64,000 nt of DNA from an uncultured Pseudomonadota bacterium. GTDB taxonomy: Bacteria > Pseudomonadota > Alphaproteobacteria > Rs-D84. This document shows, piece by piece, positions 1 to 64,000 of the stretch. The stretch spans positions 89,205 to 153,204 of the forward strand of contig CADAKI010000002.1 of the NCBI GenBank assembly GCA_902788485.1, written 5' to 3'. Numbering within the stretch: position 1 is the stretch's first letter; the number at the start of each line of letters is the position of its first letter. The translations under genes were made by a program, and so were the position numbers. Under the pieces are notes generated by a model that was given only the letters and a program-made list of their open reading frames with translations, had not been told where the DNA came from and made no database searches.

Positions 1-138
1 CGTTATTACATGGCGCACAATCCAAAATTCCGTGAGTTTTTGCATGAAATTGTCCCCGAAAGCACGACATGGGATTTGGACGAAGATGCGCCAACGCGTC
101 AAACGCGTCGCACAAAAAATACGCGTCGTCGCAAATAA
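1..138 (+). CDS. C-terminal end of an unknown protein (partial)
   Basis: The reading frame is open from the first base and stops at 136-138, giving the last 45 residues of a protein that begins outside the window. The tail contains HEIVPESTTWDLDED and then an Arg/Lys/Thr-rich basic end (RQTRRTKNTRRRK). I do not recognise the family from so little. The basic tail could bind nucleic acid or be a disordered end. A strong hairpin terminator follows 25 bases after the stop, which supports this being a real gene end. Confidence 0.7.
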   Translation, partial: RYYMAHNPKFREFLHEIVPESTTWDLDEDAPTRQTRRTKNTRRRK

Positions 139-163
139 AGTTTTGTTTTGCCATGAACAAACA

Positions 164-189
164 ATGCCGCGTCCGCGGCATGTTTTTTT
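164..189 (+). terminator. Intrinsic terminator
   Basis: Perfect 8-bp stem ATGCCGCG/CGCGGCAT with a 2-base loop, followed by a run of seven T. It ends the plus-strand gene that stops at 138. It lies just beyond the stop codon of the minus-strand gene that ends at 188. Confidence 0.85.
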
Positions 190-2638
190 ACATTTCTTTT
201 TGCAGTGATATTTTTTCTTGTAATAATTTTTTCATTTCTTCAACATTTCGTAATTGACGCGCGGCATCGTCATAATTACGAATTGTGTCATTTGCCAACC
301 GTTTTATTTCGGTGTCCAAATGCATAATGAAATTTTCAATTTGCACATCCAAAGATTTAACATCGACCAATGTTGCGGTACGCCCTGCTTCTGGTTTTTG
401 TGTGGTGACCCGTTGTGATGTGTTGCGTGCAATCCGTGGACGTTTTGCGCGCGTTTGGTCTGGTGCATCTTTGGATTTTTGTTTGTTCGCAATTTTTTGC
501 CCGTATATTTGCAACAATTCAGACACTTTCAAATAATCAGAACGTTCAACAAAATCGTTGTTCACTGTCACGCCATCCATATTTTGACCCTTGGCGGCAT
601 TTGGAATCGCAACAGAATTATACATTTTTATTGATTGTGCATTGTTTTCATGGTCCGCAAAGAACGCAATGGCAACCAATATTTTTTCGGATTTGTTCAT
701 TGTTAAAACAATGCGTCGATTATCGTTGTTTTCTATTTGTATTGCCGCCGCATTACCGCGTTTATAACATGTGTTTGGTATGATTTGCGGCTTGCCAGAT
801 TTGTCGATGTGTTGTAATGGATTGTCACTGGGTAATTTTGTATAATCTGTATTTATTTTATCTATGCGTTCCAACACAGAATACAACAAATTCAAACTGT
901 CGCCACACGCGTTGCAGATACTTTTCCAAATTTGTTTTGGAATATACTTTTCAATTTTAATTGTCTGTTTGACTTTTTTAACTTTTACTTCTGTTTTCTG
1001 TGCTTTTGTTTCCGTTGGTTGGGGGGTGACCTTGGATGGTTCACGAACCGTATTAGTTTTGTGCAATTGCAACATTGTTTGCTTTAATAAATCTATATAA
1101 TCCACATGCACGCATATAACCGATTGCCCATCACATGTTTTTGTGCATGATTTAATTTGGTTGTTCGTTTTTATCGCATGTCGCACTAATCTTTCTATGT
1201 CTGTATTGATTTCGTTAAATTGTGCGTCTTTACGACATAATTCGACAATTTCTTTACGACTCATCCATTGTTCGGTTTTTGTTTCGGTTTTTGTTTTTGA
1301 CGTATCGACAACGGGCGCGGTGACCTGTTTTGTGGTGCGTTTTTGTTCGATTTGATTCAATGCTGTCTCTAAAATATCTTGCAAAGATAATGCGTGTTTT
1401 GAATCCCAAATTTCAATATTTGGATTTTTGTCTTGAAATTGTCTGAATTCTTGCAGTTTTTTAGCATCTTTGGCGATTGCATTCAGCATTGAACGTGATA
1501 AACGAATTTCATATACGGATTTTGGAAATTTAATGTCTAATAAATCTGTAAAATTTTTCACAGTTCCAGAAAAATTAATGAATGTTGTCCCTGATGGGAT
1601 TTTATCCATGCTTAAAAAATTTATATCTGTATTTGAACAGTCAATAAATCCATTTAATCGTTTTGGAAAAACAATTTTTGCACGTGCATTTGCACAAATA
1701 AAATCAGAATTTATATCAATATTTGAAAAATTAAACGGAATTTTTGTTTTAGAAATGTCGATATAATTCATAAAACGATAATGTTCGTTGTTGTCCAATT
1801 TGAAAAAATCTGCGTGCGCACCATTGTCCAAAATGACAGCCAACGATGGCGGCGTTGTTGATTTTAATTTTCCGATATTTCCATTAAATTGATTTATTTT
1901 GTACGACATACCTGTATCGTCAAATATAACAGATGCAATAATATGTTGTATCAGTTTTCTTTTTGCTGATTCAGATTTTGCTTGTTCGACTTTTTTAATT
2001 TGCGATAACAAATATTCTTTGAAAAATTCTTCTGTTTTTCGTTGTGCGTCTGTCATCTCTTGATTTCTGATATTGTCAGATGCCCAAGAATATAAAAAAT
2101 TCAGATAATTACGAATATTTTCCGTTGTATTAAAAGAATGTTCTGTAAAATCGATTAAAATTTTTCGTGTTTTCCAAAAATTTTCAGAATCTTCCGGACT
2201 GAATTTAATGGCTCTGATTTTTTGTGTGTCGTCCATCATATCTGTGTAAAATTGGGCAAGAGAATCATCTTGCAAAATATCTTTTGCGGAAAAAGGTTTG
2301 CTTATAAATTCGTTAAATTCGTTAAATCGAACGACGAAATTATAATCTTTGGAAATCTCGTTTGGGTCATATACTGGCGAATTTGTTGGCGCAATGGCGA
2401 TGGCGTTTACACGCTCTAACAGCCATACTGCGGCCTTTGGGGTCATATTATCCGGGAAACGCAATCTGGCGATAATATCATCTGGATTAAAATTTTTTTT
2501 GCGGGATGTTTTGGAAAAATCCAATGCCGGCACCGCCGGTTGCAACAACGATTCCGTCCGCCCAGGAATGTTCCCGTGCGTATCAGAATTCAAAGCATTC
2601 AAAACATTGTTATTCAAAATATCAATTTTTTCCGGCAT
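188..2638 (-). CDS. Large unknown protein, 816 aa
   Basis: Intact 816-residue ORF with a good ribosome site (AGGGGG, a few bases before ATG at 2638) and its own promoter. I do not recognise it. There is no signal peptide or membrane segment. The N-terminal two thirds are AT-rich and Asn/Ile/Lys/Phe-rich, with Asp/Asn-rich strand-like repeats around residues 270-370. The middle (about 430-470) is a Thr/Lys-rich linker. The part around 560-590 is another Pro/Thr/Lys linker. The C-terminus (about 760-816) is a charged coiled-coil-like helix. Such linker-separated, lineage-specific proteins can be secreted effectors in host-associated bacteria, but nothing here proves that. It lies next to a serine recombinase gene transcribed in the same direction. 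Confidence 0.75.
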   Translation of the reverse strand: MPEKIDILNNNVLNALNSDTHGNIPGRTESLLQPAVPALDFSKTSRKKNFNPDDIIARLRFPDNMTPKAAVWLLERVNAIAIAPTNSPVYDPNEISKDYNFVVRFNEFNEFISKPFSAKDILQDDSLAQFYTDMMDDTQKIRAIKFSPEDSENFWKTRKILIDFTEHSFNTTENIRNYLNFLYSWASDNIRNQEMTDAQRKTEEFFKEYLLSQIKKVEQAKSESAKRKLIQHIIASVIFDDTGMSYKINQFNGNIGKLKSTTPPSLAVILDNGAHADFFKLDNNEHYRFMNYIDISKTKIPFNFSNIDINSDFICANARAKIVFPKRLNGFIDCSNTDINFLSMDKIPSGTTFINFSGTVKNFTDLLDIKFPKSVYEIRLSRSMLNAIAKDAKKLQEFRQFQDKNPNIEIWDSKHALSLQDILETALNQIEQKRTTKQVTAPVVDTSKTKTETKTEQWMSRKEIVELCRKDAQFNEINTDIERLVRHAIKTNNQIKSCTKTCDGQSVICVHVDYIDLLKQTMLQLHKTNTVREPSKVTPQPTETKAQKTEVKVKKVKQTIKIEKYIPKQIWKSICNACGDSLNLLYSVLERIDKINTDYTKLPSDNPLQHIDKSGKPQIIPNTCYKRGNAAAIQIENNDNRRIVLTMNKSEKILVAIAFFADHENNAQSIKMYNSVAIPNAAKGQNMDGVTVNNDFVERSDYLKVSELLQIYGQKIANKQKSKDAPDQTRAKRPRIARNTSQRVTTQKPEAGRTATLVDVKSLDVQIENFIMHLDTEIKRLANDTIRNYDDAARQLRNVEEMKKLLQEKISLQKEM

Positions 2639-2670
2639 TTTATCCCCCTGGAAATATTATTAACGAACAT

Positions 2671-2699
2671 AATATAATACAAAAATGCCAATTTGTCAA
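2671..2699 (-). promoter_or_regulatory. Promoter of the 816-aa gene
   Basis: On the minus strand TTGACA (2694-2699), a 17-base spacer and TATATT (2671-2676) stand 32 bases before the ATG at 2638. This is a near-consensus sigma-70 type promoter. Confidence 0.7.
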
Positions 2700-2715
2700 T
2701 AATTAATATAAAATA

Positions 2716-3327
2716 TTATGTCAGGTTTTGCCATCCCATGCGGGTTATGAATCTGGACACGGTTGCGTGTTTGACATGCATTGTTTGTGCGATGCGGTAT
2801 TTTGTCCACCCCTTTTCTAATAAGTGTTTGATTTTTTTAGTATTTTGCGTCAATTTTAACCTTTTGCTTTGTGCCGAAAAAGGTCGTCCCAAACGCTTGC
2901 CAGACGCGCGCACGCTTTCCAGCGACGCCTTGGTTCGTTGCGATATCAAATTACGTTCAATTTCCGCAGACAATCCGAACGCAAAAGCCATAACCTTGCT
3001 TTGAATATCGTTGCCCAGGCGGTAATTTTCTTTTAATGTCCAAACCTGGCAATTTTTATTAAGGCAATTTTCCAAAATCCGCATAACCTCTAACAGCGAC
3101 CGCCCCAATCGCGAAATTTCCGCTGCAATTAAAATATCGCCATCGTTTAATTCATCCAGTAATTGTCCCAACCGCCGTTTATCCAACGGTTTGCGCGAAG
3201 TAATAGTTTCCATCACCCATTTATCCACCGTGATATTGTTTAGATGCGCAAATTGCTCTATTTCGTATCGCTGGTGTTCGCATGTTTGTTTTGTCGAAGA
3301 AACCCTAATATATCCAATAACAGCCAT
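2716..3327 (-). CDS. Serine recombinase (resolvase/invertase family)
   Basis: 203 residues, the usual size for Hin/Gin/Tn3-resolvase proteins. The N-terminal catalytic domain has YIRVSS (nucleophile Ser about residue 10), EISRLGRS with the conserved arginines near residue 70, and IERNLISQRTKASL in the E-helix. A LGRP linker leads to a C-terminal helix-turn-helix (WTKYRIAQTMHVKHATVSRF). It should cut and rejoin DNA at short paired sites, giving inversion or resolution. The catalytic residues look intact. It is divergent from a dead paralogue (3551-4117) that heads a polysaccharide operon, as seen for invertases controlling surface glycans in other gut bacteria. No obvious invertible segment is visible close by. 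Confidence 0.9.
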   Translation of the reverse strand: MAVIGYIRVSSTKQTCEHQRYEIEQFAHLNNITVDKWVMETITSRKPLDKRRLGQLLDELNDGDILIAAEISRLGRSLLEVMRILENCLNKNCQVWTLKENYRLGNDIQSKVMAFAFGLSAEIERNLISQRTKASLESVRASGKRLGRPFSAQSKRLKLTQNTKKIKHLLEKGWTKYRIAQTMHVKHATVSRFITRMGWQNLT

Positions 3328-3550
3328 TTTTTAATCCTTTGGTTATAAAAAATATTCCCTTTTAATAGAACGATTATGGACTAATCACCGAACAAGAATC
3401 TATAAATGGGCGAATAAAATCTGCTAAATATTGAAAATCTAAGTTTTTTTCATTTTTATCGTATTTGTAATAATTAATCTGAACCGTACAAAAAATAGGT
3501 TGATTTTATCGTTGGTTTGCGTTATAAATCACATTAAACAGATATTGCAT

Positions 3551-4117
3551 ATGGTATACGGGATGCTTTTTGTTAATCACACATTGTATTCGTCCGCGAC
3601 CCAGCGCGCAGGAATTGCGTCATTTTGCAAAAAAAATGGTTTAACCCCCGATGCGTTTTTATCATACCGCGATATGCCAGATGTGGGCGAAATAAAACCG
3701 GGGGATTCAGTTGTGTTTTATTCGTGGTCTTGCGTTGGGAAAACGCGTTCGCAATTAAAGAAAATAATCAGTTATTTATTGCAAAACAAAATCAATTTTT
3801 ATTCTGCGACGGGTAAATATAGCGCCGCCACCGGCACAGATTTCAATCAATTATCGCATGCGTTTGGCCTGTATGAAGACATCAGATTTAATTTTATTTC
3901 TGATAAAAACCTGGCTGTGGTTCGTGCGCGCGTTGCGGCGGGTCAGAGTTTGGGGCGCCCGCGTGGTGCGAAAAACCAGACGCACATTTGGACGAAACAC
4001 AAATCCAAAATTTTATCAATGCACGATGCGGGATTCAGTATGTATCGCATCGCGCGCGATTTGAATCTGACCGCCCCAGCGGTCAAAAGATGCCTAACCG
4101 CAAATAATGCAATTTAG
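3551..4117 (+). CDS. Catalytically dead serine-recombinase-like DNA-binding protein
   Basis: About 188 residues from the ATG at 3551. A TTG at 3500 and an ATG at 3563 are alternatives, and no start has a strong ribosome site. It aligns with the neighbouring recombinase along its length. Where the active protein has GYIRVSST this one has GMLFVNHT, so the nucleophile serine and its arginine are lost. EISRLGRS is replaced by SWSCVGKT. The LGRP linker (SLGRPRGAKN) and the C-terminal helix-turn-helix (GFSMYRIARDLNLTAPAVKR) are kept. I infer a DNA-binding regulator or non-catalytic recombinase partner. It ends 11 bases before the glycosyltransferase gene, so it is probably cotranscribed with the polysaccharide genes. 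Confidence 0.75.
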   Translation: MVYGMLFVNHTLYSSATQRAGIASFCKKNGLTPDAFLSYRDMPDVGEIKPGDSVVFYSWSCVGKTRSQLKKIISYLLQNKINFYSATGKYSAATGTDFNQLSHAFGLYEDIRFNFISDKNLAVVRARVAAGQSLGRPRGAKNQTHIWTKHKSKILSMHDAGFSMYRIARDLNLTAPAVKRCLTANNAI

Positions 4118-4128
4118 GGGGATAGATA

Positions 4129-5820
4129 ATGAAAAAAACGAAACGATTATTTTTGTTTGCCGGATATGACAAAGACGGAATTATTGACGATACATTGGTT
4201 TATTATTTAACCGAGTTGTCAAAACTGGGTGATATTGTTTTGGTAATGGATTGCGATGTTGCCGACACAACAAAATTATCGGGAATCAAAAATATATTAC
4301 ATACCGAATTGGCGCGTCACAATGAATATGATTTTGGTTCATACAAACGCGGATACATATGGGCACATGATAATAAAATTTTGGATAAATACGATTGGGT
4401 ATATTTGGTAAATGATTCTGTGTATTTGCTAAATACTCCAAAACGGATTTTGGAGTATATGGAACAAACTCCATATAAAATGATAGGCGTTTCTGAAAAT
4501 TGTTTATGGAAAGATCATATTCAAAGTTGGTTTATGGGTTTTGCACCAGAAATATTTAAATCTGATTGGTTCAATAATTTTTTAACTCACGTTCGTACGG
4601 AAGATAAAGAAAACCTTGTCTTGCATTATGAGGTTGGTTTATCAAAATTAGTATTAGACCATGGATTTTCTTTCAAAGGGTATACCCCATACTTGTTAAA
4701 TGATCGTTCTTATTATGGTATTGAGCAATATGTGCCGTTCTTAAAAAAGAGCATAATTGATGTTGATCAAAAATATGCAAAGAAAATTACAAAAGTTTTA
4801 AATATTCCGGACAAAAAAATTGTGCAAGAAATATCTGCAAATGTGTTACGCACAAAAAATATACACGTACCGTTTACCAAAAAGTCAGTGTTTATAAAAA
4901 AAATAAAAGAGATTTTTTGGTATAAAGATTTGTACGGTGTATGCAGAGTTTTTGGATGGGTTGTGTGGCATAAAGATTTTATTAATAGGCGTATTAAACA
5001 TCTGCGCATATTGTTTTTTAGATTAAAAATCTGTTATGACCGTAAAGGAATTGCGGTAAGTCTGAACAAGCGCAGACTTTTTAGATTACATCGCAAAAAA
5101 ATTAATGCAACCACACATCAAATTGAAAACTATCAGAAAGCACATAAAAATACGAAAATTCGAGGTGTTGTATATACCTGTGTAACAGGGAATTATGAAA
5201 ATATCATAACACATAGATATTTGAATCCGAATTATGATTATATCTGTTTTACAGACAACAAGAATTTGTTAAAAAAAGGGCATCCTGTATGGCAAATAAA
5301 ACCATTACCATATACAGATGGTGACAATATAGCAAATTCACGTTTCCCAAAATTAAACCCGCATGAAATACTAAAAAACTATAGTTGTTCGTTGTATGTT
5401 GATGCGAATATCAGTATCGTGTCAGAACGATTATTCAAAATTTGCGAGAAGTCAGAAAAAAGACTGTTAATTCCTGCTCATCCAGACTGTGAATGTATAT
5501 ATGACGAATGCAAAAGGGTATATGAAGTTGGCAAAGAAACCCCGAGTGCTGTATTTAAAGTTACGCAATTATTGCGTGATTCTGGGTATTCGCGTGAAAT
5601 GGGGTTGGCTGAAAATAACCTGATATGGCGAAAACATAATGATGAAACCATAAAAAAGATAGACAACCAATGGTGGCATATGTTTACAAAATATTCTAAA
5701 CGCGACCAGTTGACTCTTGGATATGTTTTATGGCAAAACAAAATTCCTTTTCAAAATATTTATATGCCGGTTCATCAATCTTGGGATTATGTGGTGGTCC
5801 CTCACGACAAAAATAAATAA
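4129..5820 (+). CDS. Two-domain glycosyltransferase-like protein (RgpF-like + DUF616-like)
   Basis: 563 residues. Residues 1-200 resemble the rhamnan-synthesis protein F family: LFLFAGYDKDG, HNEYDFGSYKRGY, YLVNDSVYLL, HIQSWFMGFA and HYEVGLSKLV are typical positions. A basic linker (about 240-340) follows. Residues about 345-560 look like the DUF616/TOD1 family: VVYTCVTGNYENI, DYICFTDN, ANSRFPKLNPHE and LYVDANISI, a GT-A-like fold with a DxD-like VDAN motif. It probably adds sugars to a cell-surface polysaccharide at the cytoplasmic face. The start has an upstream GGGGGAT ribosome site. It is the second gene of the operon 3551-7740. The acceptor and sugar cannot be told from sequence. Confidence 0.8.
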   Translation: MKKTKRLFLFAGYDKDGIIDDTLVYYLTELSKLGDIVLVMDCDVADTTKLSGIKNILHTELARHNEYDFGSYKRGYIWAHDNKILDKYDWVYLVNDSVYLLNTPKRILEYMEQTPYKMIGVSENCLWKDHIQSWFMGFAPEIFKSDWFNNFLTHVRTEDKENLVLHYEVGLSKLVLDHGFSFKGYTPYLLNDRSYYGIEQYVPFLKKSIIDVDQKYAKKITKVLNIPDKKIVQEISANVLRTKNIHVPFTKKSVFIKKIKEIFWYKDLYGVCRVFGWVVWHKDFINRRIKHLRILFFRLKICYDRKGIAVSLNKRRLFRLHRKKINATTHQIENYQKAHKNTKIRGVVYTCVTGNYENIITHRYLNPNYDYICFTDNKNLLKKGHPVWQIKPLPYTDGDNIANSRFPKLNPHEILKNYSCSLYVDANISIVSERLFKICEKSEKRLLIPAHPDCECIYDECKRVYEVGKETPSAVFKVTQLLRDSGYSREMGLAENNLIWRKHNDETIKKIDNQWWHMFTKYSKRDQLTLGYVLWQNKIPFQNIYMPVHQSWDYVVVPHDKNK

Positions 5821-5831
5821 AGAGGGCATAA

Positions 5832-6782
5832 ATGAAAATATTAATAACCGGTGGGGCGGGTTTTATTGGTTCCAATCTTGCCGACAGATTGTTGTCGGCT
5901 GGGCACGATATTGTGGTTGTTGATAATTTTAATGATTATTACGATGTGTCATTAAAAGAAAAAAATGTCTGTGCAAATCTCAATAACCCGCACTACAAAC
6001 TATATCGTGTTGACATTTGTGACCAAGATGCAATATCACGGGTGTTTTCTGATAACGATATAAGCGTAGTTGTTCATTTGGCTGCGCGTGCTGGTGTTCG
6101 TCCGTCTTTGGAAAATCCGGTTGCATATGTTGAAACAAATATATTGGGTACGGTAAATGTTTTGGAACAAATGAAATTGCATAACATAAAAAAATTGGTG
6201 TTTGCATCGTCCAGTTCTGTTTATGGTAATTGTCGTGCAGAAAAATTCAGTGAAGATTTAAAAGTGACCGAACCAATATCGCCATATGCGGCAACAAAAT
6301 CCGCCTGTGAACAAATTATTTACACATATCATCATTTGTATAATATAAACGCCGTATGTCTGCGGTTCTTTACGGTTTATGGACCGCGCCAACGCCCGGA
6401 TTTAGCAATCCGTAAATTTGTTGAAAAAATTGAATCAGGGGTTCCGATTGATATGTATGGTGATGGTTCAACGCGACGCGATTATACATACATTGACGAT
6501 ATTATCAGTGGAATTTGTGCGGCGATAAAATATGACAAAACTGGATATGAAATCATAAATTTGGGTGGTGGCGAACCAATCACATTAAAACGAATGATAG
6601 AAACAATAGAAAAAGTTTTGGGCAAGTCGGCAATTATAAACAAACAGCCAATGCAACCCGGTGATGTAGATAAAACGGTTTGTGATTGGAAGAAGGCAAA
6701 CAATTTGCTGGGTTATATACCACAAACGACATTTGAACAGGGCATAAAAAAATTCAAGGAGTGGAAAAATGAAAATATTTAA
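5832..6782 (+). CDS. NAD-dependent sugar-nucleotide epimerase, UDP-glucuronate 4-epimerase-like
   Basis: 316 residues, short-chain dehydrogenase fold. The NAD-binding GGAGFIG motif is at residues 7-13, HLAARAGVRPS follows, and the catalytic Ser (ASSSSVYG) and YxxxK (YAATK) are present, as are RFFTVYGPRQRPD and YGDGSTRRDYTYIDD. The FNDYYD and AGVRPS signatures fit UDP-glucuronate 4-epimerases better than GalE. It would make UDP-galacturonate or a related sugar for the polysaccharide built by this operon. Its end overlaps the next gene by 14 bases, which implies translational coupling. Confidence 0.88.
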   Translation: MKILITGGAGFIGSNLADRLLSAGHDIVVVDNFNDYYDVSLKEKNVCANLNNPHYKLYRVDICDQDAISRVFSDNDISVVVHLAARAGVRPSLENPVAYVETNILGTVNVLEQMKLHNIKKLVFASSSSVYGNCRAEKFSEDLKVTEPISPYAATKSACEQIIYTYHHLYNINAVCLRFFTVYGPRQRPDLAIRKFVEKIESGVPIDMYGDGSTRRDYTYIDDIISGICAAIKYDKTGYEIINLGGGEPITLKRMIETIEKVLGKSAIINKQPMQPGDVDKTVCDWKKANNLLGYIPQTTFEQGIKKFKEWKNENI

Positions 6783-7740
6783 AAAAGAAAGATTACCAAA
6801 CGGTCGTACTCATGTGTATTTGAAATTATTTAGTTACCAAGATAAATTTCAACGCATTTACAATAAACGTTTCAGCGGACTTACACAGAAAGAGTTAGAA
6901 TTTTGCGTAAAAAGACAATATAAAATGTGGCATGGCAAGAAATTAAATTTGAAAAAACCAGAAACTTTTAATGAAAAGCTATGTTGGGAAAAATTATATT
7001 ACTGGAATCCATTGATGACAATATGCGCCGATAAAGTTCGCGCGCGTGAATATTTTTGCGAAAAAATCAAGGATGGCGAAAAACATTTAGTAAAACAATA
7101 CGGCGTATATAAAACACCGGATGAGATTGATTTTGACACTTTGCCAAATAAATTTGTTCTGAAATCAAACTGGGGTTCGGGCCAACAAATAATTGTCAAG
7201 GATAAAAGCAAGTTAGATATCGATGCCGCAAAACAAAAAATGCGGGAATGGATTAAACCAGAATCTAATCATTATTTTTATTCATTTGAGTCCGGCTACC
7301 GTTTCATAGAACCGCGTATTGTGTGCGAAGAATTTTTAGATTATGAATACAAATTGGAGTTTTTTTGTTTTAATGGAAAACCTAGATTCTTTTGGATTGT
7401 TATAAATGATAAAACACCGGATGTTCGTGCGAATTTTTATGAATTGGACTGGACACGTATGCCAATAACAAACCACTATCCTAATTTTGATACAGATATA
7501 ACAAAACCCAAATGCTATGACGAAATTTTGGAAAATGCGAAAAAAATGTGTGGTGATTTTCCGTTTGTTCGTTGTGATTTTTATGTTACAAAAACAGGAT
7601 ACCGTTTTTCCGAAATGACATTTTTCCATTGGGGTGCATCACAAGGTTTTGAGCCGTCTAAATATAATATAATTATTGGAAATATGATGGAATTACCTAA
7701 AAACAAAGAAAATGTTGCATGTATAAAAAATCCTGACTGA
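6769..7740 (+). CDS. TupA-like ATP-grasp protein
   Basis: 323 residues matching the TupA-like ATP-grasp family found in capsule and teichuronopeptide loci: KPETFNEKLCWEKL, the ADKVRAREYF motif, KFVLKSNWGSGQQIIV (the ATP-binding lysine strand), RIVCEEFLDYEYKLEFFCFNGKPRFFWI, and FVRCDFYVT near the C-terminus. The family is thought to join amino acids or similar groups to a saccharide with ATP. It closes the operon and stops inside a long hairpin. The ATG lies in the end of the epimerase gene behind AAGGAG. Confidence 0.82.
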   Translation: MKIFKKERLPNGRTHVYLKLFSYQDKFQRIYNKRFSGLTQKELEFCVKRQYKMWHGKKLNLKKPETFNEKLCWEKLYYWNPLMTICADKVRAREYFCEKIKDGEKHLVKQYGVYKTPDEIDFDTLPNKFVLKSNWGSGQQIIVKDKSKLDIDAAKQKMREWIKPESNHYFYSFESGYRFIEPRIVCEEFLDYEYKLEFFCFNGKPRFFWIVINDKTPDVRANFYELDWTRMPITNHYPNFDTDITKPKCYDEILENAKKMCGDFPFVRCDFYVTKTGYRFSEMTFFHWGASQGFEPSKYNIIIGNMMELPKNKENVACIKNPD

Positions 7741-7755
7741 TTACCAGTCAGGATT
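7729..7755. terminator. Bidirectional hairpin between the polysaccharide operon and the tail-fibre gene
   Basis: Perfect 11-bp inverted repeat AATCCTGACTG/CAGTCAGGATT with a 5-base loop, overlapping the stop codon of the TupA-like gene. The T-tract is weak, so it may act more as mRNA 3' end protection than as a strong terminator. It also lies downstream of the convergent gene that ends at 7784. Confidence 0.65.
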
Positions 7756-7783
7756 TATGGCAAATATTTTATCAAAACAAGTT

Positions 7784-8695
7784 TTATAATTTTCTAAAAC
7801 CATATACCTCCCAATGTTTTGGAGATGTGTTAGAAGCTCCTGAACCGCCGGAGTTGTTTACAACAATCCCTTGTGTGGTGAACCCTGTTGTTGTTATATC
7901 ACGAAATCCATGAATAAAAACATTATTATTTTGGGAATTGCATATGCCTGTCAGTTGTATATGATAATTTGTATCTGCCATTTCAATAGGTAAATTTACT
8001 GTTTGTGAATCGCTGTATCCCCCTTGTTCGACCCAGCCGGATTTGTATTTCCGGTACCATGTGTAATTGTTTTCTGCGGTTGGGGATTGGGACGCAACAA
8101 CATAATCTATCATGCCTTCTGTGCGCGTGTCTAATGTTGTAATATTGCCCGTATTCGTCGCGATATTTTCCGTATTCGTTGCGATGTTGTCATGGTTCGT
8201 TGATACATCTGTGCGCAGTGTCGATATGTCGCCCAGCGCCGTGATTTTCGCATCTATCGCCACAATCTCGTCATGAATCGCACTGATACGCGCCAACAGT
8301 GTCGCCGTCGATTCTTTGTCGGCAATGTCGGCATATTGCGCACTTAAATTGTCCAGTTCGTCTTGTTTGTCTTTGATGACCTCCATCAAATAATTCAGGT
8401 CTTGGTTTAATGTCGTCGGCTCGATTTTTCCCAATGGCTGGTAATCTGCGATGCGCGTCATGGGCAGTTGCCGCGAAATCGTGATGCAATCTTGTCGTGT
8501 TGGCGCCACATCAAACACAACCCGCCCACCGATATAGGGAAAATCTGCGTCCAGTCCGCCCGGCGTGCCAACAATGTTATATGTCGGCGCCGGCGCATTG
8601 TTCATTGTCACAATAATGTTTGTGTTTTCAAAATATGGGAAATTAAAGTAAAATTCGGTGATAACTCCGTTTCCCATGTATGATACTGATTTCAT
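7784..8695 (-). CDS. Phage tail fibre protein, T7 gp17-like N-terminus
   Basis: 303 residues with AAGGAG upstream. Residues 1-105 resemble the N-terminal attachment domain of T7-type tail fibres (MGNGVITEFYFNFPYF, ITISRQLPMTR, LNQDLNYLMEVIKDKQDEL). Residues about 105-190 are a heptad coiled coil with NIATNTENIATNTGNI repeats, the usual trimeric stalk. The C-terminus (WYRKYKSGWVEQGGY ... HWEVYGFRKL) resembles the receptor-binding tip domain of many phage fibres. It is shorter than T7 gp17 (553 aa). It stands alone between host genes, yet its leader matches that of the capsid/lysis operon at 35.5 kb. Likely the host-recognition fibre of the particle whose other genes lie at 23-35 kb. Confidence 0.88.
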   Translation of the reverse strand: MKSVSYMGNGVITEFYFNFPYFENTNIIVTMNNAPAPTYNIVGTPGGLDADFPYIGGRVVFDVAPTRQDCITISRQLPMTRIADYQPLGKIEPTTLNQDLNYLMEVIKDKQDELDNLSAQYADIADKESTATLLARISAIHDEIVAIDAKITALGDISTLRTDVSTNHDNIATNTENIATNTGNITTLDTRTEGMIDYVVASQSPTAENNYTWYRKYKSGWVEQGGYSDSQTVNLPIEMADTNYHIQLTGICNSQNNNVFIHGFRDITTTGFTTQGIVVNNSGGSGASNTSPKHWEVYGFRKL

Positions 8696-8719
8696 AAAAA
8701 CTCCTTTTTGTTATAACAA

Positions 8720-8739
8720 AAAATCCCCCGCCGCGGGGG
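8720..8739 (-). terminator. Leader terminator 2 of the tail-fibre gene
   Basis: On the minus strand a CCCCCG/CGGGGG stem with a tiny loop is followed by ATTTTTT. It lies between the promoter and the tail-fibre start, about 25 bases before the ATG. Confidence 0.75.
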
Positions 8740-8749
8740 CAGGGGCAAT

Positions 8750-8776
8750 AAAAAAAACCGGGCAAAATTCACCCAG
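8750..8776 (-). terminator. Leader terminator 1 of the tail-fibre gene
   Basis: On the minus strand AACTGGGT and GCCCGGTT form an 8-bp stem with G-T pairs, followed by eight T. It begins only about 12 bases after the -10 box, so transcripts should stop here unless the polymerase is modified. Confidence 0.75.
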
Positions 8777-8787
8777 TTGATAGCACT

Positions 8788-8816
8788 ATTATATCATAAA
8801 TGCGACAAAAAATCAA
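8788..8816 (-). promoter_or_regulatory. Tail-fibre promoter (shared regulon type)
   Basis: Minus strand: TTGATT (8811-8816), exactly 17 bases, TATAAT (8788-8793). The same hexamers, spacing and following double terminator occur at 35601-35629 and 47250-47278. Confidence 0.85.
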
Positions 8817-8827
8817 TTAAAAACAAA

Positions 8828-8847
8828 AACCGCGGATTCCCGCGGTA
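8828..8847 (-). terminator. Terminator of tRNA-Thr
   Basis: Minus-strand stem ACCGCGG/CCGCGGT followed by TTTTTG and more T. It lies just beyond the 3' end of the tRNA gene. Confidence 0.8.
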
Positions 8848-8851
8848 AAAC

Positions 8852-8927
8852 TGGTGCCAGTTGTCGGACTTGAACCAACGACCCTCTGATTACAAATCAG
8901 ATGCTCTACCAGCTGAGCTAAACTGGC
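8852..8927 (-). tRNA. tRNA-Thr(UGU)
   Basis: 76-nt cloverleaf with encoded CCA (8852-8854). Acceptor stem GCCAGTT/AACTGGC, D-arm AGCTCAGCTGGTAGAGCA, anticodon loop TTTGTAA with anticodon TGT at 8892-8894, and T-arm GGTTCAAGTCC. Every stem pairs. Confidence 0.97.
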
Positions 8928-9020
8928 AATGTGAGTAAATCATATATTTTTTATTTGATAATTTCAAGTGTTTTTTTATGTGCGCTTGCTTTTCATAAAA
9001 TCGTTGTTAAAATGATGCTC

Positions 9021-10328
9021 ATGAAAAAATTACCTGAACTTTTGGCGCCGGCGGGCACATTAGACGCGTTCAAAACCGCTATTTTATATGGGGCGGACGC
9101 AATTTATGCGGGGTTGCCCGGGTTTTCTATGCGTGCGCGCGCAAAAATTGATGTTGACGGTGTGCGTGCCGGGATTGATTTTGCACATGCGCATGGTAAA
9201 CGCGTTTATTTGGCATTTAATTTGTTCGCGCATGACCGGGATTTTGACAATATGCCACGCGTTCGCGAAATTATTGAATATTTGCGCCCGGATGCACTGA
9301 TTGTGGCGGATGCGGGTGTGCTGACATGGGTGCGTGAAAATTTCCCAAATATGCCAATTCACATATCGACCCAGGCAAACATTTGTTCGGCGGCATCGGT
9401 GAAATTTTGGAAAAATGCGGGCGCGTCGCTGTGCGTCCTTGCGCGCGAGGTGTCACATCGTGAGTTTTGTTCTATCCGCGAACAATGCCCAGATATCAAA
9501 CTTGAAATCTTTGTGCATGGTGCGATGTGTATGGCGTATTCTGGGCGGTGCTTGCTGTCGAATTATATAACGGGGCGGCCGTCAAATCGCGGTGCGTGCG
9601 CGCAACTGTGTCGGTGGAAATATGATGTAATATTGCGCGAGAAAGAATCCGGAATCGAAATGCCAATCGATGAAGACGACCGCGGCGCATATATTTTAAA
9701 CAGTAAAGATTTATGTTTAATGCCACGTTTAGCAGAAGTTTTGGAATCTGCACCTGACTCGTTGAAAATAGAGGGTCGCAACCGTTCCGAATATTATGTA
9801 GGCAGCGTGGTTCGTGCATATCGCAACGCGATGGATGCGTGGGCGCGTGACCCGGCGAATTTCAATCCCGACGAATTTATGGCGGATTTAAATGTGTTGG
9901 AAACGCGTGGATATACAGACGCATTTTTTGATGGGCCATTACCGGCGACGGCGCACGATTATAATACAACAAAATCAGATTCCATGTATCACGCCGCGGG
10001 TGTTATAACGGCGGTGACCGCCCAGTTCTTGGGACATTCCCCGTCTTTTACCGCGTCAGCGGAAAAGAAGGGGGGAACCGGCGTAGCCGGTGGGGCAGTT
10101 GTACTTGAACTGCGTAACGAAGTGCGTGCGGGCGATGAAATAACCTTTTTGCTGCCACGTGATAAATTCACCATAAAACTGGATAAAATCATAAACGCCA
10201 AAAACGGCGATGAATTACCAAAAATGTCCGCAGGCCAGGGCAATTCGATTTTGATACCGTGCAACAAAATCCCGGCACAATATTTACATCAAATGCAGCA
10301 ATATATATTGGCGTATAAACGCAAATAA
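9021..10328 (+). CDS. Peptidase U32 family protein (TrhP/YegQ-type)
   Basis: About 435 residues. The N-terminus PELLAPAGTLDAFKTAILYGADAIYAG is the family signature (only part quoted), with ISTQANICSAASVKFW, EIFVHGAMCMAYSGRCLLSNY, a Cys cluster (GRCLLS, GACAQLCRWKY) and SLKIEGRNRSEYYVG. Bacterial members of this type act in 5-hydroxyuridine formation on tRNA (TrhP) or in rRNA hydroxylation (RlhA), and the Cys cluster fits an iron-sulfur site. An earlier frame start at 8931 lies against the tRNA gene and is unlikely. ATGs at 9012, 9015 and 9021 are possible, and I prefer 9021 because family proteins begin there. No clear ribosome site is seen, so it may be near-leaderless. Confidence 0.87.
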   Translation: MKKLPELLAPAGTLDAFKTAILYGADAIYAGLPGFSMRARAKIDVDGVRAGIDFAHAHGKRVYLAFNLFAHDRDFDNMPRVREIIEYLRPDALIVADAGVLTWVRENFPNMPIHISTQANICSAASVKFWKNAGASLCVLAREVSHREFCSIREQCPDIKLEIFVHGAMCMAYSGRCLLSNYITGRPSNRGACAQLCRWKYDVILREKESGIEMPIDEDDRGAYILNSKDLCLMPRLAEVLESAPDSLKIEGRNRSEYYVGSVVRAYRNAMDAWARDPANFNPDEFMADLNVLETRGYTDAFFDGPLPATAHDYNTTKSDSMYHAAGVITAVTAQFLGHSPSFTASAEKKGGTGVAGGAVVLELRNEVRAGDEITFLLPRDKFTIKLDKIINAKNGDELPKMSAGQGNSILIPCNKIPAQYLHQMQQYILAYKRK

Positions 10329-10329
10329 A

Positions 10330-10347
10330 AACCGGCAAATGCCGGTT
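10330..10347. terminator. Bidirectional terminator between the U32 gene and lgt
   Basis: Stem ACCGGC/GCCGGT with A-rich and T-rich flanks on both sides. It serves the convergent genes that stop at 10328 and 10349. Confidence 0.8.
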
Positions 10348-10348
10348 C

Positions 10349-11146
10349 TTATTTTTTATTTTTTGACCAAATAAACAATCCGGCGCCAATAATAAACATT
10401 ATACCGGACAATAATTGTCCCATGGTCAATCCCCATGTGGTTAAAAATCCAATTTGGGCATCTGGCGCACGAAACATTTCGCACCCAATACGCACAACCG
10501 CATACGACATCGCCAACACGCCGGATAATGCCCCGGGATGCGATTTCAAATTTGTTTTTTTGTATAAACACCACATCAATGCAAATAAAACGATACCTTC
10601 GCCAAATGCCTCGTACAGGGGACTCGGGTGGCGCGGAATTGTGGTGTGACCATTAAACACAACACCCCATGGCATATCGGTTGGGCGACCCATAACCTCC
10701 ATATTTATAAAATTGGCAATGCGTCCAAAAAACAGCCCAATCGGTGCCAACACAGCGCATAAATCTAATAATTTCCAACCGTTTAATTTGTTTTGACGTG
10801 CAAATAAAAAGTTTGCAATTACAACCCCAATTAATCCACCGTGAAAACTCATCCCGCCGTGCCAGACCATAAATATTTCCAATGGGTGCGCAATAAAAAA
10901 CGGCAAATTGTAAAACAAAACATAACCCAAGCGTCCGCCCAATATCACACCCAAAATAATCGCGGTTAAAAAATCATCACTTTGTTTTTTGTTTAATGTG
11001 ATGTTGCTGTGCGGGTTGCGTGTCATGTGTAAAAACAACCAAAAGCAAATTAAAAATCCGGCGATATACGCCAACGCATACCAACGAATATCGATTCCAA
11101 ATACAGACACCGCCACCGGCGAAATTGGATTTATAACAATAGCCAT
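10349..11146 (-). CDS. lgt: Prolipoprotein diacylglyceryl transferase
   Basis: 265 residues, multi-pass inner membrane protein that moves diacylglycerol from phosphatidylglycerol to the lipobox cysteine of prolipoproteins. Visible signatures: IRWYALAYIAGF, the long ILGVILGGRLGYVLFYN segment, HGGMSFHGGLIG, GRIANFINMEVMGRPTD and HPSPLYEAFGEG. The frame is open further upstream, but ATG 11146 has AAGGA at the right distance and starts where other Lgt proteins do. Lipoprotein genes at 44632, 45045 and 63820 are possible substrates. Confidence 0.95.
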   Translation of the reverse strand: MAIVINPISPVAVSVFGIDIRWYALAYIAGFLICFWLFLHMTRNPHSNITLNKKQSDDFLTAIILGVILGGRLGYVLFYNLPFFIAHPLEIFMVWHGGMSFHGGLIGVVIANFLFARQNKLNGWKLLDLCAVLAPIGLFFGRIANFINMEVMGRPTDMPWGVVFNGHTTIPRHPSPLYEAFGEGIVLFALMWCLYKKTNLKSHPGALSGVLAMSYAVVRIGCEMFRAPDAQIGFLTTWGLTMGQLLSGIMFIIGAGLFIWSKNKK

Positions 11147-11195
11147 ATTTTTTCCTTTTGCCAAAATTGTAATGCAAATCGGCGCAAAAACACAA

Positions 11196-11223
11196 TAAAA
11201 AAAGGCACCGAAAAATCGGTGCC
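11196..11223 (-). terminator. Terminator of the small coiled-coil gene pair
   Basis: Minus-strand 8-bp perfect stem GGCACCGA/TCGGTGCC followed by a run of T. It lies 18 bases beyond the stop at 11242. Confidence 0.85.
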
Positions 11224-11241
11224 GAAAAATAATTTTTTGTA

Positions 11242-11532
11242 TTAACGTCTGCGTGATGTCAAACCACATAATTCCCCAAAAGGATTTTGTTTTAATACGC
11301 GTTTTGCGACACGTTCGCGTTCAATTTTATCCAATTGGTTTTGTATGATTTCTTCGCAGCGCGCACGAATTTTTGGATTTTCTTCTGTTTCCAAACGTTT
11401 TTGCATTTGTTCGATGGTTTCTTTGGCGTCTGCGATAATTTTATCTTTGTCCGCCACAGTTTGACGTCCGGTTGGATACGGTAATGCAGAACTGTAATTA
11501 GAGAAATTAAAATTTGCGACTTTTTTATACAT
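11242..11532 (-). CDS. Small coiled-coil protein, paralogue of 11548-11811
   Basis: 96 residues, AAGGA upstream. The core has a GRQTVADKDKIIADA stretch, a charged helix and the NQLDKIERERVAKRVL end. It aligns over about 60 residues with the neighbouring protein (RQT..DK..II, Y/IxNQLD.I.RE). No signal peptide or membrane segment. Function unknown. Because the pair lies among dispersed phage genes on the same strand, a small virion or regulatory role is possible but not shown. Confidence 0.8.
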   Translation of the reverse strand: MYKKVANFNFSNYSSALPYPTGRQTVADKDKIIADAKETIEQMQKRLETEENPKIRARCEEIIQNQLDKIERERVAKRVLKQNPFGELCGLTSRRR

Positions 11533-11547
11533 TTTTATATTCCTTTT

Positions 11548-11811
11548 TTAGTGTTGTTTGTGTTTGCCCAGTAAAATATTCATTGCATTTTTTTCACGAC
11601 GAATTGTATCCAGTTGATTATAAATGCAATCCTCGTAACGTTGTGCGCGTTTTTCGTCACCACTACGTTTGATTTCGTTCCATTTTGCGTGCATTTCACG
11701 AACGCGCGACCAACAATCGTCAATAATGCGTTGTTTGTCGTTGTGTGTTTGACGGTCCGGGTTGATGTATTCGCATCCGGTACCTTGATAATATCTTGCG
11801 CCTGTGGCCAT
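11548..11811 (-). CDS. Small coiled-coil protein, paralogue of 11242-11532
   Basis: 87 residues with a very strong ribosome site (AGGAGG). It contains NPDRQTHNDKQRIIDD, a charged helix and CIYNQLDTIRREKNAMNIL, matching its downstream paralogue. It is first in the two-gene operon behind a consensus promoter. The leader sequence AGGAGGCAACC before its start is also found before the gene at 14936. Function unknown. Confidence 0.8.
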   Translation of the reverse strand: MATGARYYQGTGCEYINPDRQTHNDKQRIIDDCWSRVREMHAKWNEIKRSGDEKRAQRYEDCIYNQLDTIRREKNAMNILLGKHKQH

Positions 11812-11852
11812 GGGGTTGCCTCCTGTGCTTCTTTTGTTTTATTACAAACAAG

Positions 11853-11880
11853 ATTATAGTGCAAAAAAATTATTTGTCAA
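11853..11880 (-). promoter_or_regulatory. Consensus promoter of the coiled-coil pair
   Basis: Minus strand TTGACA (11875-11880), 16 bases, TATAAT (11853-11858), both hexamers exact. Unlike the three phage-leader promoters it is not followed by terminators. Confidence 0.85.
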
Positions 11881-11953
11881 CCATAAACAGAATATTTTTG
11901 TTTTTTATTGTGGTTTGGTATTATGCATGACAAATATTTATATGTTTTTATCC

Positions 11954-11982
11954 TTGAATTTGTGGGGTATTTGTATTATATA
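11954..11982 (+). promoter_or_regulatory. Promoter of the Bax-inhibitor-like gene
   Basis: TTGAAT (11954-11959), 17 bases, TATATA (11977-11982), about 30 bases before the ATG at 12015. Confidence 0.6.
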
Positions 11983-12014
11983 ATCTGATGAAAAAAATCA
12001 AAGGAGAAAACAAA

Positions 12015-12716
12015 ATGACAGGTGTTCAAACAAATACTATGGATGGATATTTGAAACGGATTTTTGCATTGATGTTCGGCGCGGTTGGAATCACCGCGGT
12101 TGCGGCATATTTGACAATATGGGGCGGGGGACTGCGATTTTTAATAAATGGTGCGGGAACGGGCTTTTCGGCGCTGTATTATGTGTTGTTGTTCGGCGGT
12201 TTGGCATTTTCCATCTGGGCCCAGGTTCGTGCATTTTCATTAAAGCCGGTAACGGGTGCGGTAATGTTGATGTTATATGCGGCAATTATCGGCATAACAT
12301 TGACACCATTATTGGCGGTGTCTCTGGCGGTCCATCCGGTATCGATTTTATACGCGTTTGTATTGTCGGCACTGATGTTTGCGTGCATGGCGATGTTCGG
12401 TTATAAAACGGTCAAGAATTTATCGTTTTTGGGAATTTTCTTGATGATGGGCATGATTGGTTTAATTTTGGTCGGTATTGCATCAATGTTTTGGCCGTTG
12501 GGTTCAACATTTGCAACGGTTGTATGCTTTATCGGTGTTTTGGTGTTCGCATTGTTCACGGCATATGATATGCAGAACTTAAAAATTGCATACAACACGA
12601 TGGCGGGCGGCGATGACACATCAAAAAATCAGTTGGCTGTATTGGGCGCGTTGCATTTGTATATCTCGTTTATTGCGATGTTCCAATATTTGTTGAGTTT
12701 ATTTAATCGTGATTAA
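12015..12716 (+). CDS. Bax inhibitor-1 / YccA family membrane protein
   Basis: 233 residues from ATG 12015, chosen because AAGGAG stands just before it. The frame also opens at 11988. There are seven hydrophobic helices, the N-terminal MDGYLKRIFALMFGAVGITA, and the C-terminal FTAYDMQNLK...LGALHLYISFIAMFQYLL with the conserved aspartate region typical of YccA/YbhL proteins. The family forms pH-sensitive Ca2+ leak channels or binds FtsH in the inner membrane. The bacterial role is poorly defined. It is followed within 17 bases by a ferredoxin gene. Confidence 0.92.
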   Translation: MTGVQTNTMDGYLKRIFALMFGAVGITAVAAYLTIWGGGLRFLINGAGTGFSALYYVLLFGGLAFSIWAQVRAFSLKPVTGAVMLMLYAAIIGITLTPLLAVSLAVHPVSILYAFVLSALMFACMAMFGYKTVKNLSFLGIFLMMGMIGLILVGIASMFWPLGSTFATVVCFIGVLVFALFTAYDMQNLKIAYNTMAGGDDTSKNQLAVLGALHLYISFIAMFQYLLSLFNRD

Positions 12717-12733
12717 AAAAAAAGGAAAGAAAG

Positions 12734-12916
12734 ATGGCTTATAAAATTGAAAATTCGAAATGTATTGGTTGTCATACATGTATGGGTATGTGCCCGGCAA
12801 TGGCAATTTCGACGGGTGCGGACGGCAAATGTATGATTGATACATCGAAATGTGCATCGTGCGGAACATGTGCATCCGTATGTCCAATGGGTGCGATTGT
12901 TGCGGATAATAAATAA
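12734..12916 (+). CDS. Small 2x[4Fe-4S] ferredoxin
   Basis: 60 residues with two CxxCxxCxxxCP clusters: CIGCHTCMGMCP and CASCGTCASVCP. This is the clostridial-type dicluster ferredoxin layout, an electron carrier common in anaerobes. A good AAAGGAAAG ribosome site precedes it. It lies between the Bax-inhibitor-like gene and glyS, probably in one operon. It hints that the organism lives with little or no oxygen, which fits acetate kinase at 36.8 kb. Confidence 0.93.
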   Translation: MAYKIENSKCIGCHTCMGMCPAMAISTGADGKCMIDTSKCASCGTCASVCPMGAIVADNK

Positions 12917-12933
12917 AAATAGGAAACAAAAAA

Positions 12934-14292
12934 ATGTCAGACGTGAACGATATTATTGCATTGTGTAAAAGACGCGGGTTTATTTTTACCGGGTCTGAAA
13001 TTTATGGTGGTTTGCCGGGTGCATATGATTATGGCCCGTATGGTGTGGAATTGATGCGTAATATTCGTAATGCGTGGTGGAACACCATGATTTATTCCCG
13101 CGACGATATCGAAGGGTTAGATGCCGCGTTGATAACCAATCGTCTGATGTGGAAATATTCTGGGCACGAGGCAAATTTTTCAGATCCCTTGGTCGAGTGT
13201 AAAAAATGCGGTGCCCGTATGCGTGCGGATAAAATGCGCGACCCAAAAAAATGCGATAATTGTGGTTCAACGGATTTAACCGCGCCCCGCGCATATCAGT
13301 TGATGATGGGGCTGTCGATTGGTGCAACCGCAAATGGTGAAATAAACGCGTATCTGCGTCCGGAAACGGCAACAACAACATACACGAATTTCAAAAATGT
13401 TTTGGATTCTAAACCGCATAAATTGCCGTTTGGTATTGCCCAAATTGGCAAGGCATTTCGTAACGAGATTTCCCCGCGTGGGTTCGTATTTCGTATGCGC
13501 GAATTTGAACAGGCCGAAATGCAATATTTTGTGGACCCGGAAACGGATGAAAAATATTTTGAAATGTGGAAGAACGAACGCATGGCATGGTGGATAAATG
13601 TATTGGGCATACCCGCCAACAAATTGCGTTTCATGCCACACGAAAAATTGGCCCATTATGCCAAGGCCGCATGCGACATCGAATACGAATTTCCCGATGG
13701 CTTTGACGAGGTCGAGGGTATCCACAACCGCCAAGATTTCGACCTGGGCTCGCATACCAAGGGGCAAAACGAATTTGAATTGCACGCAAATGTTTTGGAA
13801 AATCACGACAGTGTCACAAAATTGGCATATTCCGACCCCCAGGCCGGCAAAACATTTATTCCGTATGTGATTGAAACGGCGATGGGCGTCAATCGTGCAA
13901 TGTTTGCGGTAATGCTGAATGCGTACACTGTCGAAGATTTGGGCGACGGGAAAAACCGCACGGTATTAAAATTAAAACCCTGGTTGTCCCCGGTCAAGGC
14001 GGCGGTTATACCGCTGGCGCGAAATGTTCCCGAATTGCAAGATGTCGCAAACAAAATTGAATCTGATTTGCGTAAATTGGCAATCGGGCGAATTGAAATG
14101 GAAAATTCTGGCAATATCGGAAAATCATATCGTCGTCACGACGAAATTGGAACGCCGGTATGCATAACGGTTGACCACCAAACATTAGAGGATAACACCG
14201 TCACATTGCGTTACCGTGATACAATGGAACAAATCCGCGTTCCCGTCACGGATGTTCCGGACACCGTTCGTAAAATTGTATCAGGTTTATAA
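12934..14292 (+). CDS. glyS: Glycyl-tRNA synthetase, single-chain (homodimeric) type
   Basis: 452 residues, class II. Start NDIIALCKRRGFIFTGSEIYGG, then GAYDYGPYGVELMRNI, a Cys4 zinc site (CKKCGAR...KKCDNCGST), LRPETATTTYTNFKN, FRNEISPRGFVFRMREFEQAEMQ (motif 2; only part quoted), and the C-terminal anticodon-binding domain (LSPVKAAVIPLA). This is the alpha2 enzyme of Gram-positives, Bacteroidetes and eukaryotes, not the GlyQ/GlyS heterotetramer of most Proteobacteria. The type is worth noting for the lineage. It ends the operon before a strong terminator. Confidence 0.95.
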   Translation: MSDVNDIIALCKRRGFIFTGSEIYGGLPGAYDYGPYGVELMRNIRNAWWNTMIYSRDDIEGLDAALITNRLMWKYSGHEANFSDPLVECKKCGARMRADKMRDPKKCDNCGSTDLTAPRAYQLMMGLSIGATANGEINAYLRPETATTTYTNFKNVLDSKPHKLPFGIAQIGKAFRNEISPRGFVFRMREFEQAEMQYFVDPETDEKYFEMWKNERMAWWINVLGIPANKLRFMPHEKLAHYAKAACDIEYEFPDGFDEVEGIHNRQDFDLGSHTKGQNEFELHANVLENHDSVTKLAYSDPQAGKTFIPYVIETAMGVNRAMFAVMLNAYTVEDLGDGKNRTVLKLKPWLSPVKAAVIPLARNVPELQDVANKIESDLRKLAIGRIEMENSGNIGKSYRRHDEIGTPVCITVDHQTLEDNTVTLRYRDTMEQIRVPVTDVPDTVRKIVSGL

Positions 14293-14300
14293 AAATAAAA

Positions 14301-14328
14301 AACACCGGAATTTTCCGGTGTTTTTTTT
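14301..14328 (+). terminator. Terminator after glyS
   Basis: Perfect stem AACACCGGA/TCCGGTGTT with a short loop and eight T. It also lies beyond the convergent gene that ends at 14340. Confidence 0.9.
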
Positions 14329-14339
14329 GTTCCTTTTAT

Positions 14340-14936
14340 TTATGCGGCTTTTTGATATTTGTTATACGCGAACATTTGCAGCAATTTTTTCTGGTCTAAT
14401 TTTTGCAATGTTGTGGCGGGTTTTGCGCCCTGTGCCGGAACGTTTGTTTTGTGCGCGCGATATTGTGGCGCATTTTGTTTTGCTAACATATCTTGTGTCC
14501 GTGATTTATTTTGCGTATCGCGAACCTGAGAAATCGTGGGGCGTTTTGTTGTGTGCGATTTTTGCACCGCGTTGTTTTGCCCCGCATTTGCCTGTGCCAC
14601 ATTGCCACGCGCCATTTGTGCGCCCAGTGCCGATTTTGCCGCCGCAACTTGCCGTTCGCCAAATGCACGGTATTGTGGCAATTTGGCGGCATCCAGTGTC
14701 ATTTCTGACGATTTGTCCGTCATGATTTGACGCGCCACATCGCGTGACATTTGTTGCACATTTGATTTTATTTCGCCCGCAATCGGGTTTGATTTATCCA
14801 GTGTGTTTGAAAAACTTTTTATTTGTTGAATTGATTTTTGCTTTGCGGTTCCTAATTTTATATTTTCGCGTTCCGCCCAATGAACGTAAACGAAACCGAC
14901 ATACATGCGTTGAACATAAATTTTTACATCTGTCAT
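14340..14936 (-). CDS. Unknown Ala/Gln-rich protein, possibly phage-derived
   Basis: 198 residues from ATG 14936, with a very strong AAAGGAGG site. The frame runs upstream to 15014, but that start has no ribosome site. The N-terminus is KIYVQRMYVGFVYVHWAERENIK, then a helical part (IAGEIKSNVQQMSRDVARQIM) and a low-complexity Ala/Gln/Asn-rich stretch (about 115-190). No signal peptide or membrane helix. Its leader AGGAGGCAACC matches that of 11548-11811. It sits on the strand used by the dispersed virion genes and could be an internal virion protein, but I cannot assign it. Confidence 0.7.
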   Translation of the reverse strand: MTDVKIYVQRMYVGFVYVHWAERENIKLGTAKQKSIQQIKSFSNTLDKSNPIAGEIKSNVQQMSRDVARQIMTDKSSEMTLDAAKLPQYRAFGERQVAAAKSALGAQMARGNVAQANAGQNNAVQKSHTTKRPTISQVRDTQNKSRTQDMLAKQNAPQYRAHKTNVPAQGAKPATTLQKLDQKKLLQMFAYNKYQKAA

Positions 14937-15107
14937 GGTTGCCTCCTTTGGCTGTATTTCCCATGGCACCATCACCACAGGATACATATATAGGTCACAA
15001 AAAATATATTTCAAGTGGCAAATTCAAAAACATGTCAAGCAAAAGATTGTTTTGACATCCGCGCCCATATATTTAATAATGTCATCGTTATGCCACAAAG
15101 CGTGCTA

Positions 15108-15158
15108 TTGCCAATAATGGGTGGTACGGGCAATAACCCTGGTCTTGCCAATAATGGG
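15108..15158 (+). repeat. Direct repeat upstream of an outer membrane protein gene
   Basis: TTGCCAATAATGGG occurs at 15108-15121 and 15145-15158, 37 bases apart. It lies in the 180-base gap before the gene at 15195 and could be a regulator binding site. The rest of the gap holds no gene. Confidence 0.5.
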
Positions 15159-15194
15159 GGTCAGGAATTTCATCATAAAATTAAGGAGACATAG

Positions 15195-16238
15195 ATGAAA
15201 AAAACTTTGAAAACTGTGGCGATTGCTGCGGCAACGATGATTACATCTGGTGCGATGGCATCTGTCACAAAAAACATGGAAAACCCACTGTATATACCGT
15301 CGGCGGGTGAATTTTATTCCAAAACAACGGCCGGTTTAATGTATAAAAAGGCCGACCATACCAAGGCCTTGCGGGACAAAGGACATGCGGGCGAGTCGGA
15401 ATTTCCTGTGTGGCGCTTTTTTGAAGATTTTGGTGTTGGTATCACTGACCGTGCCAGTACATATTTGTCATTGGGTTGGACACAAAATGATGACATTGGC
15501 CGCAGTGGCGCGCACCGTGCACGTTTGGGCGTGAACTATCGCGTTGTTGAAACAACCGAAGATTTTGTTTGGGACATGTATGGCGAGGCATATCTGGCCG
15601 GATTGTCAAAAATGAAGGGTTCGTACGGCACAACCGGTTTCACATATGATAATTTTTCCAGTGGCCGTTGGGGCGCATTGGTTGGAACCAAGATTGGTAA
15701 AAAATGGTCGCGTTTAACCGCATCTTTGAACGCCGAATATTTGCAAATCTTTGGCAACCATAACAATGAAATTGAAATCACTCATCCTGGATTGTTGATG
15801 TTGGGTTTCCCGGATAAAATTTCTGTTGATTTGAAATCCAATAACGAATGGTTGGTGTCTTTGAATACATTGTATCAACTGTCTGACCGTTGGTCTATCG
15901 GTGGTTCTTTGAAATTCGTTGAACATGCCGACAACGGTGTGAAATCAATTCATACCAGATTGATTCCTGTTGATAACACAACGCCGATTCCACAATTGGG
16001 TGGCGCAACATTGCAACAGGCACAAAATGCCACTGTGCAAAAATTGTTGGCTGAAACCAAAAGTATGGATGACGGTTGGGAAGAATATTACATAACTGTG
16101 TCGTTGGCGAACCAGGTGACCGATTACTTGCAATTGGCACTGTATGGTGAATATGTGTTTGACACATCACACCAAGGTTCCCAAAACGGAACAGATATCA
16201 AGACCGAAATCGGCGTTCGTGCGAACGTTCGCTTTTAA
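15195..16238 (+). CDS. Outer membrane beta-barrel protein
   Basis: 347 residues. The signal peptide MKKTLKTVAIAAATMITSGAMA ends near residue 22. The mature part alternates polar and hydrophobic residues (VGITDRASTYLSLGW, WGALVGTKIGK, WSIGGSLKFVE, LQLALYGEYVF) and ends EIGVRANVRF, with the terminal Phe typical of BAM-inserted barrels. Function unknown; it may be a porin-like or adhesin barrel. AAGGAG precedes the ATG. Two more envelope genes follow on the same strand. Confidence 0.85.
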   Translation: MKKTLKTVAIAAATMITSGAMASVTKNMENPLYIPSAGEFYSKTTAGLMYKKADHTKALRDKGHAGESEFPVWRFFEDFGVGITDRASTYLSLGWTQNDDIGRSGAHRARLGVNYRVVETTEDFVWDMYGEAYLAGLSKMKGSYGTTGFTYDNFSSGRWGALVGTKIGKKWSRLTASLNAEYLQIFGNHNNEIEITHPGLLMLGFPDKISVDLKSNNEWLVSLNTLYQLSDRWSIGGSLKFVEHADNGVKSIHTRLIPVDNTTPIPQLGGATLQQAQNATVQKLLAETKSMDDGWEEYYITVSLANQVTDYLQLALYGEYVFDTSHQGSQNGTDIKTEIGVRANVRF

Positions 16239-16366
16239 TTCGTGAATTGAAATATTTATATTGGACATTTCCCCGGGGGTACTCGGGGATTTTTAATTTA
16301 CGCAATAAATACTTTATTATTTTGTCGAATTATGGTATAATAAACCCAAAGAAATATGGAAAGGTT

Positions 16367-17458
16367 ATGAAAAAATCAAATTTTTTGGGTGCTTTTTTTG
16401 CATTTTTTGCCGGAATACCAATGGCGGCAAATGCGGCGTATCCGGTGTATTCCGGGTATAACGGTGGTGTAAATGCGCCTGCCGCAAATGGGGGACGTGT
16501 GGTATATTTACCAACGACAAACGGTACCGTTGTTGCAACAAATTCTGTGGCGGCGACACAGCCGACGCGTGTGACGGGTGCGTTGCCGCGTGTTGGAAAT
16601 ACATCAATAAATGCGGGTCGTCGTTATTACCAGTCATCGGATTTTGATCGCCTGGCGGATTCCGGTTTGTATATCGGTTTATCTGCGGCATATACGGCAT
16701 CCGTTATGGGTGAGTTCGAGGCCGACTATGCGGGCGATGCCGGGTCATACATGGTTCCCGGTGCATTTGCCGGTGGCGGTATTTCCAAAGATTCCGTGAT
16801 ACCATTACAATTATCGTTGGGTGCCGCAATCAACAGTGATTTTCGTGTTGACTTTTCGTATAATCGATACAGTAATTTTGCATATCCACAAACGGTGCAA
16901 ACGGCGGACGGGTCGGGCGGTTTTGTGACGGCGTCGGCGACCGGTGGTGCGGTGACATCAAACGCGACATTATTGAATTTTTATTATAACATTGATTCTT
17001 ATACTGGGTTTTTGGCGGGTGGCTCGTTGCGTCCATATATTGGCGCGGGTGTTGGTATTGCGTTGAATACAACGTCTGATTATGTGGTGTATGACGGCAC
17101 ATTTTATTCCGAAGGCGACCCGTTAACAACACCGGCGGGCGATCCAACCGGCGTATCCGACATCAGTGCATATCACAACGGTGGCACAAACGAACATTTG
17201 GCATTTTCATTAGAGGGTGGTGTCACAACCGAATTGGGCGACGGCATGAAATTGGATTTGTTCGTTCGATATATGAATTTGGGCAAGGTTAAATCATCGG
17301 GCAGTATCGTTTTAACCCAAAAAGAATGGGTTAGTGACGGCAGTGGGGTTATGCCGGGCGAAGAGTTTGTGGATACTGTTGCGCATTATACCGATTGGAC
17401 CGAAAGTGCGAATTTAAGCACCATTGATGTCGGTGTGCGCCTGCGATTACAATTCTAA
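16367..17458 (+). CDS. Outer membrane beta-barrel protein, opacity-like
   Basis: 363 residues from ATG 16367. The frame extends to 16247, but only the later start gives a signal peptide (MKKSNFLGAFFAFFAGIPMA, cut near ANA). After a Gly/Ala/Val-rich linker the barrel begins about residue 85 (SGLYIGLSAAYTASVMGEFEADY; partial quote), with LRPYIGAGVGIALN, LAFSLEGGVTTELGDGMKLDLFVRYMNLG and a final VGVRLRLQF. This matches OmpA-like/opacity surface barrels of host-associated Gram-negatives. Lies 28 bases before the next envelope gene. Confidence 0.85.
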   Translation: MKKSNFLGAFFAFFAGIPMAANAAYPVYSGYNGGVNAPAANGGRVVYLPTTNGTVVATNSVAATQPTRVTGALPRVGNTSINAGRRYYQSSDFDRLADSGLYIGLSAAYTASVMGEFEADYAGDAGSYMVPGAFAGGGISKDSVIPLQLSLGAAINSDFRVDFSYNRYSNFAYPQTVQTADGSGGFVTASATGGAVTSNATLLNFYYNIDSYTGFLAGGSLRPYIGAGVGIALNTTSDYVVYDGTFYSEGDPLTTPAGDPTGVSDISAYHNGGTNEHLAFSLEGGVTTELGDGMKLDLFVRYMNLGKVKSSGSIVLTQKEWVSDGSGVMPGEEFVDTVAHYTDWTESANLSTIDVGVRLRLQF

Positions 17459-17485
17459 AATATGTGCACGGGGAGAGAGAATAAA

Positions 17486-19156
17486 ATGCGCAAATTAAAA
17501 TTTTTAATTTTATCATTGCCGTTGGCGACCGCGATGTTTCCATATTCGGCGGCGCACGGCGCATTGCGTGTAAATAACTCTTCTGTTGTTAAAAACCAAA
17601 TGCAAAATATGGCACTGATGCACGAAATGGCGTCCGTCGCGCAAATGCAAACCGCGCCACAACCGGCGCGCACGGTGACCGATGCAAACGGTAATACCAC
17701 CACAATCAGTAATGCGCAAATGGATGCGTGTAATGCAATTTACCCCGGTGGCACATTTGATTGGACGAAACCAACGATGGGAATGCGTGCGGGTGGGGCG
17801 GCGACATGTGCGTCATATGTTGAATTGCGTGCGTATAATGGCGGTGGCACATCGTACAATGTTTTGGCAACCGGGTATTTGGCATCTGGTGATGCGGTCC
17901 GTTGCAATATCGACAGTTTCCCCGACATAACGGTGATTGGTCGCGATTTCACATATCCGGCGGACAATCCCCCAACTATTGAAGATGTTGAAAAAGTCAT
18001 GGCGGCAGAAAACAAGGCAAATGCCGGGTTTAAGATTTTGGCGACGGCGGTTGTTGGTGGTATCGGCGGAAATTTCATAGGCAAGGGTGACGATGGTTTT
18101 GGCACAAATTCGGAAAAATTAAAAACGACGGCGCTGGGCGCGTTGGGTGGCGCGGCATTGATGACCGCATCGACCCAGGTCAACGATTACAAAGCCGGCA
18201 GTATGATTTTATCAACCGGCACCAACATGGCGGCGGGCGCGGTTGCAGGAAATGTTATGTCGTCTGGCGACGAGGTTTTACAAATCGATAATTGCCCGGA
18301 AGAAATCGGTAAAGAAGAAAAATGTATTTATGGCACGGTCAGCACTGGTGGTGGCAAGGAAGTAAAATCTGATACAAAACAATCGACTGCGACAAATTAT
18401 ACGGTATATTTTTATAATCCTGATGATAAATATTCTTATGAATGCACTCAGTATGGCGACAGTAACAAATGGGAACGCTGTCACAGAATTCAACTGTCTA
18501 ATTTAACATTTGAGGGTATATCAGAATGCGATGATACCAATATCAGTAAAGAGTGTGAAGAAAAATTAAAAGAATTATCTGGTGATAAAACATACAAATT
18601 AGATGACGAGAAAAAAACAATATTAAACGGTGGTGTGTTGGTGGCGGAATCCGGCACAAACAAAGGTAATTATATCAAAATCGCATCTGCCAAAACCGCG
18701 GGTTCTCGCACGGGTGCGGTGGTGAAATTGTACGGTGAATATAAAAATATATTCGGATATAAACGCGATGATTGGCGTGACCGTGGCAAGGAAAACTCAA
18801 AAATAAAAATAACTGATACAAAAGTTTATGACCTGTATGGTAAATCGGACGGTGCAACCAAGGATAAAAAAATAGAAGATTTCACCCCGGCATATAAATC
18901 GGTGTCTGATGGCAGTGTGATTGATTTCAATAATGCGGCGCGCACAAAATCAACCATGATTGGTGCGGGGGCGGGCGGTGCGTTGGGTGCGCTGTCGGGT
19001 GCCGCCGGTGCCGATGCCGCAATAAATGAACGGTATTTAACGGCACTGCGTGAATACCAAGATTCATTGGGTAATATCGTGTGTTATACCGGTTCGCGAT
19101 ATTTGGCGAAATATAATGACGCAATCATTATTCCCCAAATGAAAAATTCTGATTAA
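17486..19156 (+). CDS. Secreted envelope protein with glycine-zipper segments
   Basis: 556 residues from ATG 17486, behind GGGAGAGAG. A signal peptide (LKFLILSLPLATAMFPYSAAHG) is present. Glycine-zipper-like segments occur near residues 185-260 (VVGGIGGNFIGKG, LGALGGAALMTAS, AAGAVAGN) and 490-515 (IGAGAGGALGALSGAAGADAA). A Cys-containing middle part (about 265-360) is Lys/Asp-rich. Such zippers can pack into or span membranes. I do not know the family. It is the last gene of the envelope run 15195-19156 and is followed by a terminator. Confidence 0.75.
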   Translation: MRKLKFLILSLPLATAMFPYSAAHGALRVNNSSVVKNQMQNMALMHEMASVAQMQTAPQPARTVTDANGNTTTISNAQMDACNAIYPGGTFDWTKPTMGMRAGGAATCASYVELRAYNGGGTSYNVLATGYLASGDAVRCNIDSFPDITVIGRDFTYPADNPPTIEDVEKVMAAENKANAGFKILATAVVGGIGGNFIGKGDDGFGTNSEKLKTTALGALGGAALMTASTQVNDYKAGSMILSTGTNMAAGAVAGNVMSSGDEVLQIDNCPEEIGKEEKCIYGTVSTGGGKEVKSDTKQSTATNYTVYFYNPDDKYSYECTQYGDSNKWERCHRIQLSNLTFEGISECDDTNISKECEEKLKELSGDKTYKLDDEKKTILNGGVLVAESGTNKGNYIKIASAKTAGSRTGAVVKLYGEYKNIFGYKRDDWRDRGKENSKIKITDTKVYDLYGKSDGATKDKKIEDFTPAYKSVSDGSVIDFNNAARTKSTMIGAGAGGALGALSGAAGADAAINERYLTALREYQDSLGNIVCYTGSRYLAKYNDAIIIPQMKNSD

Positions 19157-19185
19157 AAAAAATGACCCATTTGGGTCATTTTTTT
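19156..19185. terminator. Bidirectional terminator
   Basis: Stem AATGACCC/GGGTCATT with A8 upstream and T8 downstream. It ends the envelope operon and also the remnant gene on the other strand. Confidence 0.9.
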
Positions 19186-19290
19186 ATGCATGTTGTGCAC
19201 CAAAAAAATCATAAAAATTAAACCATTGTGTCGGCGCCGTTAAAATGTTTTCTTCCAAAAATTTAGCAAATCCCTGTGCCATATTGGCGA
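19184..19290 (-). pseudogene. 3' remnant of a lipid A (LpxL/HtrB-type) acyltransferase gene
   Basis: Reading the minus strand, about 33 codons end in ...MAQGFAKFLEENI, then LTAPTQWFNFYDFFGAQHA and a stop at 19184-19186. The phrase 'helix, ENI, xxxP-x-QWFxFYxFF' is how many lauroyl acyltransferase-type proteins end. The upstream part of the gene is missing: the frame meets the serine-recombinase remnant at about 19290. I take it as the end of a gene cut off by insertion of the 19.3-22.3 kb segment. The family call rests on a short stretch. Confidence 0.55.
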
Positions 19291-19645
19291 CAACAGCATA
19301 ACAATTACAGAAAAAGTATTTCTTCGTAAATATGTGAATACAGTATATGACCGTGGTAAAAATGGTATGCTAAATGTCACCGACAACAATCATTTGATTC
19401 TGAAAGCCTTTGCCACCGCATGGAAGTATCGTGAATTATATGAACAAGATGGCAATGTAGACAACGTTATACATAATGCTCGTACTTCAACAAGATTATT
19501 TTATAAATATTTATCTCTCTCGTATCTTAGTCCGTCAATCGTAAATAAACTATTAAGCAGTAAAATTAATATGGCAGTTAGAGATATTTTGGATAGAGCA
19601 TCACGTAGTAGTGACTTTAAATCACAACAAAAAGCTTTTAATTAA
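19289..19645 (+). pseudogene. C-terminal remnant of a large serine recombinase
   Basis: A plus frame open from about 19289 (the longest ATG/GTG-started part is 19334-19645) reads ...ITITEKVFLRKYVNT, then NHLILKAFATAWKYRELYE and FYKYLSLSYLSPSIVNKLLSS. This resembles the end of site-specific serine recombinases, in which a 'KALARAxRWRxLLE ... LxLLAPDIVxAIL' region follows the zinc domain. The catalytic N-terminus is absent. It probably once moved the inserted segment. It starts where the acyltransferase remnant is cut. Confidence 0.6.
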
Positions 19646-21408
19646 AACATTATCATTTGTTTGTGTGTTTTACATTTGGGGCAGCCTTTCCCTTGTGCTA
19701 AATTATTCGCTAAAGGATTCCACACATGACCACATATTTTACATTTCGTTTCTATTCTATTTCTGCGTCCTTTATACAAGCCAAGTACCTCAACTTTCGG
19801 ATTTATCTTAGCTACTTTCTTTTGAAATTCTTCTTGGCCATCAAATTGTTTAATTCTGTAACATTTGAGACACCCAGTCCCTTTTAGCAATTCTTTTGGT
19901 GTTGCATTCCATTCATTAGCACATTTTAAACACCGCACTCTTGTTTTTATATAGGAACCTTTGTATTCTCCAAGCACCCTGATATTTTTATTTATTTTTT
20001 TTAATTCTTTTCTGAATTCATCCGTTGTCATTTTACGAGATTGTATATAGGCCTTTTCTTTAATTTCTGCCCATTCATCTTCTGAAAAAGAGTATTTTAC
20101 ATTAATCTCTGAAAAAATGGTTGATAATAGTTTTTTTACTAAATCTAAATTTTGTGATAAATCTTCTCGAAATATTATGGCATTTTCAATATGTAAATTT
20201 TCTGGACAAGAATCATAAATACATAACAATTTTATGTTTTGTATTTTGCATTTTTCAATTTTATTTTGGTCATTTTTTAATCTGTTTTTATGCCAAAACC
20301 ATGCCCCATACTCAACAGCATACTGTTTTTTTGGAATATATATGTCTAATTCTTTTCCAATAACACTTTTGCTTCTTGATAAAACTTCTTTTTCGCCCAA
20401 TACATTCTTTAATGATAAGAACAAAAGTTGTTCAACAAAAGATGTGCTTGTATGATTACATTCAGGACATCCTTTTCCTCTTAATAAATCATTGGGTCTC
20501 GATTTCCATGCATTCTTACATAATTTACATTTACATCCAATTGGAATTCCATTTCCTTGATACTCCTCTAATAGTTCAATATTTGGATTAATTTTGTATA
20601 GCTTATGTTTAAATTCTTCTTTATCAGAAAAGCGTGCCAATTTTGCACATTTTGGACAGGGATATTTATATGTAAGAATTACATTGGGTAACGATGCCCA
20701 AATATGTTTACAAACGCTACACTTGCATTTGATTTTTTTTGTAATTCCTTGATAAGAAGTTAATAAAATAGGAGGAACTTTTAATTTGCTAAATTCTTTA
20801 TAAAAGTATTCTTTCTTAATGTTTGCTTTGCATTTATTACATATTCCAGATAACCCCGGTAATATTTTTGGATTGGAATATTGCTTTTCTCCACAAATGC
20901 TACACGCCCATTCTATTTTTGTATTTGAATCAATATAAGTTCCTGTAACTTTTATATCAGGATTTAACTCTTTAATTTTTTTCTTGAATACTTCATCTGC
21001 TAAGAAACGAGATTTATACAAGCATTCGGAGCAGAGACCTTTTGAGGTATATAGCGAATTAGGACGAGTTAATAATTTTTTCCTACATTTACTACATTCC
21101 CATTCTATTTTAGTAAAAGCATTAACATATTTGCCTGTTATTTTTATATTAGGGTTTTTTGTTTGCAATTCTGCAATAAATTCTTCATGGGTTTTTGCAT
21201 TATTTGTGGCCACCATTTTATTAGAACAATCAGCACATAAACCAGAGTGTTTAAAAAGGTTTTGTGGAAGAGCAGATTGAATTTTACCACACTTGTAACA
21301 AGCAAACTCAATTTTTGTTGTTCGGTTTATATATTTTCCAACAGCAATAACTCTTGGGTTTGTTTTTTGTAATTTTTTCTTAAAATCTTTATCCGTTAGT
21401 GCTCTCAT
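19642..21408 (-). CDS. Repeated zinc-ribbon protein with a VSR/homing-type nuclease core
   Basis: 588 residues. About seven repeats of 65-75 residues flank a central nuclease-like domain. Each repeat has the pattern 'F..KL...NP.I.V.G.Y....TKI...C..CG..W...P..LL.G.GCP.C', that is, two CxxC pairs forming a zinc ribbon. The centre (about residues 325-400) reads SFVEQLLFLSLKNVLG, VIGKELDIYIPKKQYAVEYGAWFWH and NIKLLCIYDS, matching the EDxHD/VSR-like endonuclease fold of some homing enzymes and phage zinc-ribbon nucleases. It should bind DNA through the ribbons and may cut it. The gene is very AT-rich, unlike its neighbours, and lies in the decayed insertion. Likely a selfish or defence nuclease. 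Confidence 0.75.
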   Translation of the reverse strand: MRALTDKDFKKKLQKTNPRVIAVGKYINRTTKIEFACYKCGKIQSALPQNLFKHSGLCADCSNKMVATNNAKTHEEFIAELQTKNPNIKITGKYVNAFTKIEWECSKCRKKLLTRPNSLYTSKGLCSECLYKSRFLADEVFKKKIKELNPDIKVTGTYIDSNTKIEWACSICGEKQYSNPKILPGLSGICNKCKANIKKEYFYKEFSKLKVPPILLTSYQGITKKIKCKCSVCKHIWASLPNVILTYKYPCPKCAKLARFSDKEEFKHKLYKINPNIELLEEYQGNGIPIGCKCKLCKNAWKSRPNDLLRGKGCPECNHTSTSFVEQLLFLSLKNVLGEKEVLSRSKSVIGKELDIYIPKKQYAVEYGAWFWHKNRLKNDQNKIEKCKIQNIKLLCIYDSCPENLHIENAIIFREDLSQNLDLVKKLLSTIFSEINVKYSFSEDEWAEIKEKAYIQSRKMTTDEFRKELKKINKNIRVLGEYKGSYIKTRVRCLKCANEWNATPKELLKGTGCLKCYRIKQFDGQEEFQKKVAKINPKVEVLGLYKGRRNRIETKCKICGHVWNPLANNLAQGKGCPKCKTHKQMIMF

Positions 21409-21524
21409 AAGACAATCTTATATTACTCATTGGTTTTATTCAATATCTTTAGCAAAAATTAATTAATATGCTAAGTTGGCTAGTGTTATATAATGATAAA
21501 ATTAAAACGTAGGTTGTTATTTGG

Positions 21525-22283
21525 TTAATTATGCAATAAGCAATATGGGTTAATATTATTTATATTTATTGATACATATTGCAAATCACTTACATGCGAA
21601 AACAAGGCATCTGCTACGGACTTGTTATAATATAGTGAGAATACACCTAATACAATTGCTACAAGCACCAAACCAGATGTGATGTATCCGTTTATCCACT
21701 TATAAACCACTTTAGAGTCCCTATAAAATATCTTCGCATTATTTAATTCTTGTGTTGCTTCCACTAAATGTTTTGAATATCGATCAAATAAAGGTTTCAT
21801 GACATTGTCAAGTTCGACAGAATTAGCGACTTGCTGGTCATCTACAGTTTGAGGAAACGGTTTTTTGAGTATCTCGTTTCTTTTATTATGAAAACCATCG
21901 ATCTTTTGTTGAACTTCTTGTTGAGCTTGTTCTAATCTAGAGATTTCTGCTTTTTGCTTATATAAATATTGTCTTAATTTTTCTTTGTTTAAACTATATT
22001 GGAACCAAGTAATAAAAGATTGCCCACATAGAACACACAAGCAAAATGCACCAAAATATCTGTAATTCGTGCTTAAATTATAACCAAAAAAATTTGGGCT
22101 TAAACCAAAGCCAAACACGCCAATACAAAATACACATAACAGTAATAGTGTGCGCGTGCTAAATTTTGTATCTTTAGATAAATCAAAATCTTGATGTATT
22201 CTAATTTCATTGTTTGACAATTTTACAGTGGCAACGCCACCTGTTGCAAAATGAATAGTGCGATCATTAGTATTACTAAACAT
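21525..22283 (-). CDS. Unknown membrane protein with coiled coil
   Basis: 252 residues. Two hydrophobic segments lie at about 43-66 (LLLLCVFCIGVFGFG) and 76-95 (FGAFCLCVLCGQSFITWF), a coiled coil at about 100-135 (KQKAEISRLEQAQQEVQQKI), and a third membrane segment at about 198-220 (SGLVLVAIVLGVFSLYY). Low GC, like the nuclease gene that follows it on the same strand. This suggests both arrived together. No family recognised. Confidence 0.7.
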   Translation of the reverse strand: MFSNTNDRTIHFATGGVATVKLSNNEIRIHQDFDLSKDTKFSTRTLLLLCVFCIGVFGFGLSPNFFGYNLSTNYRYFGAFCLCVLCGQSFITWFQYSLNKEKLRQYLYKQKAEISRLEQAQQEVQQKIDGFHNKRNEILKKPFPQTVDDQQVANSVELDNVMKPLFDRYSKHLVEATQELNNAKIFYRDSKVVYKWINGYITSGLVLVAIVLGVFSLYYNKSVADALFSHVSDLQYVSININNINPYCLLHN

Positions 22284-22469
22284 ATCTTAAATCCTTCATT
22301 TTATTACAAGTTTTCTTACAATCATATTAGAATTTTAAAACTTAAAGTCAAGATAAGTGCCTCGGCTAAATCGGGCAAGGTATATAGTTGCGACAGATTT
22401 GGGTGAATTGGGCATATGGGGCGGTATACACTGGTAATGCCGCTCATAAAAATCGCCGGAAACGGGGCG

Positions 22470-22505
22470 AAAAAGAACATCCCGTGGGATTACCACGGGA
22501 TGTTC
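22470..22505 (-). terminator. Terminator of tRNA-Ser
   Basis: Perfect 13-bp stem GAACATCCCGTGG/CCACGGGATGTTC with a 5-base loop, followed on the minus strand by TTTTT. It lies 8 bases beyond the tRNA 3' end. Confidence 0.9.
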
Positions 22506-22513
22506 AATATTAC

Positions 22514-22603
22514 TGGCGGATGGTGAGGGATTCGAACCCCCGGACGAGTTGCCCCGTCAGCGGTTTTCAAGACCGTCGCATTCGACCGCTCTGCCAACCA
22601 TCC
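22514..22603 (-). tRNA. tRNA-Ser(UGA)
   Basis: 90-nt type II tRNA with encoded CCA. Acceptor GGATGGT/ACCATCC, anticodon loop with TGA at 22567-22569, a long variable arm (TGACGGGGCAACTCGTC region) and T-arm GGGGGTTCGAATCCC. It borders the decayed insertion, as tRNA genes often do. Confidence 0.97.
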
Positions 22604-22723
22604 GAAACTGAAATACTTGGCAATTATATATTATTTTTTTGCCAACGCAAATGTAAAATTACACTAAATTGCAAAAAATGCTATAAACTTGCCTTTCGAT
22701 AAAAACTGATTTATAATCGAAAT

Positions 22724-23191
22724 ATGAAAGTTTACATGTCTAACATAGATTTAATTACGGGAAATTTGGACGCATATGCGGCACGGTTGACCCCGCCGCA
22801 ACAGGCACGCGCCGCACGGTTTAAAACCGATACCCGCCGTGCCCAATTTATTTTAGGGCATTTAATGGCAAATTCGACGGGTAAACGTTATATTTCATTT
22901 GGTTATATTGATAATTTGGTTGTGGTTGCGGCATCAAACACGGCGCCGGTTGGGGTTGCGATATCTGACGCGACGGCGGAATATGATATGGCCGCGATTA
23001 CTCGCGACATGGGGTTGCCGGAATCAAAAACGAAAAACGAATTTTTACGCAACATGACATTTGCGCGTGCAAAATATAAAATTGGTGCGCACCCATGGTC
23101 GCGTTTGTTTATGCGATATGGTAAATACGTGATTTGCATGTGTTCATCGCGTGCATTTGACATGCCAAAATTGAACAAATTTATTCCTTAA
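22724..23191 (+). CDS. Degenerate phosphopantetheinyl-transferase-like protein
   Basis: 155 residues. The layout follows Sfp/AcpT-type enzymes: PPQQARAARFKTDTRRAQFILGH near the start, a YISFGYIDNLVVVAASNTAPVGVAIS core where active enzymes have 'SHS...VGVDIE', and FLRNMTFARAKYKIGAHPWSR where they have 'WTxKEAxxKxxG'. The metal-binding Asp and Glu and the catalytic Lys-Glu pair are replaced, so activity is doubtful. It converges on the minus-strand phage operon with a 3-base gap. It may be a host remnant or a repurposed fold; moderate confidence in the family only. Confidence 0.6.
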   Translation: MKVYMSNIDLITGNLDAYAARLTPPQQARAARFKTDTRRAQFILGHLMANSTGKRYISFGYIDNLVVVAASNTAPVGVAISDATAEYDMAAITRDMGLPESKTKNEFLRNMTFARAKYKIGAHPWSRLFMRYGKYVICMCSSRAFDMPKLNKFIP

Positions 23192-23194
23192 AAT

Positions 23195-23452
23195 CTATTT
23201 TATAACGGCGGATTTAATCAGTGTCACATCTTCTTTGATTCCGTCGATTTTTAATTGTAATTGTCCGATACCTGATTCCAAAATGGTTGTCCGGTTTTCC
23301 AATGCGGTGATACGTGAATCTGCGCGGGTCAATTCTGCCAACGAAGAATCTTGGCGTGCGACCCAGTAAATAACACCAAATGCCGCCGCCAATAAAAACC
23401 AACCGTGGCGCAGTATATCCAAAACATTTATAACATTTTGTTTTTTTTGCAT
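23195..23452 (-). CDS. Small phage membrane protein with coiled coil
   Basis: 85 residues from ATG 23452, behind AGGGGTGA. One membrane helix (HGWFLLAAAFGVIYWVA, about 20-36) is followed by a heptad helix (ITALENRTTILESGIGQLQLKIDGIKEDV; partial quote) to the end. Small one-helix, coiled-coil proteins like this occur at the ends of phage head or lysis operons and may act as holin or spanin partners. It is the last gene of the operon 25766-23195. Exact role unknown. Confidence 0.75.
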   Translation of the reverse strand: MQKKQNVINVLDILRHGWFLLAAAFGVIYWVARQDSSLAELTRADSRITALENRTTILESGIGQLQLKIDGIKEDVTLIKSAVIK

Positions 23453-23456
23453 GATG

Positions 23457-23654
23457 TCACCCCTGGGTTCCACGCGCAATCATGGATTCAATTTGGCGCA
23501 CAAATGCGCGGGTGGCCTCTGCCCAACGCAGTTCATTATCGGTTGCATTTGCACCCAAAACGCGTTCGATAGTGATTTTGCGCATGTGTGCCAAAACCGC
23601 GCGCCCATCACGGGTTTGAAACAGGCGCGCATATTGTTTTTCTAATTCTTGCAT
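23457..23654 (-). CDS. Bbp19-like phage protein
   Basis: 65 residues from ATG 23654 (a GTG at 23663 is the alternative), with AAAGGTG upstream. The motif YARLFQTRDGRAVLAHMRKIT, then RWAEATRAFVRQIE, is the short Bbp19-like domain seen next to portal genes in podoviruses. Role in the virion is not established. It sits directly downstream of the portal gene, as in phages of that group. Confidence 0.75.
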   Translation of the reverse strand: MQELEKQYARLFQTRDGRAVLAHMRKITIERVLGANATDNELRWAEATRAFVRQIESMIARGTQG

Positions 23655-23671
23655 AATAATCACCTTTATCG

Positions 23672-24892
23672 TTATATAACGGTTGCATTATTGGTTGCGA
23701 TTGCAATCGGGGCCAGATATTTTAATTCTGCATCACTGTGCAGAGATATCGGTTCAATCACACCGCGCCGCGATAATATTTGTAATCCGCGTTCACACAA
23801 CGGCCGTATAAATTCATGCAATAAACGACCGTATGTTGCGCCCAACACGCGCATCATATCGGCGTTGCGTGCCAAAACCTCGGTTGCGGTCATATCACGG
23901 TCAGATATTAACCCCAATCTGTCGGCCAATAATGTGTGACGAATTCTGTCGCGTAAATCAGACAGCACTAATTGTGATACATCGAAATTTGCGCCACATG
24001 TCAATGGGGTTAAACCCGAACTGCCCACGGCTTTTGGAATAATTGCGCCCGGGGTTAAATTTATATTTTGCAAATTGATAACGCCGTCATCATCGGCCTG
24101 CCAAATACCACTGACGGCAATGGTTGCGTTTTTCAAAACTAATTCGACAACTTTGTTTGCGGTCTTGATATCCGGCAATGCGCGCAGCACCGGTCCACGT
24201 CCATACAGTTCGCCACTGCATAAATTCCAACGGAAAATTAAATATGGGTTTGTATCAAAATGCCCGGTGTTCAAAATTTCAGGTCCCGAATCAATATCCA
24301 ACCATGCGATAAAATCCAATCCAACCAAAGATTGAACAACACGGAATTTTGCATCAATGTCTGATTCCATTTTTTTACGCAACGTGTCCGATGGGGTCCA
24401 TGTTGGATACGCCGTTGCGATTTCATTTGCGGTCATAGATGTCGTATGAAATACGGCGTTTTCCAAAATTGCGATGTCTTGCATTGGAATCGCGGTAAAT
24501 GAAAAAGCAGACGCCGCACCAATCGGATTTTCCGCCATGAATAAACATGCCGTGCCATAAATGCATAAATCCATATAACATTGATGAACAGTTGTATAAA
24601 AATTAGAATCGTTCAAATTTGCACGTAATGTGTTTGTTGCGATTTCTGGGTCTGGGGACATATCACTTTCGCGTGTCAGGTTTATCCACAATGATTCCGG
24701 TGGTGTCAACAGAGTATAAATTGATGCCGCCAAATTATCCACCGCATCGGCCGCCGTGCCATCAAACAATGTTGCCGCATCTGTATCAGTTGTGGGAATT
24801 GTATAACGACGCGCATCGTCCCATCGTTTTAACCACGGTTCACGGATATTCAATGCACGAGTGTACATTTTTTGTAAATTTTGTATGTTCAT
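23672..24892 (-). CDS. Podovirus portal (head-to-tail connector) protein
   Basis: 406 residues, AAGGAG upstream. N-terminus LQKMYTRALNIREPWLKRWDDARRYTIP, then DGTAADAVDNLAASIYTLLTPPESLWINLT, DLCIYGTACLFMAENP, RWNLCSGELYGRGPVLRALPDIKTANKVVELVLKNATIAVSG (only partly quoted here as known signatures). These match T7 gp8-type connectors, which form the twelve-fold ring through which DNA enters. It is shorter than T7 gp8 (about 535 aa), with the loss mostly at the C-terminus. The gene follows the terminase nuclease gene by 25 bases in one operon. Confidence 0.9.
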   Translation of the reverse strand: MNIQNLQKMYTRALNIREPWLKRWDDARRYTIPTTDTDAATLFDGTAADAVDNLAASIYTLLTPPESLWINLTRESDMSPDPEIATNTLRANLNDSNFYTTVHQCYMDLCIYGTACLFMAENPIGAASAFSFTAIPMQDIAILENAVFHTTSMTANEIATAYPTWTPSDTLRKKMESDIDAKFRVVQSLVGLDFIAWLDIDSGPEILNTGHFDTNPYLIFRWNLCSGELYGRGPVLRALPDIKTANKVVELVLKNATIAVSGIWQADDDGVINLQNINLTPGAIIPKAVGSSGLTPLTCGANFDVSQLVLSDLRDRIRHTLLADRLGLISDRDMTATEVLARNADMMRVLGATYGRLLHEFIRPLCERGLQILSRRGVIEPISLHSDAELKYLAPIAIATNNATVI

Positions 24893-24917
24893 ATTTTTTC
24901 TCCTTTTGTTTTAGGTG

Positions 24918-25766
24918 TTAAATTTTGAAATTTGTGTTTGCATGAAATGTTCGAATTGTTGTCCCCATTGGTCTGATTGGTACGGGCACAGCGTTGATTG
25001 CGCCACTTAACGCGTCCAATCCATCATCGTGTCCGATGCCGCCAATAGGGGACCATCCAATCATTTCAGACAATAATGGGGTTTGTTGAATTTTTTGGTG
25101 TGCGAACAATCGTCCCGCCCCCAACAACGGTTCCAACGCATTCATAATTCGGTCTTCTTTTTTTGCGTGATTATTGACGCGTTGCACAACAATGCCGCCA
25201 CCAATATTTGCAATCTTATCGGTCAAAATTTCGGGCAGGGCGTTTCCCAACCCATTAACTTCAACCGCCAATCGTCGCATTTTATATTTATTCAGAAATT
25301 CCAAAACCAAATCACATTGGTATGTTAATGGCTGGGTGTGGTCGCGCGGCACAACCATATACATTATATCGTGCAGAAATATATTATGTGATTTATCATC
25401 GCGAAATATAAATGCACACACACTGGCGTCGGTATTTTTATGTCCCAACGACGGATCCCAATACATGGCGGCGCCGGTGACACACCAATCGCCCAGGCGG
25501 CCTGTGTGAAAATTAAAATCCCAATCGTAAAATTGAATTTTTCCTGGGTCCAGGCGCACATTTTCTAATGGCCTAAATTCCAACATCATTTGCGCCATAA
25601 AGTGATGTTCGCCCACGGTTTGACGCAGATTTGAAATTTTATCAATGCTGAAAACTTCGGGCCATGCGGACGCGCCGTCGGAATTTAATATTGGCATTAA
25701 AAATTTTTTATATCCCGATAAAAAAGGCGTTGAAAAATGAAATTTTTTATTTACTATAAATGACAT
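24918..25766 (-). CDS. Terminase large subunit, nuclease half (split gene)
   Basis: 282 residues from ATG 25766. The frame reaches 25841, but this ATG has GGGAG eight bases before it on the minus strand. It corresponds to the C-terminal half of podovirus TerL: the linker (AWPEVFSIDKISNLRQTVG) and an RNase H-like nuclease with D104 (AMYWDPSLG), E169 (RLAVEVNGLG) and the GHDDGLDAL acidic motif at 246-252. There is no Walker A; the ATPase half is a separate gene at 29108-29713. Its start codon shares the palindrome CATG with the dnaB start on the other strand. Its ribosome site therefore lies inside dnaB. It would cut packaged DNA, in trans with the ATPase. Confidence 0.9.
   Translation of the reverse strand: MSFIVNKKFHFSTPFLSGYKKFLMPILNSDGASAWPEVFSIDKISNLRQTVGEHHFMAQMMLEFRPLENVRLDPGKIQFYDWDFNFHTGRLGDWCVTGAAMYWDPSLGHKNTDASVCAFIFRDDKSHNIFLHDIMYMVVPRDHTQPLTYQCDLVLEFLNKYKMRRLAVEVNGLGNALPEILTDKIANIGGGIVVQRVNNHAKKEDRIMNALEPLLGAGRLFAHQKIQQTPLLSEMIGWSPIGGIGHDDGLDALSGAINAVPVPIRPMGTTIRTFHANTNFKI
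25730..25757 (+). promoter_or_regulatory. Promoter of a leaderless dnaB
   Basis: TTGAAA (25730-25735), 16 bases, TACTAT (25752-25757), then 7 bases to the dnaB ATG at 25765. Transcription would start at or next to the ATG. There is no ribosome site, which agrees with a leaderless message. The promoter lies inside the terminase nuclease coding sequence. Confidence 0.6.
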
Positions 25767-27339
25767 GGACTTTACTCCCAAAACTTTACCAACAAATCTT
25801 GAAGCCGAACAGGCCGTACTGGCGGCGGTGCTGATGAACAATCGTGCATTGGAACGCGTGGCTGATTTTTTAAAGCCGGAACATTTTTCGCATCCCGCCC
25901 ATGCCGAAATTTATAAATTGGCATTGCATCGTTTTGCATCGGGTGTCCCATTTGATATCATCACCGCCAAGGATTATTTACAACAACAGGGCACATTAGA
26001 ATCTGTGGGTGGTGTCGATTATTTAACCCAGTTGTCTTCGGCGGGCGCGACGGTTGTAAATGTCGAACAATATGGTCGCATTGTTTATGAAAATGCGATG
26101 CGTCGTGAATTGATAAATGTTGGTCAATCAATTATGGACAACGCATATGTCGAAGATTTGGACAACCCTGTTTCACGCCAGTTAGAGGTTGCCGAACAAA
26201 AATTATTCGACATGGCGTCTGTCGGTGTTTCTGAACACGAACCGACACCAATTGGCAACGCACTGCAAAGTGCACTGGAAGAGGCACAAATCGCGTACCA
26301 GGCGGACGGAAAACTGTCGGGTTTAACCACGGGATTGACCGAGTTGGACAAATCAATCAGTGGTCTGCACCATTCTGATTTAATTATTATTGCGGGTCGT
26401 CCGGCGATGGGTAAAACGACACTGGCGATGAATATCGCGTTTAATGCCGCAAACGCAATTTTGACCGGACGCGCAAATACTCAATACAAAGGTGTTGTCG
26501 CGTTTTTCTCGCTGGAAATGTCCGCGCCCCAGTTGGCAACCCGTGTTTTGTCATCGCAAACAAAAATTCCGGCAACATCCATGCGCGAGGGTTCACTGAC
26601 CGACGAAGAATTTTTGAAAATGTCCCAATATTCCAAGGCTATTGCACAAACGCCATTGGTGATTGATGATACGGCGGGCATGTCGGTCCCAATGATTCGC
26701 ACGCGTGCGCGTCGCCTGGCGCGGAAATATGGCGGTATCGCATTGATTGTGATTGATTACCTGCAATTAATGATGTCGCCCGGTGGCCGACGCAGTGACA
26801 ATCGTGTCCAAGAATTATCTGAAATAACCCGTGGATTAAAAATGTTGGCCAAAGAATTGGATGTCCCGGTAATTGCATTATCTCAATTATCACGCAGTGT
26901 CGAAATGCGTGACGATAAACGCCCGCAATTGGCGGACTTGCGTGAATCGGGGTCTATTGAACAGGACGCCGATATCGTTATGTTCACATACCGCGAAGAA
27001 TATTATTTGGACAATCGCGACCCATCGCAACGCATTTCAAACACCACATCACAAAACAGTGTCGAAACATGGCAAAAACGTCTTGAACGTGCCCGTGGCA
27101 AGGCCGATGTGATTATCGGCAAAAATCGTCATGGTCGCCCGGAAACGGTGCATATGGCTTTCCTGGGTGATTATTGCCTGTTTGACAATTTGGATGAAAT
27201 GGCGGCGCGTAACGCTGCACCGTTGCCGGGGGATTTTGCCGGTGCCACAACGTCATCAGCACAAACGCCATCGCCGGATATGGTGCCCGACGGCATGGGG
27301 ATTGATGTATCGGCGATTCCGGATGATATGCCATTATAA
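25765..27339 (+). CDS. dnaB: Replicative DNA helicase DnaB
   Basis: 524 residues. The N-terminal domain begins LPTNLEAEQAVLAAVLMNNRALE, the linker follows, and the RecA-type motor has Walker A GRPAMGKTTLAMNIA (about 211-225), FFSLEMSAPQLATRVLSS, Walker B ALIVIDYLQLMM and SQLSRSVEMRDDKRPQLADLRESGSIEQDAD (family signatures, partly quoted). It unwinds DNA at the replication fork. Unlike a phage helicase it looks like the full host enzyme. It splits the two terminase halves and is transcribed against them. Only one in-frame ATG fits, and it overlaps the terminase start by two bases. Confidence 0.96.
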   Translation: MDFTPKTLPTNLEAEQAVLAAVLMNNRALERVADFLKPEHFSHPAHAEIYKLALHRFASGVPFDIITAKDYLQQQGTLESVGGVDYLTQLSSAGATVVNVEQYGRIVYENAMRRELINVGQSIMDNAYVEDLDNPVSRQLEVAEQKLFDMASVGVSEHEPTPIGNALQSALEEAQIAYQADGKLSGLTTGLTELDKSISGLHHSDLIIIAGRPAMGKTTLAMNIAFNAANAILTGRANTQYKGVVAFFSLEMSAPQLATRVLSSQTKIPATSMREGSLTDEEFLKMSQYSKAIAQTPLVIDDTAGMSVPMIRTRARRLARKYGGIALIVIDYLQLMMSPGGRRSDNRVQELSEITRGLKMLAKELDVPVIALSQLSRSVEMRDDKRPQLADLRESGSIEQDADIVMFTYREEYYLDNRDPSQRISNTTSQNSVETWQKRLERARGKADVIIGKNRHGRPETVHMAFLGDYCLFDNLDEMAARNAAPLPGDFAGATTSSAQTPSPDMVPDGMGIDVSAIPDDMPL

Positions 27340-27344
27340 TTTTT

Positions 27345-27397
27345 TTGACAAAAAAATTACTTGCGAAATATTTCAAAATTGACTAAACTTTTGTCAA
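27345..27397 (+). promoter_or_regulatory. Promoter/operator region of the double-HTH regulator
   Basis: TTGACA at 27345-27350, followed after 17 bases by a weak ATATTT. An inverted repeat TTGAC-N9-GTCAA lies at 27379-27397, about 25 bases before the ATG. The TTGAC/GTCAA arms could be an autoregulatory site for the HTH protein. Confidence 0.45.
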
Positions 27398-27419
27398 GTG
27401 TTCCCAAGGAGTTTTAAAT

Positions 27420-28427
27420 ATGGCACAAGAAGAAATCATTTTTCCAAACAATATTCGTACAATTCGGTTAAACAACGGTATGAAAATGACCGAACTGGCG
27501 CGCAAAACGGGGTTGAGTTTATCCGCTGTATCTAAAATTGAAAAGGGTGTTCGTCGTTTGAACCAAAAACAACTTTTGAACATCTGCAATATTTTGGGAT
27601 GCAAATTATCTGACATTTTTATCAAAGAATCTGATGCGGTTGCCGACAAATGGCAAACGGAAATCAAACGTCGCCTTTCCGATAATGAACATGGCGGATT
27701 GAAAGTGTTTGGTTCGGGTCTGCGCAAAATTCGTCAATTACAGGGCAAAACCATTGCCCAGGCGGCCAAAGACGCCGGTATGACATTGTCGGTTTATCAT
27801 AAAATCGAAATCGGTCAACGCGAAATATATAAAAACGAGGTTGAGCCCCTGGCAAAATCATTTGCAATGTCGGCGGATTCAATGTTTGATAAAATCGCAA
27901 ATTTATACAAATCTGGCGAATTGACCAAACAAATAAACAAGGTCAAAGAACGCGTGAAATCTGTATTGGTCCCTGATAATCCGGCATCCGGCATTGATAT
28001 GCATGACGGGTTGTATGGTGCCAAATTGTACGACAGTGCGCGTCGCAAATTGGTTCCTGTATTTGGTTCACCAAACGGCAAAACAATTTCGTTCAAGAAA
28101 AATGACAAAATCATGATTGTTGCCCCCGCATCACTCGAGGGTCGCAAATCGATTTATGCGGTTATTCCAAATTCTAAACGCAGTGGCGGATTTATTCCTG
28201 AAAAATCATATGTGTTTATCGATGCAATGCAAACGGCGGAAAATGGTGATTTGGCATTGTGTATGGATGTTGATTTTGCAAATTTATCACCGGATGATAC
28301 GGTTGATGCGAACATTGCGGTCGTTCATACTGATTCCAAGGGTAAAAAGTATGGCGCATTGGTTGATCCTGCGGAAAAGTTTTATGCAAAAACTATGCAT
28401 CGGGTTGTTTTGATTTTGACCGAATAA
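27420..28427 (+). CDS. Double-HTH (XRE) repressor-like regulator
   Basis: 335 residues, AAGGAG upstream. Two XRE helix-turn-helix domains: residues about 8-65 (MKMTELARKTGLSLSAVSKIEKG) and 98-150 (KTIAQAAKDAGMTLSVYHKIEIG). The C-terminal half (about 205-335) resembles the S24/LexA-type fold of phage repressors: NDKIMIVAPASLEGRKSIYAVIPNS, PEKSYVFIDAMQTAENGDLALCMD. I see no clear Ser-Lys catalytic pair, so self-cleavage is doubtful. It lies between the two terminase halves, beside an unknown gene. It is my best candidate for the regulator of the dispersed virion genes, by position only. Confidence 0.82.
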   Translation: MAQEEIIFPNNIRTIRLNNGMKMTELARKTGLSLSAVSKIEKGVRRLNQKQLLNICNILGCKLSDIFIKESDAVADKWQTEIKRRLSDNEHGGLKVFGSGLRKIRQLQGKTIAQAAKDAGMTLSVYHKIEIGQREIYKNEVEPLAKSFAMSADSMFDKIANLYKSGELTKQINKVKERVKSVLVPDNPASGIDMHDGLYGAKLYDSARRKLVPVFGSPNGKTISFKKNDKIMIVAPASLEGRKSIYAVIPNSKRSGGFIPEKSYVFIDAMQTAENGDLALCMDVDFANLSPDDTVDANIAVVHTDSKGKKYGALVDPAEKFYAKTMHRVVLILTE

Positions 28428-28451
28428 CCCCCATTTGGATGGAGAGAGAAT

Positions 28452-29111
28452 ATGAAACAAAAATCAAATATCATTGCACAAAAATTGGTCAACCTGTATC
28501 GCCAGGAACACGTTATTTTGGGCGGATGGACGGCATTGAATCCAATATTTTTGGATGAAGGTACCGATGAAGTTTTGAACGCAATGGCGGATTTGCCAAC
28601 GGGAAAAATGTTGGCGGCCCACATTATGAATTTGCGCAGTGGCAAAACCCCAATGGACTCAATTGACCGGAATTTGTTGCCATATGGTGGTTTGATGGAT
28701 GAATCTGCAATTACAAAACCCATAAATGATGAACAATGGACCGTATTGAGTGATGCATTGAATAAATTCACGCCAACCCAACAAGGCCTGCAAGAATTAC
28801 AAAAATTGGATGTTGTAAAACGTTTTGGCGACCAATGGTTAAACGGGATAAAAACCATTTTGTCAGGAAATACCGAATTGTCTGAAAAATGGCGTGTCGT
28901 GATGCAAACTTGGCGCGCATATCATTTGTGGGATATGGCAACACAAATTGTATCACAACCATTGACCGAACACACCCGTGCCCAGATTCAGGCCGATATG
29001 CCGGAATACGAAACATTTTTGCCAATGTTCGGTGATGCTGGCAAAAATTTACTGGAAAAATTGCGCACATTTATGAAGGACTCAAAACACACGGCGCAAA
29101 ATCCAGATTAA
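28452..29111 (+). CDS. Unknown helical protein downstream of the double-HTH regulator
   Basis: 219 residues, GGAGAGAGA ribosome site 24 bases after the regulator stop, so cotranscribed. It is soluble and alpha-helical: NIIAQKLVNLYRQEHVILGGW, ILSGNTELSEKWRVVMQTWRAYHLWD, DMPEYETFLPMFGDAGKNLLEKLRTFM. No family recognised. Its end overlaps the terminase ATPase end by four bases (convergent). The pairing with a repressor-like gene and virion genes suggests a role in the same system. Confidence 0.75.
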   Translation: MKQKSNIIAQKLVNLYRQEHVILGGWTALNPIFLDEGTDEVLNAMADLPTGKMLAAHIMNLRSGKTPMDSIDRNLLPYGGLMDESAITKPINDEQWTVLSDALNKFTPTQQGLQELQKLDVVKRFGDQWLNGIKTILSGNTELSEKWRVVMQTWRAYHLWDMATQIVSQPLTEHTRAQIQADMPEYETFLPMFGDAGKNLLEKLRTFMKDSKHTAQNPD

Positions 29112-29713
29112 TCGTCGTCATTTGTTCTGTATATCGTATCCATTGTATGTGGCGTTCCGATATAAATCATTGTGCCATTTGGCGACAAAATAAAATCCAA
29201 TTCACGCAACCTTTCGCGTAATGCGACACGTTTTTGTGGTGTATTTGCGGTATTTGGAACCTCAACATCATCACATATAATTAAATCTGCACGCATACCG
29301 GTAATATTTCCATGGATACCTTGGCATACAACCGATGGTTCGCGAATTCCAACCGGACGATTGATTGTGATTTTATCAGACGCCCACTCTTTTTTATTTT
29401 TTGGAATTAAATCGCCGCACCATGGATGATTTTCTAATATATTTTTAATATGCGCAACCATGCGCGCGGCCAACACTGTATGCGCAGACAAAACCAAAAT
29501 GCGGGTTTCGGGACGCATGTATAAAACGCACGCGGCAAAAATTCCAACCACGGTTGATTTTCCCGAATGACGAAATGCCATCAATAAACCTTTGTGGTCT
29601 GGATTTTGCCACACATCATACAGAAATTTCAGCATATCTTGATGATGTCGCGGGGTTGTATATCCCAACACATGATTCCACGCATCAGCGAATTGATATA
29701 CCTGCGTAATCAT
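29108..29713 (-). CDS. Terminase large subunit, ATPase half (split gene)
   Basis: 201 residues. It carries the packaging ATPase motifs and nothing more: Walker A AFRHSGKST (46-54), Walker B LIICDDVE (144-151) and the coupling motif MIYIGTPHTMDTIY (182-195), ending six residues later. The nuclease half is the separate gene 24918-25766. The two protein halves together (483 residues) would make one slightly short T7-type TerL with almost nothing missing at the join. It would drive DNA into the capsid through the portal. The ATG is 5 bases after the stop of the preceding gene. Confidence 0.9.
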   Translation of the reverse strand: MITQVYQFADAWNHVLGYTTPRHHQDMLKFLYDVWQNPDHKGLLMAFRHSGKSTVVGIFAACVLYMRPETRILVLSAHTVLAARMVAHIKNILENHPWCGDLIPKNKKEWASDKITINRPVGIREPSVVCQGIHGNITGMRADLIICDDVEVPNTANTPQKRVALRERLRELDFILSPNGTMIYIGTPHTMDTIYRTNDDD

Positions 29714-29718
29714 TTTAT

Positions 29719-30069
29719 TTATCCAACGATGTTTTCAAATCGCGCCAGCCAATTTTTCAACAGATTTGTTTTCTTTGTCGTTTTTGTATTTTTTAATTTT
29801 TCCAAATTTGCCAATTTTTTATCCGTGTATGGTTGTGACGCCTCGTCGCGTAATCGTGCCAGGACGCTGCCTGCGCTGGTGCTGGATGCGTTAACACCCG
29901 CGGCGCCGTATTTTGCGCGTTGCGTCGCCAATGATTTTTTTACCAGGTTTGTTTTTGCCTTTTCATCTTGGGCCATTTGTTGCAAAATATTTAACCTGGC
30001 ATTATTGTCTGATTTTTTTGATTTTTGATAATCTAATATTTGCGTCACATCTGAAACTAATTGTCCCAT
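29719..30069 (-). CDS. Internal virion protein, T7 gp14-like
   Basis: 116 residues, TAGGAGG upstream. It is helical and Gln/Lys-rich, with ARLNILQQMAQDEKAKTNLVKKSLATQRAKYGAAGVN (partly quoted), a Ser/Ala-rich turn SSTSAGSVLARLRDEA and a basic end. The AQRAxxGAxGVxxxxGSxxxxL pattern is typical of small internal virion or ejection proteins of podoviruses. Position between tail tubular protein B and terminase fits. The larger T7 gp15/gp16-type ejection proteins are not visible. Confidence 0.72.
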   Translation of the reverse strand: MGQLVSDVTQILDYQKSKKSDNNARLNILQQMAQDEKAKTNLVKKSLATQRAKYGAAGVNASSTSAGSVLARLRDEASQPYTDKKLANLEKLKNTKTTKKTNLLKNWLARFENIVG

Positions 30070-30090
30070 TTTATTCCTCCTATTGTTATT

Positions 30091-31803
30091 TTAAATTTCA
30101 TATTGTCCATATACCGTGACAGATAACACCGTAATCGGTCCAGATTCCGCGCCATATATAACCCATGGCGCAACAGATGGGTCGATTTGTGAACCCAAAA
30201 AATTCATTGAAACATCACCAGAAAATCCCGGATGCCCCGGCGAATAAGTTTCATTTGGCAATTCAACACGCATGTCGTTTATAAATGCGCCACGTGTTTG
30301 CCATAACCGTAAATTTATTTTACGTAATCTTAAATGGTTTGGTCTGTGGCCTGAAAAATTCATTGGAACGCCTGCAATCATACATGGAATTTCATGCGTG
30401 CCTGAATCATTATGTGCGGTATCGGAAAAACGTGCCAATTTGTATGTTCCCATATACTCTAATACAACAAATGTTTCGCCACCGCTTTCTGCGACCGATA
30501 CAAATTTTGCGTACGCAGTGTATCGCGCCCATGCAGAAATTCCCAAACCAACATCGTATGTTAATACCGACATATCACCATCAGAATTCACAACAAATAA
30601 ATGTTTGGACGATTTGTTATAACAAATATCAATCGGGTTATTGATTAAATGTTTTGCAAATGCACATAAATCATCCGCATTGTATTTTTCACCCAATGTA
30701 TCCAGTGATAATTTTCTGATATCTTTCAAATTACTGGATATAAAAACCGTTTCATTTTCAATTTTTTGTGGAATTAAACAACGCGATGCGACACTGCCAA
30801 CGGAAGTGTGTTGTTTTATGTTTATATCTGACGGGGTCAACGGTTGGTTTGATATGGCCCACTCGCCGGTTGATGTCAGTATTTGCAATTTATCACTGCT
30901 GATTAAATAACAAATCTGTTGTCGTTCTTTGGATAACAATGTGGTAATAATCGCCTCGTCATCTAAACCGGTCCCGACATCAAAGTTATAATGTTGTCCG
31001 ACATGCGACATCCAAATTCCACCCGGCACAGAATGTGTTCCACCAAAAACCAACCTGTCTTGATGAAACGTGATTGCACACGGCCAACCATGCCGATAAT
31101 CAAATGCGCTTTCCAACCAATCTGTGATTGGGTCTGCGGGTAAAGTATATTCTATTGGGCTGGTGGCATATACAACGGTCGGGCTGACATATTCTGTGAT
31201 TTGCCATAATTGGTTATTGAAACAAACAAATGTTTCAACATTTGTCGATGTCCAATAATTTTCAGATGCCGTAAATGTGGCAGATTTAACCCCATATGGC
31301 CCGGCCGTCACGGTTAACGCCACACCACGCATATCATCGTATTTTATCAATGGGACCTTGGAATATAATCCTGACGCATCATAAAAATTGAATTTACACA
31401 AAGAAAAACCATCGCTGTCTTTGGTTAAAACATACGGTGGTACATCCGGGTGCGTAAATATCACAGAATTCCCGCGACCGGCAAATTGTATATTTGGTAA
31501 TGCCGATTCCAACCATGGTGATACGATTGTATCAACGACGGTATCATTGGAAAAAATTGTAATTTTGCGATTTGTAAAAACCAAAATATAATTTTCTTGT
31601 TCGGACATATCGCATGAAAATATGCGTGCATTTCCATCCAATGTTGCGATATCGACGATACCAAATCTGCGTGTGACACCGCCACCTGACAACACATCCA
31701 TGTTTTCCAATCGTGACAGTCCCGAAATATTTTTTGTTAAATAAAATTCTGGTGCGATTTCACCGTTTGCAAAAGAATTTTGCGAATGTATAAACTCTGT
31801 CAT
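30091..31803 (-). CDS. Tail tubular protein B-like (nozzle) protein
   Basis: 570 residues, AAGGAG upstream. The N-terminus SQNSFANGEIAPEFYLTKNISGLSRLENMDVLSGGGVTRRFG (partly quoted) carries the 'F..GE.SP...R.D...Y..G......G...R.G' signature of T7 gp12-type nozzle proteins. The middle has beta-propeller-like strands (QDRLVFGGTHSVPGGIWMS, LDDEAIITTLLSKERQQI). T7 gp12 has 794 residues, so this is a reduced form. It should form the tail tip tube with the protein from 31824. Confidence 0.9.
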   Translation of the reverse strand: MTEFIHSQNSFANGEIAPEFYLTKNISGLSRLENMDVLSGGGVTRRFGIVDIATLDGNARIFSCDMSEQENYILVFTNRKITIFSNDTVVDTIVSPWLESALPNIQFAGRGNSVIFTHPDVPPYVLTKDSDGFSLCKFNFYDASGLYSKVPLIKYDDMRGVALTVTAGPYGVKSATFTASENYWTSTNVETFVCFNNQLWQITEYVSPTVVYATSPIEYTLPADPITDWLESAFDYRHGWPCAITFHQDRLVFGGTHSVPGGIWMSHVGQHYNFDVGTGLDDEAIITTLLSKERQQICYLISSDKLQILTSTGEWAISNQPLTPSDINIKQHTSVGSVASRCLIPQKIENETVFISSNLKDIRKLSLDTLGEKYNADDLCAFAKHLINNPIDICYNKSSKHLFVVNSDGDMSVLTYDVGLGISAWARYTAYAKFVSVAESGGETFVVLEYMGTYKLARFSDTAHNDSGTHEIPCMIAGVPMNFSGHRPNHLRLRKINLRLWQTRGAFINDMRVELPNETYSPGHPGFSGDVSMNFLGSQIDPSVAPWVIYGAESGPITVLSVTVYGQYEI

Positions 31804-31823
31804 AATACGAATCTCCTTGTGCC

Positions 31824-32342
31824 TTAGAATCGGACGTTTATCAACGAAAAATCACGTACGCCCGCATCAGAATCGGTTGTTGAATCTATAAATTTGGCGG
31901 TTTGTAATTCTGATTCATATAAACTGACCAATGTTCTGAACATTTGTTGGTTTCCGGTCAAAGGCATGCAAAATTCCATTGCCAATCTGGTTGCCGCCAA
32001 TGATATAAAATAACTTGGAAAATCTTCTACATCAACATTTACGACGGCCAATAATTTAACATTGTCTGAATGTGAAAATATTTTTTTCCCGCAAACATGT
32101 CCATTGCATTTCAAAATTCTTAAAACATTTTCTGGAATAATTAAATTACCATCTGTGTCGCGTTCAATCAAAACCGCGTCTGTTGCGAAACGCCACGGAT
32201 GGGATGACAACAAAGAATTTAATGTGACATCGCACAGTGTTCTTGCTAATTGTGCGGCGGCGGTATCCGATGTCAATGATACCAACGGCTGTTCACCCAA
32301 TTTTAATAACGCCATGGAACATAAATCTTGTTTGGTTAGCAT
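31824..32342 (-). CDS. Tail tubular protein A-like (adaptor) protein
   Basis: 172 residues, AAGGAG upstream. LTKQDLCSMALLKLGEQPLVSLTSDTAAAQLARTLCDVTLNSLLSSHPWRFA is the conserved start of T7 gp11-type adaptors (partly quoted). The helical end YFISLAATRLAMEFCMPLTGNQQMFRTLVSLYESEL completes it. It joins portal to nozzle. Order relative to the tail tubular protein B gene is as in podoviruses. Confidence 0.9.
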   Translation of the reverse strand: MLTKQDLCSMALLKLGEQPLVSLTSDTAAAQLARTLCDVTLNSLLSSHPWRFATDAVLIERDTDGNLIIPENVLRILKCNGHVCGKKIFSHSDNVKLLAVVNVDVEDFPSYFISLAATRLAMEFCMPLTGNQQMFRTLVSLYESELQTAKFIDSTTDSDAGVRDFSLINVRF

Positions 32343-32361
32343 AATGTCTCCTTTATATTTA

Positions 32362-32397
32362 TAAAAAAATCGGGGTGGGATAAAGTTTTTCCCACCC
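32362..32397 (-). terminator. Intrinsic terminator inside the virion operon
   Basis: Minus-strand 8-bp perfect stem GGGTGGGA/TCCCACCC, then CG and seven or more T. It lies between the decoration gene and the tail tubular A gene. Read-through is needed for the tail genes unless they have their own promoter. Confidence 0.85.
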
Positions 32398-32426
32398 GGT
32401 ATTATTTTTTATGAATCAAAAAATGA

Positions 32427-32657
32427 TTAATCTAATGCCGCAACCGACACAACATTATCTGCGACACTGATTGCGCGCATGGCGGTTTTATCCGACGCAT
32501 TAATCAATATAATGTCCCCAGAATTCATCAATGTCACAACATTGTTAAAATAACCACTTGTTGCAATCGTTGCCAATGTTTCATTTGCTGCATAATGCCA
32601 CAAAGTAAAACCGTTTGCATATGCAATTACAGATAATTTTTTATTTTGAAACGCCAT
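32427..32657 (-). CDS. Phage head decoration-like protein
   Basis: 76 residues, AAAGGAAAA upstream. NGFTLWHYAANETLATIATSGYFNNVVTLMNSGDIILI follows the 'G..LW.Y...D....V...GYF.......L..GD.I.V' pattern of small proteins encoded after podovirus and other phage capsid genes, thought to decorate the head (partly quoted). The position just after the capsid gene supports it. Confidence 0.75.
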   Translation of the reverse strand: MAFQNKKLSVIAYANGFTLWHYAANETLATIATSGYFNNVVTLMNSGDIILINASDKTAMRAISVADNVVSVAALD

Positions 32658-32699
32658 CTGTTTTTCCTTTTGGTTTATTGGTTGTTTGATATAGACGCG

Positions 32700-33524
32700 T
32701 TATGCGTTATCTTTGCATTTGATACGAACGATACCGTCCTGATCAATCAATACGGCACCTTGGGACATGCTGTTGCTGATAAAGTGCGCCGCACGTTCGC
32801 CATGCCATGTAATATCGGTTTTAACTTCTTGACCGCATGCATGACCAACCGATGACGCGTGATAAATAAAGCAACTGCGATTGGTTGAACTGGCCAATGG
32901 CAAATCGTTGTGCAAAACCCATGTAATGCCCAACCATTTTCTGGCCTCGAACCCATTGATAAACGGATTAGAATCGCCGACATATTCTGCCGAAACAAAT
33001 TCATTGATGCCCAACAATTCGTTCCATTGATGCACACCGACCACGGCGAATCTGCGACCGTCATCTGGTACATCTTTTTCATTGATTTTTTCAACGGCTT
33101 CTAAAATTAAATCTTTGGTTAAACCGGTTGTAAAATCGCCAACATACGCAGATGCATTATCCATCGCAGATATAATCAATTCATCTGTTTTGCGACCCAA
33201 TGCATACGCACCGGCGGACGCGACAACACGACGTTCATCAACATTGGTTTTCAATTCATCCAATGCATCAACCCAATCACCGGCGTAATAATCTTGCAAT
33301 ACGCATTCCACAGGTTGATGATTTAAATTCATAACCGGCACAATACCATGTCTTGATTTTGTGCTGGCGGTACCACGACCGATGCTTTGAAATGTTGTAG
33401 ATTGTCCCACGACGCCTGATTTGCTGCGCACAGTGGAACGCAATTTTGTGCCCATTTGTTGATATGCCAAATGAACATCTGCTTCAAATTGTTTCACGAA
33501 AACTTGATCTATGGAAACAGACAT
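32700..33524 (-). CDS. Major capsid protein
   Basis: 274 residues from ATG 33524, which has AAGGA. The frame runs upstream to 33563 without a ribosome site. The N-terminus reads SIDQVFVKQFEADVHLAYQQMG, followed by VGQSTTFQSIGRGTAS, VECVLQDYYAGDWVDALDELKTNVDERRVVASAGAYALGRKTDELI (partly quoted) and DDGRRFAVVGVHQWNELL. This is the HK97-fold capsid type found in T7-like and related podoviruses. Shorter than T7 gp10A (345 aa). Confidence 0.9.
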   Translation of the reverse strand: MSVSIDQVFVKQFEADVHLAYQQMGTKLRSTVRSKSGVVGQSTTFQSIGRGTASTKSRHGIVPVMNLNHQPVECVLQDYYAGDWVDALDELKTNVDERRVVASAGAYALGRKTDELIISAMDNASAYVGDFTTGLTKDLILEAVEKINEKDVPDDGRRFAVVGVHQWNELLGINEFVSAEYVGDSNPFINGFEARKWLGITWVLHNDLPLASSTNRSCFIYHASSVGHACGQEVKTDITWHGERAAHFISNSMSQGAVLIDQDGIVRIKCKDNA

Positions 33525-33545
33525 AATTTTTCCTTTTGTTGTTAA

Positions 33546-33573
33546 AATAAAAACAAAGTGCAACGAATTGCAC
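33546..33573 (-). terminator. Hairpin in the capsid gene leader
   Basis: Minus-strand GTGCAA-TTCG-TTGCAC with a stable UUCG loop, followed by TTTGTTTTTATTTT, about 20 bases before the capsid ATG. It can act as a terminator or attenuator. A second possible hairpin (AACCAGA/TCTGGTT) lies at about 33672-33694 in the same leader. Confidence 0.65.
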
Positions 33574-33706
33574 CGACCTTTGATTTGATTTTGTTTTTTT
33601 GATTATGCAAATAAATTTGCGTCATATTACAAAACGCGGGGTCTGGATTCAGATTTTCCTGCAACAGTTTTAACCAGACAAAATATATCTGGTTAAGATT
33701 GTGGCA

Positions 33707-33735
33707 AATAAAAACCCGCAATTTCTTGCGGGTTT
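33707..33735 (-). terminator. Terminator of the histone-like gene
   Basis: Minus-strand 10-bp perfect stem AAACCCGCAA/TTGCGGGTTT followed by T-rich sequence. It lies 20 bases beyond the stop at 33756. Confidence 0.85.
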
Positions 33736-33755
33736 GAAACACTATTCAGAAAATA

Positions 33756-34073
33756 TTATTTTCTTTTAGCAGCTGGTTTTTTTGCGGCAACTTTTTTCGC
33801 AGGTGCTTTTTTAGCAACTGTTTTTTTTGCAGCAACTTTTTTCACTGCTGGTTTTTTCGCAGCGACTTTTTTCGCAGGTGCTTTTTTAGCAACTGGTTTT
33901 TTTGCAGCAACTTTTTTAGCAACTGGCTTTTTCGCAGCAACTTTTTTCACTGCTGGTTTTTTCGCAGCGACTTTTTTCGCAGCTGGTTTTGCAGCAACTT
34001 TTTTCACTGCAACTTTTTTTGCAGCAGGTTTCGCTGCTGGTTTTTTTGCGGCTGCTCTTTTCAAACAGAACAT
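33756..34073 (-). CDS. Histone H1-like Lys/Ala-rich DNA-binding protein
   Basis: 105 residues made almost wholly of AAKKPAAKK/VAAKK-type repeats, with an MFCLKR start and a GGAGAGA ribosome site. Such proteins coat DNA through charge, as do Hc1/HctB-like and AlgP-like proteins. It stands inside the virion operon between scaffold and capsid genes, with its own probable promoter (TTTACT-N17-TAAAAT) and its own terminator. It could condense host DNA for packaging, or be a host gene caught in the cluster. The internal repeat makes its length unstable. Confidence 0.8.
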   Translation of the reverse strand: MFCLKRAAAKKPAAKPAAKKVAVKKVAAKPAAKKVAAKKPAVKKVAAKKPVAKKVAAKKPVAKKAPAKKVAAKKPAVKKVAAKKTVAKKAPAKKVAAKKPAAKRK

Positions 34074-34187
34074 TCTTCTCTCCTTATTAGATGTTTTGGA
34101 TAGAACAAATTTTTTTTGTTCTTACTTACATTTTATATGAAAAGAAAAAAATAGTAAAGCAGAAATTGAATTTTTATTTCATTTTTT

Positions 34188-34847
34188 TTATTCAGAATAT
34201 AATTTTTTAAAACCATTTTCAATTTTGTGAACATATTCTGGATCTTGATCGCGCCAATATTTTGGATCACGCATCATGCGTCGTAAATCTGCATCGGTTA
34301 AATTTTCATGTGCATCACCATTGGTGTTTATGTGTGGTTCCACCGATTGCATCATTTGATAAATGCCTTGGATTCCTGCGGCAGATTCACACAAAGATTC
34401 AAATGCATCATGTGGTAAAAATTTTTCACCAAATGTATTTATTGCATTTAATGCGTCGTTCATTTTTTCGCGTGAACCGAAAAATTTTTCTAACTTTGAC
34501 ATCTCTGTATTTTCATTTTTCATTGAAAATAAATCTGCGATGACTGGTGATAAAAATTCTTCTGCCACAGAATAAATTTGTTCTACTTGATGTTTTGTTA
34601 AACCGATATCGTGAAATTTTTGTTTAATCGATTCGTCATCGAACAAATTATTTGATGGGTAATCATTTGCATTTTGTGGCACACCAATTGCGCGATAAAA
34701 TTTTTCACGTACGGTTTTATCCGAATCATCATTTGGGATTGACACCATGTTTCCCATTTTCTTTTCTAATTCAGAATAAGATTTCATCAATGCTTCGACA
34801 TTGACGCTACCGTCTTGATTTTGAAATTTTTCCGGTATTTTTTGCAT
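34188..34847 (-). CDS. Capsid assembly scaffold protein
   Basis: 219 residues from ATG 34847, with AAGGA seven bases before. The upstream in-frame start at 34868 lies further inside the holin gene. The N-terminus PEKFQNQDGSVNVEALMKSYSELEKKMG is the signature of podovirus scaffold proteins (partly quoted). A VREKFYRAIGVPQNANDY region and an acidic helical end (DLRRMMRDPKYWRDQDPEYVHKIENGFKKLY, partly quoted) follow, matching the C-terminal capsid-binding helix. It is lost after head assembly in phages. Confidence 0.85.
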   Translation of the reverse strand: MQKIPEKFQNQDGSVNVEALMKSYSELEKKMGNMVSIPNDDSDKTVREKFYRAIGVPQNANDYPSNNLFDDESIKQKFHDIGLTKHQVEQIYSVAEEFLSPVIADLFSMKNENTEMSKLEKFFGSREKMNDALNAINTFGEKFLPHDAFESLCESAAGIQGIYQMMQSVEPHINTNGDAHENLTDADLRRMMRDPKYWRDQDPEYVHKIENGFKKLYSE

Positions 34848-35043
34848 GACTATTCCTTTTTGTTTCACCAGATTTTCTTAAAAAATAAATTCCGCCCAAC
34901 GTGAATACAGATTGCATAGTTAAAAACAAATCTGTGTCACCGACTAAATAAGAAGCTATCGCGGACAAAATCCCCATGCCCGACAAAATATATGTTCTGT
35001 GTCCGGCCAAGAATCCGCCACGGATAATTTTTTGTACCTTCAT
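34807..35043 (-). CDS. Holin-like small membrane protein
   Basis: 78 residues. Two hydrophobic stretches lie at about 17-35 (TYILSGMGILSAIASYLVG) and 38-55 (LFLTMQSVFTLGGIYFLR), followed by a basic tail RKSGETKRNSHAKNTGKISKSRR (partly quoted). Size and layout fit a phage holin that opens the inner membrane for the endolysin encoded just upstream. Its end overlaps the scaffold start by 41 bases. Confidence 0.72.
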   Translation of the reverse strand: MKVQKIIRGGFLAGHRTYILSGMGILSAIASYLVGDTDLFLTMQSVFTLGGIYFLRKSGETKRNSHAKNTGKISKSRR

Positions 35044-35061
35044 ATTTTTTGAATCCTTATA

Positions 35062-35472
35062 TCACAGATAAAAAAACAAACCATCCATTTCCAAAATATA
35101 TCCGCGTGCGCGTGACCAATCTGGATTAAATTCGTCACGGTGAAATTTTGTTGCCCCGAAACAGCAATCATCCAAATTATGTTTTAACATTTTATCAACG
35201 ACGCGCAGACACATTTGAAATGTTCGTGCATCTGGGTTGACATTTAACAAATCATGATGTGATGATTTTTTATTTAAACATTCGAACAATCCGGACTTCA
35301 TCACAAAATCCAATTCAGATTGCCCAGATTTTTGTGCGCCATTTGCAATCATCGATGCCAACGCCTCGACAACGCGTAACGATTGTGCGCATGTTTCTGC
35401 GAACACCACTCGTGCAATTTTATAAACATCTGTGTCGAAATCATTTTGATGTTTTTTTATATTTAATCGCAT
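35062..35472 (-). CDS. Endolysin, SleB-like cell wall hydrolase
   Basis: 136 residues from ATG 35472, behind AAAGGACGAGAG. DVYKIARVVFAETCAQSLRVVEALASMIANGA carries the catalytic Glu (about E26) of the Hydrolase_2/SleB family (partly quoted). CCFGATKFHRDEFNPDWSRA and GLFFYL match its C-terminal part, in which a 'GATxF' motif and an aromatic end are usual. It would cut peptidoglycan to release particles. It is the first gene of the lysis/virion operon. It follows the promoter with a double terminator. Confidence 0.82.
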   Translation of the reverse strand: MRLNIKKHQNDFDTDVYKIARVVFAETCAQSLRVVEALASMIANGAQKSGQSELDFVMKSGLFECLNKKSSHHDLLNVNPDARTFQMCLRVVDKMLKHNLDDCCFGATKFHRDEFNPDWSRARGYILEMDGLFFYL

Positions 35473-35512
35473 TGCTCTCGTCCTTTCTTTGTTATTTGTC
35501 CCACCCATGTAA

Positions 35513-35539
35513 TAAAAAAAGCGCACCCAAACAGTGCGC
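35513..35539 (-). terminator. Leader terminator 2 of the lysis/virion operon
   Basis: Minus-strand 6-bp stem GCGCAC/GTGCGC with a 7-base loop, followed by seven T. About 40 bases before the endolysin ATG. Confidence 0.8.
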
Positions 35540-35550
35540 CAAAAAAAGTA

Positions 35551-35576
35551 AAAAAAATCACACCATTGCGGTGCGT
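35551..35576 (-). terminator. Leader terminator 1 of the lysis/virion operon
   Basis: Minus-strand stem CGCACC/GGTGTG (one G-T pair) followed by GATTTTTTTT-type sequence. It begins about 25 bases after the -10 box. Confidence 0.75.
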
Positions 35577-35600
35577 ATAATTTCTGCTCTTGATGTTGCC

Positions 35601-35629
35601 ATTATAACACAAATCGAAATGCAAGTCAA
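35601..35629 (-). promoter_or_regulatory. Promoter of the lysis/virion operon (shared regulon type)
   Basis: Minus strand: TTGACT (35624-35629), exactly 17 bases, TATAAT (35601-35606). It lies between the birA stop and the tandem terminators. Same design as 8788-8816 and 47250-47278. Confidence 0.9.
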
Positions 35630-35634
35630 GTGTT

Positions 35635-36315
35635 TTATATCATAATCTCGTCGCCATATGCCAAAACATAACGTGTTCCGCATAATAAAACCAATGCGCC
35701 ATTTTCATTTATTCCAATCAGTTGTGCGGTTGCCCCACGATATTTCACGGTTGTATTCAGTCCACATGCCATTGACATCCAACGTGTGCGCACCTGGGAA
35801 AAATCTGCGACAATCCATTTATCCAGAAATTTCATCAATTTTCCCAACACATCATTTACATTTAATTTTACATAATTATCAGTTTTTGTCGTTTTATATT
35901 CTGGGACAGTTGGATTTGTTGCAATATTTATACCGATTCCGACGACGACGAACCGACCAAAATATTCGATTAAAATTCCAGAAATTTTTTTATCATCCAC
36001 CAATATATCATTTGGCCACTTTATCATCGGGGTAATTCCAAAAGAATACAATGTATCCGCCACCGCCACCGCCACCGCATACGATAATCGTGCATCGCGT
36101 TCTGGGGCGGCATAAATAAAACTGGCATATAAATTTCCGTGATGCGACACCCATTTTCGGCGGAAACGTCCGCGACCATCACTTTGTGCGGCGGCGCAAA
36201 TAACGGTGTGATCACCGGCACGATGTGACGCAATTAAATTTTGCGCCATTGTTTGGGTACTGGGGATTTTGTCAAAAGAAATAACTTTATACAGACCCAA
36301 TTTTATACACCCCAT
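35635..36315 (-). CDS. birA: Biotin-[acetyl-CoA-carboxylase] ligase
   Basis: 226 residues from ATG 36315; the frame is open further upstream. Signatures: IPSTQTMAQNL, SDGRGRFRRKWVS (the biotinyl-AMP loop), GNLYASFI, KWPNDILVDDKKISGILIE and VVVGIGINIATN. It joins biotin to carboxylase carrier proteins. There is no N-terminal repressor domain; a winged-helix-like protein is encoded just upstream and overlaps its start by 29 bases, which may be a split form of the BirA layout. Confidence 0.93.
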   Translation of the reverse strand: MGCIKLGLYKVISFDKIPSTQTMAQNLIASHRAGDHTVICAAAQSDGRGRFRRKWVSHHGNLYASFIYAAPERDARLSYAVAVAVADTLYSFGITPMIKWPNDILVDDKKISGILIEYFGRFVVVGIGINIATNPTVPEYKTTKTDNYVKLNVNDVLGKLMKFLDKWIVADFSQVRTRWMSMACGLNTTVKYRGATAQLIGINENGALVLLCGTRYVLAYGDEIMI

Positions 36316-36706
36316 TTTCCAAAATAATAAAATCGCGACCACATAATTTACGCAGGTTATAAATAGCCGTGTCAATCGTGTGTGTTGCAATCGGCATATA
36401 ATCCAACGCGCGTTTTAATTCGACGCCCGACATACCGCCACTGCGCACCAGCGCGACAATAACGCGTTCTTGCACATCAGATAACGCCGGCATTTTATCC
36501 CCAAACACAGACCGCAAAATTTTCGTGTTATCTAAATTATTTAAAATCAGTTCCTTTAATTCATCAATGCGCACCGGTCCATTTGTCGTAATATCATCCA
36601 TATTCACAACATCGATGTCCAATGTGTCGACAACAACCGCGCCCAGTTCCCGCAACACATGGCGCCACATATCATCCGACGAAAAAATTCTGATACCGTC
36701 TAACAT
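36287..36706 (-). CDS. Winged-helix-like protein upstream of birA
   Basis: 139 residues. The C-terminal half (LSDVQERVIVALVRSGGMSGVELKRALDY, partly quoted; HTIDTAIYNLRKLCG; IILENGVYKI) resembles the OmpR-type winged helix, where the HTIDxxIxxLRKK recognition helix is followed by a hairpin 'GxGYxL'. The N-terminal half is unassigned (WRHVLRELGAVVVDTLDIDVV), with a loose receiver or partner-like look. A DNA-binding role is likely. It overlaps birA and so is cotranscribed. Confidence 0.65.
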   Translation of the reverse strand: MLDGIRIFSSDDMWRHVLRELGAVVVDTLDIDVVNMDDITTNGPVRIDELKELILNNLDNTKILRSVFGDKMPALSDVQERVIVALVRSGGMSGVELKRALDYMPIATHTIDTAIYNLRKLCGRDFIILENGVYKIGSV

Positions 36707-36821
36707 ATTTTAACCATAGCAAATTTTAATCATCTGTCTATAAAATTCATATTCAAACGCGATTGATTTTTGTAAATGTGGGTGCTAAACTGGGGCTATC
36801 TGAAAACAAAAAGGATTAAAC

Positions 36822-38063
36822 ATGTATATACTTGCATTGAACTGTGGTTCATCATCATTAAAATACCAGGTTTTTGACGCCGACACCCGCGCCCCATTGG
36901 TCAGTGGTAACGTCGAAAAAATTGGTTTGCCGGATTCATTTGTGACACAAAAATATCCTGACGGTGCCAAGGTTAAAAAAGAAGTTGTAATGTCCGACCA
37001 TAACCAGGCATTAAACGTTGTCATCGGTTTATTGCGCGAGGCATCAATCGATATCGGCAAAATTGCCGGCGTTGGTCATCGTGTTGTGCTGGGCGGCGAA
37101 AAATTTGCAAATTCTGTTGAAATTACTGATGAAGTCATCAAAAAAATCGATGAATTATCAATGATTGCGCCATTACATAATCCGGCGGCATTGGTTGGCA
37201 TTATGGCTGCAAAACAGTTATTGCCCAACGCGACCCAGGTTGCGGTTTTTGATACGGCGTTTTATAACACATTGCCTGATTATGCATATCGTTATGCGGT
37301 GCCATCTGCATGGTATCGTGAATTGGGCGTGCGTCGCTATGGATTTCATGGAACATCGCACCTGTATGTATCGAAAAGGGCGGCGGCGATTTTGGGCAAA
37401 CCGGCGGATAAATGCAATTTAATCACATTGCATATTGGTTCGGGTGCGTCTGCGGCGGCAATCAGAAATGGTGTCGCGGTTGATACATCATTGGGTATGA
37501 CACCGGTTGCGGGCCTGGTTATGGGGACGCGTCCGGGCGATTTGGATGCGGGCGTTGTTCTGTATGTGATGCAACGTTTGGGGCTAACCCCGGAACAAAT
37601 GCAAAAACATTTGAACAAAGATTCCGGCCTGTTGGGCATCACCGAATGCTTTGCCGACCGTCGTGATGTCGAGGCGAATAAAGACACCAAACCCGAATGC
37701 AAATTGGCAATTGAGATGGAGGCGCACGCCGTCCGCAAATACATCGGCGCATTTTTGGCGGAATTGGGACACGTTGATGCAATCGTATTCACGGCGGGCG
37801 TTGGCGAAAACGATGATTACTTGCGCGCACAATTCTGCAAAGGGTTAGAGCCATTAGGAATTAAATTGGACCCGGAAAAAAATGCGGCGGCATTGGCACG
37901 CAAAGGCGTGGATAGTGCGATTATCAGCACAGATGACAGTCCAATAAAAATTATCATGGTTGCGACCAACGAAGAATTGGTTATTGTCGAAGATACCATC
38001 GCAATCATGAACGGGACATATAACCCCGACCATTTGAAAATGGATTATTCATTTGCAAAATAA
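36822..38063 (+). CDS. ackA: Acetate kinase
   Basis: 413 residues. NCGSSSLKYQVFD at the start, GVGHRVVLGGEKF, FDTAFYNTLPDYAYRYAVP, RRYGFHGTSHLYVS, LHIGSGASAAAIRNG, DTSLGMTPVAGLVMGTRPGDLD (partly quoted) and FTAGVGEND are all family motifs. It makes ATP and acetate from acetyl phosphate, pointing to fermentation. A promoter TTGATT-N17-TAAACT and AAGGA precede it. No pta gene is adjacent. Confidence 0.97.
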   Translation: MYILALNCGSSSLKYQVFDADTRAPLVSGNVEKIGLPDSFVTQKYPDGAKVKKEVVMSDHNQALNVVIGLLREASIDIGKIAGVGHRVVLGGEKFANSVEITDEVIKKIDELSMIAPLHNPAALVGIMAAKQLLPNATQVAVFDTAFYNTLPDYAYRYAVPSAWYRELGVRRYGFHGTSHLYVSKRAAAILGKPADKCNLITLHIGSGASAAAIRNGVAVDTSLGMTPVAGLVMGTRPGDLDAGVVLYVMQRLGLTPEQMQKHLNKDSGLLGITECFADRRDVEANKDTKPECKLAIEMEAHAVRKYIGAFLAELGHVDAIVFTAGVGENDDYLRAQFCKGLEPLGIKLDPEKNAAALARKGVDSAIISTDDSPIKIIMVATNEELVIVEDTIAIMNGTYNPDHLKMDYSFAK

Positions 38064-38089
38064 AAAATCCCCTGCGGGGGATTTTTTTT
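38062..38089 (+). terminator. Terminator after ackA
   Basis: Stem AATCCCC/GGGGATT with a short loop and a run of eight T, directly after the stop. Confidence 0.9.
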
Positions 38090-38127
38090 GCGATTATCCA
38101 AAAGATATGGCAAAATTTGTGCTTTGT

Positions 38128-38155
38128 AAAAAAATGCCCAAACGGGCATTTTTTA
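38128..38155. terminator. Bidirectional terminator before the 38153 gene end
   Basis: Stem AAATGCCC/GGGCATTT with a 4-base loop and A- and T-runs on both sides. It serves the minus-strand barrel gene and overlaps its stop. Confidence 0.85.
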
Positions 38156-38842
38156 AATCCGGAATCGCGCACCCACGCGCACGGTGTCAAAAATATATTT
38201 ACCGCTATCATCGGTTGGAACATATACACGGCGCACGCCAAAATCAAATGTTGTAATATCAGAATATTTAACGCCCAGACCCAAATTCAGGGCATAAATC
38301 ACACCGTTGTCATTGACAGAATCATTAAATTCACCGTATGCGTTGGCTATGGTTATGTCACTGGTTCCGAAACTGTATCCGATGCCAAATCCGATATATG
38401 GCGCAAATTGTTCGATTCTGAAATCGGCATATCCGTTTGCCAATACGAATACTTGATTAAAATTTATTGTTGCGATATCTGTGATTGCGTAATTGTATGT
38501 TAATTTTCCGTTTTCGCGATAATGATTGTATCCGGCCTCAATCTCGCCACGCAAATGAAACCAATGATATTGATTTCGCATGCCGTATTTATTATCAGGT
38601 GTCCAATCAATACCGATGGCGGGTGATAATTCCCATAAAAAACCACTGTCCCCATATTCAAATCCAGACATGCCGGTGTTCGATTCAGAAATTTCTATGA
38701 ACCAATCGCCGATTGTTTTGTCGCCATCAACATATATCGTTGTATCGCCAATACCCATTTTGACCGATGCATAAGATTCTAATTTTGCATTTGCCACATT
38801 TGTTATAAAAACCAAGCCCGCAATCACAATAAATTTTTTCAT
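38153..38842 (-). CDS. Outer membrane beta-barrel protein
   Basis: 229 residues. Signal peptide MKKFIVIAGLVFITNVANA. The mature part is an eight-strand-like barrel (YASVKMGIGDTTIYVDG, WFHLRGEIEAGYNHY, FAPYIGFGIGYSFG, VIYALNLGLGVKYS) ending VRVGARFRI. This matches opacity/OmpW-like surface proteins. Function unknown. GGACATG is near the start but the ribosome site is modest. Confidence 0.85.
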   Translation of the reverse strand: MKKFIVIAGLVFITNVANAKLESYASVKMGIGDTTIYVDGDKTIGDWFIEISESNTGMSGFEYGDSGFLWELSPAIGIDWTPDNKYGMRNQYHWFHLRGEIEAGYNHYRENGKLTYNYAITDIATINFNQVFVLANGYADFRIEQFAPYIGFGIGYSFGTSDITIANAYGEFNDSVNDNGVIYALNLGLGVKYSDITTFDFGVRRVYVPTDDSGKYIFDTVRVGARFRI

Positions 38843-38994
38843 GGCACATGTCCTTCTCTGTTTTTATTGGAATATTATACTATTTCACCGCATTTTTTTC
38901 AATCGTCAAATTGACAATTAATAAAAATATTTGTCTGAATATTTTGGCATTTGGGGAATTTTTATGATATAATATACATCACGAGAGAATAATT

Positions 38995-39717
38995 ATGTTT
39001 TATCTGTATTGTTGGTGTTTTGTTGCGATTGCTGTGATTGGGGCGGTTTTGTTGCCCGATGCGCACGCGGCGCCGACAATAAAAAAATTAAATTCGCAAA
39101 TAAATAACACGACATTGGACAATGCCACCATAAACAAACAGACAATGGCAAAAATGTCAACGGCAAATAAAATCGCGCCGTCTGTGTCGGCGGTTGTAAA
39201 ATCAGATGTCGCGTCAAATGCCAATGCGGTCAATGTCGTGTCAACATCGCCCGCATCAGATGGAACGCGTTTGTCGGGATTGTTTCATGGAAATATTATC
39301 AAGGGAATTGGAACAAAATTGTCCACAAATTATGCGGCAAATTCGGGCGGTCAACAACCGAATAATTCCGCCACATCTGAATTGTCGCAACGAATAAACG
39401 AATTGGAAGAAGCGTTGGATGCAAAACAAGAGGCATTAAAATCTGGCAATGGGATTTATATCGATGGAAAAACAATTGGATTGTCCCAAGAAATGGTAAA
39501 ACTGCCAGAAAAATTGCAGGAAATAAACCAAGAAATCGATGAATTACACGAAAAATTCAATGTGACAAATTTGGAACAAATCCAACAAATCATTGATAAT
39601 ATCCAAAACAATACAACAATTTATGATTCTGGGACCCAAGAATACAGAAGTGTGACAATCGTGGACAGTTTTGATGAACAAGATTTTATTGATAAACAAC
39701 AAGGAAGTGTAAAATGA
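38995..39717 (+). CDS. Secreted coiled-coil protein
   Basis: 240 residues, preceded by TTGGCA-N18-TATAAT and a GAGAGA ribosome site. A hydrophobic N-terminal segment (YLYCWCFVAIAVIGAVLLPDAHA) is a signal peptide or anchor. Asn/Thr-rich segments follow, then a heptad helix at about 130-205 (SELSQRINELEEALDAKQEAL, partly quoted; LPEKLQEINQEIDELHEKFN). It overlaps the next gene by 4 bases. Likely a surface or stalk protein; no family recognised. Confidence 0.7.
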   Translation: MFYLYCWCFVAIAVIGAVLLPDAHAAPTIKKLNSQINNTTLDNATINKQTMAKMSTANKIAPSVSAVVKSDVASNANAVNVVSTSPASDGTRLSGLFHGNIIKGIGTKLSTNYAANSGGQQPNNSATSELSQRINELEEALDAKQEALKSGNGIYIDGKTIGLSQEMVKLPEKLQEINQEIDELHEKFNVTNLEQIQQIIDNIQNNTTIYDSGTQEYRSVTIVDSFDEQDFIDKQQGSVK

Positions 39718-40292
39718 AAAATAAAAAATTATTATTTGGTGCGGCATTATCGGTGTGGATGTTAACGCCATGCGCGTTTGCAGCAGATGACAATGCGGAT
39801 GCAAAATTGACCACGCGTGGTTATGTCGATTCCGGTTTGTCTTTTGTTTATCAAAAGGCAGCGGCGGCGCAGGGCGATGTCGACAGTTTAAAAACCGTTG
39901 TTGGTGCGGCGGCCGATGGACAAAACGCGGCAACCGGTTTGGTTGGCAAAGTTGCAGGTTTAGAAACCGTTGTTGGTGCTAGCTCATCAGAGGGATTGCG
40001 GGGTGCAGTGGGAACATTACAGAATGATGTGACTGATTTGAAAACAGATGTCAGCACTTTGCAAGCCGCCAGCAAAACATATACCGGCGGTACCGGTATA
40101 ACCGTAACGGCGGGGCAGGGCAACGCCTCATCAACCATCAATTTGGATTTGCCAGCCAATCCAACGGCCGGCGCAAACTATGTTTTTCAATCAAACGGCA
40201 GTGGTGGTGGAACATGGACGGCATTGTCGGTCGAAAATAATTGGGATGCATCGGCCGAGGCCAGAATTACCGGACAACAAAATCCGGATTGA
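39714..40292 (+). CDS. Secreted coiled-coil/stalk protein
   Basis: 192 residues. Signal peptide LLFGAALSVWMLTPCAFA. Then TTRGYVDSGLSFVYQKAAAAQGDVDSLKTVVGAA and repeated 'LKTVVGAAADG / LETVVGASSSEG' units with NDVTDLKTDVSTLQAA coiled coil, and a Gly-rich end with GGTGITVTAGQGNAS. This looks like an adhesin-stalk or phage-fibre-like architecture. It is the middle of a three-gene secreted operon. Start overlaps the previous stop (ATGA). Confidence 0.7.
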   Translation: MKNKKLLFGAALSVWMLTPCAFAADDNADAKLTTRGYVDSGLSFVYQKAAAAQGDVDSLKTVVGAAADGQNAATGLVGKVAGLETVVGASSSEGLRGAVGTLQNDVTDLKTDVSTLQAASKTYTGGTGITVTAGQGNASSTINLDLPANPTAGANYVFQSNGSGGGTWTALSVENNWDASAEARITGQQNPD

Positions 40293-40317
40293 TGATATTA
40301 AATAATCGCAAAAAAAT

Positions 40318-40758
40318 ATGATGAAAAAAATCCGTGGACTTTCGGTATTTTGTATCTTGGCAATATTGCCAATGGTGGTGTATGCCGCAACGGGTGATAT
40401 TGTTGATGTTGCGGACCCTGAAAACGCCACTGATGCGGGACAATCGTCCGATGCCGTCACGGCGGACACATATCCGAAATATGCATTGGCAACCGTCGCA
40501 GAAAACGACGCCAGTTTGGCATCAACCGCATATGTCAAGGGCGCGTATAATGCGGCAATCAAGGCAGTCAATAAATTGCAAGATGTTAAACAAGATGTTT
40601 TGTCGTCTACAAATGTTAATGTTATTGAATCTGGGGGTGGCGCGATGGTAAATGATGTGTCGGCAAACAATGGCACTGTCACAATCACAAAAAGCGAAGT
40701 CACAATCCCTGTTGGTGCCACAACCAGTATCACCCGCGCAACAATTTGGTTGGAATAA
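40318..40758 (+). CDS. Small secreted protein of the stalk operon
   Basis: 146 residues. Signal peptide IRGLSVFCILAILPMVVYA. The mature part reads DAVTADTYPKYALATVAENDASLASTAYVKGAYNAAIKAVNKL (partly quoted), a segment similar in style to the other two proteins (TRGYVDSG versus STAYVKGAYN), then a Val/Thr-rich end. Function unknown. It converges with the 1233-residue protein gene, 16 bases away, without a clear terminator. Confidence 0.68.
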   Translation: MMKKIRGLSVFCILAILPMVVYAATGDIVDVADPENATDAGQSSDAVTADTYPKYALATVAENDASLASTAYVKGAYNAAIKAVNKLQDVKQDVLSSTNVNVIESGGGAMVNDVSANNGTVTITKSEVTIPVGATTSITRATIWLE

Positions 40759-40774
40759 TTTTATTTCTATTTTT

Positions 40775-43700
40775 TTATTGTGCAATGCGAGTGTTTGTTT
40801 TGAAATCGCGTTCGCCATGTAAAATACAATCGTCAAATGCAGTATATTGTTGGTTGTTCACGGTTACGTGGACCGATGTCAGTTTGTGATTTGTGGGACT
40901 GACCCCGATGTAATGCACCGGACCATTGCCGGTTCTGATATTTATTGCGGGCGACGATGGTTTGGTCGTTTTTGTATATAATACATAATCGCCAATGTGT
41001 AATATGCGTCCGCAATCCGCCAATTCGTCTGCGCCATGACCGTATCCGACGGTGGTTAATCCCGGGGCACACGCAATATGTGAACTGGTTGATCCATAAT
41101 TTACGGCGCCACCGGTTGCCCAAAACCCAACCCCTGCATCAACGCATGTTGTGTCGTTCGGGTTTGCCAAATATGTGCCTTCGGGGCAAATCAGTTGACA
41201 ATCACTTACCGATTTTTTGCCCGCATTTTTATTGTCTTCATACCCGGGTGGGCACGGTACACATACACCCAAATTCATATATGTTGCCTTGTCGCATGTG
41301 TTCACAACATCCAAACATTCTGATTCATCGGCGGCATCTTCTTTGTTTGTCGGTCCGCCATTTGAACAACGATGTCGCATACCAATATCACCCCAATTTG
41401 TGGTGGATTCGTATGCGTAATATCCGTTGCCGGCGTTTGTGCATGTTGCGTCATTTGCGTTTGCAATATATGTTCCATCATAACAATGTGTTTGGCATTC
41501 ATAAATAGTTTCTTTGCGATTTTGTACATTAAAATCGTATCCTGTGGGGCAATCTACGCATATGCCGGTATTGGTGTCCGGGTACATTGCGCCACCACAA
41601 GGTTCAACCCCATCGCATTGATATATACTGGTGGCGTTAGTTATAATTTGGTCATTTACTATGGTTGGTGCGCCATTTGGACAACGATTTCGTGTTCCGG
41701 TTGTTCCAAAATTTGTATAGTTTTCAGCCGCATAATATCCATTACCCACAGGTGTGCAAATAATAAACGATGTTCCATTATCATCGCCGGCTACAAAATC
41801 ATTTAGCCCAGAATTTCCATAAAATTCGTTTGTTACGCGATTAAACATACCCAATGCACCGTCTGATTCGCGACGGACAGGTATCAAATCTAAAACTAAT
41901 ATTTCATTTGCATACATTTGTAAAGAATATATGCGCCCAGAAAATAATTTATCACCCCAGTTATTGACGACGACCTTGTCACCGGTATTGGTTGCACCAC
42001 CGTTTGTGAACAATTTGAACGAATTACCTTCTGCATTTATGGCCGCTTTGTCTAAACTTATTTGTGCTGCTGCAACACCATCTACTTTAATTTCTGACGT
42101 TGCATTATTGGTCCCCATTGATACATCATAATCAATTGTGTATTGCTGATTTGCAATAAACACCCCTGTGCCATCACCCGGTAATATGGATTTTAGTCCT
42201 TTGCCGGGTGATTGAATCCATAAACCAAAGTTTCCGCCCTTAAAGTTTGCACTAAATCCGCCCGGACCATACAGGTTTCCAAAAAAATTACCTGAATCAC
42301 CGCCAGTGCTTAATGTTGTTGGTGTTTCAACAACCGCGGTACCGTGAACATGTGTTCCCTTGATTTCGTATTTGGTATCAATAAATTGTTTTGTTCCATC
42401 ACTTTGCAAATATAAAATCGGTGTATATATTTCCGCATATTCGCCCGCCGGGCAATAATGCTGGCATTGGGTAATAGAATTTTTCCCGTCTGTTTTGTTG
42501 TCACGATATCCCTCCGGACAATCTTGGCATTGACCAAATGCAGAATCAAAATATGTTGCCTGAACACACGATGTCTGGCATTGTGATAAATCGGTTGCCG
42601 TTTGAATTCCGGTTAATTGTCCGTCTGGACAACTGTTGCGTGTGCCGGTGTCGCCATAGTTTACATAAGATGCCGCAACATAAAATCCATCACCAACATT
42701 GGTGCATATTGTGTCCTGTGCATTTTTAATGTATGTTCCTGCGACGCAGTGTATTTGACAATCGTTGGGTGATTTTTTCCCAGACAATGTGTGCGCATTG
42801 TATCCCATCGGACACGGTATACACATATCTGTTGCTGAATCGTAATATGTTGCGCCACTACATAAATCAATACACTGTGATATGTCTGATGCGTTCAATA
42901 CACCAGTCATTTGTCCATCAGGACATTGTTTCCGCAATGATATTGCACCGTATTCTACGGTTGATTCTGGTGCATAAAAACCATCTTCCACATTAACACA
43001 CGCGGCGGCCTTTGGTGTCGACAAATATGTTCCCGCGTCACAATGAATTTTACATTTGTTCATTGATGTTTTGTTGTCTGTTTTGTCGTAATCATATCCC
43101 GTCGGACATGATACACAAGTATTGGTTGATGCATCACGATATGTCGCATTACGACAATATACAACACATTGCGACTCGCTTGATGCGGTGGTTGTGTTGT
43201 TTACCGTTGGCATATCATCTGGACATATTGTGTGCGAACTGGTTGAACCATAACTTACCACACCACCGAGCGCATAATATCCAACGCCCGCATTGGTGCA
43301 TGCGGTATCGCCGGACTTTGCCAAATATGTTCCCGCGTTACAAAGAATTTTACAACTGGTAATTGATTCCTTGGTGTCTTCTGTATCGTAATTATATCCG
43401 GTCGGACATGGGACACAAACTTCTTTTGTTGAATCCCAATATTCTGCCCCCGTACACGGATTGATGGGTTCGCAAGAAACACGGCCGTTCCAAGAACTTT
43501 TTGGTGTGTCGCCTTCGTATCCTGTTATATATTTTTTTGTCCGCGTCGGACATGTTGTTCTTAAACCACTGGTATCAAATGTTTGATTCCACATAGTGGC
43601 ATTTTTTGGACTGCCGGCTTTTATTAACCCTGTAAATGTTGATGGTGGAATATACATATCTTTCAATCCGGTTGTTCCATACAGTGTGTACATAAATTCA

Positions 43701-44476
43701 TTATTCGCCGCCACATTAATTCCGGCAAATAAATCATCCGGCAAAGATGATAATTTAGTACATTGATAAAACGTAGAACGGAACATATTTTGTGCACCAC
43801 CGGTGGCATTGGCAAATAATCCGTATGGTATTGTTTGTAATGCATAACACTTATCAAATGTTGAACGGAACATACCATCCGCAGAACCATGTACACCCTG
43901 GAATAAATTTGCCGGTATATCTGTTAAATTATTTGCACCTTGGAATGTACTGCGGAATCGGGGTTGTTGATTTCCCGATGTTCCGTCCCCAATCGTTGGA
44001 AATACCGCACCCAATGTTCCAGACACCGATTGGATTTTTGTATGCGAACCATTTGTTGTGTTGTTATAGAAAGATATTGCCGCAACAACATTGTCGCCTG
44101 TACTGGAATTATAATTTGTTGCCCGACCACAAAATTTAATATTTTTAACACCGCCGGTTGTGTATGTGTGTGTATAGCTTTCTGCATTTGTATTATCACG
44201 ATTTATATTTTTGATTTCATCGCCCCAATCAACGGCGAAACTGCCCTGGGCCGATAAACTGAACCAAAATTTTGTGTTTGCAGATAAATCGGTTGTTGTA
44301 ATTGTAAAACCAGAATCTTGGCATGGAACGCAAGATTCTGAATCATAATCATAATAATTCCACCCCGTGCAATTTGTTTCGGCACCTGCGACACCCGTGA
44401 ATAATACGGCGAACACATTAATTGCGAAAAAAAATGTCGCACATGCCTTTTTCATATCTAATACAGAAAATTTCAA
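40775..44476 (-). CDS. Large Cys-rich, LRR-containing secreted surface protein, 1233 aa
   Basis: The start is TTG 44476 after GAGAGAG, or ATG 44455, which begins a good signal peptide (ACATFFFAINVFAVLFTGVAGA). After a first Cys-rich stretch, residues about 45-320 carry BspA/DUF285-like leucine-rich repeats (MFRSTFDKCYALQTIPYGLF, then MFRSTFYQCTKLSSLPDDLF). Then come six modules of about 85-90 residues of the form 'C..A.Y.D....CV.CP.GY......K.S...C.I.C..GTY......C.NAG.GYY......YG......CP.G', like GCC2/GCC3 or ephrin-receptor-type disulfide repeats. A LamG/concanavalin-like domain is inserted at about 690-900 (ILYLQSDGTKQFIDT). Likely an exported adhesin. Such repeats can vary in number by recombination. 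Confidence 0.8.
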   Translation of the reverse strand: MKFSVLDMKKACATFFFAINVFAVLFTGVAGAETNCTGWNYYDYDSESCVPCQDSGFTITTTDLSANTKFWFSLSAQGSFAVDWGDEIKNINRDNTNAESYTHTYTTGGVKNIKFCGRATNYNSSTGDNVVAAISFYNNTTNGSHTKIQSVSGTLGAVFPTIGDGTSGNQQPRFRSTFQGANNLTDIPANLFQGVHGSADGMFRSTFDKCYALQTIPYGLFANATGGAQNMFRSTFYQCTKLSSLPDDLFAGINVAANNEFMYTLYGTTGLKDMYIPPSTFTGLIKAGSPKNATMWNQTFDTSGLRTTCPTRTKKYITGYEGDTPKSSWNGRVSCEPINPCTGAEYWDSTKEVCVPCPTGYNYDTEDTKESITSCKILCNAGTYLAKSGDTACTNAGVGYYALGGVVSYGSTSSHTICPDDMPTVNNTTTASSESQCVVYCRNATYRDASTNTCVSCPTGYDYDKTDNKTSMNKCKIHCDAGTYLSTPKAAACVNVEDGFYAPESTVEYGAISLRKQCPDGQMTGVLNASDISQCIDLCSGATYYDSATDMCIPCPMGYNAHTLSGKKSPNDCQIHCVAGTYIKNAQDTICTNVGDGFYVAASYVNYGDTGTRNSCPDGQLTGIQTATDLSQCQTSCVQATYFDSAFGQCQDCPEGYRDNKTDGKNSITQCQHYCPAGEYAEIYTPILYLQSDGTKQFIDTKYEIKGTHVHGTAVVETPTTLSTGGDSGNFFGNLYGPGGFSANFKGGNFGLWIQSPGKGLKSILPGDGTGVFIANQQYTIDYDVSMGTNNATSEIKVDGVAAAQISLDKAAINAEGNSFKLFTNGGATNTGDKVVVNNWGDKLFSGRIYSLQMYANEILVLDLIPVRRESDGALGMFNRVTNEFYGNSGLNDFVAGDDNGTSFIICTPVGNGYYAAENYTNFGTTGTRNRCPNGAPTIVNDQIITNATSIYQCDGVEPCGGAMYPDTNTGICVDCPTGYDFNVQNRKETIYECQTHCYDGTYIANANDATCTNAGNGYYAYESTTNWGDIGMRHRCSNGGPTNKEDAADESECLDVVNTCDKATYMNLGVCVPCPPGYEDNKNAGKKSVSDCQLICPEGTYLANPNDTTCVDAGVGFWATGGAVNYGSTSSHIACAPGLTTVGYGHGADELADCGRILHIGDYVLYTKTTKPSSPAINIRTGNGPVHYIGVSPTNHKLTSVHVTVNNQQYTAFDDCILHGERDFKTNTRIAQ

Positions 44477-44571
44477 TACTCTCTCTTGTTATGAAATCAG
44501 TCTACTAAATCGAAAAATTTAATACAAGTAATTTTACATTAAAAACCAATCGCAATAACAATAATTTTTCT

Positions 44572-44601
44572 ATGTGCCAAAAACATACAAAAGAAAGATT
44601 G
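44572..44601 (+). repeat. 30-bp direct repeat, copy A
   Basis: Begins ATGTGCCAAAAACATACAA. Matches 27 of 30 bases with copy B at 47717-47746. The pair brackets a 3.1 kb segment with two lipoprotein genes and the MuF/lysozyme gene. Confidence 0.6.
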
Positions 44602-44631
44602 ATAATTAAATCATGTTCATTATTTTTGGGC

Positions 44632-44967
44632 CTATTTCCGATTGAAATAGAAACGACAACCATCTGATAAAATATAAATAGAATCTTGACTTGATAAGTA
44701 AAATTTTTCTGTTAAATCGTTATTGGTTTTTACGAAAAGTTCTTGAGCGTTCTCTTCTAAATCATATTCACCAACAGTAACATTTTGAACATCTATTTTA
44801 ACAGAGGTATTTGTATAGAAACGCTGAGCAGTGCCTTTACAATCTGTGGTTATATATCCAGCATATTCGAACCTATCAAAAGACCAGTTGCCACATAAAT
44901 CACATGATTGGCTGTCAGCAGAGTCACAGCCAACCAAAAACACTAAAAACAGCAAAATCTTGTTCAT
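44632..44967 (-). CDS. Small lipoprotein
   Basis: 111 residues. Signal peptide MNKILLFLVFLVGC with lipobox LVGC (Cys about 14). The mature part has CDLCGNWSFDRFEYAGYITTDC (partly quoted) and a beta-rich rest ending SDGCRFYFNRK, like small lipocalin-type domains. Promoter TTGATT-N17-TATACT lies upstream. Divergent from the lipoprotein at 45045. Function unknown. Confidence 0.72.
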   Translation of the reverse strand: MNKILLFLVFLVGCDSADSQSCDLCGNWSFDRFEYAGYITTDCKGTAQRFYTNTSVKIDVQNVTVGEYDLEENAQELFVKTNNDLTEKFYLSSQDSIYILSDGCRFYFNRK

Positions 44968-45044
44968 ACGTCACAGTATAAATATTATTGTTGTAAAAAT
45001 CAAAACAATTGACTATGGGTACATATTAAATTATCATACGGAAC

Positions 45045-46001
45045 ATGAAAAAATATTGCTTGTACATAATTTTTTTTGTGTTACTGGGATGTTCAGCACA
45101 AGATAAATCTGTTGAAATAGAACCTGTATGTCGCGAAACAGGTTGTTTTAAATGGATTGATAAAAAGCAAGCTGTTAAATACTATGAACAACTTCTTGAT
45201 AATGTCGTCTCTCTCGAAACAGCTTCGCTAACATACGAACAAATAGATGCAATGTTGTATTTGTCGTATATTTATTTAACAGATAGTGAATATAAAGATA
45301 TAAACAAAGCAAATAATTTATTGATTGTCGCTAAAAAAGCAATATGGCAAGATTGTGACGGGTATCATGGACATTATGATAATTTTTGTTATTTTCAATA
45401 TTATCAGGATGAAATACCGATTATTGTAAATAATCTAGAAGAAGCAACAATTATTTATCAAATGACATTACCGTGTGTTCATATAGATATGGTACAAGAA
45501 AATGAAAAAGCAATCGGTATCATAGACGGCTATTTTGGCAGTTCCAGAGATGCAAGTATACCGACATTATGCGATACATTTAATCCGTATGATGTTGTAA
45601 ATATAGATGACATGGCTAATTTAACATCTTATACGTTTTTGAAAAATTTAAATAAAGAACCTGAAACAGAAGGAACTATGTGGTTTGGTTTGCAGCGAAT
45701 GAAGTATCATGATTTTGTGTACATGTTAACATATCCCGCACATTATTTTAAAACAAATAAATTTGAAGAATTGCATATTCAACAAACCGGTATAGATAAT
45801 GACAAAACAACAAAATTTTTTGCGTATGAATTGGAAAAAGAAATTTATAAGCATCCTGATTTAGAATGGGTGTATAACAAAATGATATATTCCATTAAAC
45901 AATATTATGAATCGTCTTTGAAAATGAATAACAAAGATGCTGCCAATTATGCCCGTATGACAGCATCTATGATAATTTTGCAAGATATATTTATCAGGTA
46001 A
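45045..46001 (+). CDS. Lipoprotein with helical (TPR-like) body
   Basis: 318 residues. Signal peptide MKKYCLYIIFFVLLGC with lipobox LLGC. The mature part has helical stretches (AVKYYEQLLDNVVSLETASL, IDAMLYLSYIYLTDSEY, INKANNLLIVAKKAIW) like tetratricopeptide or Sel1 units and several Cys pairs. It converges with the MuF/lysozyme gene, 5 bases apart. An immunity or inhibitor role toward that lysozyme is possible but unsupported beyond position. Confidence 0.7.
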   Translation: MKKYCLYIIFFVLLGCSAQDKSVEIEPVCRETGCFKWIDKKQAVKYYEQLLDNVVSLETASLTYEQIDAMLYLSYIYLTDSEYKDINKANNLLIVAKKAIWQDCDGYHGHYDNFCYFQYYQDEIPIIVNNLEEATIIYQMTLPCVHIDMVQENEKAIGIIDGYFGSSRDASIPTLCDTFNPYDVVNIDDMANLTSYTFLKNLNKEPETEGTMWFGLQRMKYHDFVYMLTYPAHYFKTNKFEELHIQQTGIDNDKTTKFFAYELEKEIYKHPDLEWVYNKMIYSIKQYYESSLKMNNKDAANYARMTASMIILQDIFIR

Positions 46002-46005
46002 ATTT

Positions 46006-47166
46006 CTATTTGGCATCTATAAACATTTTATAAGTCCATTCCCGTCTAGATTTTTGAACATCTTTTCTCTGTCTTGCTTCCTTTCCTGCTGTCCGCCAAT
46101 CGCGATTATCAATCGCTTGAAATAACTTTGGCCAATTGTTATCAGAAAATTTTTTGTTTCCCATATTAAATTGCATATCAACTAAAGCTCGCTTAACGGA
46201 TATAGGAAAATCGTTAAAGTTTTCTATTTTTTGTTCTAGTTCGTTATAAGATTTTTCTAACATTGTATTAAATTGATTGTAAATGTCATTTTTTGATATC
46301 TCTAAATCAGAATAGTTTTTTTCTTTAAAGGTATTGTCAGATATCTCTTGCATAATTTGAGAATACAATTGTTCTTTTTGAGGTTCATCTAACACATTAC
46401 CTGTTTGTGTGTCTAATATGTTTAACTCTTTGAATTTATTTAATTCACTAATATTTTGACCAATGCCCACTGTAAGAATATTTTTAGAATCTAAATAAAA
46501 ATGTTGTTTAATCCCTTCAAATTTCAAAACTTCTTCTTTAAATTTTTTAGTAAGTACATTTTTCATAATAATTTTCTTTTTTAATTCTTCATTTATTTTT
46601 ACTTCTGTCCAATGGCCGGGTTTTACAGCGCCATTTTCTTTGATTTTGTTTTCTGTTCTGAATTTATCTATTGCATTGAATAATCTTTGATTTGGGTATT
46701 GGTTTAATTGTTTTTTTGATTCGCCGGCACGCGTGTCAGGTTCATAATATCCCAATTTAGTCAACGCCTTTTTTAACCATTCAACATCATGCGTATCAAC
46801 ATTTCTGTCACTGGCAACATCTTGATGCAAATGAGAATCATGATAATGTGCGTTTTCTATATCGGTCGCATTTAACGTACAACGACAGTTTGGATGAAAC
46901 GGTGGTCCAGACACGATTTCGTCGTCAACAATCAAAGCCACACAGCCACCGCAATCACCACCGCAATCTATGGTAGTATAAGTGTGTTCTACTTCATCAT
47001 ATTCTTCATCAAAATCATCTTCCAAATCTTCATCAATTTCATCATCGGTTTCATCATCAATATCATCTGTTGTTATTTCTGGTTCTATTTTCGGTGGATT
47101 GGCATAAATATCTATGACCAATTCACCATTTTCGTTCCAAGTGGCACCTTCCCACATATCACTCAT
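46006..47166 (-). CDS. MuF-like / peptidoglycan-binding / T4-type lysozyme fusion
   Basis: 386 residues from ATG 47166, with AAGGAG. The frame extends to 47226 without a ribosome site. Residues 28-60 are very acidic. Residues 66-100 carry the phage Mu gpF-type motif: DCGGDCGGC, then PPFHPNCRCTLNA. Residues about 125-190 resemble a peptidoglycan-binding helical domain (VEWLKKALTKLGYYEPDTR). Residues about 200-386 are a GH24 lysozyme with the triad E217-D226-T232, whose spacing equals T4 lysozyme E11-D20-T26, and RALVDMQFNMGN near the end. MuF-type proteins ride inside virions and often carry toxins or enzymes. The gene has the same promoter and double terminator as the tail-fibre and lysis operons. 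Confidence 0.82.
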   Translation of the reverse strand: MSDMWEGATWNENGELVIDIYANPPKIEPEITTDDIDDETDDEIDEDLEDDFDEEYDEVEHTYTTIDCGGDCGGCVALIVDDEIVSGPPFHPNCRCTLNATDIENAHYHDSHLHQDVASDRNVDTHDVEWLKKALTKLGYYEPDTRAGESKKQLNQYPNQRLFNAIDKFRTENKIKENGAVKPGHWTEVKINEELKKKIIMKNVLTKKFKEEVLKFEGIKQHFYLDSKNILTVGIGQNISELNKFKELNILDTQTGNVLDEPQKEQLYSQIMQEISDNTFKEKNYSDLEISKNDIYNQFNTMLEKSYNELEQKIENFNDFPISVKRALVDMQFNMGNKKFSDNNWPKLFQAIDNRDWRTAGKEARQRKDVQKSRREWTYKMFIDAK

Positions 47167-47188
47167 ATTAAAATCTCCTTTGTTAAAT

Positions 47189-47208
47189 AAAAAAACCGCC
47201 AAACGCGG
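47189..47208 (-). terminator. Leader terminator 2 of the MuF/lysozyme gene
   Basis: Minus-strand CCGC-GTTTG-GCGG followed by seven T, about 25 bases before the ATG. Confidence 0.75.
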
Positions 47209-47212
47209 ATAT

Positions 47213-47234
47213 AAAAAACGGCACAAAATGTGCC
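47213..47234 (-). terminator. Leader terminator 1 of the MuF/lysozyme gene
   Basis: Minus-strand 6-bp stem GGCACA/TGTGCC with a 3-base loop, then GTTTTTT. It begins about 15 bases after the -10 box. Confidence 0.8.
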
Positions 47235-47249
47235 TTTGAAGTTGAGAGC

Positions 47250-47278
47250 ATTATATCACAAAACAACAAAAAAATCAA
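47250..47278 (-). promoter_or_regulatory. Promoter of the MuF/lysozyme gene (shared regulon type)
   Basis: Minus strand: TTGATT (47273-47278), exactly 17 bases, TATAAT (47250-47255). The spacer ends TTTTGTGA, close to TTTATGA in the tail-fibre promoter. Confidence 0.88.
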
Positions 47279-47642
47279 TATGTTTATATGTGTAGCTAAT
47301 ATGTAGATTTTTGTTTTTTTGGCGGTGTTCTGCTATAAATATAGAAAAATTTTTAGCAGACACACGGACGGTGGGGCATGTTTTCTGCGTTTTTTAAAAA
47401 GTTATTTTTTGTGAGACACGGACTGGTACGTGTGTTTGAGAGTTTTTTGTAAAAATGGCCGTTTTTACGTTTTTATAAACAATCAATATTTTATCAAATT
47501 TTCGCAGAAATCCGCAGTTTTTGTATGTATAATTTATCTGACAAAGCGACATACGGATTAACAGCAAGCCCGCAATTTGCCCGGATTTCCTTGGGTTGCA
47601 GCGTGTAAGACCCATAAATCAGCCACTTTTTCGCGTATAGCT

Positions 47643-47713
47643 GTGTAGCCACTATGTAGCTGTTTTTTTATGTGTAGCTCCTGTGTAGCAAAAAAATTGC
47701 ACTATCGTGTAGC
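47643..47713 (+). repeat. Cluster of GTGTAGC repeats, candidate integrase arm sites
   Basis: GTGTAGC occurs at 47643, 47672, 47683 and 47707, with ATGTAGC at 47654. Another copy is at 47290 and one at 50670, just before the integrase gene. Five copies in 71 bases are not chance. Short repeats like this near an island edge fit arm-type sites of a tyrosine integrase. The 570-base gap 47227-47798 otherwise holds the MuF promoter, leader and repeat copy B, and no gene. Confidence 0.5.
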
Positions 47714-47716
47714 CAC

Positions 47717-47746
47717 ATGTGCCGAAAACATACAAAAGAGAGAATG
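47717..47746 (+). repeat. 30-bp direct repeat, copy B
   Basis: Begins ATGTGCCGAAAACATACAA. Differs from copy A (44572-44601) at three positions. It lies right after the GTGTAGC cluster and may be a core or former attachment site. Confidence 0.6.
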
Positions 47747-47798
47747 CATCAACCAACTTTTACGGAATATTTTTGGTGATTTTATCGCGACTAACGGA

Positions 47799-48227
47799 CT
47801 AAATTTTGCTTTTTAATTTTTCAAAAAAAATATCAAATCCATTATACTCTATGTGTCGTCTTACTCGTTTGTTTACAGCAATAACTCTACCGGTTGGCAT
47901 CTGTGTTGATAACCCAGCGTTGTATTCATGCCAATAAGACGATTTGTCTGTTTTGATCCCAAGTTTTTGTAAAGCTTCTTCTGCCAAATCGCCTATGGGA
48001 GCATTTGGTAGTACAACCCCATTATTAAAAGTACGAGTTTTTGCATATATACCGTATCCGATTTTTACCAATGTACCATCTTTTACTAACATGCGTAATG
48101 CACGCAGCATTTGATCATAGTCATATTCTGCAACAAGGTCATCAAAATCCCTTAAGATAAAAACGTTATCTTTTCGTCTTTTGATGCGTGATGCAGTTTT
48201 GTCTAAAAGGGTCTTTTTATTCTTCAT
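47799..48227 (-). CDS. DUF6088 / AbiEi-like antitoxin-type winged-helix protein
   Basis: 142 residues from ATG 48227; an in-frame start at 48257 would overlap the first operator repeat. FILRDFDDLVAEYDYDQMLRALRMLVKDGTLVKIGYGIYAKTRTF (partly quoted) is the winged helix of the DUF6088 family, and LAEEALQKLGI ... YNAGLSTQMPTGRVIAVNKRVRRHI is its C-terminal part. Related AbiEi proteins repress their own toxin-antitoxin promoters. No AbiEii-type nucleotidyltransferase toxin gene is next to it. It is divergent from a Fic gene across an array of repeated sites. Confidence 0.82.
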   Translation of the reverse strand: MKNKKTLLDKTASRIKRRKDNVFILRDFDDLVAEYDYDQMLRALRMLVKDGTLVKIGYGIYAKTRTFNNGVVLPNAPIGDLAEEALQKLGIKTDKSSYWHEYNAGLSTQMPTGRVIAVNKRVRRHIEYNGFDIFFEKLKSKI

Positions 48228-48246
48228 AGTGTGATCTTTTGTGTCA

Positions 48247-48535
48247 AAATACGACATTTTTATATAAAAAGCGAGATTTTTTTATAGAAATACTATCAAA
48301 AACGACAAATTGTTGCAAAAACAGTGCTAAAAATAACAAATAATTGCAAAAAGATGTTAAAAAGGGATTAAAAACGACAAAAAATAGCAATAATCAAAAA
48401 CAATAGAAATTCTTGCTAAAAATATGCGTATTTTTAGTTAAAAACGACAAATTGTTGCAAAAATAGCATTAAAAACGACAAATTATTGCAAAATGCTCTT
48501 GAAAATACGTTAAAAATAACATAAAATTACAATAA
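48247..48535. repeat. Operator-like array of about seven 24-bp repeats
   Basis: The unit is AAAAACGACAAATTGTTGCA plus AAAA. Copies start at 48298, 48329, 48370, 48440, 48471 and 48512, and a half copy is at 48247. Start-to-start spacings are 51, 31, 41, 70, 31 and 41 bases, so the block 48298-48439 looks duplicated (142-base period), and most spacings are near whole helical turns. Copies 48298 and 48440 are identical. Likely binding sites for the DUF6088 or Fic N-terminal domain. It fills the 290-base gap between these divergent genes. Confidence 0.8.
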
Positions 48536-48547
48536 AGAGGTTTAAGT

Positions 48548-50014
48548 ATGGTGATAGATAATTTACCAGAGGTGTTTTTATCAACGGGCGATGTGGCTTA
48601 TAAGGTTTCTCGTCTATTGAAGGATGGTCAGGTAAAAAAATTGACCGGTAATTTGTATACTTCTAATGTCACAGACGATGTCGACAAGATTGTTTCTACT
48701 CGTTTATGGGAAATCGTTGGGTTGTTGTTTCCTGGTGCCATTATCTCAGATCGAACCGCTTTTTATATGGGACCAAATAAAGATCATGAAATATTTATCG
48801 TTTCAGAAAAATCCAGACGACCGGTAAAAGTTGGCTCTTATACAATTTATCCTCGTCCTGGGGCGGCTGTTCAGTCATCTGATACACCCTTTATGGGAAA
48901 TTTATTTTTGGCTTCTAATGCTAGAAAATACTTAGAGAATATGAGGGTATCTCGTAACAAAGTTAGTATAGAACCTCGTTATTTATCTCAACAAGAAATA
49001 GAAGAAAAATTGGATCAATATATACGGGTTAATGGGGAGGCCGCATTAAATAAATTGCGTGACGATATGCGCACTTTATCTGCCACGTTAAAGTTGGAAT
49101 CAGAGTTCAATAAAATAAATTCGATCATCAGTACGTTGTTAAGAACTCATACCTCAAGATTGAAATCTAATGTTGGTATTGCTCGCTCTATGGGTGAAGA
49201 ATTTGATCCTGAACGTGTTGTGTTATTCACGGCGTTATATGAGGCACTTAGTTCAACCGCTCCGGTAATTCGTAAAACCGAACAGAACTTTTCTCCAGTT
49301 TTATGTTTTTATGAATCATATTTTTCTAATTATATTGAGGGAACTAAATTTGCTGTTTCTGAAGCACAGGATATAGTTTTTAATAATAAAATACCCGCAT
49401 CTCGGCCCGATGATGCACATGATATAGCTGGAACGTATGCTGTTATTTCTAGCGAACATGACATGTTGCGTACACCAAAGAATTTTGATGACTTTATTGA
49501 CATATTAAAAAAAAGGCATGCACGTATAATGGAAGGGAGACCAGAAAAAGAACCCGGAAAATTTAAAACATTATTAAACCAGGCCGGATCCACAGTATTT
49601 GTTGAACCAAATCTTGTTGTTGGAACTTTAAAACAAGCTTTTGAATTGTATTCAAGGTTGGATACAGCCTTTGCGCGTGCTGTGTTTATGATGTGTGCAA
49701 TAGCAGAAGTTCATCCTTTTAATGATGGGAATGGGCGTATATCAAGAATTATGATGAATTCAGAACTTGTTGCAAACAACGAATCTCGTATAATAATACC
49801 AACAATTTATCGTTCGAATTACTTGATGGCATTGAAGGGTTTCTCTCATAACAAAATTACTGATTCTATAATAAAGACGATGGATTTTGCTCAAAAATAT
49901 ACTAGTCAAATAGATTGGACTGATTTGCGCACAGCTACTGATATATTACAATCAACAAATGCGTTTGTTGAGGACGCTGAAAATATTACGGCATTATTAA
50001 GATTGCCGAAATAG
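48548..50014 (+). CDS. Fic protein with AbiEi-like N-terminal domain
   Basis: 488 residues, AAAGAGG upstream. Residues 1-150 look like a winged-helix/AbiEi-like region (LSTGDVAYKVSRLLKDGQVKKLTGNLYT, partly quoted; ISDRTAFYMGP). The Fic core has the inhibitory motif SNYIEG (about 260-265, S/TxxxEG) before the active loop HPFNDGNGRISR (about 389-400, HPFxxGNGR). Fic enzymes move AMP or other groups onto Ser/Thr/Tyr of target proteins; the built-in inhibitory helix restrains activity. With DUF6088 and the shared operator array it looks like a toxin-antitoxin or defence module at the island edge. Confidence 0.88.
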   Translation: MVIDNLPEVFLSTGDVAYKVSRLLKDGQVKKLTGNLYTSNVTDDVDKIVSTRLWEIVGLLFPGAIISDRTAFYMGPNKDHEIFIVSEKSRRPVKVGSYTIYPRPGAAVQSSDTPFMGNLFLASNARKYLENMRVSRNKVSIEPRYLSQQEIEEKLDQYIRVNGEAALNKLRDDMRTLSATLKLESEFNKINSIISTLLRTHTSRLKSNVGIARSMGEEFDPERVVLFTALYEALSSTAPVIRKTEQNFSPVLCFYESYFSNYIEGTKFAVSEAQDIVFNNKIPASRPDDAHDIAGTYAVISSEHDMLRTPKNFDDFIDILKKRHARIMEGRPEKEPGKFKTLLNQAGSTVFVEPNLVVGTLKQAFELYSRLDTAFARAVFMMCAIAEVHPFNDGNGRISRIMMNSELVANNESRIIIPTIYRSNYLMALKGFSHNKITDSIIKTMDFAQKYTSQIDWTDLRTATDILQSTNAFVEDAENITALLRLPK

Positions 50015-50048
50015 TTTTTTAATAATTTATTGATGTCCAATAATGAAT

Positions 50049-50086
50049 ATTTAGATAGAAAAATATATGCATTTTTCTATCTAAAT
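50049..50086 (+). terminator. Long perfect hairpin after the Fic gene
   Basis: 16-bp stem with arms ATTTAGATAGAAAAAT and ATTTTTCTATCTAAAT and a 6-base loop, 35 bases after the stop. The T-tract is inside the stem, so termination is possible but an mRNA-end or recognition role is also open. The 355-base gap 50015-50369 holds this hairpin, TGATAC/ATATGC direct repeats at about 50170-50205 and an extended -10 (TGCTATAAT) near 50270. No gene is seen there. Confidence 0.6.
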
Positions 50087-50369
50087 CGATTCGTTTGAAA
50101 GGGGCGATTTTTTGGTCGGGTGCCGTCGATGAGGGGGAGCAAAAAAGTTTGACCAAAGTGCATTTTTATATGCTTTGATATGCTTTTGATACATTATGAT
50201 ACAATTTCATTGCTAAAAAAAGTGTGTTTTTCTGCGGCTTTTACAAGACTTTTATTTTTTAGCATGCTATAATTTGCATGTAAGGATATCAAAAACCGTT
50301 GTGAGTTTAGATGATACTTTATAGCGTTTTTGAACCGAACAAAACCATCAAAACCCAAAGGAGAAAAAC

Positions 50370-50630
50370 ATGGAACATGAGTTCTTGAATTATGGGGGGA
50401 TGGAGAGAGAACCAAACTATAAACTTATAAATATAAAGGAAGATGTTTTGAAAGACAGGCTGCTTACACCAAGAGAGACAGCAGCATATCTTGGATCGTC
50501 TGTTTCGGCATTAAGCCAATATCGTGCGCTGGGTATTGGGCCTTTGTACTTCAAAATCGGCAAAATGGTGCGGTATCGCATATCAGATATAGATAAATGG
50601 CTGGAAGATAAGAAAAACGGTGGAAAATAG
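50370..50630 (+). CDS. Excisionase / AlpA-like HTH protein
   Basis: 86 residues, AAAGGAG upstream. RLLTPRETAAYLGSSVSALSQYRALGIGPLYFKIGKMVRYRISDIDKWLEDKK (partly quoted) is a MerR-type HTH_17 domain, as in Xis and AlpA proteins. It is encoded 66 bases before the integrase and probably directs excision or controls integrase expression. Confidence 0.88.
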   Translation: MEHEFLNYGGMEREPNYKLINIKEDVLKDRLLTPRETAAYLGSSVSALSQYRALGIGPLYFKIGKMVRYRISDIDKWLEDKKNGGK

Positions 50631-50696
50631 TTGTTTCTACTGGATATTCCGTAGTTATCATGCATTGTTGTGTAGCTGTAACAAAGGAGTACACAT

Positions 50697-51905
50697 ATGG
50701 CAGAACAATGGAAATGTTATACTAAACCGTTTCGGGATACATGGATACATCTGTTGCATTCGGATGTGAATTTACAGGTAAGTGACGGGACAATCCCCGG
50801 GCTATTCCTGCGATATTCGGCGGCAACGCGTACTATCAGGTTTTTCCTGGGGTGTAAAATCGATAAAAAGAAATGTAACCTTTATATCGGGCGGTATAAC
50901 GATTATTCAATCAAAGACATTCGTGAAATGGCATGGAATATGCGGCATCAAATTGCCCAGGGGCAAGACCCACGTCGCGAAAAGATAGAACAACAAATGA
51001 AAGAAAAAGAGGCGCTTGGGGAAAAGTTCCAAGATTTATTCCCACAATACATGGATAAATATGCCAAGGTTTACAAGAAACCACGAACACAAGATTCTAA
51101 TTGGGGTGAATACCGATTATATCTGGGGCCAATGTTTGATAAATTATACATGCGTCAGATAGAAGAAAAGCATGTAATGGATGCCTATGCCAAATGGGTT
51201 AAAAAGACATCGTTTTCAACCGCAAATAAAGCACTGTCGTTATTCTCAAATTTCTGGGACTGGTGCGAAATGTATAAATACGTGGATCGCAACACCAACC
51301 CATGTAAATATGTCCGCAAAGGGGCAAATAAAGCCTATAAACCACAAATACTGGATCAAAATGGCTATCGTGCATTATCGCATGCGCTGGATGTTGGACC
51401 AAAGGTGTCCAGAATGCATCCACGATTATTCAATGCACTGCGGGTTTTAATGCTAACCGGATGTCGTGCATCAGAAATAACAGGACTGGAAGTAGACGAA
51501 TTGGCACTGATGCACAAAGTAATACATTTGAAAGACAGTAAGACTGGCGCCAGGGATGTTAAGTTATGTGATGCGGTTATACCGTATTTACAGGCTGCGC
51601 TGGATGAAGCAACTGCATTGGGCAGTAAATATGTCTTTCCGGGTGTGGGCAACATCCGCCGTCCGATAAATAACATCCGTAAACCGTTTGAATGGGCGCT
51701 GGAATACGCAAAACTGCCACACATGCGAATACACGACCTGCGACACTCATTTATCAGTATGGGGGCGAATATAGGCGAAAACATGGCCGCCATGAAAGAA
51801 GCGGCCGGACATTCCCGTATAACCACCACCGAAGGCTACACTCATATCATGGACAGCAGCACCTATCGCGCGATAAATAACGTTGCAAACGCAATATGTG
51901 GCTAG
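50697..51905 (+). CDS. Tyrosine integrase
   Basis: 402 residues, AAAGGAG upstream. The N-terminus has a DUF4102-like arm-binding region (LFLRYSAATRTIRFFLGCKIDKKKCNLYIGRYNDYSIKDIRE, partly quoted), then a SAM-like core-binding domain, then the catalytic domain with Arg in LMLTGCRASEITGLE, HDLRHSF (H-x-x-R), the second His in EAAGHSRITTTEGYTH and its nucleophile Tyr (about 381). All catalytic residues are present. It likely moves the island. The attachment site on the right is outside the window. Confidence 0.93.
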   Translation: MAEQWKCYTKPFRDTWIHLLHSDVNLQVSDGTIPGLFLRYSAATRTIRFFLGCKIDKKKCNLYIGRYNDYSIKDIREMAWNMRHQIAQGQDPRREKIEQQMKEKEALGEKFQDLFPQYMDKYAKVYKKPRTQDSNWGEYRLYLGPMFDKLYMRQIEEKHVMDAYAKWVKKTSFSTANKALSLFSNFWDWCEMYKYVDRNTNPCKYVRKGANKAYKPQILDQNGYRALSHALDVGPKVSRMHPRLFNALRVLMLTGCRASEITGLEVDELALMHKVIHLKDSKTGARDVKLCDAVIPYLQAALDEATALGSKYVFPGVGNIRRPINNIRKPFEWALEYAKLPHMRIHDLRHSFISMGANIGENMAAMKEAAGHSRITTTEGYTHIMDSSTYRAINNVANAICG

Positions 51906-51966
51906 TTGTGCGCTGGTGTATCGTGATGAATCAAATTCGCTCCGTTACAGGGGCGTTTTTATGGGA

Positions 51967-51979
51967 GTAACGGCGAGCG
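51967..51979 (+). repeat. GTAACGGCGAGCG repeat, copy 1
   Basis: First of three copies (also 52537-52549 and 53077-53089). Here and in copy 3 it continues with a GC-A-CGCCTC-type stretch and TACACACA. The 200-base gap between integrase and the winged-helix gene also has repeated GTGCGAACAC/GCGAACACCTA sequences at about 52075-52110. Confidence 0.5.
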
Positions 51980-52108
51980 CAACGCCTCTTTACACACACA
52001 TTGCCAAAATGTGTTCGCAGTTCGCACTTTGTGGGTGTAAACCGCAGAAATCTGGCAAAGCAGGGCAAAGCAGGGGTGCGAACACATGCGAACACCTAGT
52101 GCGAACAC

Positions 52109-52390
52109 CTAATGTGATTTGAAGGTATACTTGCGACCTTTGTTCTGACCGATGGCAACCAAAAAACCTTTATCTACTAAAACAGAAAACAATTGTCGGA
52201 CACGTTGAGGGGATTTGCCTGTGGCTTTTATTGCATCTGCAGCGGTGACTTCGCCCTTGGTAATAATGATCAGTGCGATGGTTTTTAAGAACTTGTGTTC
52301 GGTATCGCTCAACATATCGATAGTTATATCGCTAACTTTTTTATCGCTACTAGCGATATATTGACGTTGATTTATAAAATCGTCATACAT
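52109..52390 (-). CDS. Winged-helix protein
   Basis: 93 residues. SDTEHKFLKTIALIIITKGEVTAADAIKATGKSPQRVRQLFSVLVDKGFLVAIGQNKGRKYTF (partly quoted) forms one winged helix. It is close in style to ICE and plasmid regulators and to C-terminal domains of replication proteins. It is alone between the integrase and the palindrome-rich region. A role in island control is likely. Confidence 0.68.
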   Translation of the reverse strand: MYDDFINQRQYIASSDKKVSDITIDMLSDTEHKFLKTIALIIITKGEVTAADAIKATGKSPQRVRQLFSVLVDKGFLVAIGQNKGRKYTFKSH

Positions 52391-52503
52391 AAAAATTCAC
52401 CTTTTATCGGGTTTATTTTTGATTCTAACCCATTTTTCCGAAAAATCTAGTCTTTTAGAAAGCCGTCTAACTGTCCTGTATTGTGGCGTATCATAAAAAA
52501 TCA

Positions 52504-52590
52504 AAAAGGTACTGTCTGGACATTTTTCTACTGAGGGTAACGGCGAGCGTGGATATTTATTGCGTAAAAACAAAGCGTTAAGTGCGTACC
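52504..52590 (+). repeat. Noncoding repeat module, copy 2
   Basis: AAAAAGGTACTGT, then 19 bases, then GGGTAACGGCGAGCG at 52504-52549, followed at 52557-52590 by a 34-base unit (starts TTATTGCGTAAAAACAAAGC). Both parts recur at 52981-53089 with the same internal 31-base distance between AAAAAGG and GGGTAAC. Confidence 0.65.
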
Positions 52591-52683
52591 TGGGGTGCGC
52601 ACCAGGTTCGCACCCATGATTTCAGTTCTGAAATCATATCTGAAATCAGATATGATATCGTGTACGATTTCGTATACGATATC
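52582..52683. repeat. Four consecutive palindromes
   Basis: Stem 1: GTGCG-T-ACCTGG / CCAGGT-T-CGCAC (52582-52613). Stem 2: ATGATTTCAG/CTGAAATCAT (52616-52637). Stem 3: CATATCTGA/TCAGATATG (52635-52654). Stem 4: a 14-bp stem with one G-T pair, GATATCGT... to ...ACGATATC (52654-52683). They touch or overlap end to end. This looks like an origin, transfer or partition site of the mobile island. Confidence 0.7.
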
Positions 52684-52687
52684 GTGA

Positions 52688-52761
52688 GTAAAGAAAAAGA
52701 AAGAAGTAAGTAGTAAAGAAAAAGATAAATATAAAGAAAAAGATAATTGTAAAGAAAGAGA
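52688..52761 (+). repeat. Purine-rich direct repeats
   Basis: GTAAAGAAAAAGA at 52688 and 52713, with ATAAAGAAAAAGA at 52731 and GTAAAGAAAGAGA at 52749. It directly follows the palindromes. The whole 1075-base gap 52391-53465 holds the two repeat modules, the palindromes, this tract and a G/C-rich inverted stretch (TGCCGC/GCGGCA repeats at about 53160-53215). I see no gene in it. Confidence 0.65.
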
Positions 52762-52980
52762 AAGAAGTAATGCACGTTAAAATTGTTGAAAACCTGTTGA
52801 AAACTCACGTCCATCTGTTGGTATAGTTTGTAATGCTTTGCAATGTGTTGATAACTATTTTGTGCACACCAGATGTGTCACAAAGTATCAATGTGTTTTG
52901 CTATGCAAGGATGATAGTTAGCAATATGGTTTGTTACATACAGAGCAAAAAAGGTGTCCGCAGTCCGCGCCCTGGGGTGT

Positions 52981-53089
52981 TTATTCTGTAAAAGCAAAGG
53001 GTTAAGTGCGGACCATGAGTATGTGCGTGGTATGCGTCAAAACAAAAAGGTACTGTGACGGGATTTGCAATCAAGGGTAACGGCGAGCG
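52981..53089 (+). repeat. Noncoding repeat module, copy 3
   Basis: The 34-base unit (52981-53014, 29 of 34 bases equal to 52557-52590), then AAAAAGGTACTGT at 53044 and GGGTAACGGCGAGCG at 53075-53089. The two parts are in the reverse order compared with copy 2. Confidence 0.65.
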
Positions 53090-53465
53090 CAGCGCCTCGC
53101 TACACACAGGATATTTTTTTAAGCCGCATGCCACACTGCAGGGGTCAAGTGTGCAGAAATCTGGGGTTTTAGTGCGGCTTTGTGCCGCGGCAGTGCCGCA
53201 CTTATGCCGCACAGAGACAGAACAAATTGCCCATAAAACCCAATCCGGAACTATAAAAAATATCGTGATGTATTCATTTGATTCAAAAAGAATCGTAATG
53301 TTTTTCATGAATTTACATATAAAAATATCATGATTTTTTGGGTCAAATGTATCGTGGTGTATCATAATGTATCAACGAAAAAATCCGCAGAAAATAAGGG
53401 CTTTACAAATGAAAATTTTTCATGCATGGTGTGTGTAGAAAGATAAAAAATTTGGAGAAAAAGCC

Positions 53466-54968
53466 ATGAAAGATGTTGCAAATATTTTTAAATTGTCGCC
53501 AGACGAGTTGGAAAAGAAACGTAAGTCTAATAGAACGTTATGGAATGATACAGCGCCAGAGATAATAAAGTTTGCAAAGGATTTACAAGGATTATTAAAG
53601 GTTGTTGATACACCGTACGTGATAGGACTTGATGGTGGATATGGTACCGGAAAAACGCATTTCGCTACACGTTTCGCAATACAAATGGATTCAAAGATAA
53701 AGACTTTGTATTTCAGCGCATGGGAAAAAGATTACATTGCAGAACCGTTAAATGTTTTCGTTGAGCAAATTATTTGGCTGGTAAAAAAAGAACAAGAAGT
53801 AATAGATGAACAAACTAAACCAATCATTGCAAGAGTAATAGAAACATGGTGGAAGACAACGAAGTTTAACTTAAAGTTTTGTTGTGAAAAATTACCGGTT
53901 TCTATTGATACGGATATCAAACAGTTTATAACTGAAATAAATAATATTGGGCTTACAGAAGATATTTTTCAAGAAGCCAAAAGAAGTCTTGCAGAATATA
54001 TAAAACTACTCCCAAAGGGAAAGTTGGTTTTTATTGTAGATGATTTGGATAGATGTAGACCAGATACTGCTGTAAAAGTTTTAGAAATTATAAAACACTT
54101 TTTTGACATAGAAGGTTTGATTGTTGTGTTACCAACAAATCAGGCAAGAATGAAATTGTATATAGATGCTTTTTATGGCATACCCGTTGATGCATATCAA
54201 CGGTTAGGAAATCAAGAAGATTATTTGAGGAAGTTTTTTAACGAAATTATAAATATTCCAAGTTTGAATTATGAGAAAATATGTTCAGATCGCATCAATA
54301 AGAAAGAATTTAATAAAAATCTTGTTTATACAGGAAACGATTTTAACAGTATTATAGAACTGCAAAAATGGATTGCAGAATATGCTAAAAAATGTGGTTT
54401 TTCATATCGTGAAACGGTGGAAATTATCAAAAAAGCTAAAATTTTCTGCAATAATTACAATGAACCAATCAGATGTAGATTGCTTGCTTACACCTTGTGC
54501 AACCGCTTGCATAAACAAAAAGCAACAAAGTGGGCAGAACAAACGGATATTCAATATGGTGAAAACGATATTTATAAAAACGATCAACAAAATCCGAGAA
54601 TGCGAATATTTGGAAGTCATCCTGCTCATCCTGAATTAAATCAAATAAGATATGCTTTTAGCGTGCCTGCAGAATTTGATAATCTGGTAGCTCTATCTGC
54701 AAAGATGGCTCAAACTTATGCTGATTTGTATAAAAATATAGACGATTGTATCAAAAAAATAGCTGCTTTGACAGAGTATGATTTTCTTAACAATAAATTT
54801 TACTATGATCAGGCGAAACCAAGATTAGAACGTTTATTACCGCTTTTAAGACAACAGAAGGAAGATGCTGAAAAATTGCAAAAAGAGCATGGTTCTGACG
54901 ATAATGATGCGGAAAGAGCTAAAATTTATGCAAATTTAGCCAAAAATCCACAATTATTAAAAAAATAG
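53466..54968 (+). CDS. KAP family P-loop NTPase
   Basis: 500 residues, TTGGAGAAAAA upstream. Walker A GGYGTGKT (about 57-64) and Walker B KLVFIVDDLDRCRPD (about 185-199) with the KAP hallmark DDLDRCxPDxAVxVLExIKxFFD. Unlike many KAP proteins there is no obvious membrane insertion between the two motifs. KAP ATPases occur in phage-defence and mobile loci. It stands 57 bases before the helicase gene and probably belongs to the same operon. A partner role with the restriction complex is inference. Confidence 0.88.
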   Translation: MKDVANIFKLSPDELEKKRKSNRTLWNDTAPEIIKFAKDLQGLLKVVDTPYVIGLDGGYGTGKTHFATRFAIQMDSKIKTLYFSAWEKDYIAEPLNVFVEQIIWLVKKEQEVIDEQTKPIIARVIETWWKTTKFNLKFCCEKLPVSIDTDIKQFITEINNIGLTEDIFQEAKRSLAEYIKLLPKGKLVFIVDDLDRCRPDTAVKVLEIIKHFFDIEGLIVVLPTNQARMKLYIDAFYGIPVDAYQRLGNQEDYLRKFFNEIINIPSLNYEKICSDRINKKEFNKNLVYTGNDFNSIIELQKWIAEYAKKCGFSYRETVEIIKKAKIFCNNYNEPIRCRLLAYTLCNRLHKQKATKWAEQTDIQYGENDIYKNDQQNPRMRIFGSHPAHPELNQIRYAFSVPAEFDNLVALSAKMAQTYADLYKNIDDCIKKIAALTEYDFLNNKFYYDQAKPRLERLLPLLRQQKEDAEKLQKEHGSDDNDAERAKIYANLAKNPQLLKK

Positions 54969-55025
54969 GATTATTTGTAGATTTTTTTGAACATTTGTCC
55001 TACTATACCCCAAAAGGGTTCGTAT

Positions 55026-58000
55026 ATGGCTTTGTTCAATAATAAAATACAATTATTTGATAATATAAACAACAGGTTAGCGGATGATCTGAAAACCGAA
55101 ATAAAAAAGCATTCCAAACTATCTATTGCTGCGGCATGTTTTTCTATTTATGCATATCAAGATTTGAAGAAACAGTTGGAAAATATAGATGAATTGCGTT
55201 TTATATTTACATCGCCGACATTTTTAAGTGGAAACAATCATAAAGAACAACGCGAATTTTACATTCCCCGCCAAGAACGCGAACAAAGTTTGTATGGTAC
55301 TGATTTTGAATTGCGGTTACGTAACCAAATGACACAAAAAGCAATATCTAAAGAATGTGCAGATTGGATCCGAGCCAAAGTGCAATTTAAATCCAACAAA
55401 ACAAACCGTTTTATACAGCCTTTTATAAACATTGGGGACAAATATACCTACATCGGAATGAACGGTTTTACAACGACAGATTTGGGTACAGAAAAGGGCA
55501 ATGCGTTGGCGATGTATGTCAACCGCTTGGAAAATGAAAACAGCAAGCAATATTTGAATCTGTTCAATGAAATTTGGAATGATCCAGAACAAATGGAAGA
55601 TGTAAAACAGCGAATTCTGGAACATATTGAAACAATTTATGCAGAAAATGCACCAGAATACATCTATATGGTGACTTTATATAACATTTTTAAAGAATTT
55701 TTGAATGATATTTCTGATGATGTTCTGCCGAATGAAGCAACAGGATTTAAACAAAGCCAGATATGGAATAAGTTGTTTGCGTTTCAAAAAGATGCAGCCA
55801 GGGATATAATCCACAAATTGGAAAAATATAATGGATGTATTTTGGCGGATTCAGTTGGTCTTGGTAAAACATTTACTGCGCTGGCGGTTATAAAATACTA
55901 TGAATGCCGTAATAAGAGTGTATTGGTTTTGTGTCCCAAAAAGTTGCAAGACAACTGGGCAACATTTAAAGAAAATTATTTGAATAATCCTGTGGCCAAG
56001 GACAGATTACGTTATGATGTATTATATCATACCGATTTGTCACGTGATCATGGTATGTCTGGCAACATAGATTTATCCAAAATCAATTGGGGTAATTATG
56101 ATTTACTTGTGATAGATGAAAGTCACAACTTTAGAAATGGTGGTAAAACAACTGTCGATGAAGATGGCATAGAATCATATAATCGTTATAATCAATTGAT
56201 GGAGAAAGTTCTTAAACCTGGTGTAAAAACAAAAGTGTTGATGCTGTCTGCAACGCCGGTAAATAATCGTTTTGTTGATTTGAAATATCAATTGGAATTG
56301 GCATACGAAGGTATAGAAGACGAGATAAACGAAAAACTGAATACCAAGAAAAGTTTAAGCGTCATCTTTAACAACGCCCAACGTGCCTTTAATGATTGGA
56401 GCAAATTGCCTGAAGAAAAACGTACAACTGAAGAATTGTTGAACAAGTTGGATCAAGATTTTTTCGAGGTTTTGGATTCCGTAACAATTGCCAGAAGCCG
56501 TAAGCATATTGAAAAGAGCTATGATACTTCCGAAATTGGAAAATTCCCAACCCGCCTTGAACCAGATAACAGGTATCCGGCAATCACTTTGGATGACACT
56601 TTGGGAATAAATTATGCGGATTTGTTTGGAAAATTAGAACATTTGTATCTTAGTGTTTATTCGCCATCAAAATTCATATTCCCAAGTAAATTGCCAAAAT
56701 ATGAATCCAAATACGGTAAAAAAGCAGGGAAAGGTATTTCACTTACTGGCCGTGAAATGGGAACCCGCAAGTTGATGGCAATCAATTTGATGAAGCGTCT
56801 GGAAAGTTCATGGTTCTCTTTTAATGAAACGGCCAAATCCATAGCAGATAAAATCAATAATGCGGTATCTGCGATAGAAAAGTTTAAAAAATCCCATACT
56901 GCCAAAGGATTCAAACTGGATATATTCGATATCGATGATGAAGATGACCAAATTGATACAACCTATGGTGAATATAGCATTGATTTCAACGATATGGATT
57001 ATGAATCTTGGTTGCGTGAATTACAAAATGATCAGGCGATCTTTAATGATATCATAGAATTATTCAGTCACATGACCCCAGAGTTAGACAATAAGTTAAA
57101 CGAACTTAAATCTATTATCAAAAATAAAATTGAACATCCATTAAATGCGAATAACAAAAAAGTTTTGATATTTACTGCATGGGCCGATACCGCACAATAC
57201 TTGTACGACAATATATCAAAATATGTGTCCAAAGAATTTGGTTTGAATACGGGCGTGGTGACCGGTGATGCGAATACCAGTGATTCCACAATTAAACGCA
57301 ATGGAGACAAGGGTAAATTTGATTTTAATGAATTGTTAACAATGTTTTCACCAGTATCCAAGGATCGTGATGTATTGAACAATATGCCGTCCGAAGATAT
57401 CGATATTTTAATCGGTACAGACTGCATCAGTGAAGGGCAAAATTTGCAGGACTGTGATTATATGGTGAATTTTGATATTCACTGGAATCCTGTTCGTATT
57501 GTACAGCGTTTCGGTCGTATTGACCGTATCGGTAGTCAAAACGATAAAATCCAGATGGTTAATTTCTGGCCAGAACGCGAATTGGATAAATACATCGATT
57601 TGACTAACCGTGTTCAAAATCGTATGACCGGGGTTGCTATTACCAGTACCGGTATAAACGTCATTGGTAAAGATCAGGATTTGCAATACAGAAAGGCTCA
57701 GCTCGAAAAGATTAAAACAGAAACACCAGATCTGGAAGACATGAATACTGGTGTGAATATCATGGATTTGGGTCTGAATGAATTCAGATTAGAAGTTGTT
57801 GATTATCGTAAATCACATCCTGAAATTGAACATGCGGCCAAGGGTATGCACGCCGTTGTTGCCGCGACATCAGATATGCCGTCTGGGGTAATATTCGTAC
57901 TGCGTAATGTCAATAACGGTGAAAAGATAGACAAACAAAACAGATTGCATCCATTCTATATGGTTTATCTGTCTGAAAAAGGTGATGTTGTTTGTGATCA

Positions 58001-58280
58001 TTTAAGTGCCAAAAAGATGTTGGATATCATGGGCCGGTTATGCAAAGGACAAACATCGCCGAATAAAGCCTTATGCAAAAGCTTTAATGCCGAAACCAAA
58101 GACGGTTTTGATATGAAACATTATTCCGATATGTTGAACAAATCCATCCAGACGATTATAAACGTCAAAGAAGAATCCGATGTGAACAGTATATTCACTT
58201 ATGGTGGATCAACACTGGGGGTAAACAATATTCAGGGATTGGATGATTTTGAACTAATTTGCTTTGTGGTGGTGAAATGA
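55026..58280 (+). CDS. SNF2-type helicase with degenerate PLD-like N-terminus
   Basis: 1084 residues from ATG 55026, behind AAAAGGG; the frame opens earlier at 54987. Residues 25-165 have the pattern of phospholipase D-like helicase-associated domains (LSIAAACFSIYAYQDL, LRFIFTSPTF, KYTYIGMNGFTTTDLG), but no HKD motif is seen, so no nuclease activity is expected. Walker A ADSVGLGKTFTAL (about 272-284), LLVIDESHNFR (about 360), MLSATPVNNR, and the C-terminal helicase with QNLQDCDYMVNFDIHWNP and QRFGRIDRIGS (about 805-840). It should move on DNA in the restriction system. Its TGA overlaps the next ATG (ATGA). Confidence 0.88.
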   Translation: MALFNNKIQLFDNINNRLADDLKTEIKKHSKLSIAAACFSIYAYQDLKKQLENIDELRFIFTSPTFLSGNNHKEQREFYIPRQEREQSLYGTDFELRLRNQMTQKAISKECADWIRAKVQFKSNKTNRFIQPFINIGDKYTYIGMNGFTTTDLGTEKGNALAMYVNRLENENSKQYLNLFNEIWNDPEQMEDVKQRILEHIETIYAENAPEYIYMVTLYNIFKEFLNDISDDVLPNEATGFKQSQIWNKLFAFQKDAARDIIHKLEKYNGCILADSVGLGKTFTALAVIKYYECRNKSVLVLCPKKLQDNWATFKENYLNNPVAKDRLRYDVLYHTDLSRDHGMSGNIDLSKINWGNYDLLVIDESHNFRNGGKTTVDEDGIESYNRYNQLMEKVLKPGVKTKVLMLSATPVNNRFVDLKYQLELAYEGIEDEINEKLNTKKSLSVIFNNAQRAFNDWSKLPEEKRTTEELLNKLDQDFFEVLDSVTIARSRKHIEKSYDTSEIGKFPTRLEPDNRYPAITLDDTLGINYADLFGKLEHLYLSVYSPSKFIFPSKLPKYESKYGKKAGKGISLTGREMGTRKLMAINLMKRLESSWFSFNETAKSIADKINNAVSAIEKFKKSHTAKGFKLDIFDIDDEDDQIDTTYGEYSIDFNDMDYESWLRELQNDQAIFNDIIELFSHMTPELDNKLNELKSIIKNKIEHPLNANNKKVLIFTAWADTAQYLYDNISKYVSKEFGLNTGVVTGDANTSDSTIKRNGDKGKFDFNELLTMFSPVSKDRDVLNNMPSEDIDILIGTDCISEGQNLQDCDYMVNFDIHWNPVRIVQRFGRIDRIGSQNDKIQMVNFWPERELDKYIDLTNRVQNRMTGVAITSTGINVIGKDQDLQYRKAQLEKIKTETPDLEDMNTGVNIMDLGLNEFRLEVVDYRKSHPEIEHAAKGMHAVVAATSDMPSGVIFVLRNVNNGEKIDKQNRLHPFYMVYLSEKGDVVCDHLSAKKMLDIMGRLCKGQTSPNKALCKSFNAETKDGFDMKHYSDMLNKSIQTIINVKEESDVNSIFTYGGSTLGVNNIQGLDDFELICFVVVK

Positions 58281-58915
58281 ATTGGCCAAAAACGACCGAA
58301 ATCGGTAAATTTTTAGCAAAAGAACGCTTTTATGCCCAGAACACACTAACCGGGGCATTGAAACAGGCTTTGGTCGATGATGTTGAAAAAATAACGATAT
58401 CAAATAGATTGGCGCGTGACACTTTGAATGTTGATGCTGGAACCGAATTCCCAGAAATACTGGTTTTGAAAATCAAATTAAAGCATAAAAAGATAAACGA
58501 AAAATTGTTGGATGCGCTGGATAAAACAATTTGCGCTGGATATGTTCTGTTTGTCCTAGAATATGGTGATAAACTGTGTGCCAGCATCGCACATAAAACG
58601 ATAAATACCAAAGATTCAAGTACAATAGACAAACGTTGGACGACCGAATGGATGGATGGTTTGAATCTTGAATTGCATGGCACCACGTTGGATAAAATAT
58701 ACAATGGCTTCATAGAACAAATATCTGCTGGCCGCGTAAAAACCGAAGGTGTCGGTCTGCAAAATGCGGTTGATCGTGATATAGAACGCACAAAATTGGA
58801 AAAACAAATATCTGATTTGGAACAAAAATTACGCACAACGGTGCAATTAAATAAAAAGTTTGAAATAAAAGATCAAATTCGTAAAATAGAAGCGAAAGTA
58901 AAGGAGCTGTCATGA
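58277..58915 (+). CDS. DUF4391 domain protein
   Basis: 212 residues from ATG 58277. The start NWPKTTEIGKFLAKERFY and an AEIVLKIKLKHK-like strand region followed by WTTEWMDGLNLELHGTTLDKIYNGFIEQI match DUF4391 proteins, which sit between SNF2 helicase and methyltransferase genes in many restriction loci. The C-terminus is a coiled coil (IERTKLEKQISDLEQKL). Biochemical role unknown. Translationally coupled at both ends by ATGA overlaps. Confidence 0.75.
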   Translation: MNWPKTTEIGKFLAKERFYAQNTLTGALKQALVDDVEKITISNRLARDTLNVDAGTEFPEILVLKIKLKHKKINEKLLDALDKTICAGYVLFVLEYGDKLCASIAHKTINTKDSSTIDKRWTTEWMDGLNLELHGTTLDKIYNGFIEQISAGRVKTEGVGLQNAVDRDIERTKLEKQISDLEQKLRTTVQLNKKFEIKDQIRKIEAKVKELS

Positions 58916-60783
58916 CAGAAAAGTTAAAAATGGAACAAAATCCGATGTCGCCGGTTTTGGAAGCAATAAAACAAGTTTGCCCAGGTGCGGTGAATGATAA
59001 TGGAACAATAGATTTTGATGTGTTGAAATCAGAATTGTCTGACAGTGTGGTTGAAGGACAACGCGAGAGATATGAATTTGATTGGGTTGGTAAAGAAAAT
59101 GCCATACGTGAATATAAACGTAAAATCAGAAAAACTTTACGACCTGTCGTTGAAGATTCTAAAAATTGGGAAACAACTCAGAATTTATACATAGAAGGTG
59201 ATAACCTGGATGCATTAAAGTTGCTACAAAAATCATATTTGCATAAAGTAAAAATGATCTACATTGACCCACCATATAATACCGGAAATGATTTCGTATA
59301 TTGTGACGATTTTGCTGAAGATTGTAAACAATACTTGGATAAAAAAGAAGTATGTGATGCGGATGGCAATCGTTTGTTTGTAAATAAACGTGACAACGGC
59401 CAATATCACTCTAATTGGTGTTCAATGATGTATCCGCGTTTAAAATTGGCACGTGATTTATTATCTGATGATGGGCTCATCTTTATTTCCATTGATGACC
59501 ACGAACAAGCGAATTTAAAAAAGATTTGTGATGAAATATTTGGAGAAGGGAATTTTATAGCTCAATTTAATTGGATGAAAACGTCGACACCACCGAGTTT
59601 ATCAAAAAATGTTAGAAAAAAATTTGAATATGTTTTATGTTACGCAAAAAAACAAAATGATACAGGATTGAATGGTGGAATCGTAGAGGGTGGAGATATG
59701 CCGTTATTAAATGATGGCAATAGCTTTGGTACATTGGTGTTTCCGAAAGACTCTGTTGTTTTTAAGATTCCTGATGGTAAGTATAAAGCGGGACAGTATG
59801 ACAGAGTGTCTTTAGAAAAAGATATTATTGTAGAAAATGGGAAATCTATCACTGATGTTGAGTTGTCTGGTAATTTTAAGTGGCAACAATCTACATTAAA
59901 TGAAGAAGTAAAGGCTGGTACAGTATTTCGTATCAAAACAGAGAGATTCGCGATAAGGTATGAACGGTCTGGTGAGCGAATAAAAGTTCCTTCGAATGTG
60001 ATTTCTAAGGAAGAGTGTAATGTAGGGACTAATGAAGATGCTCAAAAAGATATAATCTCTTTATTTAATCAAAAAATTATGGACTATCCGAAACCGGTAA
60101 GTTTGCTAAAATATGTAATAAACATGAAAACTTCTGAAGATGATATTGTGTTAGATTTTTTCTCAGGGTCTGCGACTACCGCACATGCAATAATGCGGCT
60201 AAATGCGGAAGATGGCGGATGTCGTAAATTTATAATGGTGCAGTTGCCAGAACCAACAGCCGAAGATTCCGAAGCTTTTAAAGCCGGGTATAAAAACATT
60301 TGCGAAATTGGTAAAGAACGAATCCGTCGTGCAGGCGATAAAATAGTTGCTGAAACAGGGAGAACAGACTTGGATATCGGCTTCCGCGTATTGCGTATAG
60401 ATTCAAGTAATATGAAAGAAGTTTATTATAAGCCATCTGACACAAAACAATCCGGATTGCTTGATTTGGTAGATAACATAGAAGATGGCAGAACAGATAT
60501 GGATTTGTTATTTGGGGTGATGGTTGATTGTGGTTTACCATTGAATATGCCAATTGAAACTAAAACATCACATGGCAAGACGTATTATGTTGTGAATAAT
60601 GCCGATTTAATAGCCTGTTTTGAAGACAGTATATCAGAAGACCTAATTCGGGAAATCGCAAAACAAAAACCTATATGTGCAGTATTCAAGGATTTTTCGT
60701 TTGCTGAGGCAAAAGACAAAGTAAATGTATCAGAAATCTTTAAAAATTTCTGTGGCGATGATAAATGCTTAAAAATACTGTAA
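58912..60783 (+). CDS. Type III-like DNA adenine methyltransferase (Mod)
   Basis: 623 residues, AAGGAG upstream, ATGA overlap with DUF4391. Motif IV DPPYNTGND at about 119-127 comes before the AdoMet motif FSGSATTAHA at about 416-425, which is the beta-class order of Mod proteins. LISDDGLIFISIDDHEQANLK and FGEGNFIAQFNW are family segments (partly quoted). The variable middle (about 235-395) is the target recognition part. It should methylate adenine at a short asymmetric site, protecting host DNA and forming a complex with Res. Confidence 0.92.
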   Translation: MTEKLKMEQNPMSPVLEAIKQVCPGAVNDNGTIDFDVLKSELSDSVVEGQRERYEFDWVGKENAIREYKRKIRKTLRPVVEDSKNWETTQNLYIEGDNLDALKLLQKSYLHKVKMIYIDPPYNTGNDFVYCDDFAEDCKQYLDKKEVCDADGNRLFVNKRDNGQYHSNWCSMMYPRLKLARDLLSDDGLIFISIDDHEQANLKKICDEIFGEGNFIAQFNWMKTSTPPSLSKNVRKKFEYVLCYAKKQNDTGLNGGIVEGGDMPLLNDGNSFGTLVFPKDSVVFKIPDGKYKAGQYDRVSLEKDIIVENGKSITDVELSGNFKWQQSTLNEEVKAGTVFRIKTERFAIRYERSGERIKVPSNVISKEECNVGTNEDAQKDIISLFNQKIMDYPKPVSLLKYVINMKTSEDDIVLDFFSGSATTAHAIMRLNAEDGGCRKFIMVQLPEPTAEDSEAFKAGYKNICEIGKERIRRAGDKIVAETGRTDLDIGFRVLRIDSSNMKEVYYKPSDTKQSGLLDLVDNIEDGRTDMDLLFGVMVDCGLPLNMPIETKTSHGKTYYVVNNADLIACFEDSISEDLIREIAKQKPICAVFKDFSFAEAKDKVNVSEIFKNFCGDDKCLKIL

Positions 60784-60801
60784 TTGTACGGAGGGTTTCT
60801 G

Positions 60802-63800
60802 ATGCCAAATGTAATTCAAAAATACAAACATCAACAATTTCAAACAGATGCATGTGATGCAATCTGTAATGTGTTTGTTGGTCAACCAAATATAGATTCA
60901 AATGTGTATTTGATGGATCCTGGGACTTCTGATGATAACACATTGTTTAATGAGGTTCAAAATGCTTACGCAAATCAAAAGATAGAGTTAACAGAAGAAC
61001 AACTAAAAGCAAATATTAGAAAAGAGCAAATAAAAAATGGTATTAAACCGATAGATTCTATTGTTGGTTATGATCAAAAGGAACTGAATTTATCAGTAGA
61101 AATGGAGACCGGTACTGGTAAAACGTACGTTTATATCAAAACAATACATGAATTACATAAAAGATACGGTTGGACTAAATTTATCATAATTGTGCCATCT
61201 ATAGCTATTCGTGAAGGTGCTTTTCATTCATTTGTAACGACAGAAAGCCATTTTAAAATGGAATATGGTGACATCCTTCAATTTTTTATTTATAATTCAT
61301 CTGATTTACAACAAGTGGAACAGTTTGCAACAGATGAAAATATCCATGTAATGATTATCAATTCACAAGCATTCGCTGCAAATAATGCAGAAAGTAGAGT
61401 ATTTACATCAAAGCAACCTGAAAAGTTTAAAGGACGAAGTCCAATTGATGTTATTGCAGAAACAAGACCGATTATTATACTGGATGAGCCGCAATCAACC
61501 AGCGGTGCCACAACTGTTCAAAGAATGAAAGATTTTAACCCGTTGTTTATATTGCGTTATTCTGCTACTCACCGTGACGAATATAATATGCTGTACAGAT
61601 TAGATTCAATTGATGCGTATAATAAAAATTTAGTAAAGAAGATAGCAGTTAAAGGTATTTCTATACACGGGGATACCGCTACAAATGGGTATGTATATGT
61701 TTCTAAAATTGATGTCAGACCAGGTAAAGATCCTACTGTATGGTTAGAAATTGATCATCAAGGAGCCAGCAAACGTGATAGAAAAATTATGCGTTTCGAA
61801 GAACAGGATGATTTATATGTAAAGTCGGGTAACCTAGCAGAATATGAAGATCGTTGGGTTGTTGATTTAATAAATGGTAGCGATAAAACCGTCACTTTTA
61901 CGAATGGTGTCGTTTTGGAGGAAGGTAAATCAATCGGCGATATAAATGAAGAACAGTTGCGCAGAATGCAGATTCGCGAAACAATCCGTAGCCATCTTGA
62001 AAAAGAAGAAACATTGTTCAATAAAAATATCAAAGTATTATCTTTGTTCTTTATTGATGAAGTTGCCAAATATCGTTCTGATACGGAAGAACCCGGCTTG
62101 TACAAGCAAATGTTTGAGGAAGAATATAAATTTGCTATGGAAAGACGCCTTGAACAACTAGGTTTAAATCCAGATTATGAAGAGTTTTTAAAGAGAACTA
62201 GTCCAGAGACTTGTAATGAAGGGTATTTTTCAAAAGATAAAAAGGGCAGATTAAAAGATACAAATGGTAATACTGATGCCGACAGGGATTCTTATGACTT
62301 GATTATGAAAAACAAAGAACGTTTATTGTCATTTGATGAACCTGTAAGATTCATTTTTTCACATTCTGCATTAAAAGAGGGGTGGGACAATACGAACGTG
62401 TTCCAAATTTGTGCTCTGAAAAATAGCGATAGCAGTACGACCACGCGCCGTCAAGAGTTGGGCCGCGGTATGCGTTTGTGCGTAAATCAACATGGTGATC
62501 GTATGGATGAAGCAGAGGTTGGTGAAAATGTTCATAAAATAAATGTATTAACAGTGATCGCTTCAGAAAGTTATGAAAGTTTTGCAGCTGCACTACAAGA
62601 TGAATATAAGGCTGCAACGAATGGTCGTTTGCAAAAGATAACCGAAGATATGTTTGTCGGGAAAACGGTGCATATCAACGGTGAAGAACACAAGATCACC
62701 AAAGATGAAGCTGGTGATATTGTATACCATTTTACGGTTCAACAATACATTGATAAAAATAAACAATTAACACAAAAGTACTATACGGCCGTAAAAGAAG
62801 AGACTTTTGTAGCACCAATGGGGTTTGATGCAAATGAAATTATTCAAATTGCGGACAGAACAACCATAAAGATAACCGATGCCGGTAGGAGAAGAGTGCT
62901 TCAAAAATTAAATGAGAAGAATTTTAATAAGAAAGAATTTCAAGAATTGTGGAATTTGATCAATCAAAAGTCCTTCTATACAGTCGACTTTAAAACGGAA
63001 GATTTAGTAGATAAAGCTGTTGAAGCATTAAACAACAATTTACATGTTACGCCATTGGTTGTTGAAATTGCCAATTCAAATCTTGAAAAAATCTCTGATA
63101 ATGCCGATTTAAACATGAGTAAAGGCAAAACAAGAATTGAAAGAATAGCCGTAGCGGAAATCACGCAGCCGTTTGATTTGATTGGTGAAATAGCAAAAGA
63201 AACGGCTTTAACTAGAAAAGCTGTTGCACAAATCTTGACTAAAATTAAACCGGAAGTGTTTGATAAATTTAAAGCAAATCCGCAAGATTTTATTAAAAAT
63301 GCTATTGATTTGATAAACGAAACTAAGGCTGTTTCTGTTATTGAGCATATAGAATACAATCCTTTGGAAGAAAGGTTTAGTACAGATATATTCACAAAGC
63401 GTGAAATGAATGTATTGGAAGATAATTCAATCGAGACTCCAAACCATCATATATACGATCGGGTTGTACATGACTCTAAGGTTGAACGTGATATGGCAAA
63501 AGAATTGGAAGCCCAAGAAAATGTAAGTGTATATGCTAAATTACCGGATGATTTTTATATCAGTACGCCTATGGGTAAGTATAACCCGGATTGGGCGATA
63601 GTTTTCAATGAGGGGACCGTGAAGCACATATATTTCGTTGCTGAAACTAAAGCTACTCCACCAGATGAGTTGGAGATTAGCTTAAAAGATATAGAAAAAG
63701 CGAAAATTAAATGTGCAAAGAAACACTTTGCGAAAATTAGCGGGGACAGGGTCAAGTATGGTGTTGTCAATAGTTATGATACATTGTTGAAAATTATTAT

Positions 63801-63807
63801 GGAATAA
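60802..63807 (+). CDS. Type III-like restriction enzyme subunit (Res)
   Basis: 1001 residues from ATG 60802, GGAGGG upstream; the frame opens at 60784. Start YKHQQFQTDACDAICNVFVG, Walker A METGTGKTYVY (about 99-109), IIILDEPQSTSG (about 223-234), RYSATHRDEYN (about 251-261), REGWDN-type KEGWDNTNVFQICALKNSDSSTTTRRQELGRGMRL (partly quoted), and a C-terminal PD-(D/E)xK nuclease around residues 926-953 (YNPDWAIV, then FVAETKAT). It moves on DNA with ATP and cuts when partnered with Mod. All motifs look intact. Confidence 0.92.
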   Translation: MPNVIQKYKHQQFQTDACDAICNVFVGQPNIDSNVYLMDPGTSDDNTLFNEVQNAYANQKIELTEEQLKANIRKEQIKNGIKPIDSIVGYDQKELNLSVEMETGTGKTYVYIKTIHELHKRYGWTKFIIIVPSIAIREGAFHSFVTTESHFKMEYGDILQFFIYNSSDLQQVEQFATDENIHVMIINSQAFAANNAESRVFTSKQPEKFKGRSPIDVIAETRPIIILDEPQSTSGATTVQRMKDFNPLFILRYSATHRDEYNMLYRLDSIDAYNKNLVKKIAVKGISIHGDTATNGYVYVSKIDVRPGKDPTVWLEIDHQGASKRDRKIMRFEEQDDLYVKSGNLAEYEDRWVVDLINGSDKTVTFTNGVVLEEGKSIGDINEEQLRRMQIRETIRSHLEKEETLFNKNIKVLSLFFIDEVAKYRSDTEEPGLYKQMFEEEYKFAMERRLEQLGLNPDYEEFLKRTSPETCNEGYFSKDKKGRLKDTNGNTDADRDSYDLIMKNKERLLSFDEPVRFIFSHSALKEGWDNTNVFQICALKNSDSSTTTRRQELGRGMRLCVNQHGDRMDEAEVGENVHKINVLTVIASESYESFAAALQDEYKAATNGRLQKITEDMFVGKTVHINGEEHKITKDEAGDIVYHFTVQQYIDKNKQLTQKYYTAVKEETFVAPMGFDANEIIQIADRTTIKITDAGRRRVLQKLNEKNFNKKEFQELWNLINQKSFYTVDFKTEDLVDKAVEALNNNLHVTPLVVEIANSNLEKISDNADLNMSKGKTRIERIAVAEITQPFDLIGEIAKETALTRKAVAQILTKIKPEVFDKFKANPQDFIKNAIDLINETKAVSVIEHIEYNPLEERFSTDIFTKREMNVLEDNSIETPNHHIYDRVVHDSKVERDMAKELEAQENVSVYAKLPDDFYISTPMGKYNPDWAIVFNEGTVKHIYFVAETKATPPDELEISLKDIEKAKIKCAKKHFAKISGDRVKYGVVNSYDTLLKIIME

Positions 63808-63819
63808 CGGAGAAATAAA

Positions 63820-64000
63820 ATGAAATTATTACGTGTTTTCGGGGTTGTATTGTTAGCGGTTGCACTGGTTGGCTGTTCTGAACCAGCACCAGAATGTTGG
63901 GATAGTTCTGTTAAAAAATTATTAACAGATATAGCCAAAGAAAGTTACAAGAAAGACATCGTTGGGTTTGAGGAAGTTGTAGAAATGGAAGTATTCACCA
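63820..64000 (+). CDS. Lipoprotein, N-terminal part (runs off the window)
   Basis: ATG 63820 with GGAG 8 bases upstream. MKLLRVFGVVLLAVALVGC is a type II signal peptide with lipobox LVGC, followed by SEPAPECWDSSVKKLL. The frame is open to the window end. It is encoded 13 bases after the Res gene, so it may share that operon or start a new host segment. Function unknown. Confidence 0.75.
   Translation, partial: MKLLRVFGVVLLAVALVGCSEPAPECWDSSVKKLLTDIAKESYKKDIVGFEEVVEMEVFT

Follow-up and report, generated by a model that had tools for sequence, protein, structure and literature searches.

Why would a lysis and virion operon open with a strong promoter whose transcripts run into two terminators before they reach the first gene? 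The question arises from a leader on the minus strand, between birA and an endolysin gene (35629-35472), in the 64,000-nucleotide stretch of DNA analysed here (the window). The initial annotation described TTGACT-N17-TATAAT just after birA (35629-35601), followed by two hairpins with T runs, the ribosome site AAAGGA and the endolysin gene, and we found all of these in place:

35601-35629, minus strand: sigma-70 type promoter TTGACT-N17-TATAAT with extended -10 (TG); 23/23 genus leaders keep -35, spacing and -10
35575-35595, minus strand: early transcribed element CATCAA....ATTATAC at a fixed distance from the -10, defined by conservation
35550-35575, minus strand: terminator 1, hairpin 35575-35559 plus T8
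35514-35540, minus strand: terminator 2, hairpin 35540-35520 plus T run

The promoter, which begins 6 bases 3' of the birA stop, matches the consensus at 5/6 positions of the -35 (TTGACT) and 6/6 of the -10 (TATAAT), with TG upstream. Hairpin 1 reads CGCACC-GCAAT-GGTGTG, followed by A and T8, and hairpin 2 reads GGCGCACT..GGTGCGCT, followed by T6-7; we infer from the sequence that both act as terminators. The endolysin ATG at 35472, with AAAGGA 5' of it, follows the last T run after 41 bases that contain no promoter; in the window's fibre and lysozyme cassettes the corresponding gap is ~20 bases, likewise without one. With no promoter in this short gap, every transcript must pass both terminators.

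The leader was compared among 23 genus operons (22 relatives plus the window) of a lineage within the order around Candidatus Enterousia; the relatives, retrieved by their capsid, are labelled Alphaproteobacteria, part of them Candidatus Enterousia. It precedes the endolysin gene in 23/23 operons with a fixed layout. The -35, the 17-base spacing, the TG and the -10 are retained together with several spacer bases, whose conservation the extended -10 would explain in part, and in the early transcribed region CA-N2-AA and ATTnTG are nearly invariant and recur in the three other cassettes of the genome. The adjacent hairpin sequences do not share this conservation: hairpins 1 and 2 each occur as 23 distinct sequences that are paired in all 23, with three or more pair types at most stem positions and mean energies of -7.0 (hairpin 1) and -13.1 kcal/mol (hairpin 2). 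Hairpin 1 of L042 is weak by a simple rule (-0.7); RNAfold gives -9.7 for its region. This change of sequence with pairing kept indicates that the leader terminators are under selection as terminators.

The same contrast bears on whether the product might be the short terminated RNA itself, a small regulatory RNA of ~45-90 bases with readthrough into the gene incidental. Conservation of the RNA start region would fit such a role, but hairpin and loop sequences differ in every genome and the cassette always stands directly 5' of a particle gene; we regard this as very improbable. Classical attenuation or a riboswitch, in which the leader would choose between terminator and antiterminator folds, could draw on an A-rich element whose pairing partners, in some leaders, might include the T tract and sequence past it. 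However, the ~20-25 bases 5' of hairpin 1 leave no room for an aptamer, inspection revealed no leader peptide, 32.3-35.8 kb gave no significant Rfam match, and the two consecutive terminators share no alternative pairing, making this mechanism highly unlikely.

A more serious competitor comes from the neighbouring gene. birA lies 5-37 bases upstream of the leader in 21/22 relatives, mostly without a terminator of its own, and the leader terminators also end transcripts from birA, which lacks one in nearly all genomes. The two terminators might accordingly belong to the birA transcript and insulate the particle genes, which would be expressed at a low, leaky level with no dedicated antiterminator. 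Yet the strong conserved promoter sits before, not after, the terminators; in L033 the cassette is intact though birA is 1.4 kb off; and the same cassette stands in many other contexts, at window 8816 after a tRNA gene with its own terminator. We consider insulation an unlikely explanation.

A related leader also occurs in other families of the order. There, a variant (L046-L048, L105-L107) carries the promoter followed by CAACTAATGGGATAATTGTATCC, which suggests that the early transcribed element evolves together with its factor.

Downstream, the endolysin gene opens an operon of ten podovirus-like lysis, head and tail genes reaching down to 29108, as had been proposed, and terminators previously claimed at 33.72, 33.56 and 32.38 kb do lie inside it (33735-33706, 33574-33545 and 32399-32363):

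35062-35472, minus strand: endolysin (Hydrolase_2-like / PHROG endolysin), the first gene of the operon
34807-35043, minus strand: predicted holin-like small membrane protein, conserved in the genus
34188-34847, minus strand: T7-like scaffold (PF05396)
34158-34130, minus strand: promoter-like TTTACT-N17-TAAAAT of the HC2 gene, kept in nearly all genomes
33756-34073, minus strand: HC2-like histone gene (PF07382)
33706-33735, minus strand: internal terminator before the capsid-leader RNA
33663-33586, minus strand: conserved two-hairpin RNA 5' of the capsid gene
33545-33574, minus strand: internal terminator-like hairpin directly 5' of the capsid ribosome site
32700-33524, minus strand: major capsid protein (Phage_capsid_2 / phrog_3437)
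32427-32657, minus strand: gene 76 (76 aa), phrog_18004
32363-32399, minus strand: internal terminator in the gap between gene 76 and tail tube A
31824-32342, minus strand: tail tubular protein A
30091-31803, minus strand: tail tubular protein B / nozzle
29719-30069, minus strand: 116-aa gene with weak likeness to an internal virion protein
29108-29713, minus strand: large terminase, N-terminal half
24918-25766, minus strand: large terminase, C-terminal half, a separate gene
23672-24892, minus strand: portal / head-tail adaptor

Protein queries for the endolysin started at 35454, six codons after the ATG at 35472. A terminator scan placed a terminator between scaffold/HC2 and capsid in 21/22 relatives, and one 3' of gene 76, ahead of tail tube A, in 19/22; the window has the latter too, although the scan misses it. 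Terminators within genes were rare in the same scan of the genus operons, with only 4 detected, and comparison of these operons revealed no conserved promoter downstream of the internal terminators. The 33.72 kb terminator may serve to end transcripts of the HC2 gene, given the conserved promoter-like site that this gene possesses. The HC2/histone H1-like product encoded in the particle operon (34073-33756) may compact DNA before packaging.

The two-hairpin RNA is bracketed by the 33.72 and 33.56 kb terminators. Its AYAA internal loops mirror each other, and covariation is strong, with 95% paired cells and both-side changes in 8/12 pairs. It occurs once in the genome and had no significant Rfam match when 32.3-35.8 kb was searched. 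A loose pattern for it was found 121-143 bases 5' of the capsid start in 22 of ~30 distant viral contigs, the capsids downstream of this pattern being about 60% identical; no promoter-terminator cassettes were found in the distant viral contigs. The RNA could serve in capsid binding, packaging or antitermination.

Is the leader a local peculiarity? A promoter matrix built from the 23 leaders, combined with a terminator check, was applied to the whole 843,556-base genome. Exactly four promoter-terminator-terminator cassettes were found, each 5' of particle genes. The window holds three of them, starting at 35629, 8816 and 47278:

8717-8816, minus strand: second cassette, promoter 8816-8788 plus two terminators, 5' of the tail fibre gene 8695-7784
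47189-47278, minus strand: third cassette, promoter 47278-47250 plus two terminators, 5' of the MuF-like/lysozyme gene ending at 46006

The fourth (contig C3:36973) lies 5' of a tail-fibre gene paralogous to the fibre gene at window 8816. Among 265 strong promoter-like sites in the genome, three had two terminators downstream under strict rules, and the site at 47278 was added by a looser rule; the strict rule returned no cassette in any of 12 dinucleotide-shuffled genomes, compared with three in the real one. A calibrated sequence model recovered the same four sites (E 3e-15, 5e-11, 2e-09 and 8e-07), its fifth match (E 2e-04) scoring a clear step lower and falling within a coding gene.

Sampling of other genomes added 13 cassettes, which also head phage-type genes, one lead frame being recognised by eye only; the gene begins almost directly 3' of terminator 2, too close for a further promoter to fit. 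The leads comprise a fibre paralog, an Mtd_N protein, three EcoRI-type methylases, stand-alone lysozymes, and proteins joining a MuF-like N part to exchangeable peptidoglycan-active domains (Tlde1/YkuD, lysozyme, GH108). The adenine methylases of EcoRI type behind the cassette (L223, L225, L228) are unexpected in a particle regulon. In L226, L229, L232 and L234, the shared MuF-like N part with swapped C domains resembles a virion-borne, polymorphic-effector-like set. In one of these genomes (G021, L229), capsid, p139 and p219 were undetected, yet a cassette stands 5' of the MuF-like gene, reflecting an assembly gap or partial loss.

Regulated antitermination, as by lambda Q, AlpA or Caulobacter GafZ, is in our judgement the best explanation and a likely one, with the leader serving as late promoter of a domesticated podovirus-like particle. 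Initially, a polymerase made termination-resistant had been suggested. The need for it holds insofar as a strong promoter followed by genus-conserved terminators requires readthrough or antitermination for expression. Expression by a small subpopulation only, likewise part of that suggestion, may apply as well. In the proposed sequence of events, a sigma-70 polymerase would start at TTGACT-N17-TATAAT and normally halt within ~50-90 bases at the two tandem terminators. Upon particle induction, a trans-acting factor would load onto the polymerase, either at the promoter or within the first bases transcribed, by way of the conserved spacer and early transcribed elements, and would render the polymerase termination-resistant. 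Such a polymerase could then transcribe through the conserved internal terminators and so cover the lysis, head and tail genes. As the same cassette recurs at scattered chromosomal sites, tail fibres and virion peptidoglycan hydrolases would belong to a single regulon, and one factor could turn on all parts jointly. Polymerases coming from birA meet the same terminators, which would favour loading at the promoter over a purely RNA-borne signal if only promoter-started polymerase passes.

The layout corresponds to that of promoters for which antitermination by a promoter-loaded factor has been proven. Recognition by AlpA takes place at an element between -35 and -10, and an early-transcribed -10-like pause site is required too (PMC9371919); GafZ acts likewise for the Caulobacter gene transfer agent (GTA) (PMC11150451). 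A corresponding -10-like repeat in the early transcribed region matched TATAAT in 14/39 cassettes, compared with 7.6 in shuffles (maximum 15); being within the shuffle maximum, a Q-like pause element is not convincing.

Candidates for the factor were sought among known families and neighbouring genes. The genome encodes one NusG and no NusG paralog. PF06530 (Phage_antitermQ), the lambdoid Q model that is reliably testable, had no match in the genome; PF03589 (Antiterm) scored 14 bits, below threshold, against a 952-codon frame; and PF06323 had no match, its control being silent as well. DUF6456, the label of GafA homologs (GafA/GafZ), was found in 0/53 genus and order genomes, while the Caulobacter control rang. 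Two genes near the operon drew attention:

36287-36706, minus strand: p139, with a C-terminal winged helix, adjoining birA; candidate regulator, genus-restricted
28452-29111, plus strand: p219, all-helical, paired with a double-HTH regulator (27420-28427); candidate regulator

p139 is a candidate regulator present in 53/59 genus genomes (own included). Its winged helix was matched in the C-terminal part at Z 8-9 only, with no Q or AlpA structure among the matches listed, and outside the genus it occurs in one genome, whereas related leaders reach other families. p219 is present in nearly all genus and order genomes, and its model had no PDB match at E <= 0.001. In other families, the p219 and double-HTH pair also occurs away from particle genes, which makes p219 the weaker candidate. 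In the genus, the p219 and double-HTH genes lie with dnaB between the two terminase halves on the opposite strand, so readthrough to the C-terminal terminase half and the portal would be antisense to dnaB. A specific version of antitermination, in which a promoter-loaded antiterminator of an undescribed family (p139 or p219) would combine with a put-like capsid-leader RNA to join protein- and RNA-based antitermination, appears as unlikely as insulation.

What kind of particle would such a switch control? In the genus, the virion genes occupy a fixed place between birA and dnaB, the operon contains no replication or integration genes, and fibre genes are dispersed elsewhere. The capsid gene is present in 57/59 genus genomes (own included) and most of the order, and the particle genes are under purifying selection, with dN/dS of 0.04-0.25. 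These features point to a domesticated, GTA-like particle of podovirus descent. The division of the large terminase into two genes might instead signal decay, with terminators silencing a harmful remnant. But the split is common to the order, 56/58 other genus genomes and most of the order retain the capsid, dN/dS is well below 1 and strong promoters persist, leaving decay the least credible of all the readings considered.

The nearest phage capsids belong to the Pelagibacter podoviruses EXVC031P (44% identity) and HTVC010P (31%), which are true phages, unlike the particle here; in 12.7 kb surrounding the capsid gene of EXVC031P, no strong promoter closely followed by a terminator was found. 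Closer in organisation is CcGTA of Caulobacter crescentus (GafY/GafZ; PMC11150451), also an alphaproteobacterial domesticated particle with a terminator-containing cluster. For CcGTA, antitermination is proven and the factor element lies between -35 and -10 (PMC11150451), whereas here we infer antitermination from sequence. The systems further differ in that the order lacks DUF6456, the particle here is podovirus-like rather than siphovirus-like, two terminators precede the first gene here but one follows it in CcGTA, and four cassettes stand against one GafZ target. Lambdoid Q late promoters (lambda, 21, 82) share the strong sigma-70 promoter, promoter-proximal terminator(s) and downstream lysis/virion genes; in contrast, the present system has no Q homolog where testable, involves several loci and shows no clear early -10 repeat. 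alpBCDE of Pseudomonas aeruginosa resembles it in placing chromosomal lysis genes behind a promoter and terminator, with AlpA loaded at the promoter (PMC9371919), but here a whole virion operon plus scattered fibre and hydrolase genes is involved. According to the available part of its report, FpGTA of Faecalibacterium, named there the first podovirus-like GTA candidate, likewise comes from a gut bacterium, and its operons for head, tail and lysis are located apart from one another (PMC12946183). Its host is unrelated, DNA packaging was shown for FpGTA but is putative for the particle here, and that part of the report notes no promoter-terminator cassette (PMC12946183).

The literature searched, with incomplete coverage, held no report of this particle. 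To our knowledge, GTA antitermination has been shown in Caulobacter only, at a single promoter. The present case joins a different, podovirus-derived particle, an uncultured gut lineage and a portable promoter-terminator-terminator cassette at several loci. Given the genus-wide layout, the particle genes should stay off until polymerase runs through the stops, a switch that is directly testable; the cassette offers a ready reporter design for finding it and for asking how a lethal particle stays silent. Because the cassette sequence alone delimits the regulon, many genomes can be surveyed for particle cargo (fibres, peptidoglycan hydrolases, methylase). In IMG/VR, many contigs catalogued as viruses (L245-L292) encode this same capsid, with identities reaching 95%; they are probably fragments of chromosomes from this bacterial group.
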